This document shows positions 1 through 48,931 of a stretch of DNA of 48,931 bases, piece after piece. The notes beneath the pieces are model-generated. The model saw nothing but the letters and a program-made list of their open reading frames with translations. It searched no databases and was not told where the DNA came from. The stretch lies in assembly GCA_022824205.1 (NCBI GenBank), contig JAJEAI010000155.1:1-48931 (forward strand), given 5' to 3'. The number at the start of each line of letters is the position of its first letter. The stretch's first letter is position 1. The DNA is from Candidatus Binatia bacterium. Its GTDB lineage: Bacteria; Desulfobacterota; Binatia; UBA9968; JAJDTQ01. The translations under genes and the position numbers were made by a program.

Positions 1-118
1 CCCCAGTGGCCCCTACCACGTGAGGAGGACCCCGGGTCAAGCCCCGGGGTGACGTAACGCAGCCGACGGCGAAAAGGACAAGCAGATTCATGACGTTTTA
101 TACGGGACAGGACACTAG
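1..118. repeat. Right arm of a CTAG-ended MITE-like element (cut by window edge)
   Basis: This stretch is nearly identical to 32412-32528, with only a few mismatches over about 118 bases. There it forms the right part of a complete 210-bp element with terminal inverted repeats. It contains the palindrome around CCCGGG/CCCCGGGG (about 30-52) and ends with GGGACAGGACACTAG. The terminal CTAG (115-118) supplies the TAG stop codon of the neighbouring minus-strand bicupin gene. The left arm lies outside the window. Confidence 0.85.
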
Positions 119-1170
119 TCCTCCTCGCTGTAGAGGTTGAGGCTTTCCAGCACCGGGCGGTCGGTGACGGAGAACAGGATCGCGGGCTCGGTCCGGGAGT
201 CGTTGCGGAAGTGGTGCCAGTGCCACGAGGGGACCACGAAGCAGTCCTGCTCGGTCCAGGCCATGGGGGTGCCGTTGTCCTTGTCGCGGCTGGCCACGGT
301 GGCGCCGGCGCCTTGCATCACGTGGTAGATGGTGCTGCTGGTGTGGCGGTGAGGGCGGGTGGATTCGCCCGGCCGCAGCCACTGTACGCGGCAGTCGATG
401 GTGGGCATGGTGGGGCCGCCGGTGACGGGGTTGCTGTATTGCAGGAGAACGCCGTCGTGGGGGTCGCCGTCGGTGGATTCCGCCAGTTGTTCCAGGACGG
501 GCAGGGTCTCGCTCCACTTGTAGGTGTAGGGGAGGGCGCGGGTGCCGGGACTCTCGGTGAGCGGCCGCACCGTGCCCAGGCGGTGGCGGCTGTAGCCTTC
601 GGACTTCGTCACGGGCTGGGCCGGTCCCTCGCCGTAGTTCTCGTGGAAGTTGGCGTCCAGGTGGTTCATGAGGTGCACGTCGAGGACGTCGAGCCACACG
701 ATGTTGCGCTCGCCCTGGTTGTAGTGGTCGTGCCAGGTCCAGCTCGGCGTGAGCACCAGGTCGCCCGGCTCCATGTGCATCTCCTCGCCCTCCACAGTGG
801 TGTAGCCGGTGCCGTCCCCTTCCACCACGAAGCGCAGGGCCGCCGCGGTGTGGCGGTGGCACTCGGCGCGTTCTCCCGGCTTCACGAGCTGGACGGACAT
901 CTGGATGGTGCGGGTGGTGGACTTGAAGGCGGTGAGCCCGGGGTTCACCAGTTGCACGGTGCGGCGCTTGGCGGCTTCGTCGATGTGGCCGAGCTTGACG
1001 ACCTCGCCGGACTCCATGAGACAGGAGTAGATCACCGGCCAGCGCCACAGGTGCGCGCGCAGCTCCGGCGTGGGCTGGCGCTGCTGCCAGTGCCCCGCCA
1101 GGGAATTCTCCGCCATGATGCGGTGCAGCTCATCGAGCCGCGGATTCTCGGTGTTGACGGCTTCACTCAT
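115..1170 (-). CDS. Bicupin, gentisate 1,2-dioxygenase-like protein
   Basis: A 351-residue two-cupin protein of the gentisate/1-hydroxy-2-naphthoate/salicylate dioxygenase superfamily, which uses Fe(II) and O2 to open aromatic rings without a second catechol hydroxyl. The first cupin has CHRHTAAALRFVVEG (His105, His107) and WHDH (147-149); the second has PHRHTSSTIYHV (His274, His276) and WHWHH (317-320). Both metal triads therefore look intact. The start was set at 1170 because AAGGAGA lies just upstream; a longer open frame to 1257 has no such signal. The stop codon TAG falls in the terminal CTAG of a mobile repeat, so the extreme C-terminus may have been altered by that insertion. The family is secure; the substrate is unknown and could be a hydroxy-acid other than gentisate. 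Confidence 0.88.
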   Translation of the reverse strand: MSEAVNTENPRLDELHRIMAENSLAGHWQQRQPTPELRAHLWRWPVIYSCLMESGEVVKLGHIDEAAKRRTVQLVNPGLTAFKSTTRTIQMSVQLVKPGERAECHRHTAAALRFVVEGDGTGYTTVEGEEMHMEPGDLVLTPSWTWHDHYNQGERNIVWLDVLDVHLMNHLDANFHENYGEGPAQPVTKSEGYSRHRLGTVRPLTESPGTRALPYTYKWSETLPVLEQLAESTDGDPHDGVLLQYSNPVTGGPTMPTIDCRVQWLRPGESTRPHRHTSSTIYHVMQGAGATVASRDKDNGTPMAWTEQDCFVVPSWHWHHFRNDSRTEPAILFSVTDRPVLESLNLYSEED

Positions 1171-1207
1171 GATTGTCTCCTTGTGCGTCCGTTGGACTCC
1201 CGCTTTC

Positions 1208-1468
1208 CAGGCTGTGTCGAGATTCGACTCGGATAAGAGATGGCACCCACGTCCCAACCGTTGTTCCCGGGGAAAGCGGCTGTTCCGAACTCATGAAGCA
1301 GAAACCCCTCGAATCGTCATTCCCGCGAAAGCGGGAATCCAGGCGGGGTGAGGCGGGGAACCGCTCGGTTGTCCCCGCCCCACCCCTGGATTCCCGCTTT
1401 CGCGGGAATGACGGTTCGGGGCGTTGGCGGCAATTCCCAGCCGGGTGGAGTTTTGACACAGCCTGTTG
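1208..1468. repeat. Composite palindromic repeat between two genes
   Basis: The 355-base gap upstream of the first bicupin is mostly repeat. An inverted pair of a 27-bp unit (1317-1343 and 1385-1411; core ATTCCCGCGAAAGCGGGAAT) can fold into nested hairpins. It is bracketed by a second inverted motif, CAGGCTGTGTC at 1208-1218 and GACACAGCCTG at about 1454-1464. The same two motifs recur together at 3601-3684 and 33054-33277. The core matches the ATTCCC-N8-GGGAAT pattern known for neisserial dRS3 repeats; that is resemblance only. I see no gene here. Confidence 0.8.
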
Positions 1469-1525
1469 CATGGGCATGACGTTCCGGAGGGTTGGTGCCT
1501 TTTACTGGACTCCCTCCAGCGCCTC

Positions 1526-2482
1526 CTACACCCCCTCCAGCGCCGCCGCTTCCGGATGGAAGAAGTCCTGGTACTCCAGCCTCTCCTTCGTCAGGCCGAA
1601 CTGGTGCGCGAAGGTCATCATGGCTTCCAGCGACGTGACGTTGTCCGCGATGTTGTAGGACCAGTAGTTCTCGCCCATGGCCTCGCGCTGCTCGTCGATG
1701 GCGGCGGCCACCCAGGAGGTGATGAGCACCTCGGGATCGGCGCCGTAGAGCCGGTCCATGGCCACGTCGCGCGCCTGGCGGTACGCTTCCAGGAGCGCCA
1801 CCGGGGCGTGCGGGTACTTGTCGACGAAGTCCTGCTTGAGCGTCACCATGTGGCTGATGGGGAAGATCCCCGTGGCCTTGTAGTAGTTCAACTCCTCGTT
1901 CTTGTAGTCGCGGAACAGGCGCCGCACCCGCGGGTCGCGCCGGCTGATGGACGGCAGCACGTTGGGCTCGATGACGGCGTCGACTTCCCCCGCCAGGAGC
2001 ATTTCGTCCAGGGGTTCGCCGGGTTGCGGTCCCTTGATGTGGGGCAGGGGCTCCACCTCGATGCCCTCGCCCCAGCTCTCGGCCTCCGGGTAGGGCATGC
2101 ACCAGCGGACGCGCGTCAGGTCCACGCCGTAGTAATTCTGCAGCGCGCCGCGCGCCCACACGCCGGCGGTGCTGCTCACGAACACGCGTTTCCCCTCCAG
2201 GTCCTTGGGGCCGCCGATGCCCGAGGCGTTGTTCACGAAGATGTAGGCGATGCGGAACTTGCGGTTCGGGTAGGCCGGGATCGAGACGTAGGGGTGTTCG
2301 CCCTTGCCCTTGGTGCGCATGAGGCCGCCGAAGCTCGCGTCCCAGGCGTCGATGGTCTCCGGGCCGTGGAAGTCGCTGATCTCGAGGTCGAAGCCCTCCA
2401 CCTGGACGGTGCCGTCGACAAAGGGCCGGTTGGTGTCCACCTCGGGCTCGCGGAAGCCGAGACGGAGCTTGGGGTTTGCCAT
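1526..2482 (-). CDS. 4,5-dihydroxyphthalate decarboxylase (Pht5)-like protein
   Basis: A 318-residue protein related to 4,5-dihydroxyphthalate decarboxylase and, more distantly, to periplasmic-binding-protein-fold (NMT1/ABC substrate-binding) proteins. Recognisable parts are the N-terminal strand LRLGFREPEVDTNR, the DLEGKRVFVSSTAGVW segment, and the C-terminal RRLFRDYKNEELNYYKATG followed by FPISHMV, which match the Pht5 pattern. There is no signal peptide and no adjacent ABC permease, so an intracellular enzyme is more likely than a transport receptor. AAAGGGAGA precedes the ATG at 2482. It lies between two bicupin genes on the same strand with short gaps, suggesting one operon of decarboxylation plus ring oxygenation. 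A second paralogue occurs at 18998-20005 in a similar setting. Confidence 0.8.
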   Translation of the reverse strand: MANPKLRLGFREPEVDTNRPFVDGTVQVEGFDLEISDFHGPETIDAWDASFGGLMRTKGKGEHPYVSIPAYPNRKFRIAYIFVNNASGIGGPKDLEGKRVFVSSTAGVWARGALQNYYGVDLTRVRWCMPYPEAESWGEGIEVEPLPHIKGPQPGEPLDEMLLAGEVDAVIEPNVLPSISRRDPRVRRLFRDYKNEELNYYKATGIFPISHMVTLKQDFVDKYPHAPVALLEAYRQARDVAMDRLYGADPEVLITSWVAAAIDEQREAMGENYWSYNIADNVTSLEAMMTFAHQFGLTKERLEYQDFFHPEAAALEGV

Positions 2483-2524
2483 GGGTCGTCTCCCTTTGGG
2501 TCTCTCGGGTCTCTCGCGCGGCCG

Positions 2525-3559
2525 CTACCCGTCCTGGCGGTCGGCCGGCGCGGTCTCCTTCATGTAGAAGCCGAGCTTGGTCTGCGCGGGCCAGTCGTCG
2601 ATGGAGAACAGGATGGAGTCTCCGTGGTGGCCGTTCTCGTGATGGTGCCACGACCACGCCGGCACGGCGAAGATGTCCCCCTGGCTCCACTCCAGCCGCT
2701 CGCCCTCGATGACCACGGCTCCCTCGCCTTCGAAGGCGTGGTAGAAGGTGTTGCTGTTGTGCCGGTGGCTCAGGGTGGTCTGGCCCGCCCGCAGGAGTTG
2801 CGCGTGCCACGCGATGGTGGGAAGCGTGGAGCCGCCGTCCACCGGGCTCGTGAGCATCACGTGCGCCCCATCGCAGGGGTCTTCCTCGCCCGCTTCCTGC
2901 AACGCGGTCAAGGCGGCGCGGGTCTCCGCCCAGGGATAGCGCATGGGCGGCAGCGGAAAGGGCCGGCCATGGGCCATGGGGCGCGCGAGGCCGCGGGTGC
3001 GCACGCCGTAGCCGTCGGGCTTGTGGATCTCCTGGTAGGGGTTGTCCACCGGCAGCCGCTCGTTCAGGTTCACCCCGCCGTTGTAGCCGTTGTCGTAGCC
3101 GTCCACGTAGAGGGCGGGCGTGGAGCCCCGGTTCCAGTGGTCGTGGTAGGTCCAGGACGGGCTGATGATGACGTCGCCCCGCTCCATGGGGAACGCCTCG
3201 TGCTCGCACACGAACGCGGCCTCCTTGGGCGCCTCGCACACAAGGCGCGTCTCGCTGCGGGTGTTGCGGTGTCCCTGGGTGCGCTCACCGGGCATGAGGA
3301 TCTGCACGTTCATCCAGATGGGAAAGCGGGTGGCCTCGATGCCGGTGACCGAACGCATGCCGGTCATGCCGTCGGGCCCCACGGTGACGATCTCGCCGGA
3401 GCGCAGGAGCCCCTTGCGGATTCCCTTCCAGCGCCAATGCGCGCCGGTGACGCCCGTGCGTGGCGGCGCCATGCCCTCGCGCCGCAGGCCCGCTCCCACC
3501 ATGTGGTGGGCGGCCAGGTACTTTTCCAGGTCCTCGTGTGTCGTGCCGACGTCGTTCAT
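2525..3559 (-). CDS. Bicupin, gentisate dioxygenase-like, degenerate first metal site
   Basis: A 344-residue bicupin. The second cupin keeps SHRHNSNTFYHAFEG (His265, His267) and WSWHHHENG (305-307). In the first cupin the usual HxH is GHRNTRSETRLV, so the second histidine is Asn99, although WTYHDHW (His139, His141) remains. Any metal is therefore more likely held by the C-terminal cupin. ATG at 3559 is preceded by GAGGTG at 6-base spacing; a GTG nine bases upstream is less well placed. The gene ends about 40 bases before the Pht5-like gene and is probably co-transcribed with it. Family clear, reaction unknown. Confidence 0.86.
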   Translation of the reverse strand: MNDVGTTHEDLEKYLAAHHMVGAGLRREGMAPPRTGVTGAHWRWKGIRKGLLRSGEIVTVGPDGMTGMRSVTGIEATRFPIWMNVQILMPGERTQGHRNTRSETRLVCEAPKEAAFVCEHEAFPMERGDVIISPSWTYHDHWNRGSTPALYVDGYDNGYNGGVNLNERLPVDNPYQEIHKPDGYGVRTRGLARPMAHGRPFPLPPMRYPWAETRAALTALQEAGEEDPCDGAHVMLTSPVDGGSTLPTIAWHAQLLRAGQTTLSHRHNSNTFYHAFEGEGAVVIEGERLEWSQGDIFAVPAWSWHHHENGHHGDSILFSIDDWPAQTKLGFYMKETAPADRQDG

Positions 3560-3600
3560 GGCAAACACCTCGTAGCGATCGTTCTTCCTACGCCACTTCC

Positions 3601-3832
3601 GTCATTCCCGCGCAACAGGCTGTGTCAAGACTCGCGAGGCACCCACGTCACAGAACGTCATTCCCGCGCAAGCGGGAATCCAGGGGTGGTGGTGTGGCGA
3701 CCTCATTGCCCGGCCCCACCCCGCCTGGATTCCCGCTTTCGCGGGAATGACTCATTGGGGTGTAGCGGGATTCCGTAACTACCTGAAATCATTGAGCAAG
3801 ATCTTATTTTCATATCAATGACGACTCGGGGG
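3601..3832. repeat. Composite palindromic repeat with conserved AT-rich tail (copy A)
   Basis: The gap between the second bicupin and the amidohydrolase holds a partial unit (3601-3640, including CAACAGGCTGTGTCAAGACTC) and then a full inverted pair (3657-3684 and 3724-3750) around a conserved interior (TGTGGCGACCTCATTGCCCGG). A conserved tail follows: CTCATTGGGGTGTAGCGGGA, ATTCCGTAACTACC, and TCATTGA...TCAATGACGACTCGG to 3832. The same interior and tail occur near 7420-7570 (reversed) and 41438-41656, so this is one mobile or repetitive element about 180 bp long. No gene is visible. Confidence 0.85.
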
Positions 3833-3880
3833 GTGGACGCCAATATGTACCTCACTGTATGCACTCACTGGACCTCGCGT

Positions 3881-5038
3881 TCACGCATTCAGCCCGAAAT
3901 ACTCGACGCAATTGTCCACCAGCATGGCACGCTTCTCGTTCGCGGGTACACCCTCGAAGTCCCTTTCCATCACCGGGATGGAGTTGGGGTACTCGCTGGC
4001 GGCGTGGGCGAAGTCCGTGGCCCACATGAGCTTGTCGTAGCCGATGCACTCGCGCCGCTTGATGCCGATGGGGTCGTGCAGGAAGCCCCAGTAGTTGTTC
4101 TCCCGCAGGTACTCGCTGGGCTTGCGGTCCAGGTAGTGCAGGCCCCAGAACTGGTGGATCATGGGCATGTAGCGCTGGTAGTGGTCGTCGAGTTGCCACA
4201 GGCCGTACTCGAACCACCCGATCATGGTCTCGGCCCAGTACATCTTGAGCGTCGGGAAGCGGTCCCACACGCCCGCGAAGGCCATCTGCACGGCGCCCAC
4301 CATGGCGTCGTTGGTGAAGCGGAAGAAGTAGTTCATGGGCTCCTTCACGTGCACGTCGGGCCCGGGCCTGCGTTCGTACGGGAACGCTGGCTCGCCGCCC
4401 TTGCCGGAACCCATGTTGCCGGTGTTGTGGTTGGTGAGGGCCACGCCCAGGTCCAGGGCCGCGGCCCAGAAGCGGTCGTCCTCGGCCGTGGGGTAGCCGT
4501 GGCCGCTCGGGAACTTGTCGAGCTTGACCCCCTTGAGGCCCAGTTTGGCGCAGTGCTCCAGTTCCCGAACCGCGTCGTCGATGCCGCTGGTGGGAAGGAC
4601 GCCCATGGGAATGATCCGGTCGGGCGCCGGCGCCATGTATTCCTCGCCCAGGAACTCGTTGTAGGCGCGTACCAGCTCGCAGTAGAGCTCGCGGTCCCTG
4701 GCCTGCTCCAGCACGAAGGAGATCTGCGAGAACACGACCTCCGCGTCGATGCCGTCCCGGTCCTGTTCCTCGAGCCGCTGCGCGGGCGGTCCGGTGCCGG
4801 CGCACGACTCGAAAGTGGGCACCTGCGTGGCCATGTCCTCCTTGTTGACGCGCACGCTTCGGGTGACGCCGATGGTGTTGGGCTCGCCGCCGTCCACCAC
4901 CACCGCATCGGACCCGTTGGGCATCTTGACGCGCCTGGGCGCTCGCTCGCGCATGGACGCGGCCACCCGATCGCGCCAGATGTCCGGGTTGAGGTCGATG
5001 TGACCGTCGGCCGAAATGACGTTGTACTCACGGGCCAT
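3881..5038 (-). CDS. Amidohydrolase family protein (ACMSD/resorcylate decarboxylase-like)
   Basis: A 385-residue TIM-barrel metal-dependent hydrolase of the amidohydrolase-2 family, whose members include aminocarboxymuconate-semialdehyde decarboxylase and resorcylate-type decarboxylases. It starts with the metal motif ISADGHIDLNPDIW. Later landmarks are ALTNHNTGN, WAETMIGWFEYGLWQLDDHY and the C-terminal MWATDFAHAASEYPNS Asp-box. The start at 5038 follows AAGGAG; a longer in-frame opening to 5299 only translates the tandem repeat upstream. It is on the same strand as the bicupin/Pht5-like group but separated from it by a 320-base repeat. A non-oxidative decarboxylase or C-C hydrolase fits the neighbourhood; this is inference. 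Confidence 0.85.
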   Translation of the reverse strand: MAREYNVISADGHIDLNPDIWRDRVAASMRERAPRRVKMPNGSDAVVVDGGEPNTIGVTRSVRVNKEDMATQVPTFESCAGTGPPAQRLEEQDRDGIDAEVVFSQISFVLEQARDRELYCELVRAYNEFLGEEYMAPAPDRIIPMGVLPTSGIDDAVRELEHCAKLGLKGVKLDKFPSGHGYPTAEDDRFWAAALDLGVALTNHNTGNMGSGKGGEPAFPYERRPGPDVHVKEPMNYFFRFTNDAMVGAVQMAFAGVWDRFPTLKMYWAETMIGWFEYGLWQLDDHYQRYMPMIHQFWGLHYLDRKPSEYLRENNYWGFLHDPIGIKRRECIGYDKLMWATDFAHAASEYPNSIPVMERDFEGVPANEKRAMLVDNCVEYFGLNA

Positions 5039-5142
5039 TTGCCGGCTCCTTGGTGCCACGCACCCGAATGGGCGGGGCGTTCTGGCGGCCTGCGACGCGC
5101 GATTGTGCCCCGATGTGCCTGTCCATTTCGTCGCGACCGTAC

Positions 5143-5163
5143 GGGGCGACCGCGGGTCGCCCC
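5143..5163. repeat. GGGGCGACC palindrome
   Basis: Perfect inverted repeat GGGGCGACC-CGC/GCG-GGTCGCCCC. The same 21-24 base palindrome appears at 5511-5533, 22515-22538, 27464-27480 (one arm degraded) and 32391-32414. In the last copy it sits at the centre of the 210-bp CTAG element. The 5143 and 5511 copies bracket the 33-bp tandem array. Confidence 0.75.
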
Positions 5164-5167
5164 TACG

Positions 5168-5447
5168 GGTCACCGCGCCGTGCCGGTGACAAGAATCACG
5201 GGTCACCGCGCCGTGCCGGTGACAAGAATCACGGGTCACCGCGCCGTGCCGGTGACAAGAATCACAGGTCACCGCCGCCGTGCCGGCGACAGGAATCACA
5301 GGTCACCGCGCCGCGCCGGCGACGGGAATCACAGGTCACCGCGCCGTGTCGGCGACAAGAATCACGGGTCACCGCGCCGTGCCGGTGACAAGAAGCACAG
5401 GTCACCGCGCCGTGCATCACAGGTCACCGCGCCGTGCCGGCGACAGG
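5168..5447. repeat. 33-bp tandem array of hairpin-forming units (9 copies)
   Basis: Nine consecutive units begin with GGTCACCGCGCCGTG. Units 1-3 and 5-7 are 33 bases, unit 4 is 34, unit 8 is truncated to 22 and unit 9 is partial. Each full unit holds the inverted repeat GTCACCG...CGGTGAC with an 8-base loop, then a constant AAGAATCAC spacer. Units differ at a few positions, for example CGGTGAC versus CGGCGAC, which weakens one arm. Because spacers are constant this is not a CRISPR array. It fills most of the 675-base gap between the divergent amidohydrolase and CmcJ/NvfI-type genes. On the minus strand it is readable as an 11-residue repeat, but no start signal supports translation. Confidence 0.9.
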
Positions 5448-5510
5448 GGGTCCTGTGCATCGTGGTACACAATTGCATGTTACGGGCCACTACTGTCGGC
5501 CCCGTCCGCC

Positions 5511-5533
5511 GTAGGGGCGACCCGCGGTCGCCC
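5511..5533. repeat. GTAGGGGCGACC palindrome
   Basis: Second copy of the dispersed palindrome, GTAGGGGCGACCCGCGGTCG plus CCC, on the far side of the tandem array. The rest of this gap, to 5713, shows no gene. TTGTTG (5648) and TACCAT (5671) with a 17-base spacer form a weak promoter candidate for the following gene. Confidence 0.7.
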
Positions 5534-5713
5534 TCCCCGAACGGGCACCGAATCCTTACCGGCACGTTATCCAATGGTGCGCCGGCATGTCAATGCACCC
5601 GCAATCCGGCAGCGCGCGGGTTGAGACCGCATCCCGCCGATTGGAGATTGTTGAACCACCCTCGGGCTGGTACCATCCAGGTCGGAGTAGAAGCGATTCT
5701 CAGGAGGTGCGCC

Positions 5714-6628
5714 ATGAGTGGAGTCCATGCGGCGGAGACGGCTCACGATGTGGTGGAAGCCGTTCTCAACTATGCGATCGATACCGGCGAGAAACCCGTC
5801 ACCCATACCGCCGTGCTCAATAGCACGCCGGTGCTGCGTACCGGGAAGCACGACCCGCACCGTACCACCATCCACAACGGGCGCATCGTCGCGGACGAGC
5901 TGTCGCTGGAGCGTGAAGGGTTCGTCCTGGTCCGGCACGACACCCGGGTGGAGGACTTCTACGACGAGGAGCAGCTCCGCTCCGTGTACTATCCCGAGAT
6001 CGATGCGCTGGTGAAACGCGAGAGCGGCGCTTCCCGGGTGGTCATCTTCGACCACACGCTCCGGGCGCAGGACGACGGCATCCGCGCGGAACGGAAGGTG
6101 CGCGAGCCCAACCGCTCCGTGCACAACGACTACACCGAGTGGTCGGCGCCCAAGCGCGTGCGCGACCTCCTGCCCGAGGACGAGGCCGAGCGGTTGCTCC
6201 AGGGGCGTTTCGCCATCATCCAGGTGTGGCGTCCCACCCGGAACCCGGTGCGCACCAATCCGCTGGCCATCGCCGACGCCCGCAGCCTGCGCGCCGAGGA
6301 GTTGATCGCGTCTCAGCGCAGCTACCCCGGGCGCATCGGCGAGACCTACCAGATCAAGTACAGTCCGGAGCACCGCTGGTTCTATTTTCCCGCCATGGCC
6401 CGGAACGAGGCCATCGTCTTCAAGGTGTTCGACTCGGAGAAGGACGGGCGTGCCCGCTTCACGGCCCACACCTCGTTCGACGATCCCACTGCGCCGCCGG
6501 ACGCGCCGGCGCGCGAGAGCATCGAGGTGCGCACGCTGGCCTTTTTCGACGCTCCGGCGTGTTGCGATGAGACGTCCACGTCTTGCCCGGTTGATTCACA
6601 GGACAAGGGATCCAACTCATGCGCATGA
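5714..6628 (+). CDS. CmcJ/NvfI family oxidoreductase
   Basis: A 304-residue protein of the CmcJ/NvfI-type family, non-haem Fe/2-oxoglutarate-like enzymes first known from cephamycin 7-alpha-methoxylation and fungal meroterpenoid pathways. Visible features are an N-terminal ALT-like region, EGFVLVRHDTRVEDFYD, VVIFDHTLR, the family-typical RSVHNDYTEWSAPKRV (His and Asp candidates for iron), IQVWRPTRNPVRTNPLA and a C-terminal FKVFDSEKDGRARFTAHTSF. AGGAGGT precedes ATG 5714 with good spacing. The stop overlaps the next start (ATG at 6619), so the RidA-like protein is translationally coupled. The substrate is unknown; in bacteria these genes often sit apart from antibiotic clusters. Confidence 0.85.
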   Translation: MSGVHAAETAHDVVEAVLNYAIDTGEKPVTHTAVLNSTPVLRTGKHDPHRTTIHNGRIVADELSLEREGFVLVRHDTRVEDFYDEEQLRSVYYPEIDALVKRESGASRVVIFDHTLRAQDDGIRAERKVREPNRSVHNDYTEWSAPKRVRDLLPEDEAERLLQGRFAIIQVWRPTRNPVRTNPLAIADARSLRAEELIASQRSYPGRIGETYQIKYSPEHRWFYFPAMARNEAIVFKVFDSEKDGRARFTAHTSFDDPTAPPDAPARESIEVRTLAFFDAPACCDETSTSCPVDSQDKGSNSCA

Positions 6629-7290
6629 AATCCTTTGATTGGCTCGGCCGCGAATGCGTCGCGGTTTCGTGCGAGGGCGCCGCCGGCGCGGCCGGCGATG
6701 CGGGCGTGGACGGCATCCTCGACCGTATTGCGGAGGGGATCGGGAGACTGGGGTTCTCCCTGGACGACACGGTGCGGACGCGCCTGTGGGCGCGGGACCG
6801 GGAGAGCCGCAACCTCGGCAGCCAGGCCCGCTCCCGGCGCATGAGCGGGAAGGCGCGCTCGGCGAGTTCCAGCTACATCGCTCCGGCGCATCTCGACTCC
6901 GGGGCGAGCGTGTCGCTGGATTTCCTCGCCATGCGCTCCGGCGCCGCCAAGAAGCTCGTGGAATACGACCCGCCCATCGTGCCGCTACGCTACCTCGACC
7001 TGGAGGGCAGGGTCTTTCTCTCGGGAGTCACCAGTACCACCGGGAACCTGTCGCAGCAGGTGAGCGAGATCTGCGGTCTGATCGGCGGATCCCTGGAGCA
7101 CGCCGGGACCTCCTGGGAGCAGGTCGTGCGGGTGTCCTTCTTCCTGCATCAAGAGGAGAACCCGGCGGCTCCGAGGCAGGCGTTTCAGCAGGCCACGAAG
7201 GTGCCGGCGGAAAGCACTGAATGTTCTTTCGTGGAAGGCTACTCCGCCTTGGGCAAGCTCATCGAGATCGAGGTCACGGCGCAGCGTTAG
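6619..7290 (+). CDS. RidA/YjgF-like protein, double domain
   Basis: A 223-residue protein with a C-terminal RidA (YjgF/YER057c/UK114) domain from about residue 115: PPIVPLRYLDLEGRVFLSG, then LIGGSLEHAGTSWEQVVRV and FVEGYSALGKLIEIEVTA. The N-terminal half looks like a second diverged copy (ILDRIAEGIGRLGFSLDDTV and TRLWARDRES). RidA proteins deaminate reactive enamine/imine intermediates; double-domain members are often pathway-specific. ATG 6619 follows AAGGGA; ATG 6625 is a possible alternative that would give an ATGA overlap. Coupling to the CmcJ-type gene suggests it handles an unstable product of that reaction, which is inference. Confidence 0.8.
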   Translation: MRMKSFDWLGRECVAVSCEGAAGAAGDAGVDGILDRIAEGIGRLGFSLDDTVRTRLWARDRESRNLGSQARSRRMSGKARSASSSYIAPAHLDSGASVSLDFLAMRSGAAKKLVEYDPPIVPLRYLDLEGRVFLSGVTSTTGNLSQQVSEICGLIGGSLEHAGTSWEQVVRVSFFLHQEENPAAPRQAFQQATKVPAESTECSFVEGYSALGKLIEIEVTAQR

Positions 7291-7321
7291 CAGTCTGTCC
7301 CAATCCCCTCGGGAGTCTCCA

Positions 7322-7604
7322 GGACACTAGGAGCCCTATCGGATTTATCAAGAATCGACTGAGAGGAAGGGAATTGGGTCCATTTCAAGGAAAGTCAAGA
7401 CTTCCGAGGCGCCAACTCCCCGAGTCGTCATTGATATGGCAGTTACGGAATCCCGCGACACCCCAATGAGTCATTCCCGCGGAAGCGGGAATCCAGGCGG
7501 GGTGGGGCCGGGCAATGAGGCCGCCACACCCCCCACCCCTGGATTCCCGCTTGCGCGGGAATGACGACTCGGGGGATTGATAAACCCGACAGACTCCTAG
7601 TGTC
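7322..7604. repeat. MITE-like element with CACTAGGAG inverted ends, containing a composite palindrome (copy B)
   Basis: The ends 7322-7351 (GGACACTAGGAGCCCTATCG, then GATTTATCAA) and 7577-7604 (TTGATAAACCCGACAGACTC, then CTAGTGTC) are inverted copies over about 26 bases. Inside lies a reversed copy of the composite palindrome: CGAGTCGTCATTGATATGG (about 7421), GTTACGGAATCCCGCGACAC, and an inverted pair at 7470-7496 and 7541-7565. This copy lacks about 30 bases of the AT-rich tail seen in the other copies. The right-end CTAG provides the TAG stop of the LuxR-type gene. No gene lies within. Confidence 0.75.
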
Positions 7605-8217
7605 GCGTCGCTCTCCGTACGGTGCTCGCGTCCTCTTGCGGGTCATCCGTGGCCAAAGCAGCGCCGCCGGATGCGCTTTCGGTCGCAGAGGCGCCGATTC
7701 CCGCCGTCCCCTCGCGCAGTTCATCTTCGGTGATGGGCATGAGCAACTGATGGACGATCTCGGCGACGAATTCCGCCCGACCGCTGACTCCGGCTTTCGC
7801 ATAGAGAGCGCTCGCCTGCAATCGGGTCGTGTTTTCCTTGACCCCGCGCAAATCCGCGATTTCCGCGAAGCGGAAACCCTTGATGATGAGCCACGCGACT
7901 TCTTTTTCGCTACGGGTGAGCCGCCAAGCGTCCATTTGCTCTTCGATGCCGGCGGCGAGTTCCCCGGCGAGCATCCTGTTTCGATTCTGCTCCTGCTCCA
8001 GACGCGCGCGCAGGCCGACGAGATCCCTCAGGTTGACGACGAGGATCCACGAAACCGCTGCAAAAACGAAGGTTTCGATGACAAAATGGGGTGAGCCGAA
8101 CTCGCCCTCGAATAACGCGTCCACGACGAGGTCGTAGGCGAAGAACACCATCGCCAACGCCAGCATCGCCAACGCCAGTATTCGTCGCCTTGGCACTACG
8201 TGGAGCAAGTCGTTCAC
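7597..8217 (-). CDS. Membrane-anchored LuxR-family transcriptional regulator
   Basis: A 206-residue protein with two N-terminal membrane helices (about 10-35, RILALAMLALAMVFFAY; about 45-66, FVIETFVFAAVSWILVV), a linking coiled-coil-like stretch rich in Glu/Arg/Gln, and a LuxR-type helix-turn-helix at about 103-160 (LTRSEKEVAWLIIKGFRFAE, then ENTTRLQASALYAKAGVSG). There is no receiver domain, so it probably senses at the membrane. The start is GTG at 8217 with a weak AAAGAGA upstream. It is divergent from the autotransporter gene, a common arrangement for a local regulator; that link is inference. The last TAG lies inside the end of a MITE-like repeat, and the C-terminal 30 residues are low-complexity Ala/Ser/Glu. 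Confidence 0.8.
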   Translation of the reverse strand: MNDLLHVVPRRRILALAMLALAMVFFAYDLVVDALFEGEFGSPHFVIETFVFAAVSWILVVNLRDLVGLRARLEQEQNRNRMLAGELAAGIEEQMDAWRLTRSEKEVAWLIIKGFRFAEIADLRGVKENTTRLQASALYAKAGVSGRAEFVAEIVHQLLMPITEDELREGTAGIGASATESASGGAALATDDPQEDASTVRRATRH

Positions 8218-8542
8218 GAGCGGTCTCTTTCGTCCCTGAACACGGTCGAGCCTTTGGGCTCGTACTGATCACCCTACCACTACACGGAGTCCCATTCAAA
8301 GGCCAAACAGGCCGGCAACCGGCGTAGGGCAAAGCGGGTGTGCCTCCTTGCCCTGCGTCATGGATGTGTGGTCGGGGGGGTAGAAGCGCGGTTCGGTGGC
8401 ATCCATGGTGCATATGACACTCCTCATCCCGCGTATATCACACGTTTAAGGACTCGGCTTTTATCACAAACGGGCGATGCGGCACTCCAATTTCTTCGTG
8501 TAACTCTTCTTGAAAGGCGAAACCCTTGCGGGAGGGGAAACC
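8218..8542. other. Divergent intergenic region between luxR-type and autotransporter genes
   Basis: 325 bases with somewhat lower GC in the middle (GCGTATATCACACG near 8430, TTTAAGGACTCGGCTTTTAT near 8443). It must carry both divergent promoters, but I cannot assign -35/-10 boxes with confidence. No repeat from the families seen elsewhere is present. Confidence 0.4.
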
Positions 8543-11500
8543 ATGACTTCAAGAAAAAGGACGATCGAGGGGGAACCGCCCATCTTGCGCTGGATGGCGT
8601 CAGCCCTGATCAGCACCCTGATCTCGCTGTGTCTCGTGATGAGGGCTGGTATGCTGAGCGAGAAGCTCCCATTCCATCTCGTTCCGGAGGCTCGTGCCAG
8701 TGTAAATGGTGGTCCCTACGCTGCCGACGATGATGACGATGATGATGACGACGATGACGATGACGACGAGGGTGATGACGACGAGGATGACGAGGACGAC
8801 GAGGACGATGGCGACGATGGCGACGAGGGCAATGAAGGCGACGAGGGTAACGAGGGCGATGAGAATGACGAGGGCGACGAAGGTGACGAGAATGACGAGG
8901 GTGACGTGGGGGATGAGGACGACGGCGACGAAGGTGATGAGGGGGACGAGGGCGACGAAAACGACGAGGGCGATGAGGGTGACGAGAACGACGAAGGCGA
9001 TGAGGGTGACGAGAACGACGAAGGCGATGAAGGTGACGAGAACGACGAGGGGGACGCGGGGGACGCGATTGCTGCGGGGGACGAAGGCGACGAGGACAAC
9101 GGCGACGAGGGGGACGAGGGGGACGAAGGTGACGAGAACGATGAGGGTGACGAGAATGACGAGGGCGATGAGGGCGACGAGGGGGATGAGGACGACGACG
9201 GCGACGAGGGCGATGAAGGTGACGAGAACGACGAAGGCGATGAGGGTGACGAGGATAACGACGGCGACGAGGGCGATGAGGGTGACGAGAATGATGAGGG
9301 GGACGAGGGTGACGAGAACGACGAGGGTGATGAAGGTGACGAGAACGACGAGGGGGACGAGGGTGACGAGAATGATGAGGGGGACGAAGGCGACGAGAAC
9401 AACGGCGACGAGGGGGACGAAGGCGACGAGAACGACGAGGGGGACGAAGGGGACGAGAACGATGAGGGGGACGAGAATGACGAGGGCGATGAGGGGGACG
9501 AGGGCGATGAGGGTGACGAGGACAACAGGCGCGCCGACGGGGCTACTCTAATCGAGAAGAAACAGGCACGTCAGCAGGCCGAGGCCGTGGTTGAAGAGTC
9601 CGATCAAGCGCTGGCAGACGCGAGAGAGGCGCTAACGACCGGGGAGGAGGCTCTCAGGGCGATCATCGTGTCCTTTCTCAGAAGCTCGCCCACGGAAGAC
9701 GACGATGGATCCGGCCCTGGCTGGTCCGATGTCTATGACGCCTTCAGGGATCAGCTTGTCCTGAGAGGCGAATATGAGCGCAGGCTCACTGAACTGGAAG
9801 AGGCGAGGGCCGTCCTCAAGCACGCCACGATAGTGGTGGAGCAGTTGAGCAACGATCTGGAGGCCGAGTCGGCGCCACTTGCGATAAGAGACGCCATAAG
9901 AGATTGCGTGACGCGCACCTGCTCGGCCGACGATTTCCTCACGACCAAGCGGTTCAGCATCTTTCAGCCTCAGGTGCTGGAGATGGTCGGCGTGCATCAC
10001 GCCTATGCGAAGGGACTGACGGGAACGGGTGTGCGGATCGCCATCGAGGACGATATCGTGAATTACACACTCCCCGAATTCGCGGGACGGATCTCATTCG
10101 ACGGTGCCGTGCTCGCGTATCCCTTACCGGATGGAGGCGACGATTCCTCGGATGCGAGGCGGTGCGAGCGCGCCGGCGAGACAGAGCGCTCGGCGCTCGG
10201 CTGCAAGGTGTTTTCGTACGATTCCGAACACGATTTCCTCGAAATACAGACGGTACAGGCAGCCGTGAACGCCAACGGTTGGCCCGGGAAAGGAGAGCGG
10301 TGGTTCGTAAGGAACGAACACCATGAGGAAGGCAGCCGCGCCCGGTGGTCGGAAATTCCCCATGCCGCGGGCGAAGACCGTCATGGCACCGCCGTCGCGT
10401 CGGTTGCGGCAGGCCGGGACTTCGGCATTGCTCCGGGCGCCACGATCGTTCCCGTCGCAAGAAGGTTCACGCCTGAAGGGCAGGCGGGACAGGACGTGTC
10501 TCGCGCCGTCCTGGACGTCATTTCGAAGATGTCCTCTTCGGAGCGGGCGGAGGCGGATGCCGCGATGGCGAAAGCCGTCCTGGACGACTACGCGCTTTAC
10601 GACATCATCAACCGTAGTTTTGGGATCGGCGTGTTCGATCCAGCCGGAATCCAGAGAGCCTTGAATGACGAGACGGCATGGTGGGGTGACCACCTGCGCC
10701 GGATCCTGCCCAGAACGTGGCGCGCCTTCATGCAAACGGAGACGCACCCCGATGATCGTACCGTCGTGGTATACGCGGCAGGAAACGAGAAGGAGGAGTT
10801 CCCGGGTCTGGGGGCAAACCTGCCCTACCACGAGCCGCACGTGCGGGGGCATCAGTTGTCCGTGATGGCGGTGGAGCACGACGGCAGCCATGCGGCCTAC
10901 ACCAATTTCTGTGGGGCGCTTCCCTCGGATTGGGACGAAGAGCGCTGGGGACGACATTTCTGCCTGGCGGCGCCGGGGACGGTGAACTCGGCCGGCAATG
11001 CCGGCAGGGGACACGTCTTTCACGAAATCGAGGGAACGTCATTCGCGGCGCCGGTCGTAAGCGGCGCGATTGCGCTGCTTATGGAGCATTTCCGGGGACA
11101 GCTCGGCAACAGCGCAATCGTGAAGCGGGTTGTCGATACGGCCGACAATACAGGGCGGTATGCTCAGCTCGAGATCTACGGAGCTGGGCTCCTCGATATC
11201 GAGGCGGCGTTGCAGCCCGTGGGGAGCATGACGACGGGTACCCCGACGGCGAGTGCCGCCGCCATGCGATCCGCGGCACGGGTGCCGTACGCGATGGGCA
11301 ACCTTGGCCGGCGACTGGCTTCCCAGGGCGTGGAGGTGGCGTTCCTCGATAGCCTGGGAGCACCGTTCTGGTCATCGCCGGTGGCCTACATCCGGCCGTT
11401 GGACAATACGGTCTCGGCGATTCCCGTCTTTTTCGGGCCGGACGATGAGGGCGGTGGGCAACTGCATCTCGGGTTCTCTCCGGGAACGATCGCGGGGCCG

Positions 11501-12109
11501 GCGGATGATCGCGGCGTACGCCTGCTGTTGGGCGCATACAGGTTCGGCGTGGAGCGGGCGCCGTCGGACGGACTTGGATGGGGTATTCTTGGGGATACAG
11601 CGTCCTGGCAGGGGGGCGGCGTTTCCGGCGCCTTCGGCGATAGAGTCCGGTCGGTGACGGCGTGGGTGGGACGAAACGCCAGGTTCGCACTGACTGATGC
11701 GTGGACCTTGAGGACCTCGGCGACACTCGCCTTGGGACAAGTCTTCCACGAACCTGGTGCAATGCTCTCCATCGACGCTCACGTGTTGTCCGCGTGGGAC
11801 TTCGGTGTCGAGCGGGGAGACCGCGGTCGCGGCACATGGTCGCGGATCGCGTTGTCGCAGCCTCTTCGAGCCGAAACGGGCGACGCAACGTTCACTTATC
11901 TTGCGGGGCTGAAGGACGGAGTTCCCGCTTACGACAGGGCGAAGCTGCCGTTGGCGCCCGACGGTCGAGCGCTTGAGCTCGCGCTTACTCACGAGGCTCC
12001 GATCGGTCGGGGGCGGGGTGCGATCCAGGTGGCGCGCACCTGGAATGCGAGACACGAGCCCGGTGCGAGCAGTTGGCGAATCGGGGTGGCATATCGGCTG
12101 AAGTGGTGA
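8543..12109 (+). CDS. Subtilisin-type (S8) autotransporter with hyperacidic repeat
   Basis: A 1188-residue secreted serine protease. ATG 8543 follows GGGAGGGG; a TTG 33 bases upstream is less likely. Order of parts: signal-like hydrophobic segment about 18-35 (WMASALISTLISLCLVM); an Asp/Glu/Gly/Asn tract at 62-328 built from DEG/DEN triplets; a short coiled-coil (EKKQARQQAEAVVEESDQAL); a subtilase domain with the triad Asp503 or 504 (VRIAIEDDIV), His614 (DRHGTAVASV) and Ser833 (GTSFAAPVVSG), plus VVYAAGNE for the oxyanion Asn; and a beta-rich C-terminal barrel-like domain ending in AYRLKW, the terminal aromatic expected for outer-membrane insertion. The tract has almost no positive charge and may bind divalent cations or act as a flexible spacer; neither is shown. 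Confidence 0.88.
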   Translation: MTSRKRTIEGEPPILRWMASALISTLISLCLVMRAGMLSEKLPFHLVPEARASVNGGPYAADDDDDDDDDDDDDDEGDDDEDDEDDEDDGDDGDEGNEGDEGNEGDENDEGDEGDENDEGDVGDEDDGDEGDEGDEGDENDEGDEGDENDEGDEGDENDEGDEGDENDEGDAGDAIAAGDEGDEDNGDEGDEGDEGDENDEGDENDEGDEGDEGDEDDDGDEGDEGDENDEGDEGDEDNDGDEGDEGDENDEGDEGDENDEGDEGDENDEGDEGDENDEGDEGDENNGDEGDEGDENDEGDEGDENDEGDENDEGDEGDEGDEGDEDNRRADGATLIEKKQARQQAEAVVEESDQALADAREALTTGEEALRAIIVSFLRSSPTEDDDGSGPGWSDVYDAFRDQLVLRGEYERRLTELEEARAVLKHATIVVEQLSNDLEAESAPLAIRDAIRDCVTRTCSADDFLTTKRFSIFQPQVLEMVGVHHAYAKGLTGTGVRIAIEDDIVNYTLPEFAGRISFDGAVLAYPLPDGGDDSSDARRCERAGETERSALGCKVFSYDSEHDFLEIQTVQAAVNANGWPGKGERWFVRNEHHEEGSRARWSEIPHAAGEDRHGTAVASVAAGRDFGIAPGATIVPVARRFTPEGQAGQDVSRAVLDVISKMSSSERAEADAAMAKAVLDDYALYDIINRSFGIGVFDPAGIQRALNDETAWWGDHLRRILPRTWRAFMQTETHPDDRTVVVYAAGNEKEEFPGLGANLPYHEPHVRGHQLSVMAVEHDGSHAAYTNFCGALPSDWDEERWGRHFCLAAPGTVNSAGNAGRGHVFHEIEGTSFAAPVVSGAIALLMEHFRGQLGNSAIVKRVVDTADNTGRYAQLEIYGAGLLDIEAALQPVGSMTTGTPTASAAAMRSAARVPYAMGNLGRRLASQGVEVAFLDSLGAPFWSSPVAYIRPLDNTVSAIPVFFGPDDEGGGQLHLGFSPGTIAGPADDRGVRLLLGAYRFGVERAPSDGLGWGILGDTASWQGGGVSGAFGDRVRSVTAWVGRNARFALTDAWTLRTSATLALGQVFHEPGAMLSIDAHVLSAWDFGVERGDRGRGTWSRIALSQPLRAETGDATFTYLAGLKDGVPAYDRAKLPLAPDGRALELALTHEAPIGRGRGAIQVARTWNARHEPGASSWRIGVAYRLKW
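8726..9526 (+). repeat. 801-bp GAC/GAG/GGN triplet repeat encoding the acidic tract
   Basis: Tandem array of 9-base units (GAC GAG GGN or GAC GAG AAY) with higher-order 27-base units reading DEGDEGDEN. It begins with a run of 14 Asp codons. Synonymous third-position changes (GGC/GGT/GGG, GAC/GAT) are scattered, so the protein pattern is better preserved than the DNA. Frames on both strands stay open here simply because of the repeat; the antisense Ser/Pro frame at 8716-9525 is not a gene. Confidence 0.9.
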
Positions 12110-12207
12110 AGCGGTCATTACGGTTTCGGGTGATCTGACCCTGCCCGGCCGCGAACCGCCACGCCAGACACCACACCAGGTCCCGCGACAGGACGAGGGG
12201 GAGAGAA

Positions 12208-12915
12208 GTGACGCACGAAACTCCGAACCGGTCAGCCCCGGACATCCCCTTGGCGGCTCGTGTGTCCGAAGACGCCCTCAAGGTGGCGCAGCATTTCCCG
12301 ACGCTCGTTTTTTCTCTGGATGTTCCGGACAGCGAGAGGTTGAACGGCCACCTGCTCGAGGCGATCTACGCCGAACGAGAACGCGACAGAATAGGCGTGC
12401 GCAAGTCGAACTTCCCGGAGCTTGGGAGTTGGCACAGCCACGTCAGGCTGCACAAGGACGCCGCGTTCGCGGGACTGGTTCAACACGTCGATGCCGTCGC
12501 GGCCATGATGTGCCGCCAGCTCGGATATCACAGGTCCTATCGCCTGAGAATCGGCACCATGTGGTCGATCATCAATCCACCGGGCAGCTCGAACCGGGCC
12601 CACATCCATCCCGGCTGCCTCTGGAGCGGCGTCTACTACGTCCAGGCGCCCAGCAATGCGGGTCGAATCGAGTTCATCGATCCGCGTACCCAGAACCTGA
12701 TGACTTCCGCCGAATTCATCCCCGACACCAAGCGCCCCCGAATCTGCTGGACGAAGGTCCGGTACAAGCCGGTGGCCGGAAGAATGCTCATCTTCCCCAG
12801 TTGGTTGTACCACAGCGTGAATCCGAATCGATCCAGGGCCAAGGGGAAGGACGCCGATCGGATCATCGTGAGCTTCAACCTGTCTCAGGAAAGGGCAGGC
12901 AGTCGCGCACGATGA
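12208..12915 (+). CDS. TIGR02466-type putative 2OG-Fe(II) oxygenase
   Basis: A 235-residue protein matching the TIGR02466 pattern of putative cupin-fold Fe/2-oxoglutarate oxygenases. Iron-ligand candidates are in NRAHIHPGCLWSGVYYVQ (HxH) and WLYHSVNPN, with the fold-typical PVAGRMLIFPSWLYHSV and DRIIVSFNLS near the end. Start GTG 12208 is preceded by GGGGGAGAGAA. It follows the autotransporter in the same direction after about 100 bases and could be co-transcribed, though nothing links their functions. Substrate unknown; many relatives are phage- or marine-associated. Confidence 0.8.
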   Translation: MTHETPNRSAPDIPLAARVSEDALKVAQHFPTLVFSLDVPDSERLNGHLLEAIYAERERDRIGVRKSNFPELGSWHSHVRLHKDAAFAGLVQHVDAVAAMMCRQLGYHRSYRLRIGTMWSIINPPGSSNRAHIHPGCLWSGVYYVQAPSNAGRIEFIDPRTQNLMTSAEFIPDTKRPRICWTKVRYKPVAGRMLIFPSWLYHSVNPNRSRAKGKDADRIIVSFNLSQERAGSRAR

Positions 12916-13098
12916 CGACGACCCACGGAGGGCTATCCGTGGTTCCGCCGGCTTCGGAAGCTTGGCGCCTCGGGTCATGCGGAGGAAGCGCTCGGCTCGC
13001 GTTGGGCGGGGCTCGTCGTGATTCCCCAGGCACCCCTCCGGTCCGCCCGTCCCGCATGAACCGGCCGCGTCATGAGGAAGACGCGGTTGTCCGTCCTG

Positions 13099-13127
13099 TT
13101 GACAGCCACGGCCGTTGGGCCTATTAC
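13099..13127 (+). promoter_or_regulatory. Sigma-70-type promoter for the tctC-type gene
   Basis: TTGACA at 13099-13104, a 17-base spacer and TATTAC at 13122-13127. This is a near-consensus pair about 80 bases upstream of the next start codon. It would begin a plus-strand operon running through the DapA-like gene and perhaps beyond. The rest of the 290-base gap (12916-13205) shows no gene. Confidence 0.6.
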
Positions 13128-13205
13128 CCGTCTAAAACACCGAGTTGCCGAGTCGTCGAGGCTTTGCCCCGTTGCCGGCGATATCCAGAACAGAGGGGGG
13201 ACTTG

Positions 13206-14243
13206 ATGACGAACAGGCGTTTCGCGCTCACATCGATTCTTGCAGCTTTTGTTGTCGCACTTGGAGCGTGGAACGTTGCCGGTGCCGCGGACTCCTATGA
13301 AGGGAAGACGGTTCGGATCATCGTCGCATACTCTCCCGGCGGGGGGTACGACACCTACGCGCGCTATGTCGCGCGCTACCTCCACAAACACCTCCCCGGG
13401 ACGCCGCGGATGATCGTGGAGAACCGGCCGGGTGCCGGCGGACTCCTTTCCGCCAACTACGTCTACCACTCGTCGCGGCAGGACGGCACGGAGGTGCTGC
13501 ACGTGGGCGGTTCGTCCGTCATCAAGCAGTTGACGGGCATTGCCCAGGTCAAGTACGACGCCCGGCGTTTCCAGTACATCGGCGCCACGCACGTCCAGTC
13601 CTCGGTGCTGGTGGTGACCCGGCAGTCGGGCTTCAAGAGCGTGGACGACGTTTTCGGCCCCAGCGCCAAGGAGATCTCGCTGGGGGGTATCAGTACGGGG
13701 TCTCCCACCGACGTGGCGGCCCAGTTGCTGCGGGACGTGCTCGGGGGCAAGGTCCGGCTGGTGACGGGATACGCGGGTACCTCGCGCATCCGGCTGGCCA
13801 TGGAGAGCGGAGAGTTGGACGGCGTGTTCAACGGCTGGGCGTCCCTCAAGTCCACCAACAGCGAACAGCTCCGCAATGGCGAGTACAAGGTGCTGATGCA
13901 GGTGAGTCCGAAACCCATCGATGAACTCGGCGGCGTCCCCACCATGCCTCAGCTTGCCAAGACCGACGCGCAGCGGCGCCTGATCCGTCTGACCACGACC
14001 GTGCCGTACCAGTTCGCGCGCGCTTTCCTGGTGGGTCCGAAGGTGCCCAAGGAACGCGTGGCGCAGCTTCGCAATGCCTTCGACGCCACCATGGCCGACC
14101 CCGAGTTTCTCGCGGAGGCCAAGAAGCGGCGGGTCGAGATCGATCCCGTGAGAGGCGCGGACCTGCAGAACTACGTTCAGGAGTTTCTGGGGATGCCGGC
14201 GGACGAGAAGGCGCGCGTCCTGGCCGTGGTAGAGGGCAAGTAG
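13206..14243 (+). CDS. TctC/Bug-type tripartite tricarboxylate transporter binding protein
   Basis: A 345-residue periplasmic binding protein of the Bug/TctC family, which captures small carboxylates for TctAB membrane proteins. Signal peptide about 1-26 (SILAAFVVALGAWNVAGAA). The mature part shows KTVRIIVAYSPGGGYDTYA, IVENRPGAGG and GGISTGSPTDVAAQLLRD, which follow the family's ligand-loop pattern. ATG 13206 is preceded by GAGGGGGG. No tctA or tctB lies nearby, so it is an orphan receptor, as many Bug proteins are. The downstream lyase and oxygenases suggest an aromatic or organic-acid ligand, which is inference. Confidence 0.88.
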   Translation: MTNRRFALTSILAAFVVALGAWNVAGAADSYEGKTVRIIVAYSPGGGYDTYARYVARYLHKHLPGTPRMIVENRPGAGGLLSANYVYHSSRQDGTEVLHVGGSSVIKQLTGIAQVKYDARRFQYIGATHVQSSVLVVTRQSGFKSVDDVFGPSAKEISLGGISTGSPTDVAAQLLRDVLGGKVRLVTGYAGTSRIRLAMESGELDGVFNGWASLKSTNSEQLRNGEYKVLMQVSPKPIDELGGVPTMPQLAKTDAQRRLIRLTTTVPYQFARAFLVGPKVPKERVAQLRNAFDATMADPEFLAEAKKRRVEIDPVRGADLQNYVQEFLGMPADEKARVLAVVEGK

Positions 14244-14272
14244 AGTCGAGCCACGCTGGAAGGAGTGGAACC

Positions 14273-15166
14273 ATGGAGCGTTTGAAAGGAATGTACATCC
14301 CGCTGCCGACGCCGTTCACCGACACGGGCGCGGTGGACGAGAACGCGGTGCTGGCGCTGACGGACTTCTACGTGGAGGCGGGCGTGCACGGCCTGTTCGT
14401 GCTCGGCACTTTCGGGCAAGGGCCAGCGCTCACGCCGGACGAGCGCAAGCGCACGGCCAAGCTCGTCATCGACCGCGTGGCCGGGCGCATCCCGGTGGTG
14501 ATCCACGCGGGTACGGCGGACACACCCACCACCATCGACCTCGCCAAGGACGCCAGGGACAAGGGCGCGGACGTGGTGGGCGTGGTGCCGCCGTACTACT
14601 TCGACCATCTCGACGACGAGGTGCTGGCGCACTACGCCAAGGTCTACGAGGCCATCCAGTACCCCATGTTCATCTACAACAACGCGGTGAACAGCGGCTA
14701 TCGCATGACCGCGCCCTGGACCAGGCGGCTGTGCGAGGAGGTGCCCGAGGCCTGCGGCATCAAGATGTCGTTCATCCCGCTGGAGCAGCAGCTCGCCTTC
14801 GTGCGCGCGCTGCCCGCCACCTGCGCGGTCTTCTCCGGCTCCGCCACGCTGATCATGCCCGGCGCCCTGTGGGGCTTGGCGGGTTCGATTCATCCGTTGA
14901 CCGTGGCCATCCCCGAGCTGCTCGTGAACCTGTGGAACGCCACCACCACGGGCCGGCTGGAGGAGGCGGTGGAGCTGCAGCGGCGGGTGATCGAGTTCAC
15001 CGCGGTCATCGGCGACCTGCAGCGGGCGGCGGGCCGCTCGGTGCTGCGCGAGTCGCTCAAACTCCGGGACCTCCCGGTGGTGGACTTCCCGCGCTGGCCC
15101 ACCAAGGACCTGAACAGCGAGCAGGCCGCGCGGCTCAAGAACGCGCTGGCAACGGCGCGCGACTAG
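14273..15166 (+). CDS. Dihydrodipicolinate synthase/N-acetylneuraminate lyase family protein
   Basis: A 297-residue DapA/NanA-superfamily aldolase. The Schiff-base lysine is about residue 164 (ACGIKMS) and the catalytic tyrosine is in FIYNNA (about 135). The usual GTTGE substrate loop reads LGTFGQGPALT, so it is unlikely to be true DapA and more probably acts on a pyruvate-derived or aromatic aldol substrate. An AAGGAG-type signal precedes ATG 14273. It lies 29 bases after the TctC-type gene and is probably in the same transcript. A role splitting a ring-cleavage product is possible but unproven. Confidence 0.87.
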   Translation: MERLKGMYIPLPTPFTDTGAVDENAVLALTDFYVEAGVHGLFVLGTFGQGPALTPDERKRTAKLVIDRVAGRIPVVIHAGTADTPTTIDLAKDARDKGADVVGVVPPYYFDHLDDEVLAHYAKVYEAIQYPMFIYNNAVNSGYRMTAPWTRRLCEEVPEACGIKMSFIPLEQQLAFVRALPATCAVFSGSATLIMPGALWGLAGSIHPLTVAIPELLVNLWNATTTGRLEEAVELQRRVIEFTAVIGDLQRAAGRSVLRESLKLRDLPVVDFPRWPTKDLNSEQAARLKNALATARD

Positions 15167-15293
15167 CAAGGACGGGTTTCGACGCTATCTACGACACGAG
15201 GATGACGAAGGGTCGGGTCTCCCCGCCCGCGACACGAGGACAAGATGCAGGGCGGGTTCCAGAGCCGCCTGTGCCCGCGCAAGGAGGAAAGCC

Positions 15294-16001
15294 ATGGACG
15301 CGAAGGAATGGCGCAACGAGCTTGGCGAGATCGTCAGGGATTATTTCCGCTCCCCCGAACTGGGCCAGTTCTATGAAACCCCCGTTACCATGGAGCGCGC
15401 GCGGCTCTACCTGTCGCAGCTCGGCATCTACGTGCGCCAGCGGCGGCACTACTGGCCCCAGATCGCCGCCAACTGTCCCGTGCACCTGGTGAAGCAGCGC
15501 ATCATGTCCCACGAGTACGAGGAGCTGGTGGAGGACGATTACTCCGATCGGGGACATCTGGACCTGATCTTCCGGCAGGGCAGGGAAGTGGGCCTGAGCG
15601 AGCAGGAGGTGCTGGACGCCGAGCCGCTTCCCACCACCCGGGCCGCCATCTACGGGTGGTGGTGGATCGCCCGCACCAAGCCGTGGCAGGAAGCCCTGGC
15701 CGCCTCCACCATCGCGGAGTGGACCAATGACGACCGCCTGCTGGGGGACCTGGGCGGCGGCAACTGCGGCCGGCTGTACGAGCGCTGGAGCCGCGACCTC
15801 CAATTCTCCGACGAGCAGATGCCCAACTTCACCGCCCATCGGGCCGCCGACGAGAAGCACTCGGAGATGTTCCTGGACATCTTCGAGCGGTTGGTGCCCG
15901 AGGGCGCCGAGCAGGGCGTGCTGGACACCGCCAGGGAGTCCATGGACATTCACCGGGCGTACTTCGGGGGCATGGCCGCGGCCATGGCCCGCCTGTCGTA
16001 A
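15294..16001 (+). CDS. Haem-oxygenase-like iron-containing redox enzyme (PqqC/TenA-like)
   Basis: A 235-residue all-alpha protein of the iron-containing redox enzyme/HDO superfamily, which includes diiron oxidases and oxygenases such as CADD and UndA and also PqqC/TenA folds. Metal-ligand candidates lie in MSHEYEELVEDDYSDRGH and ADEKHSEMFLDIF. The hydrophobic WWWIARTKPWQEALAAS helix is typical of this fold. AAGGAGG precedes ATG 15294. It sits between the DapA-like and bicupin genes. A second member of the superfamily is at 41795-42478. An O2-using step in the same pathway is plausible; the exact reaction is not readable. Confidence 0.8.
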   Translation: MDAKEWRNELGEIVRDYFRSPELGQFYETPVTMERARLYLSQLGIYVRQRRHYWPQIAANCPVHLVKQRIMSHEYEELVEDDYSDRGHLDLIFRQGREVGLSEQEVLDAEPLPTTRAAIYGWWWIARTKPWQEALAASTIAEWTNDDRLLGDLGGGNCGRLYERWSRDLQFSDEQMPNFTAHRAADEKHSEMFLDIFERLVPEGAEQGVLDTARESMDIHRAYFGGMAAAMARLS

Positions 16002-16029
16002 GCGGAGTTTGCACCCGGAGACGGCGTCC

Positions 16030-16155
16030 TTCGACTTCGCTCGGCAGCCCTCGCTACGCTCAGGAAGAACGGTGAGTTCTCAGGACGAACACTGAGTTCA
16101 CTCGACTACGCTCAGGAAGAACGGTGAATTCACTCGACTAGCCCAGGACGAACGG
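16030..16155. repeat. Imperfect direct repeats of CTACGCTCAGGAAGAACGG type
   Basis: Between two genes, the motif CTACGCTCAGGAAGAACGGT occurs at about 16053 and 16109, with diverged forms (TCGACTTCGCTCGG, AGCCCAGGACGAACGG) on either side. A diverged single copy is at 21745-21772. This looks like a dispersed intergenic repeat of the TTCGACTTCGCTCAGGACGAACGG kind. Confidence 0.6.
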
Positions 16156-16177
16156 CAAGATCCTGGAGGCACATGCG

Positions 16178-17197
16178 ATGAAGATGGAGCTCAAGGACCT
16201 CAACGAGTCGCTGGCCGAGCACGACCTCTCGGGCTTCTGGAACACGCGCACGCCGGAGCACAAGGACGAGGCGCCATACCTGTGGAAGTGGCGCGAGGTC
16301 TATCCGTGCCTGATGGACGCGAAGGAGTCCGTGGGGCTGGAGCTGGCGGAGCGCCGGGCCATCCGCCTGGTGAACCCGCAGAACCCCACCCGTGCCACCT
16401 CGCGCACGCTGCTGTTCACGTTCTCGGTGGTGAACCCCGGCGAGATCGCGCGCCCGCACCGCCACAACATGGCGGCCATCCGCTTCGTGGTGAAGGGAAG
16501 CGGCGCGTTCACGCTGGTGGAGGGCGAGCGCTTCCCCATGCACGAGGGGGACCTGATCCTGACCCCCAACTGGACCTGGCACGAGCACCACAACGTGTCG
16601 GACGAGCCCATCGTGTGGCTCGACGGCCTCGACGGCCCCCTCATCAACGCCCTCAACGTGCTCTTCTTCGAGAACTACGACAACGACACCCAGGGCGTGA
16701 CCCGCGCCGACGGCGACGCACGCATGCGCTTCGGCTTCGCCCGCCCGCCGGCCCAGGCGGAGTCTCCCGGCCGTGGCCTGCCGTTCCGCTACCGCTGGGA
16801 GGACACCGACGCCTCGCTCCACAATATTGCCGACGCCGAGGCCGACCCCTTCGACGGTCATCTGGTGCGCTATATCAACCCGGTGACCGGCGGCTACACC
16901 ATGGCGACCCTGTCGTGCGAGGCTCAGATGCTCAAGCCGGGATGGACCACCGGCACCCACCGGCACACCAGCACGTCGCTGTACCACGTGTTCCGCGGGC
17001 GCGGCCGCACCGCCGTGGGCGAGGGCTACCTGGAGTGGGAGAAGGGCGACTCCTTCATGATCCCCAACTGGCAGTGGCACCGCCACGAGAATCCCTTCGA
17101 CGAAGAGGCGGTGCTCTTCACCATGAACGACCGGCCGGTGCTGGAAGCACTGGAGCTTTACCGGGAAGAGCAGCGACCCGGCGGCAACGGCGCGTAG
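16178..17197 (+). CDS. Bicupin, gentisate 1,2-dioxygenase-like protein
   Basis: A 339-residue bicupin with two complete-looking metal sites: first cupin PHRHNMAAIRFVVKG (His94, His96) and WTWHEHHN (His135, His137); second GTHRHTSTSLYHVF (His261, His263) and WQWHRHEN (His301, His303). It resembles the bicupin at 115-1170 in order of motifs and in the FENYD/ENYGEG bridge. A ribosome-binding site TGGAGG precedes ATG 16178. It lies upstream of UbiD and the Pht5-like gene, repeating the combination seen at the left end of the window. Ring-opening or related Fe(II) chemistry on a hydroxylated aromatic acid is likely from the family. Confidence 0.88.
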   Translation: MKMELKDLNESLAEHDLSGFWNTRTPEHKDEAPYLWKWREVYPCLMDAKESVGLELAERRAIRLVNPQNPTRATSRTLLFTFSVVNPGEIARPHRHNMAAIRFVVKGSGAFTLVEGERFPMHEGDLILTPNWTWHEHHNVSDEPIVWLDGLDGPLINALNVLFFENYDNDTQGVTRADGDARMRFGFARPPAQAESPGRGLPFRYRWEDTDASLHNIADAEADPFDGHLVRYINPVTGGYTMATLSCEAQMLKPGWTTGTHRHTSTSLYHVFRGRGRTAVGEGYLEWEKGDSFMIPNWQWHRHENPFDEEAVLFTMNDRPVLEALELYREEQRPGGNGA

Positions 17198-17214
17198 GTG
17201 GCGGCGCCGACGCG

Positions 17215-17378
17215 CCGGCGATAGCGACAGCGCGAATCCGACGGAGAACACGAGCGGCAGGACGAATCCGGCGGACAATACGAGGAACCGCGCGAGTCCG
17301 ACGGAGCAGCCGAGCGACGGCACGAAGCCGGCAGAGGACACGGGCGACCGCGCGATTCCGACGGAGACCACGACCCCG
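17215..17378 (+). repeat. Imperfect ~60-bp tandem repeat before ubiD-like gene
   Basis: Units of the type GCGAATCCGACGGAGAACAC alternating with GAATCCGGCGGACAATACG recur between the bicupin stop and the next ATG. In the reading frame of the following UbiD-like gene the stretch is open and spells Pro/Thr/Glu/Asn-rich repeats (ANPTEN, TNPADN, ASPTEQ, TKPAED, AIPTET). No start codon with a ribosome-binding site is seen upstream, so I treat it as a spacer repeat. Confidence 0.6.
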
Positions 17379-17381
17379 ACC

Positions 17382-18986
17382 ATGGCCTATCCCGACCTTC
17401 AAGAGCACCTGTCCAACCTGGAGTCCGCCGGACTGCTGGTGCGCGTCCGCCATCCCATCAACAAGGATACGGAGATGCACCCGCTGGTGCGCTGGCAGTT
17501 TCGCGGCGGCCTCCCCGAGGCGGAGCGCAAGGCGTTCCTGTTCGAGAACGTGGTGGACAGCCACGGGCGCACCTACGACATGCCGGTGGCGGTGGCCGCG
17601 CTGGCGGCGTCGCCGCAGGTCTACTCGGTAGGGCTCCAGCGCCCGGTGGACGAGATCCCCGACCTCTGGGCACACGCGCTGGCGAATCCCATCGAACCGG
17701 CCATCGTCGACTCCGGGCCGGTGCACGACGTCGTGCTCCAGGGCGCCGACCTCGACATCGAGGGCGGCGGGCTGCTGCAGCTCCCGGTGCCCATCTCCAC
17801 GCCGGGGTTCGACAACGCCCCGTACACCACCTGCTCCCACTGGTTCACCAGGGACCCGGAGACGGGCATCCGCAACCAGGGCAACTACCGCGGACAGATC
17901 AAGAGCCAGAGGCGCGTGGGCATGTACGCCGGCATGCACCAGCACATCTTCCCGCACTGGGACAAGTGCCGGGAGCGCGGCGAACCGCTGCACGCCGCGC
18001 TGGTGGTGGGCGCGCCGCCGGTGGTCTCCTACGGCACCGTGCAGAAGGTGCCGCCGGGCGTGGACGAGATGGGCATCGCCGGCGGGCTGGCCGGGGAGCC
18101 CATACAACTGGTGCGCTGCAAGACGGTGAACATCGAGGTGCCGGCCAACGCCGAGATCGTCATCGAAGGGCTCATCAACACCGATTTCGTGGAGCCCGAG
18201 GGACCCTTCGGCGAGTCCCACGGCTACCTGCACCCGCGCACGGTATCGCCGTTCATGGAAGTGACCGCCATCACCATGAAGCGCAAGCCCGTGCTGTGCT
18301 CGTTCATCAGCCAGGTGACGCCGAGCGAGTCGAGCGTCATCAAGAAGGTGGGCTACGAGCCGCTCTTGCGCCGCTACCTGCGGGACACCGTGGGCATCAA
18401 GAGCGTCACCCAGGTGGCCATGCACGAGCCCCTCACCAACCTGCGCAAGCTCGTCATCGTGCAGATGCGCAAGCCCGCCGAAGGGGACGTGTGGCGCGCC
18501 TTGAACAGCATCGCCAACTACCAACACGGCGTCGGCAAGATCGCCATCGCGGTGGACGACGACATCGACCCGCACAACCTCGACGCCGTGTGGTGGGCCA
18601 TCTGCTACCGCTCCAAGCCCCACGAGGACGTGCTGATCCTGCCGGGGCGGGTCAAGGGCCACTCGCCGCCGTTCGAGGACGAGGGTCACCTGATCACGGC
18701 GAAGGAGCTGTTCTACGCCCCGGCCACCGACTCCGGCATGCTCATCAACGCCATCCTCAAGGAGCCGTTCCCGCCCATCTCCCTGCCCAAGCGCGAGTTC
18801 ATGGAGCACGCCCTGGAGCTGTGGAACCGGTTGGAGCTGCCGCCGCTCAAGCCCCAGGCGCCGTGGTACGGCTATTCCCTGGGCCAGTGGGACGACGAAT
18901 GGGAGGAGGAAGCGCAGCTCGCGGTGAAGAGCGACTACCTCCAGACCGGCGCCAAGCTGGCGCAGCGCCGGGTGAAGCCTACCTGA
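17382..18986 (+). CDS. UbiD family (prenyl-FMN) decarboxylase, copy 1
   Basis: A 534-residue member of the UbiD family, which reversibly (de)carboxylates aromatic and unsaturated acids using prenylated FMN made by UbiX. The acidic catalytic motif is at about 273-278 (EPEGPFGESHGY). Other family landmarks are RDPETGIRNQGNYRGQIKS, KTVNIEVPANAEIVIEG, AVDDDIDPHNLDAVWWAICY and the C-terminal helix region. Start ATG 17382 is the first methionine of the conserved N-terminus (DLQEHLSNLESAGLLVRV), but no clear ribosome-binding site is at normal distance. The stop is 11 bases before the Pht5-like gene, so the two are probably co-translated. No ubiX is in the window. Confidence 0.9.
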   Translation: MAYPDLQEHLSNLESAGLLVRVRHPINKDTEMHPLVRWQFRGGLPEAERKAFLFENVVDSHGRTYDMPVAVAALAASPQVYSVGLQRPVDEIPDLWAHALANPIEPAIVDSGPVHDVVLQGADLDIEGGGLLQLPVPISTPGFDNAPYTTCSHWFTRDPETGIRNQGNYRGQIKSQRRVGMYAGMHQHIFPHWDKCRERGEPLHAALVVGAPPVVSYGTVQKVPPGVDEMGIAGGLAGEPIQLVRCKTVNIEVPANAEIVIEGLINTDFVEPEGPFGESHGYLHPRTVSPFMEVTAITMKRKPVLCSFISQVTPSESSVIKKVGYEPLLRRYLRDTVGIKSVTQVAMHEPLTNLRKLVIVQMRKPAEGDVWRALNSIANYQHGVGKIAIAVDDDIDPHNLDAVWWAICYRSKPHEDVLILPGRVKGHSPPFEDEGHLITAKELFYAPATDSGMLINAILKEPFPPISLPKREFMEHALELWNRLELPPLKPQAPWYGYSLGQWDDEWEEEAQLAVKSDYLQTGAKLAQRRVKPT

Positions 18987-18997
18987 GCTCCTCCACC

Positions 18998-20005
18998 ATG
19001 TCCGATCCCTGCCACCTCCGTCTCGCGTGCCGCAACTACGACGGCACCAACGCCATTCTTCGCGGCGCCCTGACCGCTCCGGGCATCGAGCTGGAGCCGG
19101 TGGAGCAGGTGAGCGTGCAGGGCATGTTCGCGGCCATGTACCGGGGCGAGTTCGACGTCTCGGAGATGTCTCTGGCGGAGCTGGTCTACTACACGTCGCG
19201 CAACCAGAACGACTTCATCGGCATTCCGGTGTTCCCGTCGCGCATGTTCCGGCACGGCTTCATCGTGGTGCGGCGCGACGCGGGCATCGATGCGCCCCAG
19301 GACCTCCTGGGCAAGCGCCTGGGCTTCCTGCGCTGGGTGCAGACCGCCGCGGTGTGGATTCGCGGCATGCTGACGGACGAGTACGGCATCACGCCGAAGA
19401 ACTCCCAATGGCACGCGGCCTCGCTGCACCACTGGGACGACGGCGTCACCGACACCTCGGTGAAGCTTCCGGGCGGCGCCGTCATCGACGTGTTGCAAGG
19501 GGAAGGGAATGCCGCCGAGCGGGCCATGCGCGCACTGCGCGACGGACGGCTGGACATGCTCGGGGTCACGGAAACGCAGCTCCCGCCGCTGCTGGCCGAT
19601 CCGGCCTTGAAGCGGCTGTTCGAGGACTACCGGGACGTCGAGGCGCGGTACTTCGCCAAGACCCGCCTCTTCCCCATCATGCACGTGCTCGCGGTCAAGA
19701 AATCGGTGCTGGAGCAAAACCCCGAGGTGGCGCCGGCGCTCTTCGAGCTGTTCAGCCGGGCGAAGCGGCAGGCGCGGCAGTGGTACGCGAACCTCCCGAG
19801 CATGGTGGTGGCCTGGCGCCAGCACGCGCTGGACGAGGAACGCGCGGTGTTCGGCGGCGACCCGTGTCCCTTCGGGCTCGACGCCAACCGCCACGCCATC
19901 AACACGTTCATCGAGTACTGCGAGTTCCAGGGCATCTGCGAGCGCAACCTCTCGCCCGAGGAGCTGTTCGCCCCCGACACCTGGGAGCTGACGGAGCAGG
20001 AATGA
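18998..20005 (+). CDS. 4,5-dihydroxyphthalate decarboxylase (Pht5)-like protein, second copy
   Basis: A 335-residue paralogue of the protein at 1526-2482. Landmarks are LRLACRNYDGTNAILRG, the MYRGEFDVSEMSLAELVYY segment, DLLGKRLGFLRWVQTAAVW, KRLFEDYRDVEARYFAKT followed by FPIMHVL, and FIEYCEFQGICERNLSPEEL, all as in Pht5-type proteins. No signal peptide, so probably cytoplasmic. It lies between two ubiD-like genes with an 11-base gap to the first, placing two different decarboxylase families in one operon. It might instead be a soluble binding-protein homologue; lack of permeases argues against that. Confidence 0.84.
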   Translation: MSDPCHLRLACRNYDGTNAILRGALTAPGIELEPVEQVSVQGMFAAMYRGEFDVSEMSLAELVYYTSRNQNDFIGIPVFPSRMFRHGFIVVRRDAGIDAPQDLLGKRLGFLRWVQTAAVWIRGMLTDEYGITPKNSQWHAASLHHWDDGVTDTSVKLPGGAVIDVLQGEGNAAERAMRALRDGRLDMLGVTETQLPPLLADPALKRLFEDYRDVEARYFAKTRLFPIMHVLAVKKSVLEQNPEVAPALFELFSRAKRQARQWYANLPSMVVAWRQHALDEERAVFGGDPCPFGLDANRHAINTFIEYCEFQGICERNLSPEELFAPDTWELTEQE

Positions 20006-20062
20006 CGTCGGGGCCGGACGACGGTCTCCGGAGGTAAGGTTAAGCCGCGTGTACGTGAAACG

Positions 20063-20157
20063 TCATTCCCGCGCAAGCGGGAATCCAGGGGTGGAGAGGG
20101 GCAAAACGGACCTGTTTCCCTCTCACCCCGCCTGTATTCCCGCTTCCGCGGGAATCA
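20063..20157. repeat. Inverted pair of 27-bp palindromic units
   Basis: TCATTCCCGCGCAAGCGGGA at 20063 and its inverted partner ending near 20157 (CGCTTCCGCGGGAATCA) enclose about 40 bases. Same family as the repeats at 1317-1411 and 3657-3750, here without the AT-rich tail. It separates the Pht5-like gene from the second ubiD-like gene and may act as a transcription attenuator. Confidence 0.75.
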
Positions 20158-20200
20158 CGTTCCGTAGGTGTGTAGGCGTATAATCGACGAGAGGTGACCC

Positions 20201-21679
20201 ATGGCCAGACCGCAACGGATGCAGGATGCCGAGATGACCCCGTTCGACGACCTTCGCGTATGGCTCGCGCAGGTGGAGGAATCGGGCCAGTTGGAGCGCA
20301 TCTCCGGCGCCCACTGGGACCTGGAGGTGGGCGCGCTCAACGAGATCATCTGCGAGCGCACGCCGACCCCGCCGGCCCTGCTGTTCGAGGACGTCGTCGG
20401 CCACGAAGGCAAGGGCCGCGTCCTGGCCAACATGATGGAGACCATGGAGCGCACGGCGCTGGCCCTGAACCTGCCGCCCGACCTGAGCACCCTCGAGGTC
20501 GTCGACCGGCTGCGCACGCGCCTGACCGGCCTGGTGCCGGTGGAGCCGCGCGTCCTGGGGACGGGACCGGTGATGGAGAACCGCCTCACGGGCGACGACA
20601 TCAACATCCTCGACATCCCGGTGCCGCGCTGGCACTCCGGCGACGGCGGCCGCTACCTGGGCACCGCGCACCTGGTGGTCACGCGGGACCCGGAGACGGG
20701 CGAGGAGAACGTGGGCTGCTACCGCGTCATGGTGCACGAGCGCGACAAGCTGGCGCTCTACATCTCGCCGGGCAAGCACGGGCGCATGCACATGGAGAAG
20801 ACGCTCCGTGCCGGCAAGCCCATGCAGGTAGCCATGGCCTTCGGCCAGCACCCGCTGATCTTCATGGCCGCCACCCAGGCGGTGCCGCCGGGGCTCAGCG
20901 AGTACGCCTGGGCCGGCGGCCTGGTGGGCCAGCCCCTGAGCGTCATCGAGGCGCCTCTCACCGGGCTGCGCGTGCCCGCCGCCGCCGAGATCGTGGTGGA
21001 AGGGGAGATCATCCCCGGCGAGACCCGCCCCGAGGGGCCCTTCGGCGAGTGGACCGGCTACTACGCCAGCGCGCGCCGCGCCGAGCCGGTGGTGCAGTTG
21101 AAGGCCATGTACCATCGGGACAATCCCATCCTCACCGGTGCGCCGCCGTTCCGTCCCACCATCCACGGCATGTACCGCTCCATGCTGCGCTCGGCCATGA
21201 TCTGGAACGGGGTCGAGAAGGGCGGCGTTCCCGACGTGGTGGGCGTGTACGTGCCGCCGCCGGCCCAGCGCTTCATGATCGTCATCGCCATCCGCCAGCG
21301 CTACCCGGGCCACGCCAAGCAGGCCGCCATGATGGCCGCCCAGTGCCACGCCGGCGCCTATCTCGGGCGCTACGTGGTGGTGGTGGACGACGACGTGGAC
21401 ATCACCAACCTGAACGAGGTGGTGTGGGCCATGTGCACCCGCTCCAACCCCGAGGAGTCCATCGACATCATCCGCCGCACCTGGAGCGGGCCGCTGGACC
21501 CCATCATCCCGCGCGACAAGAAGGGTCTCAACTCCCGCGCCATCATCGACGCCACCCGCCCCTTCGAGTGGAAGGACGACTTCCCGGCGGTGAGCGAGAT
21601 CGACAAGGACACCCACCAGACCGTGTCCGCCAAGTGGAAGGACGAGCTGGACCGGGTGGTGCGCGGCCACCAGCCGTAG
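20201..21679 (+). CDS. UbiD family (prenyl-FMN) decarboxylase, copy 2
   Basis: A 492-residue UbiD-family protein, distinct from copy 1. Catalytic acidic motif about 278-283 (RPEGPFGEWTGYYAS). Also LGTAHLVVTRDPETGEENVG, IEAPLTGLRVPAAAEIVVEG and VVVDDDVDITNLNEVVWAM. ATG 20201 follows GAGAGGTGACCC; internal ATGs at 20216 and 20234 are less favoured. The active site would bind prenyl-FMN, Mn2+ and K+ as in known members. Located after the Pht5-like gene and before a GST. Multiple UbiD paralogues in one neighbourhood suggest different substrates or successive carboxyl removals. Confidence 0.9.
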   Translation: MARPQRMQDAEMTPFDDLRVWLAQVEESGQLERISGAHWDLEVGALNEIICERTPTPPALLFEDVVGHEGKGRVLANMMETMERTALALNLPPDLSTLEVVDRLRTRLTGLVPVEPRVLGTGPVMENRLTGDDINILDIPVPRWHSGDGGRYLGTAHLVVTRDPETGEENVGCYRVMVHERDKLALYISPGKHGRMHMEKTLRAGKPMQVAMAFGQHPLIFMAATQAVPPGLSEYAWAGGLVGQPLSVIEAPLTGLRVPAAAEIVVEGEIIPGETRPEGPFGEWTGYYASARRAEPVVQLKAMYHRDNPILTGAPPFRPTIHGMYRSMLRSAMIWNGVEKGGVPDVVGVYVPPPAQRFMIVIAIRQRYPGHAKQAAMMAAQCHAGAYLGRYVVVVDDDVDITNLNEVVWAMCTRSNPEESIDIIRRTWSGPLDPIIPRDKKGLNSRAIIDATRPFEWKDDFPAVSEIDKDTHQTVSAKWKDELDRVVRGHQP

Positions 21680-21827
21680 GCCGCGGCCCGCACGGGAGAC
21701 ACTGCCAGGATGTTCGGAGGTCTTGGTAGATTCTGACGGCGTTCTTCGATTTCACTGCACTACGCTCGGGAAGCCGTTTTGACCGGTAGTAGTGTTCGGA
21801 TTTCCCTTGGACCGAGAGGAGCCTGCA

Positions 21828-22439
21828 ATGAGCGATGCCATCAAGCTGTACGATTTTTCGACCTCTCCCAACTGCCAGCGGGTCAAGGTGGTGCTGGCGG
21901 AGAAGGGCCTTGCTTACGAGACGGTGCCCGTGGACCTGCGCAAGCGCGAGCAGAAGGCGCCCGAGTACCTTGCCATGAACCCTTACGGCAAGGTGCCGGT
22001 ACTGCTGGACGGCGACACCGTGCTCTACGAATCCTGCATCATCAACGAGTACCTGGAGGAGAAATACCCGGACCCGGCGCTGCTGCCCGCCGACCCCTCC
22101 ACGCGTGCGCGGATACGCATTCTCGTCGACTACGGCATCGTGCATACGAACGAAAGCCATCAGGCCATCCGCGCCGAGATGATGAAACCCGAGGGCGAGC
22201 GCGATGCCGATGCGCTGGCCGCGGCCAAGGCCCGTTTCATCGAAGAGCTGCAGCCGCTGGAGAAGGAGCTCGAAGGCCGCGACTACATGGCCGGCGACTT
22301 CTCGCTGCTCGACGCGGCGCATTTCCCGCGAGTCATGCGCCACGTCCAGTGGGGCATTCTGCCGGACCCGAGCCTGCCGTTGCTCGATGCGTGGTACCAG
22401 CGCATGACGGCGCGCCCGTCCGTCCGCGCAATCCTCTGA
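21828..22439 (+). CDS. Glutathione S-transferase family protein
   Basis: A 203-residue canonical GST: N-terminal thioredoxin fold with DFSTSPNCQRVKVVLAEKG (Ser/Cys near residues 11-16 for glutathione activation), NPYGKVPVLLDGDTVLYES (cis-Pro and the Glu-Ser glutathione contact), then an all-alpha domain with YMAGDFSLLDAAHFPRV. AGAGGAG precedes ATG 21828. It closes the plus-strand catabolic run and could act as maleylpyruvate or maleylacetoacetate isomerase or dehalogenase, as GSTs near ring-cleavage dioxygenases do; not provable from sequence. A second, unrelated GST subclass is at 27774-28460. Confidence 0.87.
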   Translation: MSDAIKLYDFSTSPNCQRVKVVLAEKGLAYETVPVDLRKREQKAPEYLAMNPYGKVPVLLDGDTVLYESCIINEYLEEKYPDPALLPADPSTRARIRILVDYGIVHTNESHQAIRAEMMKPEGERDADALAAAKARFIEELQPLEKELEGRDYMAGDFSLLDAAHFPRVMRHVQWGILPDPSLPLLDAWYQRMTARPSVRAIL

Positions 22440-22443
22440 AGAA

Positions 22444-22540
22444 CGTGTGGTGTCTGGTTAATTCGCAGCATAATATGCGGAGGATTTTTCGTCGTCGGCA
22501 AGGCGCGATGACCCGTAGGGGCGACCCGCGGTCGCCCCAG
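22444..22540 (+). repeat. Left arm of a CTAG-family MITE-like element
   Basis: GTGTGGTGTCTGGTTAATTC, then GCAGCATAATATGCGGAGGA and TTTTTCGTCGTCGGCAAGG, matches in layout the left arm of the complete element at 32319-32414. Its outermost 30 bases are an inverted copy of 24993-25022. It ends in the shared palindrome GTAGGGGCGACCCGCGGTCG (22515-22538) and then breaks off directly into an integrase tail. The expected right arm is absent here. Confidence 0.75.
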
Positions 22541-22708
22541 CGGCTCCTCGGTCATACGAAGGTGGAGACCACCGCGCGGTACGCGCACCTGGCGCGGTAA
22601 TCGGTGCGCGAGTCCGCCGTCCGCATATCCGACAGCATTGCCGCCGACATCCTCAAGGAATACCAGGTGGACGGCGGGGACGAAGCCCCGGCCGGGACGG
22701 CGACCTGA
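22541..22708 (+). pseudogene. Tyrosine recombinase (integrase) C-terminal relic
   Basis: The reading frame beginning at 22541 gives LLGHTKVETTARYAHLAR, the hallmark C-terminal box of tyrosine recombinases (LGH histidine and the catalytic Tyr in RYAHL, codon 22580-22582). A TAA at 22598-22600 then interrupts it, but the same frame continues with SVRESAVRISDSIAADIL to TGA 22706, as in full-length phage-type integrases. Everything N-terminal of the box, including the first catalytic Arg, is missing; the sequence changes abruptly into a MITE arm. It is therefore a dead remnant of an integrated element. Confidence 0.85.
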
Positions 22709-22734
22709 TCCCTTTCCCTGCCGGAGGCCGTGGG

Positions 22735-23598
22735 ATGCGCCAACTCGACCTGTTCCAGGACAGTCCCCGCACGATCGCGCTGAACGTGTTGCGTGAAGCC
22801 GTCCTGGCGCACAATGCCCCCGGAGCCGGCATCGCCCTTGAACGGCTCCTGAACCTTGCTCCTGGCCATGAGAGGGCAAGCGACGCCGGGACACTCATTG
22901 CGGTCCTGGAGGCGCCCGCGCCCGAGGGACCCGACGAGGGAATCGAATGGCTTCACGCCCTGGAGCGGGAATGGCGCCCGGCCGCGATACGCTTGCTCGG
23001 GACCGGCGACGGCCGGGATTTCCTGGCGCCGGTGTGGCGCTGCATCGGCGGGGCGCTCGGCCCGCGGCCCTTCGATCCCGTCCATCCCGAACGCCACGCG
23101 AGTTGGGCCTACCAGCAAGGCCAGGACTGGGAGAACCTGAAACGCTCGGTGCTGGGCGTGCCGGAGCACGAAACGACGCCGGTATTGCTCACGCGGCTGG
23201 CGGAAGCGGAATACCGGTTGGGCGACCGTACGCGGGCCATCGGACACTGGTTCGAACTCTGCTGGCGAGCCCCCGCGGCTTTCCGGGGGCTGGTGGACGC
23301 CCCCGGCTTCCCTGACGCGGATGTTGCCGCGGCATGGGGCGCCGCGCAGGATCAGGACGTGGAGCCGGAGCTGTCGCCCGAATGGTTCCCGGCCTGGATG
23401 CTGCTCCAGGAGCCCTCGCTGGCCGCCGGACTCGCGCCCTGTGGCGAAAAGCACGGACCGCAGCGAGCCTTCGACGTGGTCCGCGGTCTATTGACCGACA
23501 GTGCAAGCGACGCACACCGCATTGCGCTGCGCCGTGATCTCAAAACGCTTCATCCAGCCTTGTTGGCCGGCTACCTCGATCGGTTCGCCAGATACTGA
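22735..23598 (+). CDS. Hypothetical protein downstream of integrase relic
   Basis: A 287-residue protein I do not recognise. It begins MRQLDLFQDSPRTIALNVLR and is predicted mainly alpha-helical, with paired-helix stretches that resemble a degenerate tetratricopeptide-like array (LTRLAEAEYRLGDRTRAIGH and WFELCWRAPAAFRGLVDAP). There is no signal peptide or membrane segment. GGAGG precedes ATG 22735. The frame is intact while its neighbours on both sides are broken, so it may still be expressed. Its position next to an integrase tail suggests it is cargo of a former integrative element. Confidence 0.7.
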   Translation: MRQLDLFQDSPRTIALNVLREAVLAHNAPGAGIALERLLNLAPGHERASDAGTLIAVLEAPAPEGPDEGIEWLHALEREWRPAAIRLLGTGDGRDFLAPVWRCIGGALGPRPFDPVHPERHASWAYQQGQDWENLKRSVLGVPEHETTPVLLTRLAEAEYRLGDRTRAIGHWFELCWRAPAAFRGLVDAPGFPDADVAAAWGAAQDQDVEPELSPEWFPAWMLLQEPSLAAGLAPCGEKHGPQRAFDVVRGLLTDSASDAHRIALRRDLKTLHPALLAGYLDRFARY

Positions 23599-23665
23599 CT
23601 CGCCGCTACAGGACCACCTCACTCCAGCAGGACGATCAGGGGCGGACTTTTCGGCTAGAGCGGCG

Positions 23666-23695
23666 TTGACCAGATAGAGTTGCCTTAAGTATAGT
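23666..23695 (+). promoter_or_regulatory. Sigma-70-type promoter upstream of SIR2-like relic
   Basis: TTGACC (23666-23671), an 18-base spacer and TATAGT (23690-23695). This is a good match placed about 20-25 bases before the ATG at 23719, in a locally AT-richer stretch. It probably drove the original SIR2-like gene and might still transcribe the chimeric remnant and the two small genes after it. Confidence 0.5.
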
Positions 23696-23718
23696 ACTCG
23701 CTAGTGAGGACGCGCGTC

Positions 23719-24431
23719 ATGGCCGCAAAAACTACCTACAAATATCGCTTCAAGGTGGGAGTGCGGGCAACGCGGCGAACGAATACGGCTTCCTCCTTTC
23801 GGAACTGAAGAGAGCGTTCCTCGACCGGCTCCATGAAGCCCGGAAGGGGGACGTCCATCGCGAGGAACTGAAACGGTTCGCGAACTACTGCGACGCCAAT
23901 GGCTGCTGCTGCGTCACTTTCAACTACGACGACTTCCTCGACGAGGCGCTGATGCACACCGGCAGATGGAATCCGCATTGGGGATACGGGTTCTTCTGCC
24001 TGTCCTCACTGGACATCGGCGCCAGTTCCGGCGCACTGGAAACACGTTCGATTCTCCGACTGTTGAAGCTCCACGGGTCGATTAACTGGCGGCCGAAACT
24101 CGGTTACGCGAGCCCGGTCGCGAAGTCGATGAAACCTACGTCGGCGGGAAAGAGAAGAACAAGCACCAGTCCAAGAAATGTGTCCGTCAAGAGCGGACAC
24201 GTAACCGTCAGGGACATCCGAGACCTGCGCGGAACGCTGAACGACAAGAAGGACGTTGGTGGGGTATTCGTGACACGCCAACCGGCAACCCGCCCGATGC
24301 GTGAATTCGTGAACACGTCCGAGGTTGTCCAACTGGAACTGTCGCCAACGTTCCCCAAGCTCCAGATTTTGACGCTGGACGAGATTCTGAACGGCGAGCG
24401 GCCCGTACTGCCATACGCCTACGCCGCGTAA
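23719..24431 (+). pseudogene. Chimeric relic: SIR2-like / IS1595-type transposase / DNA methyltransferase fragments
   Basis: Three unrelated fragments are joined. The first (23719 to about 24110) is a SIR2-like domain: EYGFLLSELKRAFLDRL, FNYDDFLDEAL and RLLKLHGSINW in one frame. Its N-terminal nucleotide-binding Gly motif is disrupted, with ATG 23719 in a different frame. The second (24116-24178, another frame) reads EVDETYVGGKEKNKHQSKK, a signature of IS1595-type DDE transposases. The third (about 24180-24431) returns to the first frame and matches the C-terminus of DNA methyltransferases (VKSGHVTVRDIRDLRGTL, then PKLQILTLDEILNGE). From ATG 23952 the joined frame is open for 159 residues, so a fusion peptide could be made, but no single family explains it. 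Confidence 0.75.
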
Positions 24432-24449
24432 CTCGAAGGATGTGCACTC

Positions 24450-24734
24450 ATGCGTTTCGTCGCGACGTTCCTCTTGATACTTATTCTGGCAGGTTGCGCG
24501 GCTCCAGACAGCTCACTCCGGGACGCAGTACCTCATGATGAGCTATCCACGCAAGAACTGTCGAAGCACGAGAAAGAGCCGTTGCCGGAGCCCCGCACCA
24601 TCACCATGCCATCCAGCGAGTACCAGCCGAGCAAGGCTGAACTGGACGCCGAGCACGACATGCCCGGAGCGGACCCGGAGACGATGCGCCGCGCGTTCTT
24701 CCGGCCCTACCGCGTCAAGACCGAGGAGTGCTGA
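24450..24734 (+). CDS. Small putative lipoprotein
   Basis: A 94-residue protein with a signal peptide and lipobox, FLLILILAGCAAPDS (lipidated Cys about 16), followed by a hydrophilic Glu/Pro-rich tail. GAAGGA precedes ATG 24450. The family is not recognised. It follows the chimeric relic by 18 bases and may be cargo of the degraded element. Confidence 0.65.
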   Translation: MRFVATFLLILILAGCAAPDSSLRDAVPHDELSTQELSKHEKEPLPEPRTITMPSSEYQPSKAELDAEHDMPGADPETMRRAFFRPYRVKTEEC

Positions 24735-24740
24735 ACATGA

Positions 24741-24899
24741 ATGATCGAGATCATCCTAGACATTGCAGCGCGGCTGCTTGCCGCACAAGATGATGATCTT
24801 ATGCCAGACGATGCTGTCAGCAATTCCTTGAATATGGCGAGGCGCTTAGTCGAGCAGTGGCAAGAGCAGTACCCCGACGCCAAGTTGACCCGGCGTTGA
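24741..24899 (+). CDS. Small hypothetical protein (52 aa)
   Basis: Starts ATG 24741, a few bases after the lipoprotein stop, with GAGGAG inside the end of that gene as a possible ribosome-binding site. It encodes an amphipathic, acidic, helical protein (MIEIILDIAARLLAAQDDDL ... VEQWQEQYPDAKLTRR). No family recognised. Codon use is less GC-rich than in neighbouring metabolic genes, consistent with foreign origin. Confidence 0.45.
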   Translation: MIEIILDIAARLLAAQDDDLMPDDAVSNSLNMARRLVEQWQEQYPDAKLTRR

Positions 24900-24974
24900 T
24901 TGTGACTATTGGCTATAATTCCCAAGCGATGGGTTCAAAGTATCGTGATAAATAAGCCAAAAAATCAAACTCAA

Positions 24975-25025
24975 TGCAGAAAAGACCCGCAGATCATGCT
25001 GCGAATTAACCGGACACCACACTAG
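24975..25025 (-). repeat. Right-hand inverted end of the CTAG-family element
   Basis: Read on the minus strand, 25025-24990 is CTAGTGTGGTGTCCGGTTAA, then TTCGCAGCATGATCTGC. This is an inverted copy of 22444-22475. Together they bracket the 2.6-kb relic region. The final G of CTAG is the first base of the GTG start of the FAD oxidoreductase gene. The flanking 24900-24990 is AT-rich and shows no gene. Confidence 0.75.
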
Positions 25026-26164
25026 TGCCCGGGCAGGACACCAGGATCGTCCTCCTCGGCGTCGGCCACACCAACGCCCACGTCCTCGACATGTGGCGCC
25101 GGGAGCCCATCGCGGGCGCCCGGTTGGTGTGCGTCTCGAGCTTTGCTGAGGCCACCTATTCCGGCATGCTGCCCGGCACCCTGTCGGGCCAGTACCCGCC
25201 CGGCACCCTGGAGATCGACCTGCGGAGCCTGGCCCAGGCGGCCCGGGCCGAGTTGGTGGTGGAGCCGGCCGCGGGCGTGGACGTGGAGGCCGGCACCGTC
25301 CAGTTCGAGAAGCACGAGTCCCTGCCGTTCGACATCCTCTCCGTCGGCGCCGGCTCCGTGCCCAACCGTGCCGGCATGGACGCCGCCCCCGGGGCGTGGG
25401 TCCCCATCAAGCCCATGCAGACGTTCCTCATCCGCCTGTACGAACGGCTCCAGGAACTGGCGCGGCAGGATCGCGAAGAGCTGCGCGTACTGGTCATCGG
25501 CGGCGGCGTCGGCGGCATCGAGATCAGCTTCTGCCTGCCGGCCTACCTGCGCCGCGTGCTGGGCGAGGTGGGCCACGCCATCACGATCGTCGACGCGGGA
25601 GAACGCATCGGCGGCGGCCTGTCGCCACGGGCACTGCCCCGGGCGGAGGCGCTGCTGGAGGCGCGCGGCGTGGAAGTCATCACGGGCACCCGAGTCACCC
25701 GTGTCGAAGCCCGTGAAACAGTGTGCGCCGACGGCCGCCGCATCCCCGCGGACCTCGTGATCCTGGCCGCGGGCGCCGCGCCGCCTCCCGTGCTGGAGAA
25801 CACCGCCTTGCCGAAGGATCCCAAGGGTTTCCTCCTGACCCGCGAGACCCTCCAGTCCACCGGCTCGGAGAATGTCTTCGCGGTGGGGGACAGCGGCACC
25901 ATGGCGGATGTCGCCGTCCCCAAGGCCGGCGTCTACGCCGTGCGCCAGGGCCCGGCCCTGTGGCACAACATCGGCGCGCTGGCGCGGGGCGAGCCCTTGT
26001 CCCCCTACGAGCCGCAGCACGATTTCCTGCGGCTTCTCAACACCGGCGACGGCAAGGCGCTCATGGACTACAAGGGATGGGCCGTCCACGCCCGCTGGTG
26101 CTGGCGCTTCAAGGACTACCTCGACAGCCGCTTCATGGCGCGGTTCCGGGTGGTCCGCCGGTGA
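25025..26164 (+). CDS. FAD-dependent pyridine nucleotide-disulfide oxidoreductase (NDH-2/SelD-linked type)
   Basis: A 379-residue two-dinucleotide-fold flavoprotein: FAD-binding RIVLLGVGHTNAHVLD at the N-terminus, a central NAD(P) motif VLVIGGGVGGIEISFCL, and the C-terminal FAD motif SENVFAVGDSG. The N-terminal pattern, with YSGMLPGTLSGQY, resembles proteins fused or linked to selenide-water dikinase (TIGR03169-like) and NDH-2 enzymes. No SelD is present here. There is no redox CxxC. The start GTG 25025 has no ribosome-binding site and its first base belongs to a mobile repeat, so the native promoter and possibly the native start have been replaced. Function is likely quinone or small-molecule reduction. 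Confidence 0.82.
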   Translation: MPGQDTRIVLLGVGHTNAHVLDMWRREPIAGARLVCVSSFAEATYSGMLPGTLSGQYPPGTLEIDLRSLAQAARAELVVEPAAGVDVEAGTVQFEKHESLPFDILSVGAGSVPNRAGMDAAPGAWVPIKPMQTFLIRLYERLQELARQDREELRVLVIGGGVGGIEISFCLPAYLRRVLGEVGHAITIVDAGERIGGGLSPRALPRAEALLEARGVEVITGTRVTRVEARETVCADGRRIPADLVILAAGAAPPPVLENTALPKDPKGFLLTRETLQSTGSENVFAVGDSGTMADVAVPKAGVYAVRQGPALWHNIGALARGEPLSPYEPQHDFLRLLNTGDGKALMDYKGWAVHARWCWRFKDYLDSRFMARFRVVRR

Positions 26165-26204
26165 CGGCCAAGGAGACGCAGTCCCGGCAAAATCGAAGAG
26201 GAGG

Positions 26205-27072
26205 ATGGTGACCGTGCCTGTTGCAATCCCTGGAAACCGCCCGGCGGCGGCCGACCCATTTCTTCTCCGGCGAGCGGAAAACGCTCGATGTCGCGGGCGT
26301 GCGGCTGGAGCTGGCAGCCGCCGACGGCGAGACCCGCGATCAACTCTACGTCTGGCTTCCGGACCGCAAGGTGCTGTTCACCGGCGACAACTTCTACAAG
26401 TCCTGGCCGGCCCTCTACGCCATTCGCTGCACGGGCTACCGGGACGTGCGCGCGTGGATCGCGAGCCTCACCCGCATGATCGCCGAGGACCCGCACTACC
26501 TGGTGGCGGGCCATACCCGGCCCGTGGCCGGCCGCGAAAAGGCGTCGGAAACGCTCACCAACTACCGGGACGCCGTCGCGTCGATTTTCGAGCAGACCAT
26601 CGCGGGCATGAACAAAGGCATGACTCCGGACCAACTGGTGGAAGCCGTGAAGCTGCCTCCCGAATTCCAGGATCTCGACTATCTGAGGGAGTATTACAGC
26701 AACGTGGAGTGGGCGGTGCGCAGCATCTTCAACGGATACCTGGGCTGGTTCGACGGCAACCCGTCCAGCCTCTTCCCGCTTTCCCCGCGACAGGAAGCGG
26801 AACGGGTGGCGGAGCTGGCCGGCGGCGCGTACGCGCTGATGGTAGCCGCCCGATCATCGCTGGACAACGACCCGCAATGGACGGCTCAACTGTGCGATCA
26901 CCTGCTCGCGTTGAACCCGGGCGACTCCGACGCCATGCGGCTCAAGGCGGACGCCCTCGATGCTCTGGCGCGACGACTGCCTACGGCCACCGGACGCAAC
27001 TACTACATGACCGTCGCCGCCCAGCTCAGACGCGCCACGTCGCGCCCGGCGCAGACACCGGGGAGCCGGTAG
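26205..27072 (+). pseudogene. Alkyl/aryl-sulfatase (MBL-fold), 5'-truncated
   Basis: The frame 26221-27072 encodes the C-terminal half of SdsA1/BDS1-type alkylsulfatases: FFSGERKTLDVAGVRLEL, GETRDQLYVWLPDRKVLFTG with the metal-ligand Asp (GDNFYKSW), VAGHTRP (His ligand), then the dimerisation domain LDYLREYYSNVEWAVRSIFN and GYLGWFDGNPSSLFPLSP. The N-terminal part with the HxHxDH zinc motif is missing. A well-placed GAGGAGG-ATG at 26205 lies in a different frame, suggesting that the original start was joined to the middle of the gene by deletion. It cannot be a complete sulfatase; it could yield an inactive dimerisation fragment. Confidence 0.8.
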
Positions 27073-27092
27073 GCTTGCCCATTGGGTTACCA

Positions 27093-27175
27093 TGCCTGTC
27101 GGTCGGGGGCCGGGCGGTGACGGCTTCGAACCAGCGCTTGACCTGGGGGAAGTCGTCCAGGTCCTGGCCTCGATG
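27093..27175 (-). pseudogene. GST C-terminal relic
   Basis: Minus-strand translation gives GQDLDDFPQVKRWFEAVTAR, the same block as in the intact GST at 27774-28460 (GQNLDAFPHVKRWFEAVTAR). At DNA level 32 bases are identical (CGGGCGGTGACGGCTTCGAA, then CCAGCGCTTGAC; compare 27889-27920). Sequence on both sides is unrelated. It is a small duplicated fragment or the last trace of a deleted paralogue. Confidence 0.75.
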
Positions 27176-27301
27176 TTGCAGAAGCTGGAAGCACGGAGAG
27201 GCCTGGGGGCACCCGGGATGGGGTTGGGAAGGGCGGAGGGGGGATTATTGGGGAGTGTCACTGTAGGTGAGGGTTAAGCGGCGGAGTAGAATCTTACGAA
27301 T

Positions 27302-27330
27302 CGTCATTCCCGCGAAAGCGGGAATCCAGG
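27302..27330. repeat. Single 27-bp palindromic unit
   Basis: TCATTCCCGCGAAAGCGGGA then ATCCAGG, followed by a run of seven T. It is the only unpaired perfect copy in the window. With its T-run it would make a plausible intrinsic terminator on the plus strand, downstream of the truncated sulfatase. Confidence 0.65.
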
Positions 27331-27349
27331 TTTTTTTGCAACATTGAGG

Positions 27350-27482
27350 CTAGTGTCGCGTCCCGCAAATAAGTGGCATAATTTGCTGGTCTTTTTCGCC
27401 CTCGGCTGCGTTATGTCACCCCGGGCTTGACCCGGGGTCTTCCTCGCGTGGTGCACGCCACATGGGGCGACCGCGGGTGGCC
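27350..27482 (-). repeat. Diverged arm of a CTAG-family MITE-like element
   Basis: Starts CTAGTGTCGCGTCCCGCAAA, then CATAATTTGCTGGTCTTTTT, CGCCCTCGGCTGCGTTATGT and CACCCCGGGCTTGACCCGGG. This matches block by block the right arm of the complete element (32528 down to 32412), with more substitutions. It ends in a degraded GGGGCGACC palindrome. The remaining gap to 27773 shows no gene; weak frames there have no support. Confidence 0.7.
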
Positions 27483-27773
27483 GGAGAACAATCGTGCTCC
27501 CTCCTCCGAATATTCGGTAGGTGCATCGGGATTCCCCGAGTTCCGTTGAATCGTTGGAGGAGAAGTCATGGGGCCGAACGACGAGAGGGTCACCAAGCTT
27601 CCGGGCCACTGAAGCCATGAAGCCAGTCCGTGCTGGGATCCAGTCGGTGATGAACGGAGACAGTTCAAAACTGATCGAGAGACTCTCTCGCTGCGGTCAA
27701 CTATACCATGCGGAATGCCTTTGCCAGTCATCGGTCCCGTTCCTCGATGGGCTGGCAGCCTCCAACACGGGGC

Positions 27774-28460
27774 TTACCGCCTCTCATACTGCTTCGCTCC
27801 GTACATGATCTCCCGCGCCTTGTCGTCCATGGGGGTGAGGGGGACGTCGGCCATGACCTGGAGGCCGCGCTGTACGCCCGGGCGGGCGGTGACGGCTTCG
27901 AACCAGCGCTTGACGTGAGGGAAGGCGTCCAGGTTCTGGCCCTGCTTCTCGTGGCCCTGGAGCCAGGGATAGCAGGCGATGTCGGCGATGGAGTAGTCGC
28001 CGGCCAGGTACTCGTGGTCCGCCAAGCGCTTGTCCATGACGCCGTAAAGGCGTCCGGCCTCGTTGGTGTAGCGCCGGACGCCGTACTCGTTGTCGGGTGC
28101 CTGGCCGCGGAAGTGGTTGGCCTGCCCCAGCATCGGGCCGATGCCGCCCATCTGGAACATGAGCCATTGGATCACCGTGTAGCGGCGCTCCACGTCCTTG
28201 GGCATGAGCTTGCCGGTCTTTTCCGCCAGGTACATGAGAATGGCGCCCGACTCGAACACCGGGTAGGGCTTCCCGCCCGGGCCGTCCTGGTCGACGATGG
28301 CCGGGATCTTGTTGTTGGGGCTGATCTTCAGGAACTCCGGCTCGAACTGGTCGCCCTTGCGGATGTCGATGGGGTGGAGGCGGTATTCGAGCTCCAGCTC
28401 CTCCAGAGCGATGTGCAGCTTGCGGCCGTTGCTGGTGCGCCACGAGTAGGCGTCGATCAT
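27774..28460 (-). CDS. Glutathione S-transferase, YghU/Ure2-like (nu class)
   Basis: A 228-residue GST with the N-terminal AYSWRTSNGRKLHIALEELE (Thr/Asn contacts in place of catalytic Tyr), RKGDQFEPEFLKISPNNKIP and FESGAILMYLAEKTGKL, typical of the YghU/YfcG/Ure2-like group, which often works as disulfide-bond oxidoreductase. C-terminal helices include YSIADIACYPWLQGHEKQGQ. ATG 28460 with GGGAG upstream; a longer frame to 28793 overlaps pspC and is not supported. It lies just downstream of pspC on the same strand and may be co-transcribed with the psp genes. Confidence 0.88.
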   Translation of the reverse strand: MIDAYSWRTSNGRKLHIALEELELEYRLHPIDIRKGDQFEPEFLKISPNNKIPAIVDQDGPGGKPYPVFESGAILMYLAEKTGKLMPKDVERRYTVIQWLMFQMGGIGPMLGQANHFRGQAPDNEYGVRRYTNEAGRLYGVMDKRLADHEYLAGDYSIADIACYPWLQGHEKQGQNLDAFPHVKRWFEAVTARPGVQRGLQVMADVPLTPMDDKAREIMYGAKQYERR

Positions 28461-28465
28461 GTTTG

Positions 28466-28858
28466 CTACTCCCGTTCTCCGGTCCGGAGCCGTCGTTCCC
28501 AATCGTACTCGCGGTTGGTCACCATGTTCTCCATGCGGCGGATGCGACGGTCGAGTTGATCGAACGTGCGGCGCAGGCGATTCAACCCAGCGGTGCGCGA
28601 GTGCGCGTAGCTGTTGTAGAACTCCTGTTCTCCCTCCGTCTGCAAGGGCAGCATGGGCTCGGGCTTCAGGACCAGAGCGGCCAGCAGGTAGAGACCGGCG
28701 AACGGCCAGAATCCGGTGCTGATCAACAACACGACGGCGATCACGCGGACCCACAACACCCGCACGTCCAGGTATTCCGCGAGGCCGCGGCACACGCCCA
28801 GGATGACCCCGCGACGCGAGCGGTAGATACGGGCAGTCCTCGAATAACTTCGAATCAT
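28466..28858 (-). CDS. pspC: Phage shock protein C (PspC domain)
   Basis: A 130-residue inner-membrane protein. The PspC domain occupies about 5-65: RIYRSRRGVILGVCRGLAEY, then a hydrophobic segment VRVIAVVLLISTGFWPFAGL. The C-terminal half is a charged helix (RLRRTFDQLDRRIRRMENMV), compatible with the coiled coil through which PspC contacts PspB and PspA. Its ATG overlaps the pspB stop by four bases (28855-28858), so the two are translationally coupled. In known systems PspB and PspC sense envelope damage and release PspA from PspF. Confidence 0.93.
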   Translation of the reverse strand: MIRSYSRTARIYRSRRGVILGVCRGLAEYLDVRVLWVRVIAVVLLISTGFWPFAGLYLLAALVLKPEPMLPLQTEGEQEFYNSYAHSRTAGLNRLRRTFDQLDRRIRRMENMVTNREYDWERRLRTGERE

Positions 28859-29088
28859 CGGTTGTTGTCCTTTCTGTCGAGTAGAATCGTCTCCAGGGAT
28901 TCCACGCGGTCTTCGAGCCGGCTCAGTCCCTGGTAGAGCTCTTGCATCAACCGGGCCTCATCGCTCGCGGCTCCGTTGCCGCGGAGCGACTTGATCGCCC
29001 ACACCACCATGACAATCAAGGCGGCGCCCAGGATCAAGAGGACCCCGAGCACGCCCAACACTATTCCCACGATGCCTTCCGGTCCCAT
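28855..29088 (-). CDS. pspB: Phage shock protein B
   Basis: A 77-residue protein with one N-terminal membrane helix (about 5-33, GIVGIVLGVLGVLLILGAAL) and a heptad-patterned C-terminus (LMQELYQGLSRLEDRVESLE), the standard PspB layout. ATG 29088. Overlaps pspC by four bases and follows pspA after about 45 bases. PspB proteins are short and easily missed, but context and topology agree. Confidence 0.88.
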   Translation of the reverse strand: MGPEGIVGIVLGVLGVLLILGAALIVMVVWAIKSLRGNGAASDEARLMQELYQGLSRLEDRVESLETILLDRKDNNR

Positions 29089-29133
29089 CCTCGCTCACTC
29101 ATGCGCTTCAGCCGCACACACAGCCGCCGCGTC

Positions 29134-29802
29134 TCAGCTATCGGACCGCCGGGCGGCATCCTTGAGCGCCCGCAGTTCGGCCTCGATCTCGTCGTCCTGT
29201 CCCAGGCGGGCGAACTCTTCATCGAGATCCGGCTTGCGCGCGAAGTTGACCAGGTCGGCCTCGGCCTCCATGCGCTCGATACGGTTCTCGAACTGTTCGA
29301 AACGCAGCATCGTGTCCGCGCTGCCCATCTTGCGGACGCCGGTCTGAGCACGCTTCCGTTCGTGCGCCTGAATGTGGCGCTGCACCAGGATGCGTTGCTT
29401 CTCCTTTGCCTTGGCTAGCTTGTCTTCCAACTGGGCCATGTCCGACTGGTATTGCTCGATGATGGCGGCGCACTGCATCGCCTCGCGCTCCACGGTCTCC
29501 GAGCGCTCCCGATAGCGCCGCTTTTCCATCAGCGCCTCCCGCGCCAGGTCTTCACGTCCCTTGTCCACGGCGAGCCTGGCCTTGTCCGCCCACTGGTCGT
29601 GCCGCCGCCGCGCTTCATCAAGCTCGCGCTCGACCTTCCTGCGCGCCGCCATGGCTTGGGCGCAAGCCACCTTGATCTCGACCAGCGTGTCCTCCATCTC
29701 CTGAATCATCAGCCGGATGAGCTTTTCCGGATCCTCGGCCTTGTCCAGCATCGAGTTGATGTTCGAGCTGATGATGTCGCTCAAGCGTGTAAAGATTCCC
29801 AT
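29134..29802 (-). CDS. pspA: Phage shock protein A
   Basis: A 222-residue PspA/IM30 protein, almost entirely coiled coil. The amphipathic membrane-binding helix is at the N-terminus (MGIFTRLSDIISSNINSMLD), followed by AEDPEKLIRLMIQEMEDTLV and alternating Arg/Glu helices. PspA both restrains PspF and coats damaged inner membrane. ATG 29802 is preceded by AAGGAGGA. A sigma-54 promoter lies about 60 bases upstream, and pspF is divergent beyond it, the classical proteobacterial arrangement. Confidence 0.96.
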   Translation of the reverse strand: MGIFTRLSDIISSNINSMLDKAEDPEKLIRLMIQEMEDTLVEIKVACAQAMAARRKVERELDEARRRHDQWADKARLAVDKGREDLAREALMEKRRYRERSETVEREAMQCAAIIEQYQSDMAQLEDKLAKAKEKQRILVQRHIQAHERKRAQTGVRKMGSADTMLRFEQFENRIERMEAEADLVNFARKPDLDEEFARLGQDDEIEAELRALKDAARRSDS

Positions 29803-29860
29803 TCGACTTCCTCCTTCGGGATTCGCGGGGAACGTGTGCGTCCCGCTGTGTCCTGGAAGA

Positions 29861-29877
29861 AGCACAAACAGTGCCAA
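29861..29877 (-). promoter_or_regulatory. Sigma-54 promoter of the psp operon
   Basis: On the minus strand the sequence reads TTGGCACTGTTTGTGCT. The GG (29875-29874) and GC (29863-29862) are exactly ten bases apart, with TTGGCAC closely matching the -24 element. This places transcription about 50 bases before the pspA start. PspF upstream sites would be expected between here and pspF; ATTAGTGAAAAT near 29963 is a candidate, but I cannot confirm it. Confidence 0.8.
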
Positions 29878-30013
29878 CCGCGCATCGGGTTTCCAACATC
29901 TTGTTTTCATTGAGTTTTCGTGTGACGGAGCCAAAGCATGAATTCGGCGACAGTTACCTGATATTAGTGAAAATAACCAGTCTATGGTATATTACGCCAT
30001 TTCCGGAGGGGCC

Positions 30014-31060
30014 ATGCCCGAATCCTACACGGAGCCGCTGGGACAGTCCAACGTCTTTCTGGATTTTCAGGAAACGCTGTCCCGTGCGGCCAAGGTCGAT
30101 CGTCCGATCCTGTTGATCGGTGAACGCGGTACCGGCAAGGAGCTGGCCGCGGCCAAGCTGCACTACCTGTCACAGCGTTGGCGGGGGCCGCTCGTGGCCC
30201 TGAACTGCGCGGCGTTGGCGCCGGCGCTGCTGGAGTCGGAGCTGTTCGGCCACGAGGAGGGCGCTTTCACCGGCGCGCATCAACGGCGCACCGGACGGTT
30301 CGAGGCGGCAACGGAGGGGACCCTTTTCCTGGATGAGATCGCTCAGATCCCCACGGAGGTCCAGGAGAAGATCCTTCGGGTGGTGGAGTACGGCAGTTTC
30401 GAAAGGGTGGGGTCTTCCCGGCCCGTTCAAGTGGACGCGAGAATCATCGGCGCGACCAACGCGGACCTGCCCGCGCTGGCCCGTCAGGGTCGTTTCAAGC
30501 TCGATCTCCTCGACAGGTTGTCGTTCGACGTCCTCTTTGTACCGCCCTTGCGGCGTCGCGCAGAGGACATCCCGTTGCTGGCCAACCACTTTGCCGCGCG
30601 CATGGCGCATGAGCTGGGCTGGGAAGCTCTCCCGCGCTTCAGCCGCCGCGCGCTGGCGCAAATGGAACGCTACCCCTGGCCCGGCAACGTTCGCGAGCTC
30701 AGGAACGTGGTGGAGCGCGCGGTGTATCGCTCCGATACGGCTACCGTCGACGAGTTGGTCTTCGATCCCTTTGTCTCGCCATTCGGCACGGGCGCGAGCG
30801 ACGCAAGCGAGGCGCCGGTGCCGGCACCCGTGCCAGCCCTCCGGGCTCGTGCCCCCGAATTGCCGGACAGGTCCCCCGAAGGGCCGGACCGGTCCCTCGA
30901 AGAAGCGGTGAGGGAGCTGGAGATACGAATGATCCGCGAGAGCCTGGCGGAGGCCAGGTACAACCAGCGCCAGGCGGCAAGGGCGCTGGGCCTGACCTAC
31001 CATCAGTTCCGCGGCCGGTGGCGAAAGTATCAGGACGAACTGGCCGCCGAGGACGACTGA
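30014..31060 (+). CDS. pspF: PspF, sigma-54-dependent activator of psp operon
   Basis: A 348-residue enhancer-binding protein with no N-terminal receiver domain, as in PspF. AAA+ domain: Walker A GERGTGKE, the sigma-54-contacting loop ESELFGHEEGAFTGAHQRRT, Walker B GTLFLDEIAQ, arginine fingers in LRRRAEDIPLLANHF and PWPGNVRELRNVVERAVYR. The C-terminal Fis-type helix-turn-helix is in YNQRQAARALGLTYHQFRGR. ATG 30014 follows GGAGGGG; a GTG/ATG frame beginning 29984 is not favoured. Its 3' end overlaps the 3' end of the convergent MFS gene by 31 bases. A Pro/Ala linker precedes the DNA-binding domain. Confidence 0.95.
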   Translation: MPESYTEPLGQSNVFLDFQETLSRAAKVDRPILLIGERGTGKELAAAKLHYLSQRWRGPLVALNCAALAPALLESELFGHEEGAFTGAHQRRTGRFEAATEGTLFLDEIAQIPTEVQEKILRVVEYGSFERVGSSRPVQVDARIIGATNADLPALARQGRFKLDLLDRLSFDVLFVPPLRRRAEDIPLLANHFAARMAHELGWEALPRFSRRALAQMERYPWPGNVRELRNVVERAVYRSDTATVDELVFDPFVSPFGTGASDASEAPVPAPVPALRARAPELPDRSPEGPDRSLEEAVRELEIRMIRESLAEARYNQRQAARALGLTYHQFRGRWRKYQDELAAEDD

Positions 31061-32310
31061 GCCGGTGGACGGATTCCCAGGCACACCGCCGCGCCCGTGG
31101 AGGCCATGACCAGACACGCCAGGAACATTCCCTCGTAGGAGCCGGTGGCGTCGTGGACGAGACCTCCCAGGAAGGCGCCCAAGGCACCGCCGGTGTGGTG
31201 CACCCAGAGGATGGCGCCGGTGATCAGGCCGATGTTGCGGACCCCGAAGTAGTCTCCGGTCATGGCCGCGGCCAACGGCGCCGTTGCCATGAGCGTAAAG
31301 CCCATCAACAGCGCGGCGGCGAATATGGCGGGTTCCGTGGACGAGAACGTCAGCAACGCGTAGCAGACCATCCGGAACAGGAACATGGCGGACAGCGGCA
31401 GGCCGTGTCCGAGCTTTTCCGTGAGCGCCGGGAACGCGAGCACGCCGGCCAGACTGAACAGCCCGGCGAGCCCCTGGATGTTGGAGGCGTGCTGGCTCGT
31501 CAGGCCGGCGTCGGTGGCGAAGGGGATGAACTGGGTCACGAAGAAGAAATCCTGGAAGCCGCACAGGCCGTAGGCCAGCGCGATGAAAAGGAAGGTCCGC
31601 GAGAGGAACGCCTCCCGCGGCGCGAGCTCCGCGGCGGGGAGGAGGCGCCGGGCGCGGCCGAGTTTGCCGCCGCGTTCGTAGGGCGACAGGCCCATTTCGG
31701 CGGGTTCCTTCTTCATCAGCGCCAGCGCCACCGGCACCACCACCACGGAAACCAGGATGCCCAGGCCGACCCACGAACCGCGCCAGCCGAAGCGCGCCTG
31801 GGACCAGGCCAGGGCAGGGATGACGGCGAAGTGCCCGAAGGACGTGCCCGTGACCGCGACGCCGCCGATGAGGCCGCGCAGGCTCCGGAACCAGCGGGAG
31901 ACCGTGGACGACACCACGCCGATGGTGATCCCCGATACGCCCACCGCGGTGACGACGCCGTAGTAGAAGTAGAGCTCCGGGATGGAGTTGGTGCGTGAAG
32001 TGAGTAAAATGCCCGTGGAAGCCAGCAGCGCCGAGACGGAAAAGAGCAGGCGCGGCCCGTAACGGTCCAGCACCCTCCCCGCCATCATCTGGGCGAAGCC
32101 GAACACCAGCATGTTGAGGGTGTAGGCGAAGGTGATGGCGCCCCGGTCCCAGCCGAACTCCGCGGCCAGCGGTTTCACCAGCACACCGAATGAGAAACGC
32201 ACGCCGCCGTCCACCAGCAGGATGAGGAAGCCTCCGAGGAGGATGATCCAGCCGTAGAAGAACGTGGACTGGGAACCGGCCGGGGCCGGCGTAGGCGGCG
32301 GGGTTTGCAC
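31030..32310 (-). CDS. MFS transporter, monocarboxylate/oxalate-formate antiporter-like
   Basis: A 426-residue major facilitator with 12 predicted membrane helices. The signature loop DRYGPRLLFSVSALLASTG follows helix 2, and a central loop lies at about 200-230 (KEPAEMGLSPYERGGKLGRA). The FFYGWIILLGGFLILLVDGG start and RFSFGVLVKPLAAEFGWDRG are typical of MCT/OFA-type carboxylate carriers. Start GTG 32310 has no clear ribosome-binding site; a MITE-like element begins nine bases further upstream and has probably displaced the native leader. The substrate is likely a small organic acid, by family. Confidence 0.85.
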   Translation of the reverse strand: MQTPPPTPAPAGSQSTFFYGWIILLGGFLILLVDGGVRFSFGVLVKPLAAEFGWDRGAITFAYTLNMLVFGFAQMMAGRVLDRYGPRLLFSVSALLASTGILLTSRTNSIPELYFYYGVVTAVGVSGITIGVVSSTVSRWFRSLRGLIGGVAVTGTSFGHFAVIPALAWSQARFGWRGSWVGLGILVSVVVVPVALALMKKEPAEMGLSPYERGGKLGRARRLLPAAELAPREAFLSRTFLFIALAYGLCGFQDFFFVTQFIPFATDAGLTSQHASNIQGLAGLFSLAGVLAFPALTEKLGHGLPLSAMFLFRMVCYALLTFSSTEPAIFAAALLMGFTLMATAPLAAAMTGDYFGVRNIGLITGAILWVHHTGGALGAFLGGLVHDATGSYEGMFLACLVMASTGAAVCLGIRPPAQSSSAASSS

Positions 32311-32318
32311 CAGATGAA

Positions 32319-32528
32319 CTAGTGTCCTGTCCCGTATAAAACGTCGTGAAGACGCGCGGGGCTTTTTGTCGCCGGCAAGGAGCGACGACTGTAGGGGCGA
32401 CCCGCGGTCGCCCCAGTGGCCCCTACCACGCGAGGATGACCCCGGGTCAAGCCCCGGGGTGACGTAACGCAGCCGACGGCGAAAAGGACAAGCAGATTCA
32501 TGACGTTTTATACGGGACAGGACGCTAG
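32319..32528. mobile_element. Complete CTAG-ended MITE-like element (210 bp)
   Basis: Terminal inverted repeats: left CTAGTGTCCTGTCCCGTATA, then AAACGTCGTGAA; right (reverse) CTAGCGTCCTGTCCCGTATA, then AAACGTCATGAA. That is 32 bases with two mismatches. The interior holds two palindromes, GTAGGGGCGACCCGCGGTCG (32391-32414) and the GACCCCGGGTC/CCCCGGGGT block (32439-32462). It has no coding capacity beyond a 60-codon frame that is just the element itself. CTAG at both ends could be terminus or target duplication; IS5-type elements are known to prefer such 4-bp targets, so a parental transposase of that kind is one guess. The right CTAG gives the TAG stop of the MOSC gene. Confidence 0.85.
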
Positions 32529-32974
32529 AGAACGGTGATCTCGTCGCCGGGTCGGATGACGCCGCCCTGTACCACCAGCGCGCAGATGCCGCTCTTGCCC
32601 ATCAGGGCCCGGGTCATGCCCGGCGCGGTGATGGACTGGATGTAGGCGCAAGGGGGGCGCGGCCGGTCGAACGCCAACACGGCCTCGCCGACGCGAAAGG
32701 CGTGCCCCGTCAGGTCGTCCAGGCGGGTGTCGCGGGTGACGATGTTGCGCCGGTGCTCGCCGTTGAGCACCTGGAGGCCCGCGGCGGCGATTTCCTCCAA
32801 GTCCTCGGCTTCGATCAGGGTCACCTGGCACTCGTCCCAGCCGCTGTAGTAACCTGTTGACTCGCAGTAGCGGTCACCCTTGAGCCCCATGCTGGCGAGC
32901 GCCTCGGCCTCGTCCACCTTGCGCATGTGCGCGCTGCCTTCCGGCGCGATGTAGATTGCGTGTACCGTACCCAT
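32525..32974 (-). CDS. MOSC domain protein
   Basis: A 149-residue stand-alone MOSC (molybdenum cofactor sulfurase C-terminal) domain, similar to YiiM-like proteins that handle sulfur on molybdenum cofactor. Visible are GDRYCESTGYYSG, QVTLIEAEDLEEIAAAGL, RRNIVTRDTRLDDLTGHAFR and the conserved cysteine in RPRPPCAYIQ. ATG 32974 with GGGAG upstream; a longer frame to 33043 lacks support. The TAG stop lies in the MITE end, so the C-terminus may be shortened or changed. A molybdenum hydroxylase subunit is encoded about 6 kb away. Confidence 0.87.
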   Translation of the reverse strand: MGTVHAIYIAPEGSAHMRKVDEAEALASMGLKGDRYCESTGYYSGWDECQVTLIEAEDLEEIAAAGLQVLNGEHRRNIVTRDTRLDDLTGHAFRVGEAVLAFDRPRPPCAYIQSITAPGMTRALMGKSGICALVVQGGVIRPGDEITVL

Positions 32975-33053
32975 GGTGCTCCCGTGGCGCTCGTTTTCGG
33001 AGACTTTGTCGGAGACTATATGCAGCGGGTTGTGGGCCGTCAACGCATCGGGT

Positions 33054-33277
33054 CGTCATTCCCGCGCAACAGACCGTGATGAGCATCGACACCCAGACTC
33101 CGAACCGTCATTCCCGGGTTCGCGGGAATGACGTATTCGTAACGTCCCAGCGTGGAGAGTTTTGCCACAGCCTGTTTCGCGGGAATCACCCATGCCGGCT
33201 TTCGGCCGACACACAGGGGATGAAAAGAGACTTCGGTCCCCCAATACGTCATTCCCGCGGAAGCGGGAATCCAGGCG
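33054..33277. repeat. Degenerate composite palindromic repeat
   Basis: Contains CATTCCCGCGCAACAGACCG at 33057, an inverted unit GTCATTCCCGGGTTCGCGGG near 33106, GAGTTTTGCCACAGCCTGTT TCGCGGGAAT near 33156-33183 (one repeat arm, shown split), and a full unit at 33250-33277. The outer parts resemble the CAGGCTGTGTC bracket seen at 1208-1468. It fills the 376-base gap between the MOSC and mutY genes; no gene is visible. Confidence 0.7.
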
Positions 33278-33350
33278 GGGCGGGGCCTGGGTGACGAGTC
33301 GGGGCGTGGGTGTCCGGGAACCCCCTGGTCCGACCGGGTGCGACGGCACC

Positions 33351-34400
33351 TCACGTGTCCCCGGCGCCGATGCTGGACAGACGTGCTCCCAGTCGGTGTT
33401 GCGCGGCGCGCAGTGCCTTGGTGTAGAGGGAGGACAGGGGATAGGAGGACAGGGCCGCCAGCGCCACCCAACGCCATGCCTTGCCCCGCACCCGCGCTTC
33501 CCGGCGCAGCAGGTAGACCGGAGCGGTGATGCGCTTGTCGGTGATGGCATGGCGGATGACGGCGATGGGTGCCACGGCAACGCTCTCTCTCGCCACCCCC
33601 GGTGGCAGCGTCGCGGGCGTGGGCAGTTCCCACAGCCCGGCCAGGAGCCCGTCGTCCGGCCGGCGGTGCAGCAGAACTCTCGAATTCGACTCGATGATCA
33701 CAAGCGGCCACTCCACGGCCTTGGTCTCGACGTGGCGCCCGCGCGGCAGTTCGAAGGAGCCGGATGCCCGTGCCCGGCACCAGTGCGACAGGGGACAGCG
33801 TTCGCATGTCGGTGCGGCGGGAGAACAGACGGTGGCGCCGAGTTCCATCAGTGCTTGATTGAAGTCCCCGGGACGCGGTCGGGAAACCATTCGCCCGGCG
33901 GTTTCGTCCAGCTCCTTTGCGTCGGTGAGACCGAAGAGCCGCGCATAGACGCGCCGCACATTGCCGTCCACCGCCGGGTAGGGGCGCTGGAAGGCGATGC
34001 TCATGATCGCGCCCGCCGTGTAACGGCCGATGCCGGGCAGCTTGAGCAGCGCGTCGTAGTCGTCCGGCAACCGGCCGCCGTGTCGGCTGGCGAGCACGCC
34101 CGCCGCATGCTTCAGGTTCATTGCGCGCCGGTAGTATCCCAAACCGCTCCAGATGCTTTGAACCGCGTCCAGCGGCGCCCGGTCCAACGCCTCCACGGAC
34201 GGGAACGCTCCCATGAAGCGGCGATAGTAGGGAAGCACCGTGGCCACCTGGGTCTGCTGGAGCATGGTCTCCGAGACCCAGATGGCGTAGGGGTCGCGCG
34301 ACCGGCGCCAGGGCAGATCACGCCGATTGCGGTCGTACCAGCGCAGCAGCGCGGCGCGCATGCGCGCGCGTAGCTTGGGGGAGTCCGCGTTCTCGGGCAT
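33351..34400 (-). CDS. mutY: A/G-specific adenine glycosylase MutY
   Basis: A 349-residue base-excision repair enzyme removing adenine opposite 8-oxoguanine. Catalytic Glu in SETMLQQTQVATV; helix-hairpin-helix LPGIGRYTAGAIMSIAF followed by the catalytic Asp in AVDGNVRRVYARL; [4Fe-4S] cysteines in CSPAAPTCERCPLSHWC (spacing 6-2-5); C-terminal NUDIX-like domain with GLLAGLWELPTPATLPP. ATG 34400 (MPENADSPK) was chosen as the last methionine before the conserved region; the frame extends to 34517 only through a palindromic repeat. The ribosome-binding site is weak. Confidence 0.94.
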   Translation of the reverse strand: MPENADSPKLRARMRAALLRWYDRNRRDLPWRRSRDPYAIWVSETMLQQTQVATVLPYYRRFMGAFPSVEALDRAPLDAVQSIWSGLGYYRRAMNLKHAAGVLASRHGGRLPDDYDALLKLPGIGRYTAGAIMSIAFQRPYPAVDGNVRRVYARLFGLTDAKELDETAGRMVSRPRPGDFNQALMELGATVCSPAAPTCERCPLSHWCRARASGSFELPRGRHVETKAVEWPLVIIESNSRVLLHRRPDDGLLAGLWELPTPATLPPGVARESVAVAPIAVIRHAITDKRITAPVYLLRREARVRGKAWRWVALAALSSYPLSSLYTKALRAAQHRLGARLSSIGAGDT

Positions 34401-34445
34401 GGCGTAGAGACGTTTCGAATGCGTCGGGCGCGCCACACCGCCACC

Positions 34446-34541
34446 CCTGGATTCCCGCTTCCGCGGGAATGACGGTTCGGGGGGCGGTGTCTCTTCGTAT
34501 CCGAGCGGAGCATTCACACAGCCTGGAAGCGGGCATCCAGG
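34446..34541. repeat. 27-bp palindromic unit with ACACAGCCTG motif
   Basis: CCTGGATTCCCGCTTCCGCG then GGAATGA (34446-34472), followed by CATTCACACAGCCTGGAAGC near 34511. Both motifs co-occur in the composite repeats elsewhere. It lies between mutY and the ornithine cyclodeaminase-like gene. Confidence 0.7.
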
Positions 34542-34577
34542 GGTGGCGAGGGGCCGACGCGGCCCGGTGCCGATCCC

Positions 34578-35675
34578 TTAATCCCGAATGTCCTGCAGGA
34601 ACCACTCCCGCGGCAGCGGGTGGCCCAGGCCCTTGGACTTGGCCATCTCGTAGGCGGTGCCGCCCACCGCGGCGAACTGGAGACCTTGGGTGCCCTGGTT
34701 GTTGAGGAAGGTCACCTGCTCGTCGCTGGTGCGTCCGGGCCAGGTGCCGGCCATGAGGTCGGGGATGGTGCCGATGTTGGCGTTGTCGATCTCGCGGATG
34801 GGCGAGGGCGGAATCTTCTTCATCTCGTCCTGGGTGCCGGCGATGTAGGCGAACATCCCATCGCTGCCGTGGATGGTTCCCGGCGGGGGGTTGTCCAGCA
34901 CCATGGTGGAGGCTCCCAGGCGCGCCTGGACGTCGCACTTGGCGAGGATCTCAGGGCCGGCCTCGTTGGAGCGGACGTTGGTGATGTGCATGCCGGGCTC
35001 CACCCATTCGGGCTTCATCACCTGGACGAGCGAGTCCGTGGCCAGGGCCACGATGTCCGCGCCGCGGCACACCGTTTCCGCGTCGTCGCAGGTCTCGACG
35101 TTGAGGCCGAGCTGCTCGCGCATCTCCGCGGCGAAGGCTTCCCGGTTGGCCTTGGTGGGGCTGAACACGCGCAGCAGCTCGATGTCGCGCACCTCGTGGA
35201 TGGCCTGCGTGTAGGTGCGCGCCATGCCGCCGGAGCCGAGCATGCCCAGCACCTTGGAGTTCCGCCGCGACAGGTACTTGACCCCGAGGCCGGCGCAGGC
35301 GCCCACGCGCATGTGTTGCAGGTAGCCGTCGTTCATCAGCGCCAGCGGCTCGCCGTTGCGCACGCTCAGGAGGAAGATGAGACCGCAGTACGTGCCCGGC
35401 TCGATGCAATACTTGTCCTCGGTCTCGAACTCGCCGTTCTTTTCCCACACGAGCATGTCCGACTTCATGCGTATGGCCATGTAGCCGAGGGACCGGGTGG
35501 CCCCCTCCATGGTGCCCCAGCGGTAGTAATGGGGCTCCTTCGGCACGTAGAAGTCGATCCTCGGCCGATACGCCGCCTCGTTCTTCGAGAGGTCGCGGTA
35601 GGCGTCCTCCATGGCGTTGAGGCACGTCTTCATGTCGAGGACTTCCTGGATGTGTTCGTTGGTCAGAAACAACAT
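34578..35675 (-). CDS. Ornithine cyclodeaminase/mu-crystallin family protein
   Basis: A 365-residue NAD(P)-dependent enzyme of the OCD/mu-crystallin family (ornithine cyclodeaminase, alanine dehydrogenase, ketimine or tauropine-type reductases). Dinucleotide motif VLGMLGSGGMARTYTQAIHE; substrate-side residues in RIDFYVP and AIRMKSDMLVW; GADIVALATDSLVQVMKPEW and HITNVRSNEAGPEIL follow the family pattern. AAGGAGGA precedes ATG 35675. It is longer than canonical OCD and the substrate is not predictable. Upstream on the same strand is a retropepsin-like gene only 24 bases away. Confidence 0.86.
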   Translation of the reverse strand: MLFLTNEHIQEVLDMKTCLNAMEDAYRDLSKNEAAYRPRIDFYVPKEPHYYRWGTMEGATRSLGYMAIRMKSDMLVWEKNGEFETEDKYCIEPGTYCGLIFLLSVRNGEPLALMNDGYLQHMRVGACAGLGVKYLSRRNSKVLGMLGSGGMARTYTQAIHEVRDIELLRVFSPTKANREAFAAEMREQLGLNVETCDDAETVCRGADIVALATDSLVQVMKPEWVEPGMHITNVRSNEAGPEILAKCDVQARLGASTMVLDNPPPGTIHGSDGMFAYIAGTQDEMKKIPPSPIREIDNANIGTIPDLMAGTWPGRTSDEQVTFLNNQGTQGLQFAAVGGTAYEMAKSKGLGHPLPREWFLQDIRD

Positions 35676-35699
35676 GGTTCCTCCTTGCGTGAACAAGCC

Positions 35700-36200
35700 T
35701 TACTTCCGCGTCTCGGGACAAACCGGTTTGCCGACGTATTTCTGTCCCGAATCGATGACCAGTCCGCCGCTCCTCATGAAGGCCCGGCCGACCAGCAGCG
35801 GGTTACTCATCCCGGTACGATTGGCCAGATTGACCTGCGCGAGCTTGTTGTAGCCCGCAATGCAGATACTGAGCCGCACCACCGGACGCTCAACGATGGC
35901 GGTGCCGGCGCGACGGATGCGCACGACCCGTGCCACGACGCGGCGGAAACGCATCTTTCGCTTGCCCGTGTCCACGATGAAGCTTACCCAGTCGCGGCCG
36001 TCTTTCTTGTACCTCTCGATACTCAGGGCGTGAATCGACGTGACATCCGCCCCGGTATCCATTTTCGCCTTGATCTCGAGGCCCGAGGGCAGGATGACCG
36101 CGTCTTCCAGATAACCGACGATGGTGAGCATCCGGGACTGCGCCGTAGAAGCCCCCAGGATTGCCAGTGCCGCCAGAACGGCGCAGAGAACGATTCGCAT
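35700..36200 (-). CDS. Retropepsin-like (RimK-associated/ATP-dependent zinc protease family) secreted protein
   Basis: A 166-residue protein with an N-terminal signal peptide (MRIVLCAVLAALAILGASTA) and a retropepsin-like domain: KAKMDTGADVTSIHALSIER carries the catalytic DTGA, and NPLLVGRAFMRSGGLVID is the second conserved block. Members are annotated as putative ATP-dependent zinc protease and resemble domains linked to RimK-type ligases; here it is stand-alone and probably periplasmic. ATG 36200 lies about 10 bases after the TatD-like stop, so all three genes from 37008 to 34578 may form one transcript. Confidence 0.83.
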   Translation of the reverse strand: MRIVLCAVLAALAILGASTAQSRMLTIVGYLEDAVILPSGLEIKAKMDTGADVTSIHALSIERYKKDGRDWVSFIVDTGKRKMRFRRVVARVVRIRRAGTAIVERPVVRLSICIAGYNKLAQVNLANRTGMSNPLLVGRAFMRSGGLVIDSGQKYVGKPVCPETRK

Positions 36201-36210
36201 GTTTCACCCG

Positions 36211-37008
36211 TCATCGGGGACGTTTCGTTGCCGTCTCTTTCTCCAAAAGCGCCCGGACACCGCCCAGGCCGGGATCGTCGCCCGCGAGGCGCAGGAAGTT
36301 GGCCTGGATGAGCGCTTCCATCTTCTCCGGCGGCAGGCCCTTTATCCGCGCCAACGCCGCCACCACCTCGGCGATGACGTCGGGCGGCGCCTCCTCGCCG
36401 ACAAGCCAGCGATGGCCGCCGGGATTGTCGGTCTCGGACAGGAGCTGGCGGGGCGGCACGGCGCGCGCCACCGCCTGGATCTTCTCCGAATACAACACTT
36501 CCACCCCCACGGTGAAGAGGTAGCCTTCGGAGATCATCTCTGCAAGTACGTCCATGGGGCCGGAGTACCAGTGGATGATCGCCCTGGCGGCGCCGTGGGC
36601 GCGCAGGGTGTCGAGGATACGGCGCTCGGCGCCCTTGGTGTGCAGGTTGACGATCTTGTCCTGTTCAGCGGCCGCGCAAACCAGGAACTCGAACACCCGG
36701 ATCTGGTGCGGGTAGCTGTCCTTGTCCCGCACCCAGTGGAAGTCGAGCCCCAACTCCCCCAGCATGGGGCTCCGTTCGATCAGGTGACCGAAATCTGCGA
36801 GGTGCCCGGCGTGTTGCCGCGCGCGCCGCGGATGGATGCCGAAGGAGGGGAGCACGAAGGGACACCCTTCCGCCAGCGCGAGGTTGCGCACATACGAGGC
36901 CGGGTCCATGGAGTTGGCCAGGGTCAGGATGCGACGGCGCTCGATACTGGCCAGCGCCTCCCGCGGCTCGTCATAGTGGTCGAGATGGGCGTGGGCGTCG
37001 ATCAGCAT
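36211..37008 (-). CDS. TatD-family metal-dependent hydrolase
   Basis: A 265-residue TIM-barrel hydrolase of the TatD family. Metal ligands are in LIDAHAHLDHYD at the start, GELGLDFHW (Glu), NLHTKGAERRIL (His), IIHWYSGPMDVLAEMI (His) and the C-terminal LLSETDNPGGH (Asp). TatD proteins are Mg-dependent deoxyribonucleases or hydrolases. It is somewhat diverged in the loop FGIHPRRARQHAGH. ATG 37008; the ribosome-binding site is modest. The gene lies 58 bases downstream of the third ubiD-like gene on the same strand. Confidence 0.87.
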   Translation of the reverse strand: MLIDAHAHLDHYDEPREALASIERRRILTLANSMDPASYVRNLALAEGCPFVLPSFGIHPRRARQHAGHLADFGHLIERSPMLGELGLDFHWVRDKDSYPHQIRVFEFLVCAAAEQDKIVNLHTKGAERRILDTLRAHGAARAIIHWYSGPMDVLAEMISEGYLFTVGVEVLYSEKIQAVARAVPPRQLLSETDNPGGHRWLVGEEAPPDVIAEVVAALARIKGLPPEKMEALIQANFLRLAGDDPGLGGVRALLEKETATKRPR

Positions 37009-37066
37009 GCAGTGCGTTCCGCCGTCCGCGCCGGTCCGAACGGTCTCCCGGGGTCAGCCTCCTTGC

Positions 37067-38485
37067 CTACCTGAAGCGGTCGCCGAAGTACCTGGTCAGG
37101 TCGATGGCGTCCGTGCCCGGCACCATGATCTCCGCCGGGTAGTCGGACTTGCGCGTGGCGTCCACGCCCACCTTGGTGACCAGGTGCGACCCGCCCGCCG
37201 GGTCGTAGGACGCCGGGTCCAGCGGGGAGCCCCTGGAGTGGGTGATCATGAACACGTCGCGGTCCGCGCGCACGCGGGTGGCGATGGCGTGCATGACGTC
37301 GCTGTCGTTGCTGATGTCCACGTCGTCGTCCACGCAGATGACGAACTTCAGGAACGGGTCGGCGGCGAAGGCGGCCATGGCCGCGTTCTTGGCGTCGCCG
37401 TCGATCATGGACCGCTCCATCTGGATGTAGCAGATGTAGCGCGAGCGCCCGCAGGGCGGCACGTACACCGCCTTCACGCCGGCGCTGGCGATGCGGCAGG
37501 TGTGGTAGATGTAGCTGTTCCGCGTCACCCCAGAGAGCAGCAGGTTGTCGGCGTGGCCCACGAACGAGCTCTGGTAGAGCGCGTTCTTCCGCATGGTGAT
37601 GGCCTTGACGTACACCACCGGGTTGACGCGCATGGGGCCGTAGGTGCCGGGATACTCGCCGAAGGGGGCTTCTTCCTCCATCTCCGTCGGGTGGATCTCG
37701 CACTCCAGCACGATCTCGGAGCTGGCCGGCACCTCCACGTCGATGGTCTTGCACTTCACCAGCTCCACCGGCTTGCCGAGCATGGAGCCGGCGATGCTGA
37801 ACTCGTCGGTGTCGATGGAGGTGAAGCTCAGGTTGCCGATGTTCATGGCCGGGTGGCCGCCGATGACCGCGGCCATCTGCGTGGGCAGGCCGCGGGACTT
37901 GTTCTTCTTGAGGATGTAGTGGCCGTGGGCCGTCTCGGAGATCTGGATGCCGAAGCGGTTCCTGCCCTTGAGCTGGAGCCGGTAGATGCCGGCGTTGCGG
38001 ATGCCGCTGTCCGGCTCCTTCATGACGTCGAAGGCGAGGGTGATGTAACGGCCGGCGTCGAGCTCGTGGTACTGCAGGATCGGCAGCATGGTGACGTCCA
38101 CGTCCTCCCCGGTGAGCACCACCTCCTGGCACGGCCCGCTCTCCACCTCCACCGGCGGCAACGGGTTCGCCTCGCGCCTGCCGTACTCGTGGATGAAGTC
38201 CGCGGGCGTGGCGTCGTAGGGCAGCCCGATGGCCATGGCCAGCCGCGGGAAGCTCGCGTGCATGTTGGTGACCAGGGGGATGGACGACCCCTTGACGTTC
38301 TCGAAGATCACGCACGGAAACTGCTGCTGCCGCTCCAGCTTCGCCAGAATTCCCGTCACCTCGAAGACCGGGTCCACCTCGCGGGTGACCCGGATCACCT
38401 CGTCCGGATAGTTGGCCTCAAGGAAGGCGATGGCTTCCCCGAGGGTTTCTCCCATTGAGTTTCTCGTGTTCGTTGCTGTTGTCAT
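37067..38485 (-). CDS. UbiD family (prenyl-FMN) decarboxylase, copy 3
   Basis: A 472-residue UbiD-family protein. Landmarks: SGIRNAGIYRLQLKGRNRFG, KTIDVEVPASSEIVLECEIH, the acidic catalytic motif EEEAPFGEYPGTYGPMRV (about residue 270), ICVDDDVDISNDSDVMHAIA and DPASYDPAGGSHLVTKVGVD. ATG 38485 gives MTTATNTRNSMGETLGEA; ATG 38455 (MGETLGEA) is an equally possible start, as neither has a strong ribosome-binding site. It lies between TatD-like and molybdenum-hydroxylase genes, separated from the latter by a repeat-filled gap. The substrate is unknown, and it differs from the two plus-strand UbiD copies. Confidence 0.9.
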   Translation of the reverse strand: MTTATNTRNSMGETLGEAIAFLEANYPDEVIRVTREVDPVFEVTGILAKLERQQQFPCVIFENVKGSSIPLVTNMHASFPRLAMAIGLPYDATPADFIHEYGRREANPLPPVEVESGPCQEVVLTGEDVDVTMLPILQYHELDAGRYITLAFDVMKEPDSGIRNAGIYRLQLKGRNRFGIQISETAHGHYILKKNKSRGLPTQMAAVIGGHPAMNIGNLSFTSIDTDEFSIAGSMLGKPVELVKCKTIDVEVPASSEIVLECEIHPTEMEEEAPFGEYPGTYGPMRVNPVVYVKAITMRKNALYQSSFVGHADNLLLSGVTRNSYIYHTCRIASAGVKAVYVPPCGRSRYICYIQMERSMIDGDAKNAAMAAFAADPFLKFVICVDDDVDISNDSDVMHAIATRVRADRDVFMITHSRGSPLDPASYDPAGGSHLVTKVGVDATRKSDYPAEIMVPGTDAIDLTRYFGDRFR

Positions 38486-38536
38486 AATGGCGGACGGCTT
38501 AGCATGCGGTCTTTTTTGCCGCAAACGGCCCCCCAC

Positions 38537-38789
38537 CCCTGGATTCCCGCTTTCGCGGGAATGACGAATAGGGAGGGCGGGAATGACGAATAGGGAGGGC
38601 GGGAATGACGAGAAGAGAGGCGGGAATGACGAGAAGAGAGGCGGGAATGACGAGAAGGGAGGGCGGGAATGACGAGAAGAGAGGGCGGGAATGACGAGAA
38701 GAGAGGGCGGGAATGACGAGAAGAGAGGGCGGGAATGACAAGGGGCAACAACCCCCGAATCGTCATTCCCGCGGAAGCGGGAATCCAGG
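38537..38789. repeat. Palindromic units with a 21/22-bp minisatellite
   Basis: A 27-bp unit (38537-38563) is followed by eight tandem copies of GGGAATGACGAGAAGAGAGG plus C or GC (38557-38739; first two copies GAATAGGGAGGGC), then another unit in opposite orientation (38763-38789). The tandem motif begins with the end of the palindromic unit (GCGGGAATGACG), so it appears to be an amplified end. It fills the gap between the third ubiD-like gene and the molybdenum hydroxylase gene. Confidence 0.85.
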
Positions 38790-38801
38790 GGTGGGGAGGG
38801 G

Positions 38802-41351
38802 TCAATCGCGGTGTCTTCGCAACAGTGCCAGCACCCGTTCGGGGGTCACCGGCGTCTCGGATATCTCTATCCGGGCGACGGGCCGCAGGGCGTCCACCAC
38901 GGCGTTGGCCACGGCCACGGGCGGGGCGATGGCGCCGCCTTCGCCGATGCCCTTGAGGCCCAGCGGGTTGAGCGGGGAGGGGGTTTCGATGTGCACCTGC
39001 CGGATGGCGGGCACCTCGCCGCAGGTGGGCACCAGGTAGTCCAGGAAGGTGCCGGTGAGGAGCTGTCCCAGGTCGTCGTAGACGAACTCCTCGTAGAGCG
39101 CGCCGCCGATGCCCTGGGCGACGCCGCCGCGCACCTGACCTTCCACGAACAGGGGGTTGATGGCCGGTCCCGAGTCGTGCGCCACCGCGTAGTCCAGGAG
39201 CTTCACTTCTCCCGTACCCGCGTCCACCTCCACCACCGCCACGTGGGCGGCGTGGGCCCAGGTGACCGTCTGCGGGACGTAGTAGTAGGTAGCCTCCAGG
39301 TTGGGTTCCATGCCCTCGGGGAGCTTCGAGGCCCAGCCCGGCACCGCGGCTCCGGCCAGCTCGGCCAGGGAAATGCCGTGTTCGGGGCGCTCCTCCACGA
39401 AGACCCGGCCGCCGCGCGTGGCGAGATCGTCCGGGTTGGCTTCCAGCAGGTGGCCGGCCAGCTCGAACACCTTGGCCTTGAGACGGCGGGTGGCTTCGTG
39501 TATGGCGGTGCCGGCGTTGACCGTGCTGCGGCTGGCGAAGGTGCCGATGCCGTAGCGGATGGCGTCGGTATCGCCGCCCACCACGGTGACGTCTTCCGGT
39601 GCGACCTCCCAGAGGTCGGCGGTGAGCTGCGAAAACACGGTCTCGTGGCCCTGTCCGTGGCCGCTGGCGCCCACCGAAACCAGCAGCTTGCCCGAGGAGT
39701 CCACCTCGACCCGCGCGCCCTCGAAGGAGCCCACCCCCGTCCCCTCGGTGTAGAAGCCGATGCCGACCCCCACGTAGTGCCCGTCGCGCGAGGCTCGGCC
39801 GTCACGAAGGGGGGTGCATGACAAATTTGTCGGACGGGATTCAGCAGACGGTCGCGCGACGTTCCCGGTCTGCTCTTGACGGGCGGTGTCGGTGTCGCCG
39901 GGTCCGTCCCCTCCGGGCGCGGTTCGCGCGTGACGCTCCGCCTCGGCGCCGCGAGCGGCCTCCGGCTCGGCGGCGGCGCTCCTCTGCCGTGCGCGCACCT
40001 CGTCGTACCCGCACGCGTCCAGGGCCTTGCGCAGGGTCGCCGGGAAGTCGCCGTTGTCGTAGCGCACGGGCATGCCGTCGCGGTAGAGGACGCCGGCGTC
40101 GTACGGGATCTCCTCTGGCTGCACGAAGTTGCGGAAGCGTACCTCGGCCGGGTCGAGTTCCAACTCGCCGGCGATGCGGTCGATGCAGCGTTCCATGACG
40201 AACACCGCCTCGGGGCGGCCGGCGCCTCGGTAGGGCGCATTGGGCACCTTGTTGGTGGTCACGCAGGTGCCGGTGACGGCCAGGTTGGGGACGCGGTACG
40301 GCCCCTGAAGGTGCGCCGAGGTGTTGTACGCGTCGGTGAGGCCCATGGGGTTGTAGGCGCCGTTGTCCAGCAGGAAGCGGTCTTTGAGGGCCAGGATGCG
40401 GCCGTCGCCGTCGAACGCCAGCTCCACGTAGTGGATCTGGTCCCTGGCGTGGGCGGTGCTGATGAAGTGCTCGCGCCGGTCCTCGATCCACTGCACCGGC
40501 CGGCCCAGCTCCAGGGCAAGGTAGGACACCAGCACTTCCTCGGGGTAGACCACCACCTTGGGCCCGAACCCGCCGCCCACGTGGGGCGCCACCACCCGGA
40601 TGGCTTCCTCGGCCAGTCCCAGTTGCCCGGCGATCTGCCGGCGCACGCTGTGGGGCACCTGGGTGGAGGACCACACGGTCAGGCGGCGCGGCTTGACCTC
40701 GGCCATGGCCACGACGCCCCGTCCCTCCATGGGAATGCCGCCGTGGCGCCGGTGGTGCAGGCGTTCCTCGATGCGGTGGGGCGCGTCCGCCAAGGCCCGG
40801 TCCACGTCGCCCTTGGCGATGCTGAAGTGGAACACCACGTTGTCGCCGGCGTCCTCGTGGATGCGCACCGCGTCCGGCGCCAGCGCGGCCTCCGGGTCCA
40901 CCACCGGCGACAGCTCCTCGTAGTCCACGGCAATGCCGTCGAGCGCGTCCTCGGCCTTGTAGCGGTCCTCGGCCACCACCATGGCCACGGGCTCGCCCAC
41001 GTAGCGTACCTTGTCCAGGGCCAGCACCCGGGCGCGCGGTCCCTTGAGCACGGGCTTGATGGCGTTGAGCCACGGGGCCGGATGGAACTCGAAGCTGGGA
41101 GGAAAGGGCGCGATGGCGTCGCGCACGTCCGCGCCCGTGAGCACCCGCACCACCCCCGGCATCGAAAGCGCCGCGCTCACGTCGATGCCGCGGATACGCG
41201 CGTGGGCGTGCGGACTCCGCAGCACCGCCGCGTGCAGCATCCCCGGAAACCGCAGGTCGCCGACGTAGCTTCCGCGCCCGCGCAGCAACGGCTCCGCCTC
41301 GCGCATGAGGATGCTGCGCCCCATGTGGCGTGTGGCGCCCTGGTCCTTCAT
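38802..41351 (-). CDS. Xanthine dehydrogenase/CO dehydrogenase-family molybdopterin subunit
   Basis: An 849-residue large (Mo) subunit of a molybdenum hydroxylase. N-terminal RILMREAEPLLRGRGSYVGD-type start (SILMREAEPLLRGRG); Moco-binding loops HVGGGFGPK, NAPYRGAGRPEAVFVMERC and SGHGQGHETVFSQLTADLW; catalytic Glu in GLKGIGEGGAIAPP. Start ATG 41351, with 41324 possible. Residues about 460-520, between RARQRSAA and GHYVGVGIGFYTEG, form an Ala/Arg/Glu/Gly-rich insertion not expected in this family. The partner FAD and [2Fe-2S] subunits are not encoded nearby, so they must be elsewhere or absent. Likely role: hydroxylation or oxidation of an aromatic, heterocyclic or aldehyde substrate. Confidence 0.9.
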   Translation of the reverse strand: MKDQGATRHMGRSILMREAEPLLRGRGSYVGDLRFPGMLHAAVLRSPHAHARIRGIDVSAALSMPGVVRVLTGADVRDAIAPFPPSFEFHPAPWLNAIKPVLKGPRARVLALDKVRYVGEPVAMVVAEDRYKAEDALDGIAVDYEELSPVVDPEAALAPDAVRIHEDAGDNVVFHFSIAKGDVDRALADAPHRIEERLHHRRHGGIPMEGRGVVAMAEVKPRRLTVWSSTQVPHSVRRQIAGQLGLAEEAIRVVAPHVGGGFGPKVVVYPEEVLVSYLALELGRPVQWIEDRREHFISTAHARDQIHYVELAFDGDGRILALKDRFLLDNGAYNPMGLTDAYNTSAHLQGPYRVPNLAVTGTCVTTNKVPNAPYRGAGRPEAVFVMERCIDRIAGELELDPAEVRFRNFVQPEEIPYDAGVLYRDGMPVRYDNGDFPATLRKALDACGYDEVRARQRSAAAEPEAARGAEAERHARTAPGGDGPGDTDTARQEQTGNVARPSAESRPTNLSCTPLRDGRASRDGHYVGVGIGFYTEGTGVGSFEGARVEVDSSGKLLVSVGASGHGQGHETVFSQLTADLWEVAPEDVTVVGGDTDAIRYGIGTFASRSTVNAGTAIHEATRRLKAKVFELAGHLLEANPDDLATRGGRVFVEERPEHGISLAELAGAAVPGWASKLPEGMEPNLEATYYYVPQTVTWAHAAHVAVVEVDAGTGEVKLLDYAVAHDSGPAINPLFVEGQVRGGVAQGIGGALYEEFVYDDLGQLLTGTFLDYLVPTCGEVPAIRQVHIETPSPLNPLGLKGIGEGGAIAPPVAVANAVVDALRPVARIEISETPVTPERVLALLRRHRD

Positions 41352-41437
41352 GGTGTCACTACCAAGTTCTTCTCCGTCACTCGCCCTCGGTGGCACTCAC
41401 ACTTCCGTCATCCTGCTCACACCCACGCCCCGAATCG

Positions 41438-41656
41438 TCATTCCCGCAAAAGCATGCCCCCGACCCCGATCGGGGGCGGGAATCCATGGGTGGTGGGTTG
41501 TGGCGGCCTCATGGCCGGGCCCCACCTTGCCTGGATTCCCGCCCCCGATCGGGGTCGGGGGCATGCTTTTGCGGGAATGACTCATTGGAGTTCCGCGGGA
41601 TTCCGTAACTACCAGACATCATTGAACAGGTTTTTGTTTTCATATCAATGACGATT
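41438..41656. repeat. Composite palindromic repeat with expanded hairpin and AT-rich tail (copy C)
   Basis: Same plan as 3657-3832, but each arm carries an extra palindromic insert: left ATTCCCGCAAAAGCATGCCC then CCGACCCCGATCGGGGGCGG; right the inverse (about 41529-41581). The interior TTGTGGCGGCCTCATGGCCG and the tail GACTCATTGGAGTTCCGCGG, ATTCCGTAACTACC, TCATTGA...TCATATCAATGACGA to 41656 match copy A. The rest of the 443-base gap to 41794 shows no gene. Confidence 0.85.
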
Positions 41657-41794
41657 CCGGGTGGTTGATGCCATTTCGTGTCCAGGCAGAGCGTACCCTG
41701 GATCGCGGGAACCGGCATGAATAGTACGTCGCGGCTTCACGGTTCGACGTATCCTGGTTCGCGGTAAGGACGTACGAGGCTGGGTGGCTCCACC

Positions 41795-42478
41795 TCAGAT
41801 CGTCCAGATGTCGTACAGCAGCTCCATGCGCCGGAACATCATCTCCCGGGTCTGTTGCTGCAGGTTGGCCGAGGTGAGGTAGCGGCGCGCGATCTCCTCC
41901 GCCAGCGAACCGTGCTCCTCGTCGGCCTCCACGTGCACGGTGAAAAAGCGCACGGACTCCGGCGACATGCCGTAGCTCTCCATGAACCCCTTGCCCAGCA
42001 ACGCCGCGGCCGGACCGAAGGTGCCCTCCGCGCCTATCTGGGCCGCCATCACCACGAACCACGGATGCGTATGGATCACCAACTCTGCGAAGTAAAGATG
42101 CGCGGCCGTGGCCGGCAGCAACCGCGGGTTCTCCAGGTCCGCCCGCGTGAGCCCGATGGCCTCGGCGAACTCCACGAACATGTCCGGATGACCGGTAGCG
42201 CCCGGCAGCAGGCCGCGGGTTTCCTCCTCGGCCACTTCGAACAGCTTGGGGGCGTATTCGGGGTCGCTGCACGCCACGTAGCGCAGCAGGGCGATGCGCG
42301 GCACCGCGGCGCGGAACTGGTAGTCCTGTATCGCCCAAGTGCGGATGTGGTCCATGGAGGCCGTGCCTTCGCAAATGGCCTTCACGAACGGGTGGTTGAT
42401 GCGCAGCTTGTGGAACGTGGCGATCTCTTCCTTGAGTTGCTCGACGAACTCGTCGGACGACGGGGTGATGCCGCTCAT
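41795..42478 (-). CDS. Haem-oxygenase-like iron-containing redox enzyme, second copy
   Basis: A 227-residue helical protein of the TenA/PqqC/HDO superfamily. Candidate metal ligands: FEVAEEETRGLLPGATGHPD, HLYFAELVIHTHPWFVVMA and VHVEADEEHGSLAEEIARRY. The N-terminus FHKLRINHPFVKAICEGTAS resembles TenA/PqqC proteins, but thiaminase residues are not evident. AGGAGG precedes ATG 42478. It is transcribed towards the molybdenum-hydroxylase gene and divergently from the Liv-type transporter operon. The enzyme class is probable; substrate unknown. Confidence 0.8.
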   Translation of the reverse strand: MSGITPSSDEFVEQLKEEIATFHKLRINHPFVKAICEGTASMDHIRTWAIQDYQFRAAVPRIALLRYVACSDPEYAPKLFEVAEEETRGLLPGATGHPDMFVEFAEAIGLTRADLENPRLLPATAAHLYFAELVIHTHPWFVVMAAQIGAEGTFGPAAALLGKGFMESYGMSPESVRFFTVHVEADEEHGSLAEEIARRYLTSANLQQQTREMMFRRMELLYDIWTI

Positions 42479-42751
42479 GCGCGTGCCTCCTGTGACGAAG
42501 GGTTGAAATACGCGTAAGGCTATAGGCTTTGCCGCAAGAATGCGAGTTGGCGCGCCCGCGTTGAGACGGGCCCCCGGGTCGGGTATCCTCCGGTTGTCAC
42601 GCCGTAACGGCCCAGGGTGTCGATGATGAACGGAACCTCGCTTGCAAGGCGCGCCTTCCCTCCGGAACGCGCCCGCGCCGGTACCATCCCTGATGCCCGC
42701 GACAGGGTCCGCGATATCCCGTTCCCGCGGGGCGAGAAGGAGCGGCGGCCA

Positions 42752-42780
42752 TTGCCGTGTCAACGACAGGAGTGTTAAGA
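42752..42780 (+). promoter_or_regulatory. Candidate promoter of the Liv-type operon
   Basis: TTGCCG (42752-42757), a 17-base spacer and TTAAGA (42775-42780), about 45 bases before the ATG of the binding-protein gene. Moderate match only. The rest of 42479-42823 is non-coding, with no recognised repeat. Confidence 0.35.
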
Positions 42781-42823
42781 TCCAGCCGCGCCCGAGGGCG
42801 CCGGACTTGAAGGAGGTAACACC

Positions 42824-44014
42824 ATGAGGATTTCCAGGCTTCTGGCCGCATTGTTTGCGGCTCTGTTGATCGCGGCCGGGGCGGCGTGGGCCGAAACCGT
42901 CAAGGTCGGCGTGATCCTTCCGTACTCCGGTCCCAACGCGCAACTGGGACAGCAGGTGGACCGGGGCTTCGAGCTTTACCAGAAGCTTCACGCCAAGGGC
43001 ACCGGGGGGCACAAGATCGAGATCATCAAGCGCGACAGCACCGGCCCCAAGGCCGACGTGGCCAAGCGCCTGGCCACCGAGCTGATCACCCGCGACAAGA
43101 TCGACATTCTCGCCGGGGTGGTGTACTCCAACAACGCCTTCGCCATCTCCGACGTGACGCGCAAGGCCAAGGTGCCGTTCCTCATCATGAACGCCGGGAC
43201 CTCGGCCATCACCACGCGCTCTCCCTACACCGCCCGCGTGTCGTTCACCATGTGGCAGGCGGCGTACCCGCTCGGCAAGCACGCCTACGAGAAGATGAAC
43301 ATCCGCACCGCGGCCGTGGCCTACGCCAACTACTCGCCGGGCAAGGACAGCAAGACCGCGTTCACCAAGGCTTTCACCGCCGCGGGCGGCAAGGTGGTGG
43401 CGGACATCCCGTTCCCGTTTCCCAAGATCCCGGACTTCACGCCGTTCCTGCAGTCGGTGAAGGATGCCAAGCCGGATGCGCTCTACGTGTTCATTCCCGC
43501 CGGCAAGTGGGCCACCGGCGTCATGAAGACCTACGACGACCTGGGAATGCGGGCGGCGGGCATCGAGCTCATCGGCCCGGGCGACATCACCCAGGACTCG
43601 GAGCTGCCCAACATGGGAGAGGTTCCCCTGGGCGTCGTCACCATGCATCACTACTCGGCGGCGGCGGACAGGGCCGAGAACAAGGCTTTCGTGAAGGCCT
43701 GGAAGGAAGCCTACGGCGCCGACAGCACGCCGGACTTTTTCAGCGTCCAGGGTTGGGACGGCATGGCCGCCATCCACGAGGTGGTGCGGCGCCTGAACGG
43801 CGAGATCGACGCCGACAAGGCCCTGGCGGTGTGGAAGGGGTGGAAGTTCGCGAGCCCGCGCGGTCCCATCATGATCGATCCCGAGACGCGCGACATCGTG
43901 CAGAACCAGTATCTGCGCAAGGTCGAGAAGCGCGGCGGCGCCCTCGCCAACATCGAGACCGACACGCTCGAGATGGTCAAGGACCCGTGGAAGGAGCTTG
44001 AGAACAAGAAGTAG
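42824..44014 (+). CDS. Branched-chain amino acid-type ABC transporter substrate-binding protein
   Basis: A 396-residue periplasmic receptor of the LivJ/type-I leucine-binding family (Peripla_BP_6). Signal peptide about 1-23 (LLAALFAALLIAAGAAWAE), then VKVGVILPYSGPNAQLGQQV, the family-typical start of the mature protein, and DILAGVVYSNNAFAISDV plus PDFTPFLQSVKDAKPDALYV. A strong ribosome-binding site AAGGAGGT precedes ATG 42824. First gene of a five-gene operon. In catabolic neighbourhoods such receptors often bind aromatic acids or amides rather than Leu/Ile/Val; the ligand cannot be told here. Confidence 0.93.
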   Translation: MRISRLLAALFAALLIAAGAAWAETVKVGVILPYSGPNAQLGQQVDRGFELYQKLHAKGTGGHKIEIIKRDSTGPKADVAKRLATELITRDKIDILAGVVYSNNAFAISDVTRKAKVPFLIMNAGTSAITTRSPYTARVSFTMWQAAYPLGKHAYEKMNIRTAAVAYANYSPGKDSKTAFTKAFTAAGGKVVADIPFPFPKIPDFTPFLQSVKDAKPDALYVFIPAGKWATGVMKTYDDLGMRAAGIELIGPGDITQDSELPNMGEVPLGVVTMHHYSAAADRAENKAFVKAWKEAYGADSTPDFFSVQGWDGMAAIHEVVRRLNGEIDADKALAVWKGWKFASPRGPIMIDPETRDIVQNQYLRKVEKRGGALANIETDTLEMVKDPWKELENKK

Positions 44015-44019
44015 CGTGC

Positions 44020-44880
44020 GTGATCAATTCCCTCGTCAGCATTGCGTTCGACGGCCTCGCGTTCGCAATGGTCCTGTTCATCATCTCGGTGGGGCTCTCC
44101 GTGACCATGGGTCTCATGGGCTTCGTGAACCTGGCCCACGGCATGTTCGCCATGCTCGGCGGCTACATCGCGGTGTCCTTCATCCGGGAGCTCGGCGTCC
44201 CGTTCCTTCTGGGCGCGCCGCTGGGTTGCGTCGCGGTGGCGCTCATCAGCGTCGTGCTGGAGCGCACGCTCTACCGCCGCCTTTACGGCGGCGACGAGCT
44301 GCAGCAGGTGCTCCTGACCATCGGCCTGGTGTTCATGGGGATTGCCGTGTGCACGTTCCTCTGGGGACCGTTGAACGTGCAGCTCGACGTCCCGTCCTAT
44401 CTCAAGGGGCAGGTTGATCTGGGGTTCCGGCGCTTCCCCACCTACCGCACGTTCATCATCCTGGTGAGCTTCGCGGTGATCATCGCCCTCTGGTACGGGT
44501 TCGAGCGCACGCTGCTCGGGGCCAAGGTGCGCGCCGCCGTGGACAACCAGCGCATGGCCGAGACCGTGGGCATCAACATCCGGCGGCTGTTCACGCTGAC
44601 CTTCGCCCTCGGGAGCGCGCTGGCAGCGCTGGGAGGCGCGCTGGGCACGGAGATTCTGGGGCTGACGCCGACGTATGCCTTGGAATACCTGGTCTATTTC
44701 CTCATCGTAGTGGCGGTGGGTGGCCTCGGCAGCCTGCGGGGGGCCTTCGCGGCGTCCTTGATCTTGGGAGTGGTGGATACCGCGGGGAAGTACTACCTGC
44801 CTGCCTTCGGGGCTTTCTTTATCTTCGCGGTGACCATCATCCTGCTCCTGTGGCGCCCGCAGGGGTTCTACGCCCGATAG
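44020..44880 (+). CDS. livH: ABC transporter permease, LivH type
   Basis: A 286-residue inner-membrane permease with about eight helices. Typical blocks: LSVTMGLMGFVNLAHGMFAM near the N-terminus, RRLYGGDELQQVLLTIGLVF, RAAVDNQRMAETVGINIRRL (cytoplasmic coupling loop) and VAVGGLGSLRGAFAASLILG. GTG 44020 lies six bases after the receptor gene stop. It pairs with LivM to form the channel. Confidence 0.92.
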   Translation: MINSLVSIAFDGLAFAMVLFIISVGLSVTMGLMGFVNLAHGMFAMLGGYIAVSFIRELGVPFLLGAPLGCVAVALISVVLERTLYRRLYGGDELQQVLLTIGLVFMGIAVCTFLWGPLNVQLDVPSYLKGQVDLGFRRFPTYRTFIILVSFAVIIALWYGFERTLLGAKVRAAVDNQRMAETVGINIRRLFTLTFALGSALAALGGALGTEILGLTPTYALEYLVYFLIVVAVGGLGSLRGAFAASLILGVVDTAGKYYLPAFGAFFIFAVTIILLLWRPQGFYAR

Positions 44881-44895
44881 GGGGCCGCGCCGCCC

Positions 44896-45879
44896 ATGGA
44901 ACAGCCGGCTTACCAGAACCCGCTTCGCACCGGCGCCATGCGTCCCGCGGAGCTGCTCCCCTGGCTGGCGGCCGGCTCGGGGTTCTTCCTGTTCCCCGAC
45001 TACCTGCAACTGGGTGCCCAGATCCTCATCATGGTGCTCTTCGCCATGTCGCTGGACATGATCCTGGGCTACGCGGGCATCGTGTCCCTGGGCCACGCGG
45101 CCCTGTTCGGCACCGGGGCGTACACCGCCGGCATTCTTTCGGCGCACATCGGCTGGAGCGAACCCCTGAGCGGGTTGGTGATCGCCGGGCTGGTGGCGGG
45201 AGTCGTGGGCCTCGTGTGCGGCGCCGTGATCCTTTACACGCGCGGGCTGACCCTGTTGATGCTGACGCTGGCGGTAACCATCCTGTTGCAGGAACTGGCC
45301 AACGAGCAGGAGCACTGGACCGGCGGCGACGACGGCCTCCAGGGCGTGGTGATGCAGCCGCTGTTCGGCGTATTCGAGTTCGACCTCTACGGTCGGACCG
45401 CGTACCTGTACGCTCTGGCGGTGCTGTTCGTCGTGTTCCTCGCCGCCCGCGCCATCGTGAACTCGTCCTTCGGCCAGTCGCTGCGGGGCATCCGGGAGAA
45501 CGAACGGCGCATGCACGCCATCGGCTGTCCCGTGTACCGCCAGATGCTGCGCGCCTACACCATCGCCGCGGTCATGGCCGGGGTCGCCGGCGCTCTCCTG
45601 GCGCAGACCACGGAGTTCGTGGCCCTGGACGTGCTCAGCTTCGAGCGTTCCGGCGACGTGATGATCATGCTGATCCTCGGCGGCACCGGCCGCCTGTACG
45701 GCGCCTTCATCGGGGCTCCGCTGTACATGATCCTCCAGGACCAGCTCGCCAAGCTCAGCCCGGAGTACTGGCTCTTCGGCATCGGCGCGCTGCTGGTGGC
45801 CACCATCCTGTACGCCCCCGAGGGCATGCTGGGGCTGGCGGAGCGCCTGCGCGCGTGGGTCCGGCGGGAGGATTCGTGA
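44896..45879 (+). CDS. livM: ABC transporter permease, LivM type
   Basis: A 327-residue permease. MSLDMILGYAGIVSLGHAAL and FGQSLRGIRENERRMHAIGC are the LivM landmarks, followed by RQMLRAYTIAAVMAGVAGAL and GGTGRLYGAFIGAPLYMILQ. About nine to ten membrane helices. ATG 44896, 15 bases after livH. Its stop overlaps the GTG start of the next gene by four bases (GTGA, 45876-45879). Confidence 0.92.
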   Translation: MEQPAYQNPLRTGAMRPAELLPWLAAGSGFFLFPDYLQLGAQILIMVLFAMSLDMILGYAGIVSLGHAALFGTGAYTAGILSAHIGWSEPLSGLVIAGLVAGVVGLVCGAVILYTRGLTLLMLTLAVTILLQELANEQEHWTGGDDGLQGVVMQPLFGVFEFDLYGRTAYLYALAVLFVVFLAARAIVNSSFGQSLRGIRENERRMHAIGCPVYRQMLRAYTIAAVMAGVAGALLAQTTEFVALDVLSFERSGDVMIMLILGGTGRLYGAFIGAPLYMILQDQLAKLSPEYWLFGIGALLVATILYAPEGMLGLAERLRAWVRREDS

Positions 45880-46646
45880 GCGAGCCCCTGCTGGAGGTCC
45901 GGGACCTGTCCAAGAGCTTCGGCGCCCTGGTGGTGGCGGATGCGGTTTCCCTGACGCTGCGGCCCGGCGCCCGGCACGCGCTCATCGGACCCAACGGCGC
46001 GGGCAAGACCACACTGGTGAACCTCATCACCGGCACCGTCGAACCCTCGGGCGGCGTCATCCTGCTGGACGGACACGACATCACCCACTGGCCCCAGGCG
46101 CGCCGGGTGAAGGGTGGGCTCGCGCGCACGTTCCAGATCAACACCCTGTTCCGCGGCCTGAGCGTCCTCGAGAACGTCTGCATGGCGGTCAGCGAGCGAC
46201 GCTCGCTGTCGGCCAGGCTCTGGCGCCGCGCCGATGCGCGGGGCGACGTCATCGCCGAGGCCATGGCGCTCCTCGAATCCGTGAAGCTCGACGCGGACGC
46301 CCAAAGGCAGGTGCGCGAGCTTCCCTATGGCCGGCAGCGGTTGGTGGAGCTGGCCATCGCCCTGGGCCTCCACCCCAAGGTGCTGCTGCTGGACGAGCCC
46401 GCTGCCGGGGTGCCGTCCACCGAGAGTCACGTGCTCCTGGAGGCGGTGGCAGGTCTGCCGGAATCCATTGCCGTGCTGATGATCGAGCACGACATGGACA
46501 TCGTCTTCCGCTTCGCGGAGACGATTACGGTGCTGGTGTCGGGCGCGATCCTCACCGAAGGTACCCCCGCGGAGGTGGGCGCGGACCCGCGGGTCCGGGA
46601 GGTCTATCTGGGCGAGAACGCCGAGTTGCACGGAGGAAGGCGTTGA
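45876..46646 (+). CDS. livG: ABC transporter ATP-binding protein, LivG type
   Basis: A 256-residue ATPase. Walker A IGPNGAGKTTL, Q-loop region LARTFQINTLFRGLSVLENV, the LivG-type signature ELPYGRQRLVELAIAL instead of LSGGQ, Walker B VLLLDEPAAG and H-loop IEHDMDIVFRFA. GTG 45876 overlaps the livM stop; the end overlaps livF by four bases (TTGA). Confidence 0.93.
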   Translation: MSEPLLEVRDLSKSFGALVVADAVSLTLRPGARHALIGPNGAGKTTLVNLITGTVEPSGGVILLDGHDITHWPQARRVKGGLARTFQINTLFRGLSVLENVCMAVSERRSLSARLWRRADARGDVIAEAMALLESVKLDADAQRQVRELPYGRQRLVELAIALGLHPKVLLLDEPAAGVPSTESHVLLEAVAGLPESIAVLMIEHDMDIVFRFAETITVLVSGAILTEGTPAEVGADPRVREVYLGENAELHGGRR

Positions 46647-47386
46647 AGGTCTCCGGGAACAAGGCGCCGGACGGGGTCCCGGTCAAGGCCCTGGACCTCG
46701 CCGGCGTCCATGCCGGCTACGGTCGGACCGTGGTACTGGAGGACATCGACCTGGCCCTCGACCGTGGCGAACGGGTGAGCCTCATCGGCCGCAACGGGGT
46801 GGGGAAGACCACGCTCCTGGGAACCGCCCTGGGCTACACCACGCTCCACTCCGGGCGCATCGAGCTGTCGGGGCGCGACATCTCCGACGCCAGGACCTAT
46901 GACCGCGTACGCGCCGGCCTGGGCCTCGTGCCCCAGGAACGCGAGGTGTTCCCGTCGTTGAGCGTGTACGAGAACCTGGCGGTGGCGCGCCGCGCCGGCG
47001 GCTGGACCTTCGAGCAGGTCTACGAGCTGTTCCCGCAACTGGGCTCGCGCACGACCCACAAGGGCAACCAGCTCTCCGGCGGCGAGCAGCAGATGCTCGC
47101 CATCGCCCGGGCGCTCGTGGGAAACCCCTCGGTGCTGCTCATGGACGAACCCACCGAGGGCCTGGCGCCGGTCATCATCGAGCAGCTTGTGGACGCCATG
47201 CACACCTTGCGCGCCCAGGAAGGGCTCACCATCATCCTGGTGGAGCAGCACACCGGCATCGCCCTGGAGTTCTCCGACCGCACCGTGGTCATGAACCGCG
47301 GCCGCATCGTCTACGACGGCCCCAGCGCCGTCCTGGCCGCCGACGAGCCGCTGCTGAATTCGCTGGTAGGGGTGGCGGGGGAGTGA
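46643..47386 (+). CDS. livF: ABC transporter ATP-binding protein, LivF type
   Basis: A 247-residue ATPase. Walker A IGRNGVGKTTLLG, signature QLSGGEQQMLAIARALVG, Walker B VLLMDEPTEGLAP and H-loop VEQHTGIALEFSDRT. TTG 46643 is used as start, with GGAGGAAGG just before it inside livG; no ATG is suitably placed. Completes the operon, so receptor, two permeases and two ATPases are all present. Confidence 0.93.
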   Translation: MKVSGNKAPDGVPVKALDLAGVHAGYGRTVVLEDIDLALDRGERVSLIGRNGVGKTTLLGTALGYTTLHSGRIELSGRDISDARTYDRVRAGLGLVPQEREVFPSLSVYENLAVARRAGGWTFEQVYELFPQLGSRTTHKGNQLSGGEQQMLAIARALVGNPSVLLMDEPTEGLAPVIIEQLVDAMHTLRAQEGLTIILVEQHTGIALEFSDRTVVMNRGRIVYDGPSAVLAADEPLLNSLVGVAGE

Positions 47387-47415
47387 CCGTCATCGCCACC
47401 CGCGTGCACCTGCCA

Positions 47416-48931
47416 TCACATCACGTCCTCCGCGATCCCCAGCGTGTGGTTGTCCGTCGTGCCGGCTCCTTCATCCACCGCCGTGACGCCGTACCGGAAG
47501 ACATAGGCGTTGTGGCCCGGCTCGCGCGCCTCGACCCGCACGTAGTACTCCCCCGCCTCCAGCGTCTTCCGTATTCGTTCGTCCATGGTGCCCGCTTCGG
47601 TGCCGCTGGCGAGGACGTTACCTTCGGCGTTCTCCAGCACAAGGTCGGCTGCCGCATCCAACCGCCGCAGACCCAGCAACACATTCCTCGGTTCACTCAG
47701 GGTGAAGCTGTAGTAGTCCATGACGTCACTGTCGCCGTTGACCTTGCCGTGGGGGAAACGCGGGCCGTTGAGCTGGGTGATGTCGCCGAGTTGCGTGGCG
47801 CCGTCCGGTATCGAATCGTTGTCCACGACGAGGTTCTTGCCGTATTCGATGTAGGCGATCGCGTTTACGGAGTCGTCCGATATGTGCTGCGAGAACATCC
47901 CCACCGTGTTGCCGCTGTGTGTGAGCGGGAAGTAGGACCGGTCATGCTCGCGGGAGATATCGGAGTTGCGGTACTCGAAGTCCGGATGGCCGAACAGCTC
48001 GGCGAGCGAATGGGTGCCGTACCTGCCGACGTAGGTGATGTCACCGTGGTCGTCGACGGTCATGCCCAGCGTCACCCAGCCCTTGCCCTCGTGGCCGCTT
48101 GGAGTGACCGCGATGTCGCCGCGTCCCGGGCCACGGATCTGGAGCAGTCCGTCGCGGTAAAAGATGCCCGGCCAGGTTCGCGCCTCGCCCCCAGAACTGT
48201 TTTCGTATAGCGCGGGCATCCGCAACGAAGTGTAGTCGCTACTTCGGGAACTGCCGAGATAGACCTGAGCGATCAGATAGGGATCATCTCCAGCGGTCCA
48301 GGCGAGTCTGGGAAAGAAAAAGTCATCCTGGATCTCCCAATCCCGTTCTCCATGCACGGGGTGATCGGCAGCGCCCGGATTCCTGTCGTACCAGGCCGAG
48401 GTCCTGTTGGCCGGGTTGAAGCGCAGCGCCGTGACTCCGTCGACCTCGGCGATCACGATTTCCTCGGGCGCTCCGCGTTGCGAACCTCCGAGTCCGAAGC
48501 CCCATCCTGCCCAGAGCATTCCGTAATCGAAACTCTTCAGGAGCCAGCGCGGATGAGAATAGTCCAGGATGCCGATCTGGATCCACTCTGGCTGAGAAAC
48601 GTCAGGGTTACCGATCGGGGTTCCCGTCACCGTGGGGCTGGTCGGTCGCGGTGTTACCTGCACCGTTTCGGTGACGGTGACGTTGACGGCGACGTCGGCA
48701 TGGAGGTTGCCGTCGCTCGCCCGGATCGTCAGCTCGTGGCCGGTCGTGCCCGACTCGTAGTCCTCGCCCGTGCCGGTGTAGAAGAGTTCGCCCGTTGCCG
48801 AGTCCACCTCGAACAGGCCGGCGTCGTTGCCCCCCTCGATGCCGTAGGTCACCGTCGAGGCTTCGGGGTCCGTCGCCGACACCGTGCCGAGCGCCACCCG
48901 GTCCGTGCTTCCGTCCGCGTTCTCGGCCAGC
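47416..48931 (-). CDS. Cadherin-like / pre-peptidase C-terminal surface protein (5' end beyond window)
   Basis: The frame is open to the window edge, so only the C-terminal 500 or so residues are seen. First comes a cadherin-type repeat (ALGTVSATDPEASTVTYGIE, then FEVDSATGELFYTGTGEDYE and LTIRASDGNLHADVAVNVTV). A Pro/Thr linker follows (TPRPTSPTVTGTPIGNP), then a central domain of about 230 residues rich in Trp/Tyr/Gly that I do not recognise. The protein ends with a PPC-like domain (DVMDYYSFTLSEPRNVLLGL, LEAGEYYVRVEAREPGHNAY). Likely a large secreted or surface-attached Ca-binding adhesin or hydrolase. It is convergent with the livF gene, with a 29-base gap. Confidence 0.8.
   Translation of the reverse strand, partial: LAENADGSTDRVALGTVSATDPEASTVTYGIEGGNDAGLFEVDSATGELFYTGTGEDYESGTTGHELTIRASDGNLHADVAVNVTVTETVQVTPRPTSPTVTGTPIGNPDVSQPEWIQIGILDYSHPRWLLKSFDYGMLWAGWGFGLGGSQRGAPEEIVIAEVDGVTALRFNPANRTSAWYDRNPGAADHPVHGERDWEIQDDFFFPRLAWTAGDDPYLIAQVYLGSSRSSDYTSLRMPALYENSSGGEARTWPGIFYRDGLLQIRGPGRGDIAVTPSGHEGKGWVTLGMTVDDHGDITYVGRYGTHSLAELFGHPDFEYRNSDISREHDRSYFPLTHSGNTVGMFSQHISDDSVNAIAYIEYGKNLVVDNDSIPDGATQLGDITQLNGPRFPHGKVNGDSDVMDYYSFTLSEPRNVLLGLRRLDAAADLVLENAEGNVLASGTEAGTMDERIRKTLEAGEYYVRVEAREPGHNAYVFRYGVTAVDEGAGTTDNHTLGIAEDVM

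Follow-up and report, generated by a model that had tools for sequence, protein, structure and literature searches.

NalP and SphB1 are lipidated subtilase autotransporters (PMC9977779). Acidic charge is thought to help passengers cross the outer membrane, and this idea has been tested with engineered chimeras (PMC4174580). According to the same report, an acidic disordered segment passes through the autotransporter pathway, and its acidity is critical. The locus described here lies in the window, by which we mean the whole analysed stretch of 48,931 nucleotides from a Candidatus Binatia bacterium, and it encodes a subtilase with a long polyacidic tract near its N-terminus.

Architecture of the subtilase and its acidic tract

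The gene and its parts were located as follows.

8543..12109, + strand: subtilase coding sequence with a predicted C-terminal barrel, 1188 amino acids from the ATG
8543..8725, + strand: signal-like N-terminus of 61 residues, with a basic n-region, a 17-residue hydrophobic stretch WMASALISTLISLCLVM and a conserved stretch ending PFHLVPEARASVNGGPYAA; no lipobox
8726..9526, + strand: polyacidic tract of 267 residues, in imperfect 9/18-bp in-frame repeats
8726..8767, + strand: leading poly-Asp run of 14 residues (11, 17 and 40 in the orthologues)
9527..9871, + strand: predicted two-helix hairpin (helices 9530-9682 and 9722-9871), also found in tract-less relatives
10022..11188, + strand: Peptidase_S8 domain (residues 494-882, Pfam)
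11516..12106, + strand: predicted outer-membrane β-barrel of 12 main strands, with Trp as the last residue (AlphaFold2)

The most plausible start is the ATG at 8543, which we preferred to the upstream TTG at 8510 given in the open reading frame list. The Met at 8543 is supported because the N-termini of the orthologues align there, that of G003 at the equivalent Met. From N to C, the order is a 61-residue basic-then-hydrophobic segment, the tract (beginning at residue 62, after the signal-like segment), the two-helix hairpin, Peptidase_S8 and the predicted barrel. Within the helices of the hairpin, block AlphaFold2 pLDDT values were mostly 74-89, and retention of the hairpin in tract-less relatives was read from the alignment.

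The protease belongs to the S8 family both by a whole-domain profile match (PF00082, E 7.4e-29, profile 1-288 of 288) and by its motifs, in which we take the catalytic residues to be the Asp of IEDD (503/504), His614, Asn748 and Ser833. The model of this domain superposed on the subtilase autotransporter Ssp (8e7f; VIA Z 22.6, rmsd 4.2, 274 aligned), a match tied with those to kexin, furin and subtilisins; the values for Kex2 (1ot5) were Z 22.7, rmsd 3.5 and 267 aligned. AlphaFold2 on the C-terminus alone gave a barrel model with a mean pLDDT of 71. The best VIA match of the barrel was EspP (8bnz_P; Z 11.4, rmsd 3.9, 213 aligned); the NalP translocator (1uyo) gave Z 10.2, rmsd 4.8 and 195 aligned, and OmpG tied with these (Z 10.7). 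The protein is likely to be an autotransporter, and it may be one of the classical (type Va) kind. The first-pass annotation had called it a subtilase autotransporter; the subtilase half of that name is borne out by Pfam, and the other half stays a prediction because it comes from predicted structure, with no Pfam or NCBIfam match in the barrel region.

The pattern [LVI][ASTVIL][GAS]C was absent from the first 62 residues of all four tract-bearing proteins (this one and the three orthologues described below), none of which carries the lipobox cysteine of the NalP/SphB1 type. Their signal-like N-termini are 80-95% identical, about as conserved as the protease, which is unusual for a cleaved signal peptide. 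The hydrophobic stretch is followed by Arg, and about 17 residues separate it from an ARA motif. This leaves the cleavage site ambiguous, so that the N-terminus could conceivably stay membrane-anchored, which would alter the topology. In that case the inner membrane would retain the 61 residues, and the tract would span the periplasm as a tether to the outer-membrane barrel. The conservation and the distance of the ARA motif fit such an arrangement. However, the relatives start with plain signal peptides or lipoboxes, and a tether should keep the tract above some minimum and at a steadier length; it would also trap the passenger. We consider this topology quite improbable.

The tract itself contains D105, E74, G59, N23, A4, V1 and I1. 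None of its 267 residues is Lys, Arg or His, and its net charge is -179. Its coordinates, length, 14 leading Asp residues and lack of positive charge agree exactly with the initial description. That description also had DEG/DEN triplets running throughout. These are indeed the commonest triplets (44 DEG, 17 DEN), but they fall out of register at several points, and one non-acidic segment, DAGDAIAAGDE, interrupts them. On the Uversky charge-hydropathy plot, the composition lies deep in the disordered region. The DNA is an imperfect 9/18-bp in-frame repeat. An assembly artefact is unlikely, because the longest exact repeats within the tracts of the four orthologues measure 36, 32, 18 and 62 bp and a tract occurs in four separate genome assemblies. 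The tract is a real, unusual, composition-conserved polyanionic module.

The suggestion that no standard autotransporter module has this form was upheld in Pfam and NCBIfam, where no named module matched the tract beyond compositional collagen-type matches. The Pfam Collagen match (E 1.9e-10) is of this compositional kind. A collagen-like Gly-X-Y stalk was rejected: the longest uninterrupted run was 4-6 triplets in the four tracts, and none of the four contains Pro. Literature searches on subtilase autotransporters with acidic or poly-Asp stretches listed no recognisable arrangement of this type; we make no claim of its wider absence from print.

Two further long open frames cover the tract, 8706-9551 on the + strand (281 aa) and 8716-9525 on the - strand (269 aa). 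We rejected overlapping genes here, since a (GAN)n array without stops in several frames is expected to leave them open, and the two frames are an annotation trap. Elsewhere in the window, tandem arrays with units of 33, 30 and 22 bp lie at 5168-5415, 17223-17373 and 38555-38739. A dispersed repeat of about 45 bp was also seen at 7530-7575, 20061-20159, 33238-33286, 34433-34554, 38530-38801 and other places; it also matches loci of other species, including L088:11941-11983, deposited as Nitrospirales.

Orthologues, tract-less relatives and neighbouring genes

Some subtilase match was present in 12 of the 117 relatives' genomes. A near-full-length subtilase at 82-97% identity was found in three genomes besides that of the window (G006, G003 and G005; 97, 84 and 82% identity outside the tract). 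Their tracts have 144, 101 and 170 residues and open with 11, 17 and 40 Asp residues, respectively; the net charges across the four species are -179, -100, -66 and -122. Gene order is common to all four loci, and the tract is present in all four syntenic orthologues, which belong to one genus and make up the entire known tract-bearing set. The G006 contig belongs to 'Candidatus Binatia bacterium jk18x27bins.63'. The jk-type bin naming scheme is that of Ircinia sponge metagenomes with 14 Binatia MAGs, as given in PMC9531527, and the name suggests that this bin derives from that study. The window bacterium is related to marine-sponge symbionts.

Among the more distant relatives, eight N-termini were read, several weaker subtilase matches being set aside, and none of the eight has the tract. 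These tract-less proteins are at 57% identity or below, apart from one C-terminal piece at 62%. In two of them (L087 and L088) a plain signal peptide runs directly into the hairpin. A lipobox-like N-terminus occurs in five, in contrast to the tract clade. By eye, L017 has VGGC followed by a neutral Ser/Thr-rich linker, and L002, L009 and L010 have LAAC followed by a glycine-rich linker; L011 has a looser LQGC, also with a glycine-rich linker. The last, L019, has a weaker cysteine motif. The first-pass annotation had held that orthologues lacking the tract, or carrying neutral repeats in its place, would argue for a neutral expansion. The outcome was split, as every orthologue at 82-97% identity keeps an acidic tract, whereas the relatives at 57% or below have none or have neutral linkers. 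Taken with the 2.6-fold variation in length, this points to retention of charge and freedom of length.

A maximum-likelihood tree grouped the four tract-bearers with support of 100/100; the order of L017 and L087/L088 around this clade was not settled. On this distribution the tract is an innovation of one small clade, where it apparently took the place of an ancestral lipid anchor. Most simply, the ancestral protein would have been lipidated; its lipobox would have been lost and, on the stem of a single clade, the arm acquired.

Some of these loci have peculiarities of their own. The tract-less homologue at L088:5911-8540, from a MAG deposited as Nitrospirales (Plut_88904), has a frame broken near 7413, either a real break or an assembly error. 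In the paralogues L002, L009, L010 and L011, the lipobox is followed by glycine-rich runs whose G-rich DNA could be prone to slippage, by analogy with nalP, which is phase-variable through slippage-prone G-rich DNA.

Similar tracts were rare elsewhere, which sets the pattern above chance. A pattern of five successive DE plus purine-purine codon units occurred in 2 of 395 phylum-sample genomes, that of the window and one distant genome of the same phylum, where the match was an unrelated D-E-K triplet repeat (G446:C2:537886-537974). With four units, 4 of 39 relatives matched, and these were exactly the four orthologues. Poly-Asp runs of at least 10 residues occurred in 17 of the 117 relatives, and among the loci read the non-orthologue tracts were shorter and in unrelated proteins. 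Among the relatives listed, genome G095 had such runs on the largest number of contigs, at least five (C20, C501, C513, C515 and C861). Viral contigs held 91 stretches with the DE-repeat pattern and no relative of the S8 domain. No S8 active-site motif lay in the tract-bearing frame in the best 30 (by DE[GN] count) of the 80 viral loci listed; most of these 30 were short DED repeats, and the longest DEG-rich one (L143) had 18 DE[GN] triplets. Among plasmids, seven records matched the S8 region weakly.

Two genes flank the subtilase.

12208..12915, + strand: putative 2OG-Fe(II) oxygenase (TIGR02466 / PF13759), 98 bp past the subtilase stop
7597..8217, - strand: divergent LuxR/GerE-like putative regulator, a weak match

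The regulator matched Pfam GerE (E 0.0026) and NCBIfam NF047608 (E 4e-14), each below its own cutoff, and its DNA is retained in the orthologue loci. The oxygenase (TIGR02466, E 8.6e-59) lies 3' of the subtilase on the same strand in all four tract-bearing genomes, with a gap of 4-13 bp in G003. It had no protein match in five of five tract-less genus-mates (G001, G002, G004, G007 and G008; completeness 76-99%), and the 14.5-kb locus that encodes the tract-less subtilase L088 had none either. The case thus draws attention to an oxygenase gene that accompanies the tract. Some 2OG oxygenases hydroxylate Asp or Asn; none of the titles listed in a literature search on the TIGR02466 family concerned its substrate. 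Because the gene is directly downstream in four of four genomes and unmatched in the genus-mates and the L088 locus, one may speculate, as a long shot, that the enzyme would hydroxylate Asp or Asn of the arm before export. The product would be a length-variable, hydroxy-aspartate-rich surface polymer on a sponge symbiont, borne by a protease and binding divalent or trace metals or mineral. The co-occurrence may, however, reflect a single event, since one gap in G004 covers both genes. In that single-contig genome, the segment corresponding to 7774-13085 of the window is missing between conserved flanks; this segment spans the subtilase, the oxygenase and the greater part of the LuxR-like gene. 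The junction (L206, around 5366-5392) retains about 25 bp and a truncated LuxR-like gene.

Evolution of the tract and its possible roles

Length and composition behave differently in the tract. The window protein (G000) and its closest orthologue (G006), 97% identical elsewhere, differ by a net 123 residues (267 vs 144), with gap runs of 97, 14, 12, 6, 3 and 3 codons. Among the codons that align in this pair, 14 differences are synonymous and four non-synonymous, and mismatches at codon positions 1/2/3 number 1/2/15. Within the window tract, comparison at a lag of 18 bp gave 41/57/131 mismatches at the three positions (chi-square p about 1e-13 assuming independence, a value inflated because repeat copies are not independent). 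The earlier claim that synonymous variation keeps the amino-acid pattern is supported by both counts. Over the 682 residues of the four tracts there are one Arg, two Ser and no Lys. A change from Glu to Lys was never observed (0 Lys against 180 Glu, 29 of these GAA). Under a simple neutral model, with transitions at codon positions 1 and 2 at rates of 2-16%, the expectation for Lys plus Arg over these residues was 5-36 against the single one observed, and that for Ser was 5-31 against two. The lengths, from 101 to 267 residues (2.6-fold), appear to be free and the composition held.

The main rival explanation is that a slippage-prone (GAN)n microsatellite expanded neutrally, or nearly so, in a permissive linker, with a charge that follows from its codon family and serves no function. 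We regard this as possible, though not the leading account. In its favor are the unconstrained length, the restriction to one clade whose relatives manage without a tract, and the differences in the N-terminal linker between subclades, glycine-rich linkers included. Ser is depleted along with Lys and Arg, as homogenisation would yield, so charge is not the whole pattern: either the constraint is narrower than the avoidance of positive charge, or a young and repeatedly homogenised array mimics selection. Homogenisation also spreads variants, so counts across repeat copies are not independent. However, the excess of third-position changes and the absence of Glu to Lys changes across four species speak against neutrality, as does the presence of the tract in all four orthologues down to 82% identity with no neutral replacement.

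We put the chances at about even that the tract is a disordered, length-variable, polyanionic N-terminal arm of a surface-displayed subtilase autotransporter, selected for charge and not for sequence; our confidence in any single use of the arm is much lower. Such an arm would have arisen on the stem of the tract clade through (GAN)n DNA that expanded in frame, either together with the loss of the N-terminal lipid anchor or later. It would then lengthen and shorten by slippage or unequal exchange of the 9/18-bp units. As the barrel is C-terminal and the protease adjoins it, the tract would be the distal, last-exported tip. A stalk projecting the protease was not favored, since the tract lies on the far side of the protease from the C-terminal barrel, unless the N-terminus were anchored. 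The arm would be a free, extended, charged tail that easily crosses the outer membrane, and in seawater it would be loosely covered with Ca2+ and Mg2+. Why charge is kept is the least certain step. The arm might hold the protease tip extended and off the anionic cell surface and, more speculatively still, capture cationic ligands or substrates electrostatically.

More specific roles were also considered. Subtilase propeptides sit N-terminal to the S8 domain, the position of this tract, and the full-length Pfam scan of the subtilase found no Inhibitor_I9 match; both observations fit the early proposal that the tract is an intramolecular inhibitor, here taken as an electrostatic inhibitor of the protease. 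The charges do not support the proposal, because the S8 domain (-22) and the coil of the hairpin region (-11) are themselves acidic and offer no overall basic partner. Inhibition is also hardly compatible with a 2.6-fold change in length, and the relatives would need an inhibitor too. We consider it very improbable.

An acidic tail could instead use its charge to speed translocation of the N-terminal end of the passenger across the outer membrane, and a role in secretion had been proposed at the outset. In its support, the chimera report describes acidic residues as critical for autotransporter secretion of a disordered domain, and natural passengers as acidic for the most part (PMC4174580, with reference to Kang'ethe and Bernstein 2013a), so that passage of such a segment has a precedent. 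Against it, the tract is missing from relatives built in the same way, so that export as such probably does not depend on it. Moreover, its length varies widely, and in the usual C-to-N order it would come out last, after the protease, and so could not start translocation. An export aid seems to us rather unlikely as the explanation.

The tract might also collapse or fold with extracellular Ca2+, switching the protease or using divalent ions to bridge the arm to anionic lipopolysaccharide as an anchor. Its composition resembles that of acidic Ca2+-binding disordered domains (PMC6022996), and the 97%-identical orthologue has a marine, sponge-associated setting by its naming scheme (PMC9531527). 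However, Ca2+ binding to acidic disordered domains often imposes no structure, as PMC6022996 describes, and known motifs were wanting. No GGxGxDxU repeat was found in any of the four tracts and no RTX match in Pfam, which excluded an RTX protein. A thrombospondin-3-like motif was likewise absent from all four. An EF-hand protein was rejected as well: the regular expression for loops with a hydrophobic position 8 gave one match in the window tract and none in the other three, and Pfam gave no EF-hand match. The calcium-responsive spacer first suggested was thus not supported as a specific switch. Seawater Ca2+ is nearly constant and would make a poor signal. We think a calcium module unlikely; non-specific, low-affinity binding of divalent ions by the tract is likely on general grounds.

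Comparison with known systems

Several elements have precedents. The protein is a subtilase and probably an autotransporter, acidic repeats that vary in length occur in the SD adhesins, and stalks of variable length occur in Periscope proteins. The novelty lies in the combination, a subtilase autotransporter whose free end carries an entirely acidic arm, up to 267 residues long, that apparently replaces a lipid anchor in one lineage.

Like NalP, SphB1 and Ssp, the protein combines an S8 passenger with a C-terminal barrel by predicted fold. NalP and SphB1 are lipidated, and several relatives of the window protein share the lipobox (PMC9977779); these relatives would be of the NalP/SphB1 type by analogy. 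Unlike NalP, SphB1 and Ssp, the tract clade has a polyacidic N-terminal arm of 101-267 residues in place of a lipobox, a helical hairpin between arm and protease, and a barrel that Pfam does not recognise. The contrast suggests that one lineage may have exchanged a lipid anchor for a charged polymer.

The SD repeats of staphylococcal Clf/Sdr proteins are likewise long, acidic, disordered and variable in frame through slippage, on a surface protein (PMC3324548). However, they join a ligand-binding domain to the cell-wall anchor, whereas the arm lies at the N-terminal end, away from the barrel, contains almost no Ser and belongs to a predicted Gram-negative autotransporter protease. With Periscope proteins it shares variation in repeat number between close relatives (267 vs 144 residues at 97% identity). 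Those proteins are described as near-identical folded domains in rods that project a functional domain (PMC8201768), whereas the units here are short and degenerate (3-6 residues), disordered in composition, and placed N-terminal to the protease with a free end. The C-terminus of calsequestrin and Starmaker-type biomineralisation proteins share a very high acidic fraction and predicted disorder (PMC6022996); these domains are eukaryotic, with no homology shown to the arm.

The engineered autotransporter chimeras with a disordered RTX receptor domain share an acidic disordered passenger segment (PMC4174580). The arm differs from them in having no GGxGxD repeats and in being natural. It is a natural extreme, in which the net charge of a single arm reaches -179, and tract-less relatives provide a matched contrast. 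Tracts of 267, 170, 144, 101 and 0 residues form a comparison series for charge-dependent export and for the effect of a disordered polyanion on a surface protease.

Follow-up and report, generated by a model that had tools for sequence, protein, structure and literature searches.

The locus and its features

The window, by which we mean the whole stretch of 48,931 nucleotides that was analysed, is one contig (C108) of a 4.82-Mb draft genome assembled in 209 contigs (G000 in our set). Between an MFS transporter gene and a MOSC-domain gene lies a complete element of 210 bp whose 32-bp inverted ends carry two mismatches, exactly as the initial annotation had described it. The features of the window on which the analysis rests are the following.

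1 to 118, no strand: second family-A copy, right part only, cut at the contig end; 97% identical to positions 93-210 of the 210-bp element; its CTAG (115-118) provides the stop of the cupin gene
115 to 1257, minus strand: double-cupin gene ending at the element CTAG (..SEED); relatives end ..SEED, ..SEEDA or ..SEEDAS
7327 to 7600, no strand: IS1182-type MITE with CTAGGAG...TCGG ends and CTAG at both edges; empty site in four relatives
7597 to 8217, minus strand: gene of unknown family ending ..ATRH on CACTAG; same end in the element-free relatives L292 and L293 (G003 and G005), and ..VMRH, also on CACTAG without element, in L295 (G008)
22444 to 25025, no strand: single insertion, about 2.58 kb long, bounded by the ends of a family-B MITE (22444-22540 and 24975-25025), part of whose core is replaced by foreign DNA; flanks contiguous in L283-L285
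25025 to 26164, plus strand: pyridine-nucleotide-disulphide oxidoreductase gene, its GTG start overlapping the G of the right-hand CTAG; compared with relatives G005 and G006
27350 to 27482, no strand: MITE of family C, a sister family, that keeps an intact CTAG at 27350 and has lost its other end
31030 to 32310, minus strand: MFS transporter gene, start 8 bp from the element edge; the matching GTG start is recognisable in element-free L095 (G006)
32319 to 32528, no strand: complete family-A element of 210 bp, an IS630-type MITE that separates the MFS gene from the MOSC gene; each end has CTAG and no ORF lies within it; empty site in L095
32319 to 32350, plus strand: left terminal inverted repeat including CTAG, 94% identical to the opposite end over 32 bp
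32497 to 32528, minus strand: right terminal inverted repeat including CTAG; its TAG serves as the MOSC stop codon (end comparison and relatives)
32525 to 33043, minus strand: MOSC-domain gene, its stop TAG lying in the terminal CTAG; C-terminus ..ITVL, against ..IAVL in element-free relatives

The initial annotation had correctly placed three TAG stops (115, 7597 and 32525), the GTG start at 25025 and the start of the MFS gene (32310). Named relatives retrieved with the MOSC gene are metagenome assemblies that carry the label Candidatus Binatia or Deltaproteobacteria, the Binatia being placed taxonomically in the phylum Candidatus Binatota.

The MOSC protein ends at the same position (..VL) in five relatives. 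Its stop reads CTC TAG in G006, where no element is present, and CTC TGA in three others. In the orthologue of G001 (L098, OY282432.1), CTC TAG is followed by a different element end, CTAGTGTGGCGTCC, which is a second and apparently independent use of that stop. An RNA role for the 32319-32528 element was considered and rejected: the sequence forms a single long hairpin (-117.9 kcal/mol, z -7.9), but any inverted-repeat element folds in this way and the fold is not evidence of function.

Other elements of the window

The relatives that had been listed for the 210-bp element were partly retained. The copy at 1-118 belongs to the same family (family A) and that at 27350-27482 to a sister family, whereas 22444-22540 and 24975-25025, given as separate elements, bound a single insertion. 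The sequence as far as window position 22443/22444 runs straight on into that from about 25022 to 25046 in G003, G005 and G006, and the flanks at 22443 and 25022 are contiguous in L285 (G006). The left CTAG of this insertion is now without its TA and reads CGTGTGG. A family-B MITE was apparently split here by about 2.4 kb of foreign DNA, parts of which recur in contigs of the same genome and of two others (G000:C107, G006:C145 and G002:C58). The foreign middle includes an ORF region of 287 residues that also occurs elsewhere in the genus, a weakly Mrr-like ORF and what we take, from our own reading of the sequence, to be the C-terminus of a tyrosine integrase.

The separate element reported near 7322-7604 is real and could be delimited to 7327-7600, a CTAG-flanked insertion absent from four relatives. 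Its empty site shows a single CTAG in L295 (G008) and L297 (G004), against two in the window.

Families, ends and distribution

A search of the whole genome with the family-A terminal repeat, as the initial annotation had proposed, retrieved 24 matches with at most three mismatches and none in the control. Seven further near-full-length copies of family A, at 92-97% identity, and many partial copies are present in the genome. Sister families share a common core and differ in their ends (CTAGTGTCCTGTCCCGTATAAAACG, CTAGTGTGGTGTCTGGTTAATTCGC, CTAGTGTCGCGTCCCGCAAATAAG and CTAGTGTTGTGTCTCACAAACAGG). The 24 complete copies that were read measure 124-317 bp, mostly 187-212 bp, and have no coding capacity. 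When the general pattern of CTAG-ended termini (CTAGNGTNNNGTC) was searched, 137 occurrences were obtained in the 4.82-Mb genome and 15 for the reversed control. Among 58 related genomes, the nine congeners have 22-97 such termini each and the others are near the control level; CTAG-ended termini are therefore numerous in only one genus of Candidatus Binatota.

The CTAG itself is a rare tetranucleotide in this genome. In 449 kb, 84 occurrences were seen, against 1415 expected from base composition (about 17-fold more) and 397 from a Markov model. The window holds only 13 CTAGs, yet seven of them are element edges, and because the motif is so rare chance can be excluded for the CTAG edges. An intact CTAG precedes 77 of about 90 family ends, and most of the others are one step away from it. 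Decayed edges mostly read CCAG or CTGG, that is, a T:A to C:G change (L018, L043, L054, L056, L057, L071 and L092), and this decay may reflect whatever keeps CTAG rare in the window genome.

Several pairs of elements stand back to back with a single common CTAG (L018 1588, L041 1752, L051 1752 and L081 1540), as if one had used the terminal CTAG of the other as its target. Elements bearing the ends of two different families were also seen (L019, L020, L027, L050 and L079), and L024 and L040 have the left flank in common but not the right one. Hybrid-ended elements were not retained as a new phenomenon, since in G004, a complete genome, the two ends of an element almost always belong together and draft misassembly is as likely; such hybrids are possibly draft-assembly chimeras formed through the common core.

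Transposase affiliation

Two autonomous CTAG-ended elements, L015 (G006) and L016 (G009), have GTGTC-type ends and encode IS630 transposases (NF033545, E 5e-74 and 9e-78; Pfam DDE_3). At its right end L015 reads GTGTCCTGTCCCATATAA, which is similar to the MITE end GTGTCCTGTCCCGTATAA over the first 17-20 bp and no further. On this comparison of ends, the elements of the 32319-32528 type are most probably non-autonomous MITEs of the IS630 family. A full-length IS630 copy was not found in the window genome, where matches are partial (best E 2e-8) and where a draft may lack repeated IS copies; full-length copies are present in three congeners (G001, G006 and G008). Since the window genome yielded no full-length copy, the identity of the mover is drawn from relatives.

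A search for PF01609 transposases found an IS1182 element and not a parent of the GTGTCC-ended MITEs. This element, L009, lies in the same genome, encodes an IS1182 transposase (NF033551, E 2e-105) and has ends (CTAGCAGCCTGTCGG) that resemble those of the 7327-7600 MITE (CTAGGAGTCTGTCGG). The likeness covers the first 15-20 bp only, and no direct parent was found for this MITE. The view that these are non-autonomous CTAG-ended elements stood, but not as one family: the copies fall into several, and at least two IS types, IS630 and IS1182-like, drive them.

The IS630 transposase genes of L015 and L016 themselves end on the terminal CTAG. This is not general, as L252 and L254 have stops of their own. 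Regarding target duplication, the empty-site comparison found CTAG on both edges of filled sites and one CTAG at the corresponding stop in element-free relatives, a pattern in which duplication of TA and of CTAG look the same at a CTAG target. In one element (L037), CTAG on one side faces CTAA on the other, which hints at a TA duplication.

Placement of insertions and integrity of gene ends

The counts of placement rest on gene calls from our own simple codon-usage caller, trained on Pfam-supported genes, and the background consists of the unoccupied CTAGs in 449 kb of the window genome, in stretches chosen by hand rather than at random and nearly free of elements. Among the element ends with enough flank, 32 of 109 give the stop of the incoming gene. 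Counted per insertion, 32 of 88 lie on a stop codon and one inside a gene, while the unoccupied CTAGs lie on stops in 20 cases of 77 and inside genes in 17. The depletion within genes is strong (1/88 against 17/77, p = 1.4e-5). Once in-gene sites are set aside, stop placement matches the availability of targets (32/87 insertions against 20/60 unoccupied CTAGs, p = 0.73), as it does for complete elements alone (9/24, p = 0.80). The proposal that only such insertions survive is thus supported, the remainder occupying stops at roughly the rate of the available CTAGs. One subset counts against this main explanation: single ends, whose partner end is lost, lie on stops in 23 of 64 cases, against 20 of 120 unoccupied CTAG sides (p = 0.006). 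Selection that keeps a stop-serving CTAG while the free end decays may explain this excess.

This excess of single ends, together with the third of all insertions that sit exactly on a stop, could also suggest that insertion is actively steered to the 3' ends of genes, by the transposase or by transcription termination, beyond the recognition of CTAG. However, the complete elements and the non-genic insertions match the unoccupied non-genic CTAGs, the majority of insertions are away from stops and several adjoin the CTAG of another element, so we regard such targeting as very unlikely. It could also be argued that any CTAG creates a TAG on both strands and that the contacts are an artefact of listing ORFs, as in mechanical ORF lists most of the window's CTAGs do terminate some frame. 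Pfam, codon usage and conserved orthologues that share the C-terminus nevertheless support the genes ending at 115, 7597 and 32525 well, and we give a chance origin of the contacts practically no credence.

The initial annotation had suggested that gene ends are trimmed or rewritten on insertion, the element supplying a new stop or start and so changing the C- or N-terminus of its neighbour, and the coincidence of element edges with codons at 115, 7597, 25025 and 32525 is what such rewriting would produce. Gene ends were compared for the 16 genes of the genome that use an element CTAG as their stop, for which 97 element-free orthologous ends could be read. The last residue is identical in 72 of these, and 93 are within three residues; the stop falls at a CTAG in 42 of the 97, against 24 of 376 stops genome-wide. 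In relatives lacking the element, the MOSC gene, the 7597 gene and most of these 16 further genes terminate at the same residue, in many cases on a pre-existing CTAG. For 32525 and 7597 this is the outcome that the initial annotation had itself named as refuting its proposal. The C-terminus is unchanged in the empty sites at 7597 and 32525, and the GTG of 25025 is present and in frame in G005 without the element, the CTAG being likewise present without it in G006. One of the 16 genes has an end (..YVVMPMRI) that we take, by eye, to be DnaN-like, and another gene, at L039 and outside the 16, presumably ends like NusG (..VELDFIQVERS, also named by eye). At the L082 gene, element ends also occur at the stop codon of the orthologues in G003, G005, G006 and G007 (L135, L155, L179 and L231), and this stop site has thus been occupied repeatedly across the genus.

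Two genes are less uniform. The cupin gene at 115 and the L064 gene differ by one to three residues from most relatives, the former being without one or two residues seen in several of them and the latter two or three residues longer. Small shifts of the end may have occurred at both, and at the cupin a change of one or two residues through insertion is possible. Rewriting as a general account is nonetheless extremely unlikely, and from the end comparisons the insertions do not appear to trim or rewrite the neighbouring genes.

A proposed mechanism

We hold with high confidence that these are IS630-family MITEs inserting into CTAG, that the stop is regenerated and survival acts as a filter, and that nothing is rewritten. 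Transposases of the IS630 family (Tc1/mariner type) would mobilise the MITEs in trans, inserting them at the TA of CTAG, so that C-TA-G would become C-TA-[G...C]-TA-G, with CTAG at both edges and a duplication probably of 2 bp (TA) rather than 4 bp. The CTAG is its own reverse complement and TAG is present on both strands; the stop would consequently be regenerated in place whatever the direction of the gene, leaving the protein unchanged. With CTAG avoided within genes and in-gene insertions lost, probably through selection, the survivors would be intergenic or exactly on stops. A second CTAG-specific group, with IS1182-like ends, would confer the same stop-keeping property on the 7327-7600 element. 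The same property of the target would also allow some IS630 transposase genes, such as those of L015 and L016, to finish on the flanking TAG.

A more speculative reading, which we consider rather doubtful, is that CTAG specificity evolved as a safe-harbour strategy, the motif being palindromic, carrying a stop on both strands and being avoided in genes, so that insertions are neutral for coding and in some IS630 copies also end the transposase gene; the IS630 and IS1182-like groups would then have converged on it in one genus.

As a rule, a gene ending flush with a CTAG-targeting element is probably not truncated, because the target site regenerates the stop, and annotators should not take such edges for rewritten genes. 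The effect is clean and countable across the genus, the contacts with gene edges following the choice of target and survival rather than rewriting. Since one of its species carries about a hundred insertions and nine have been sequenced, the genus lends itself well to the question whether transposons cost less to carry when their target is rare and contains a stop.

Comparison with known systems

Searches of the open-access literature turned up no description of MITEs of this kind regenerating the stop codons of host genes. Short MITEs with comparable targets have been described in other bacteria. The RUP elements of Streptococcus pneumoniae are MITEs of IS630-Spn1 and are likewise short and IS630-derived, with TA-containing targets and many intergenic copies (PMC2229807), but they differ in their ends and host, and placement on host stops is not reported in that review. 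MITEPsy1 of Pseudomonas syringae is a small MITE that inserts into CTAG or YTAA with duplication of four bases; it was proposed to derive from ISPsy2 and is listed as "IS5?", not IS630 (PMC3189936). For the 7327-7600 MITE, the nearest likeness is to the IS1182 family (NF033551), within the limits of the terminal similarity given above.

The closest precedents concern the target itself. According to the work of Tenzen and Ohtsubo (1991), as cited in PMC2170065, IS630 prefers the TA of 5'-CTAG-3' and duplicates TA. The transposase family and the target are the same as here, although the published case, as that citation presents it, is an IS and a composite transposon, while the present elements are MITEs from Candidatus Binatota, non-autonomous and 124-317 bp long. 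Similarly, IS870 depends on CTAG for the stop codon that ends its ORF1 (Fournier et al., 1993, as cited in PMC6471742), and the transposase genes of L015 and L016 end on the terminal CTAG in the same way. CTAG targeting by IS630 and a CTAG-supplied stop in IS870 are therefore already known, and the elements described here form a real and abundant family of known type; in IS870, as that source describes it, the target completes the element's own gene, whereas here it is the stop of the host gene that is regenerated, on either side of the insertion.
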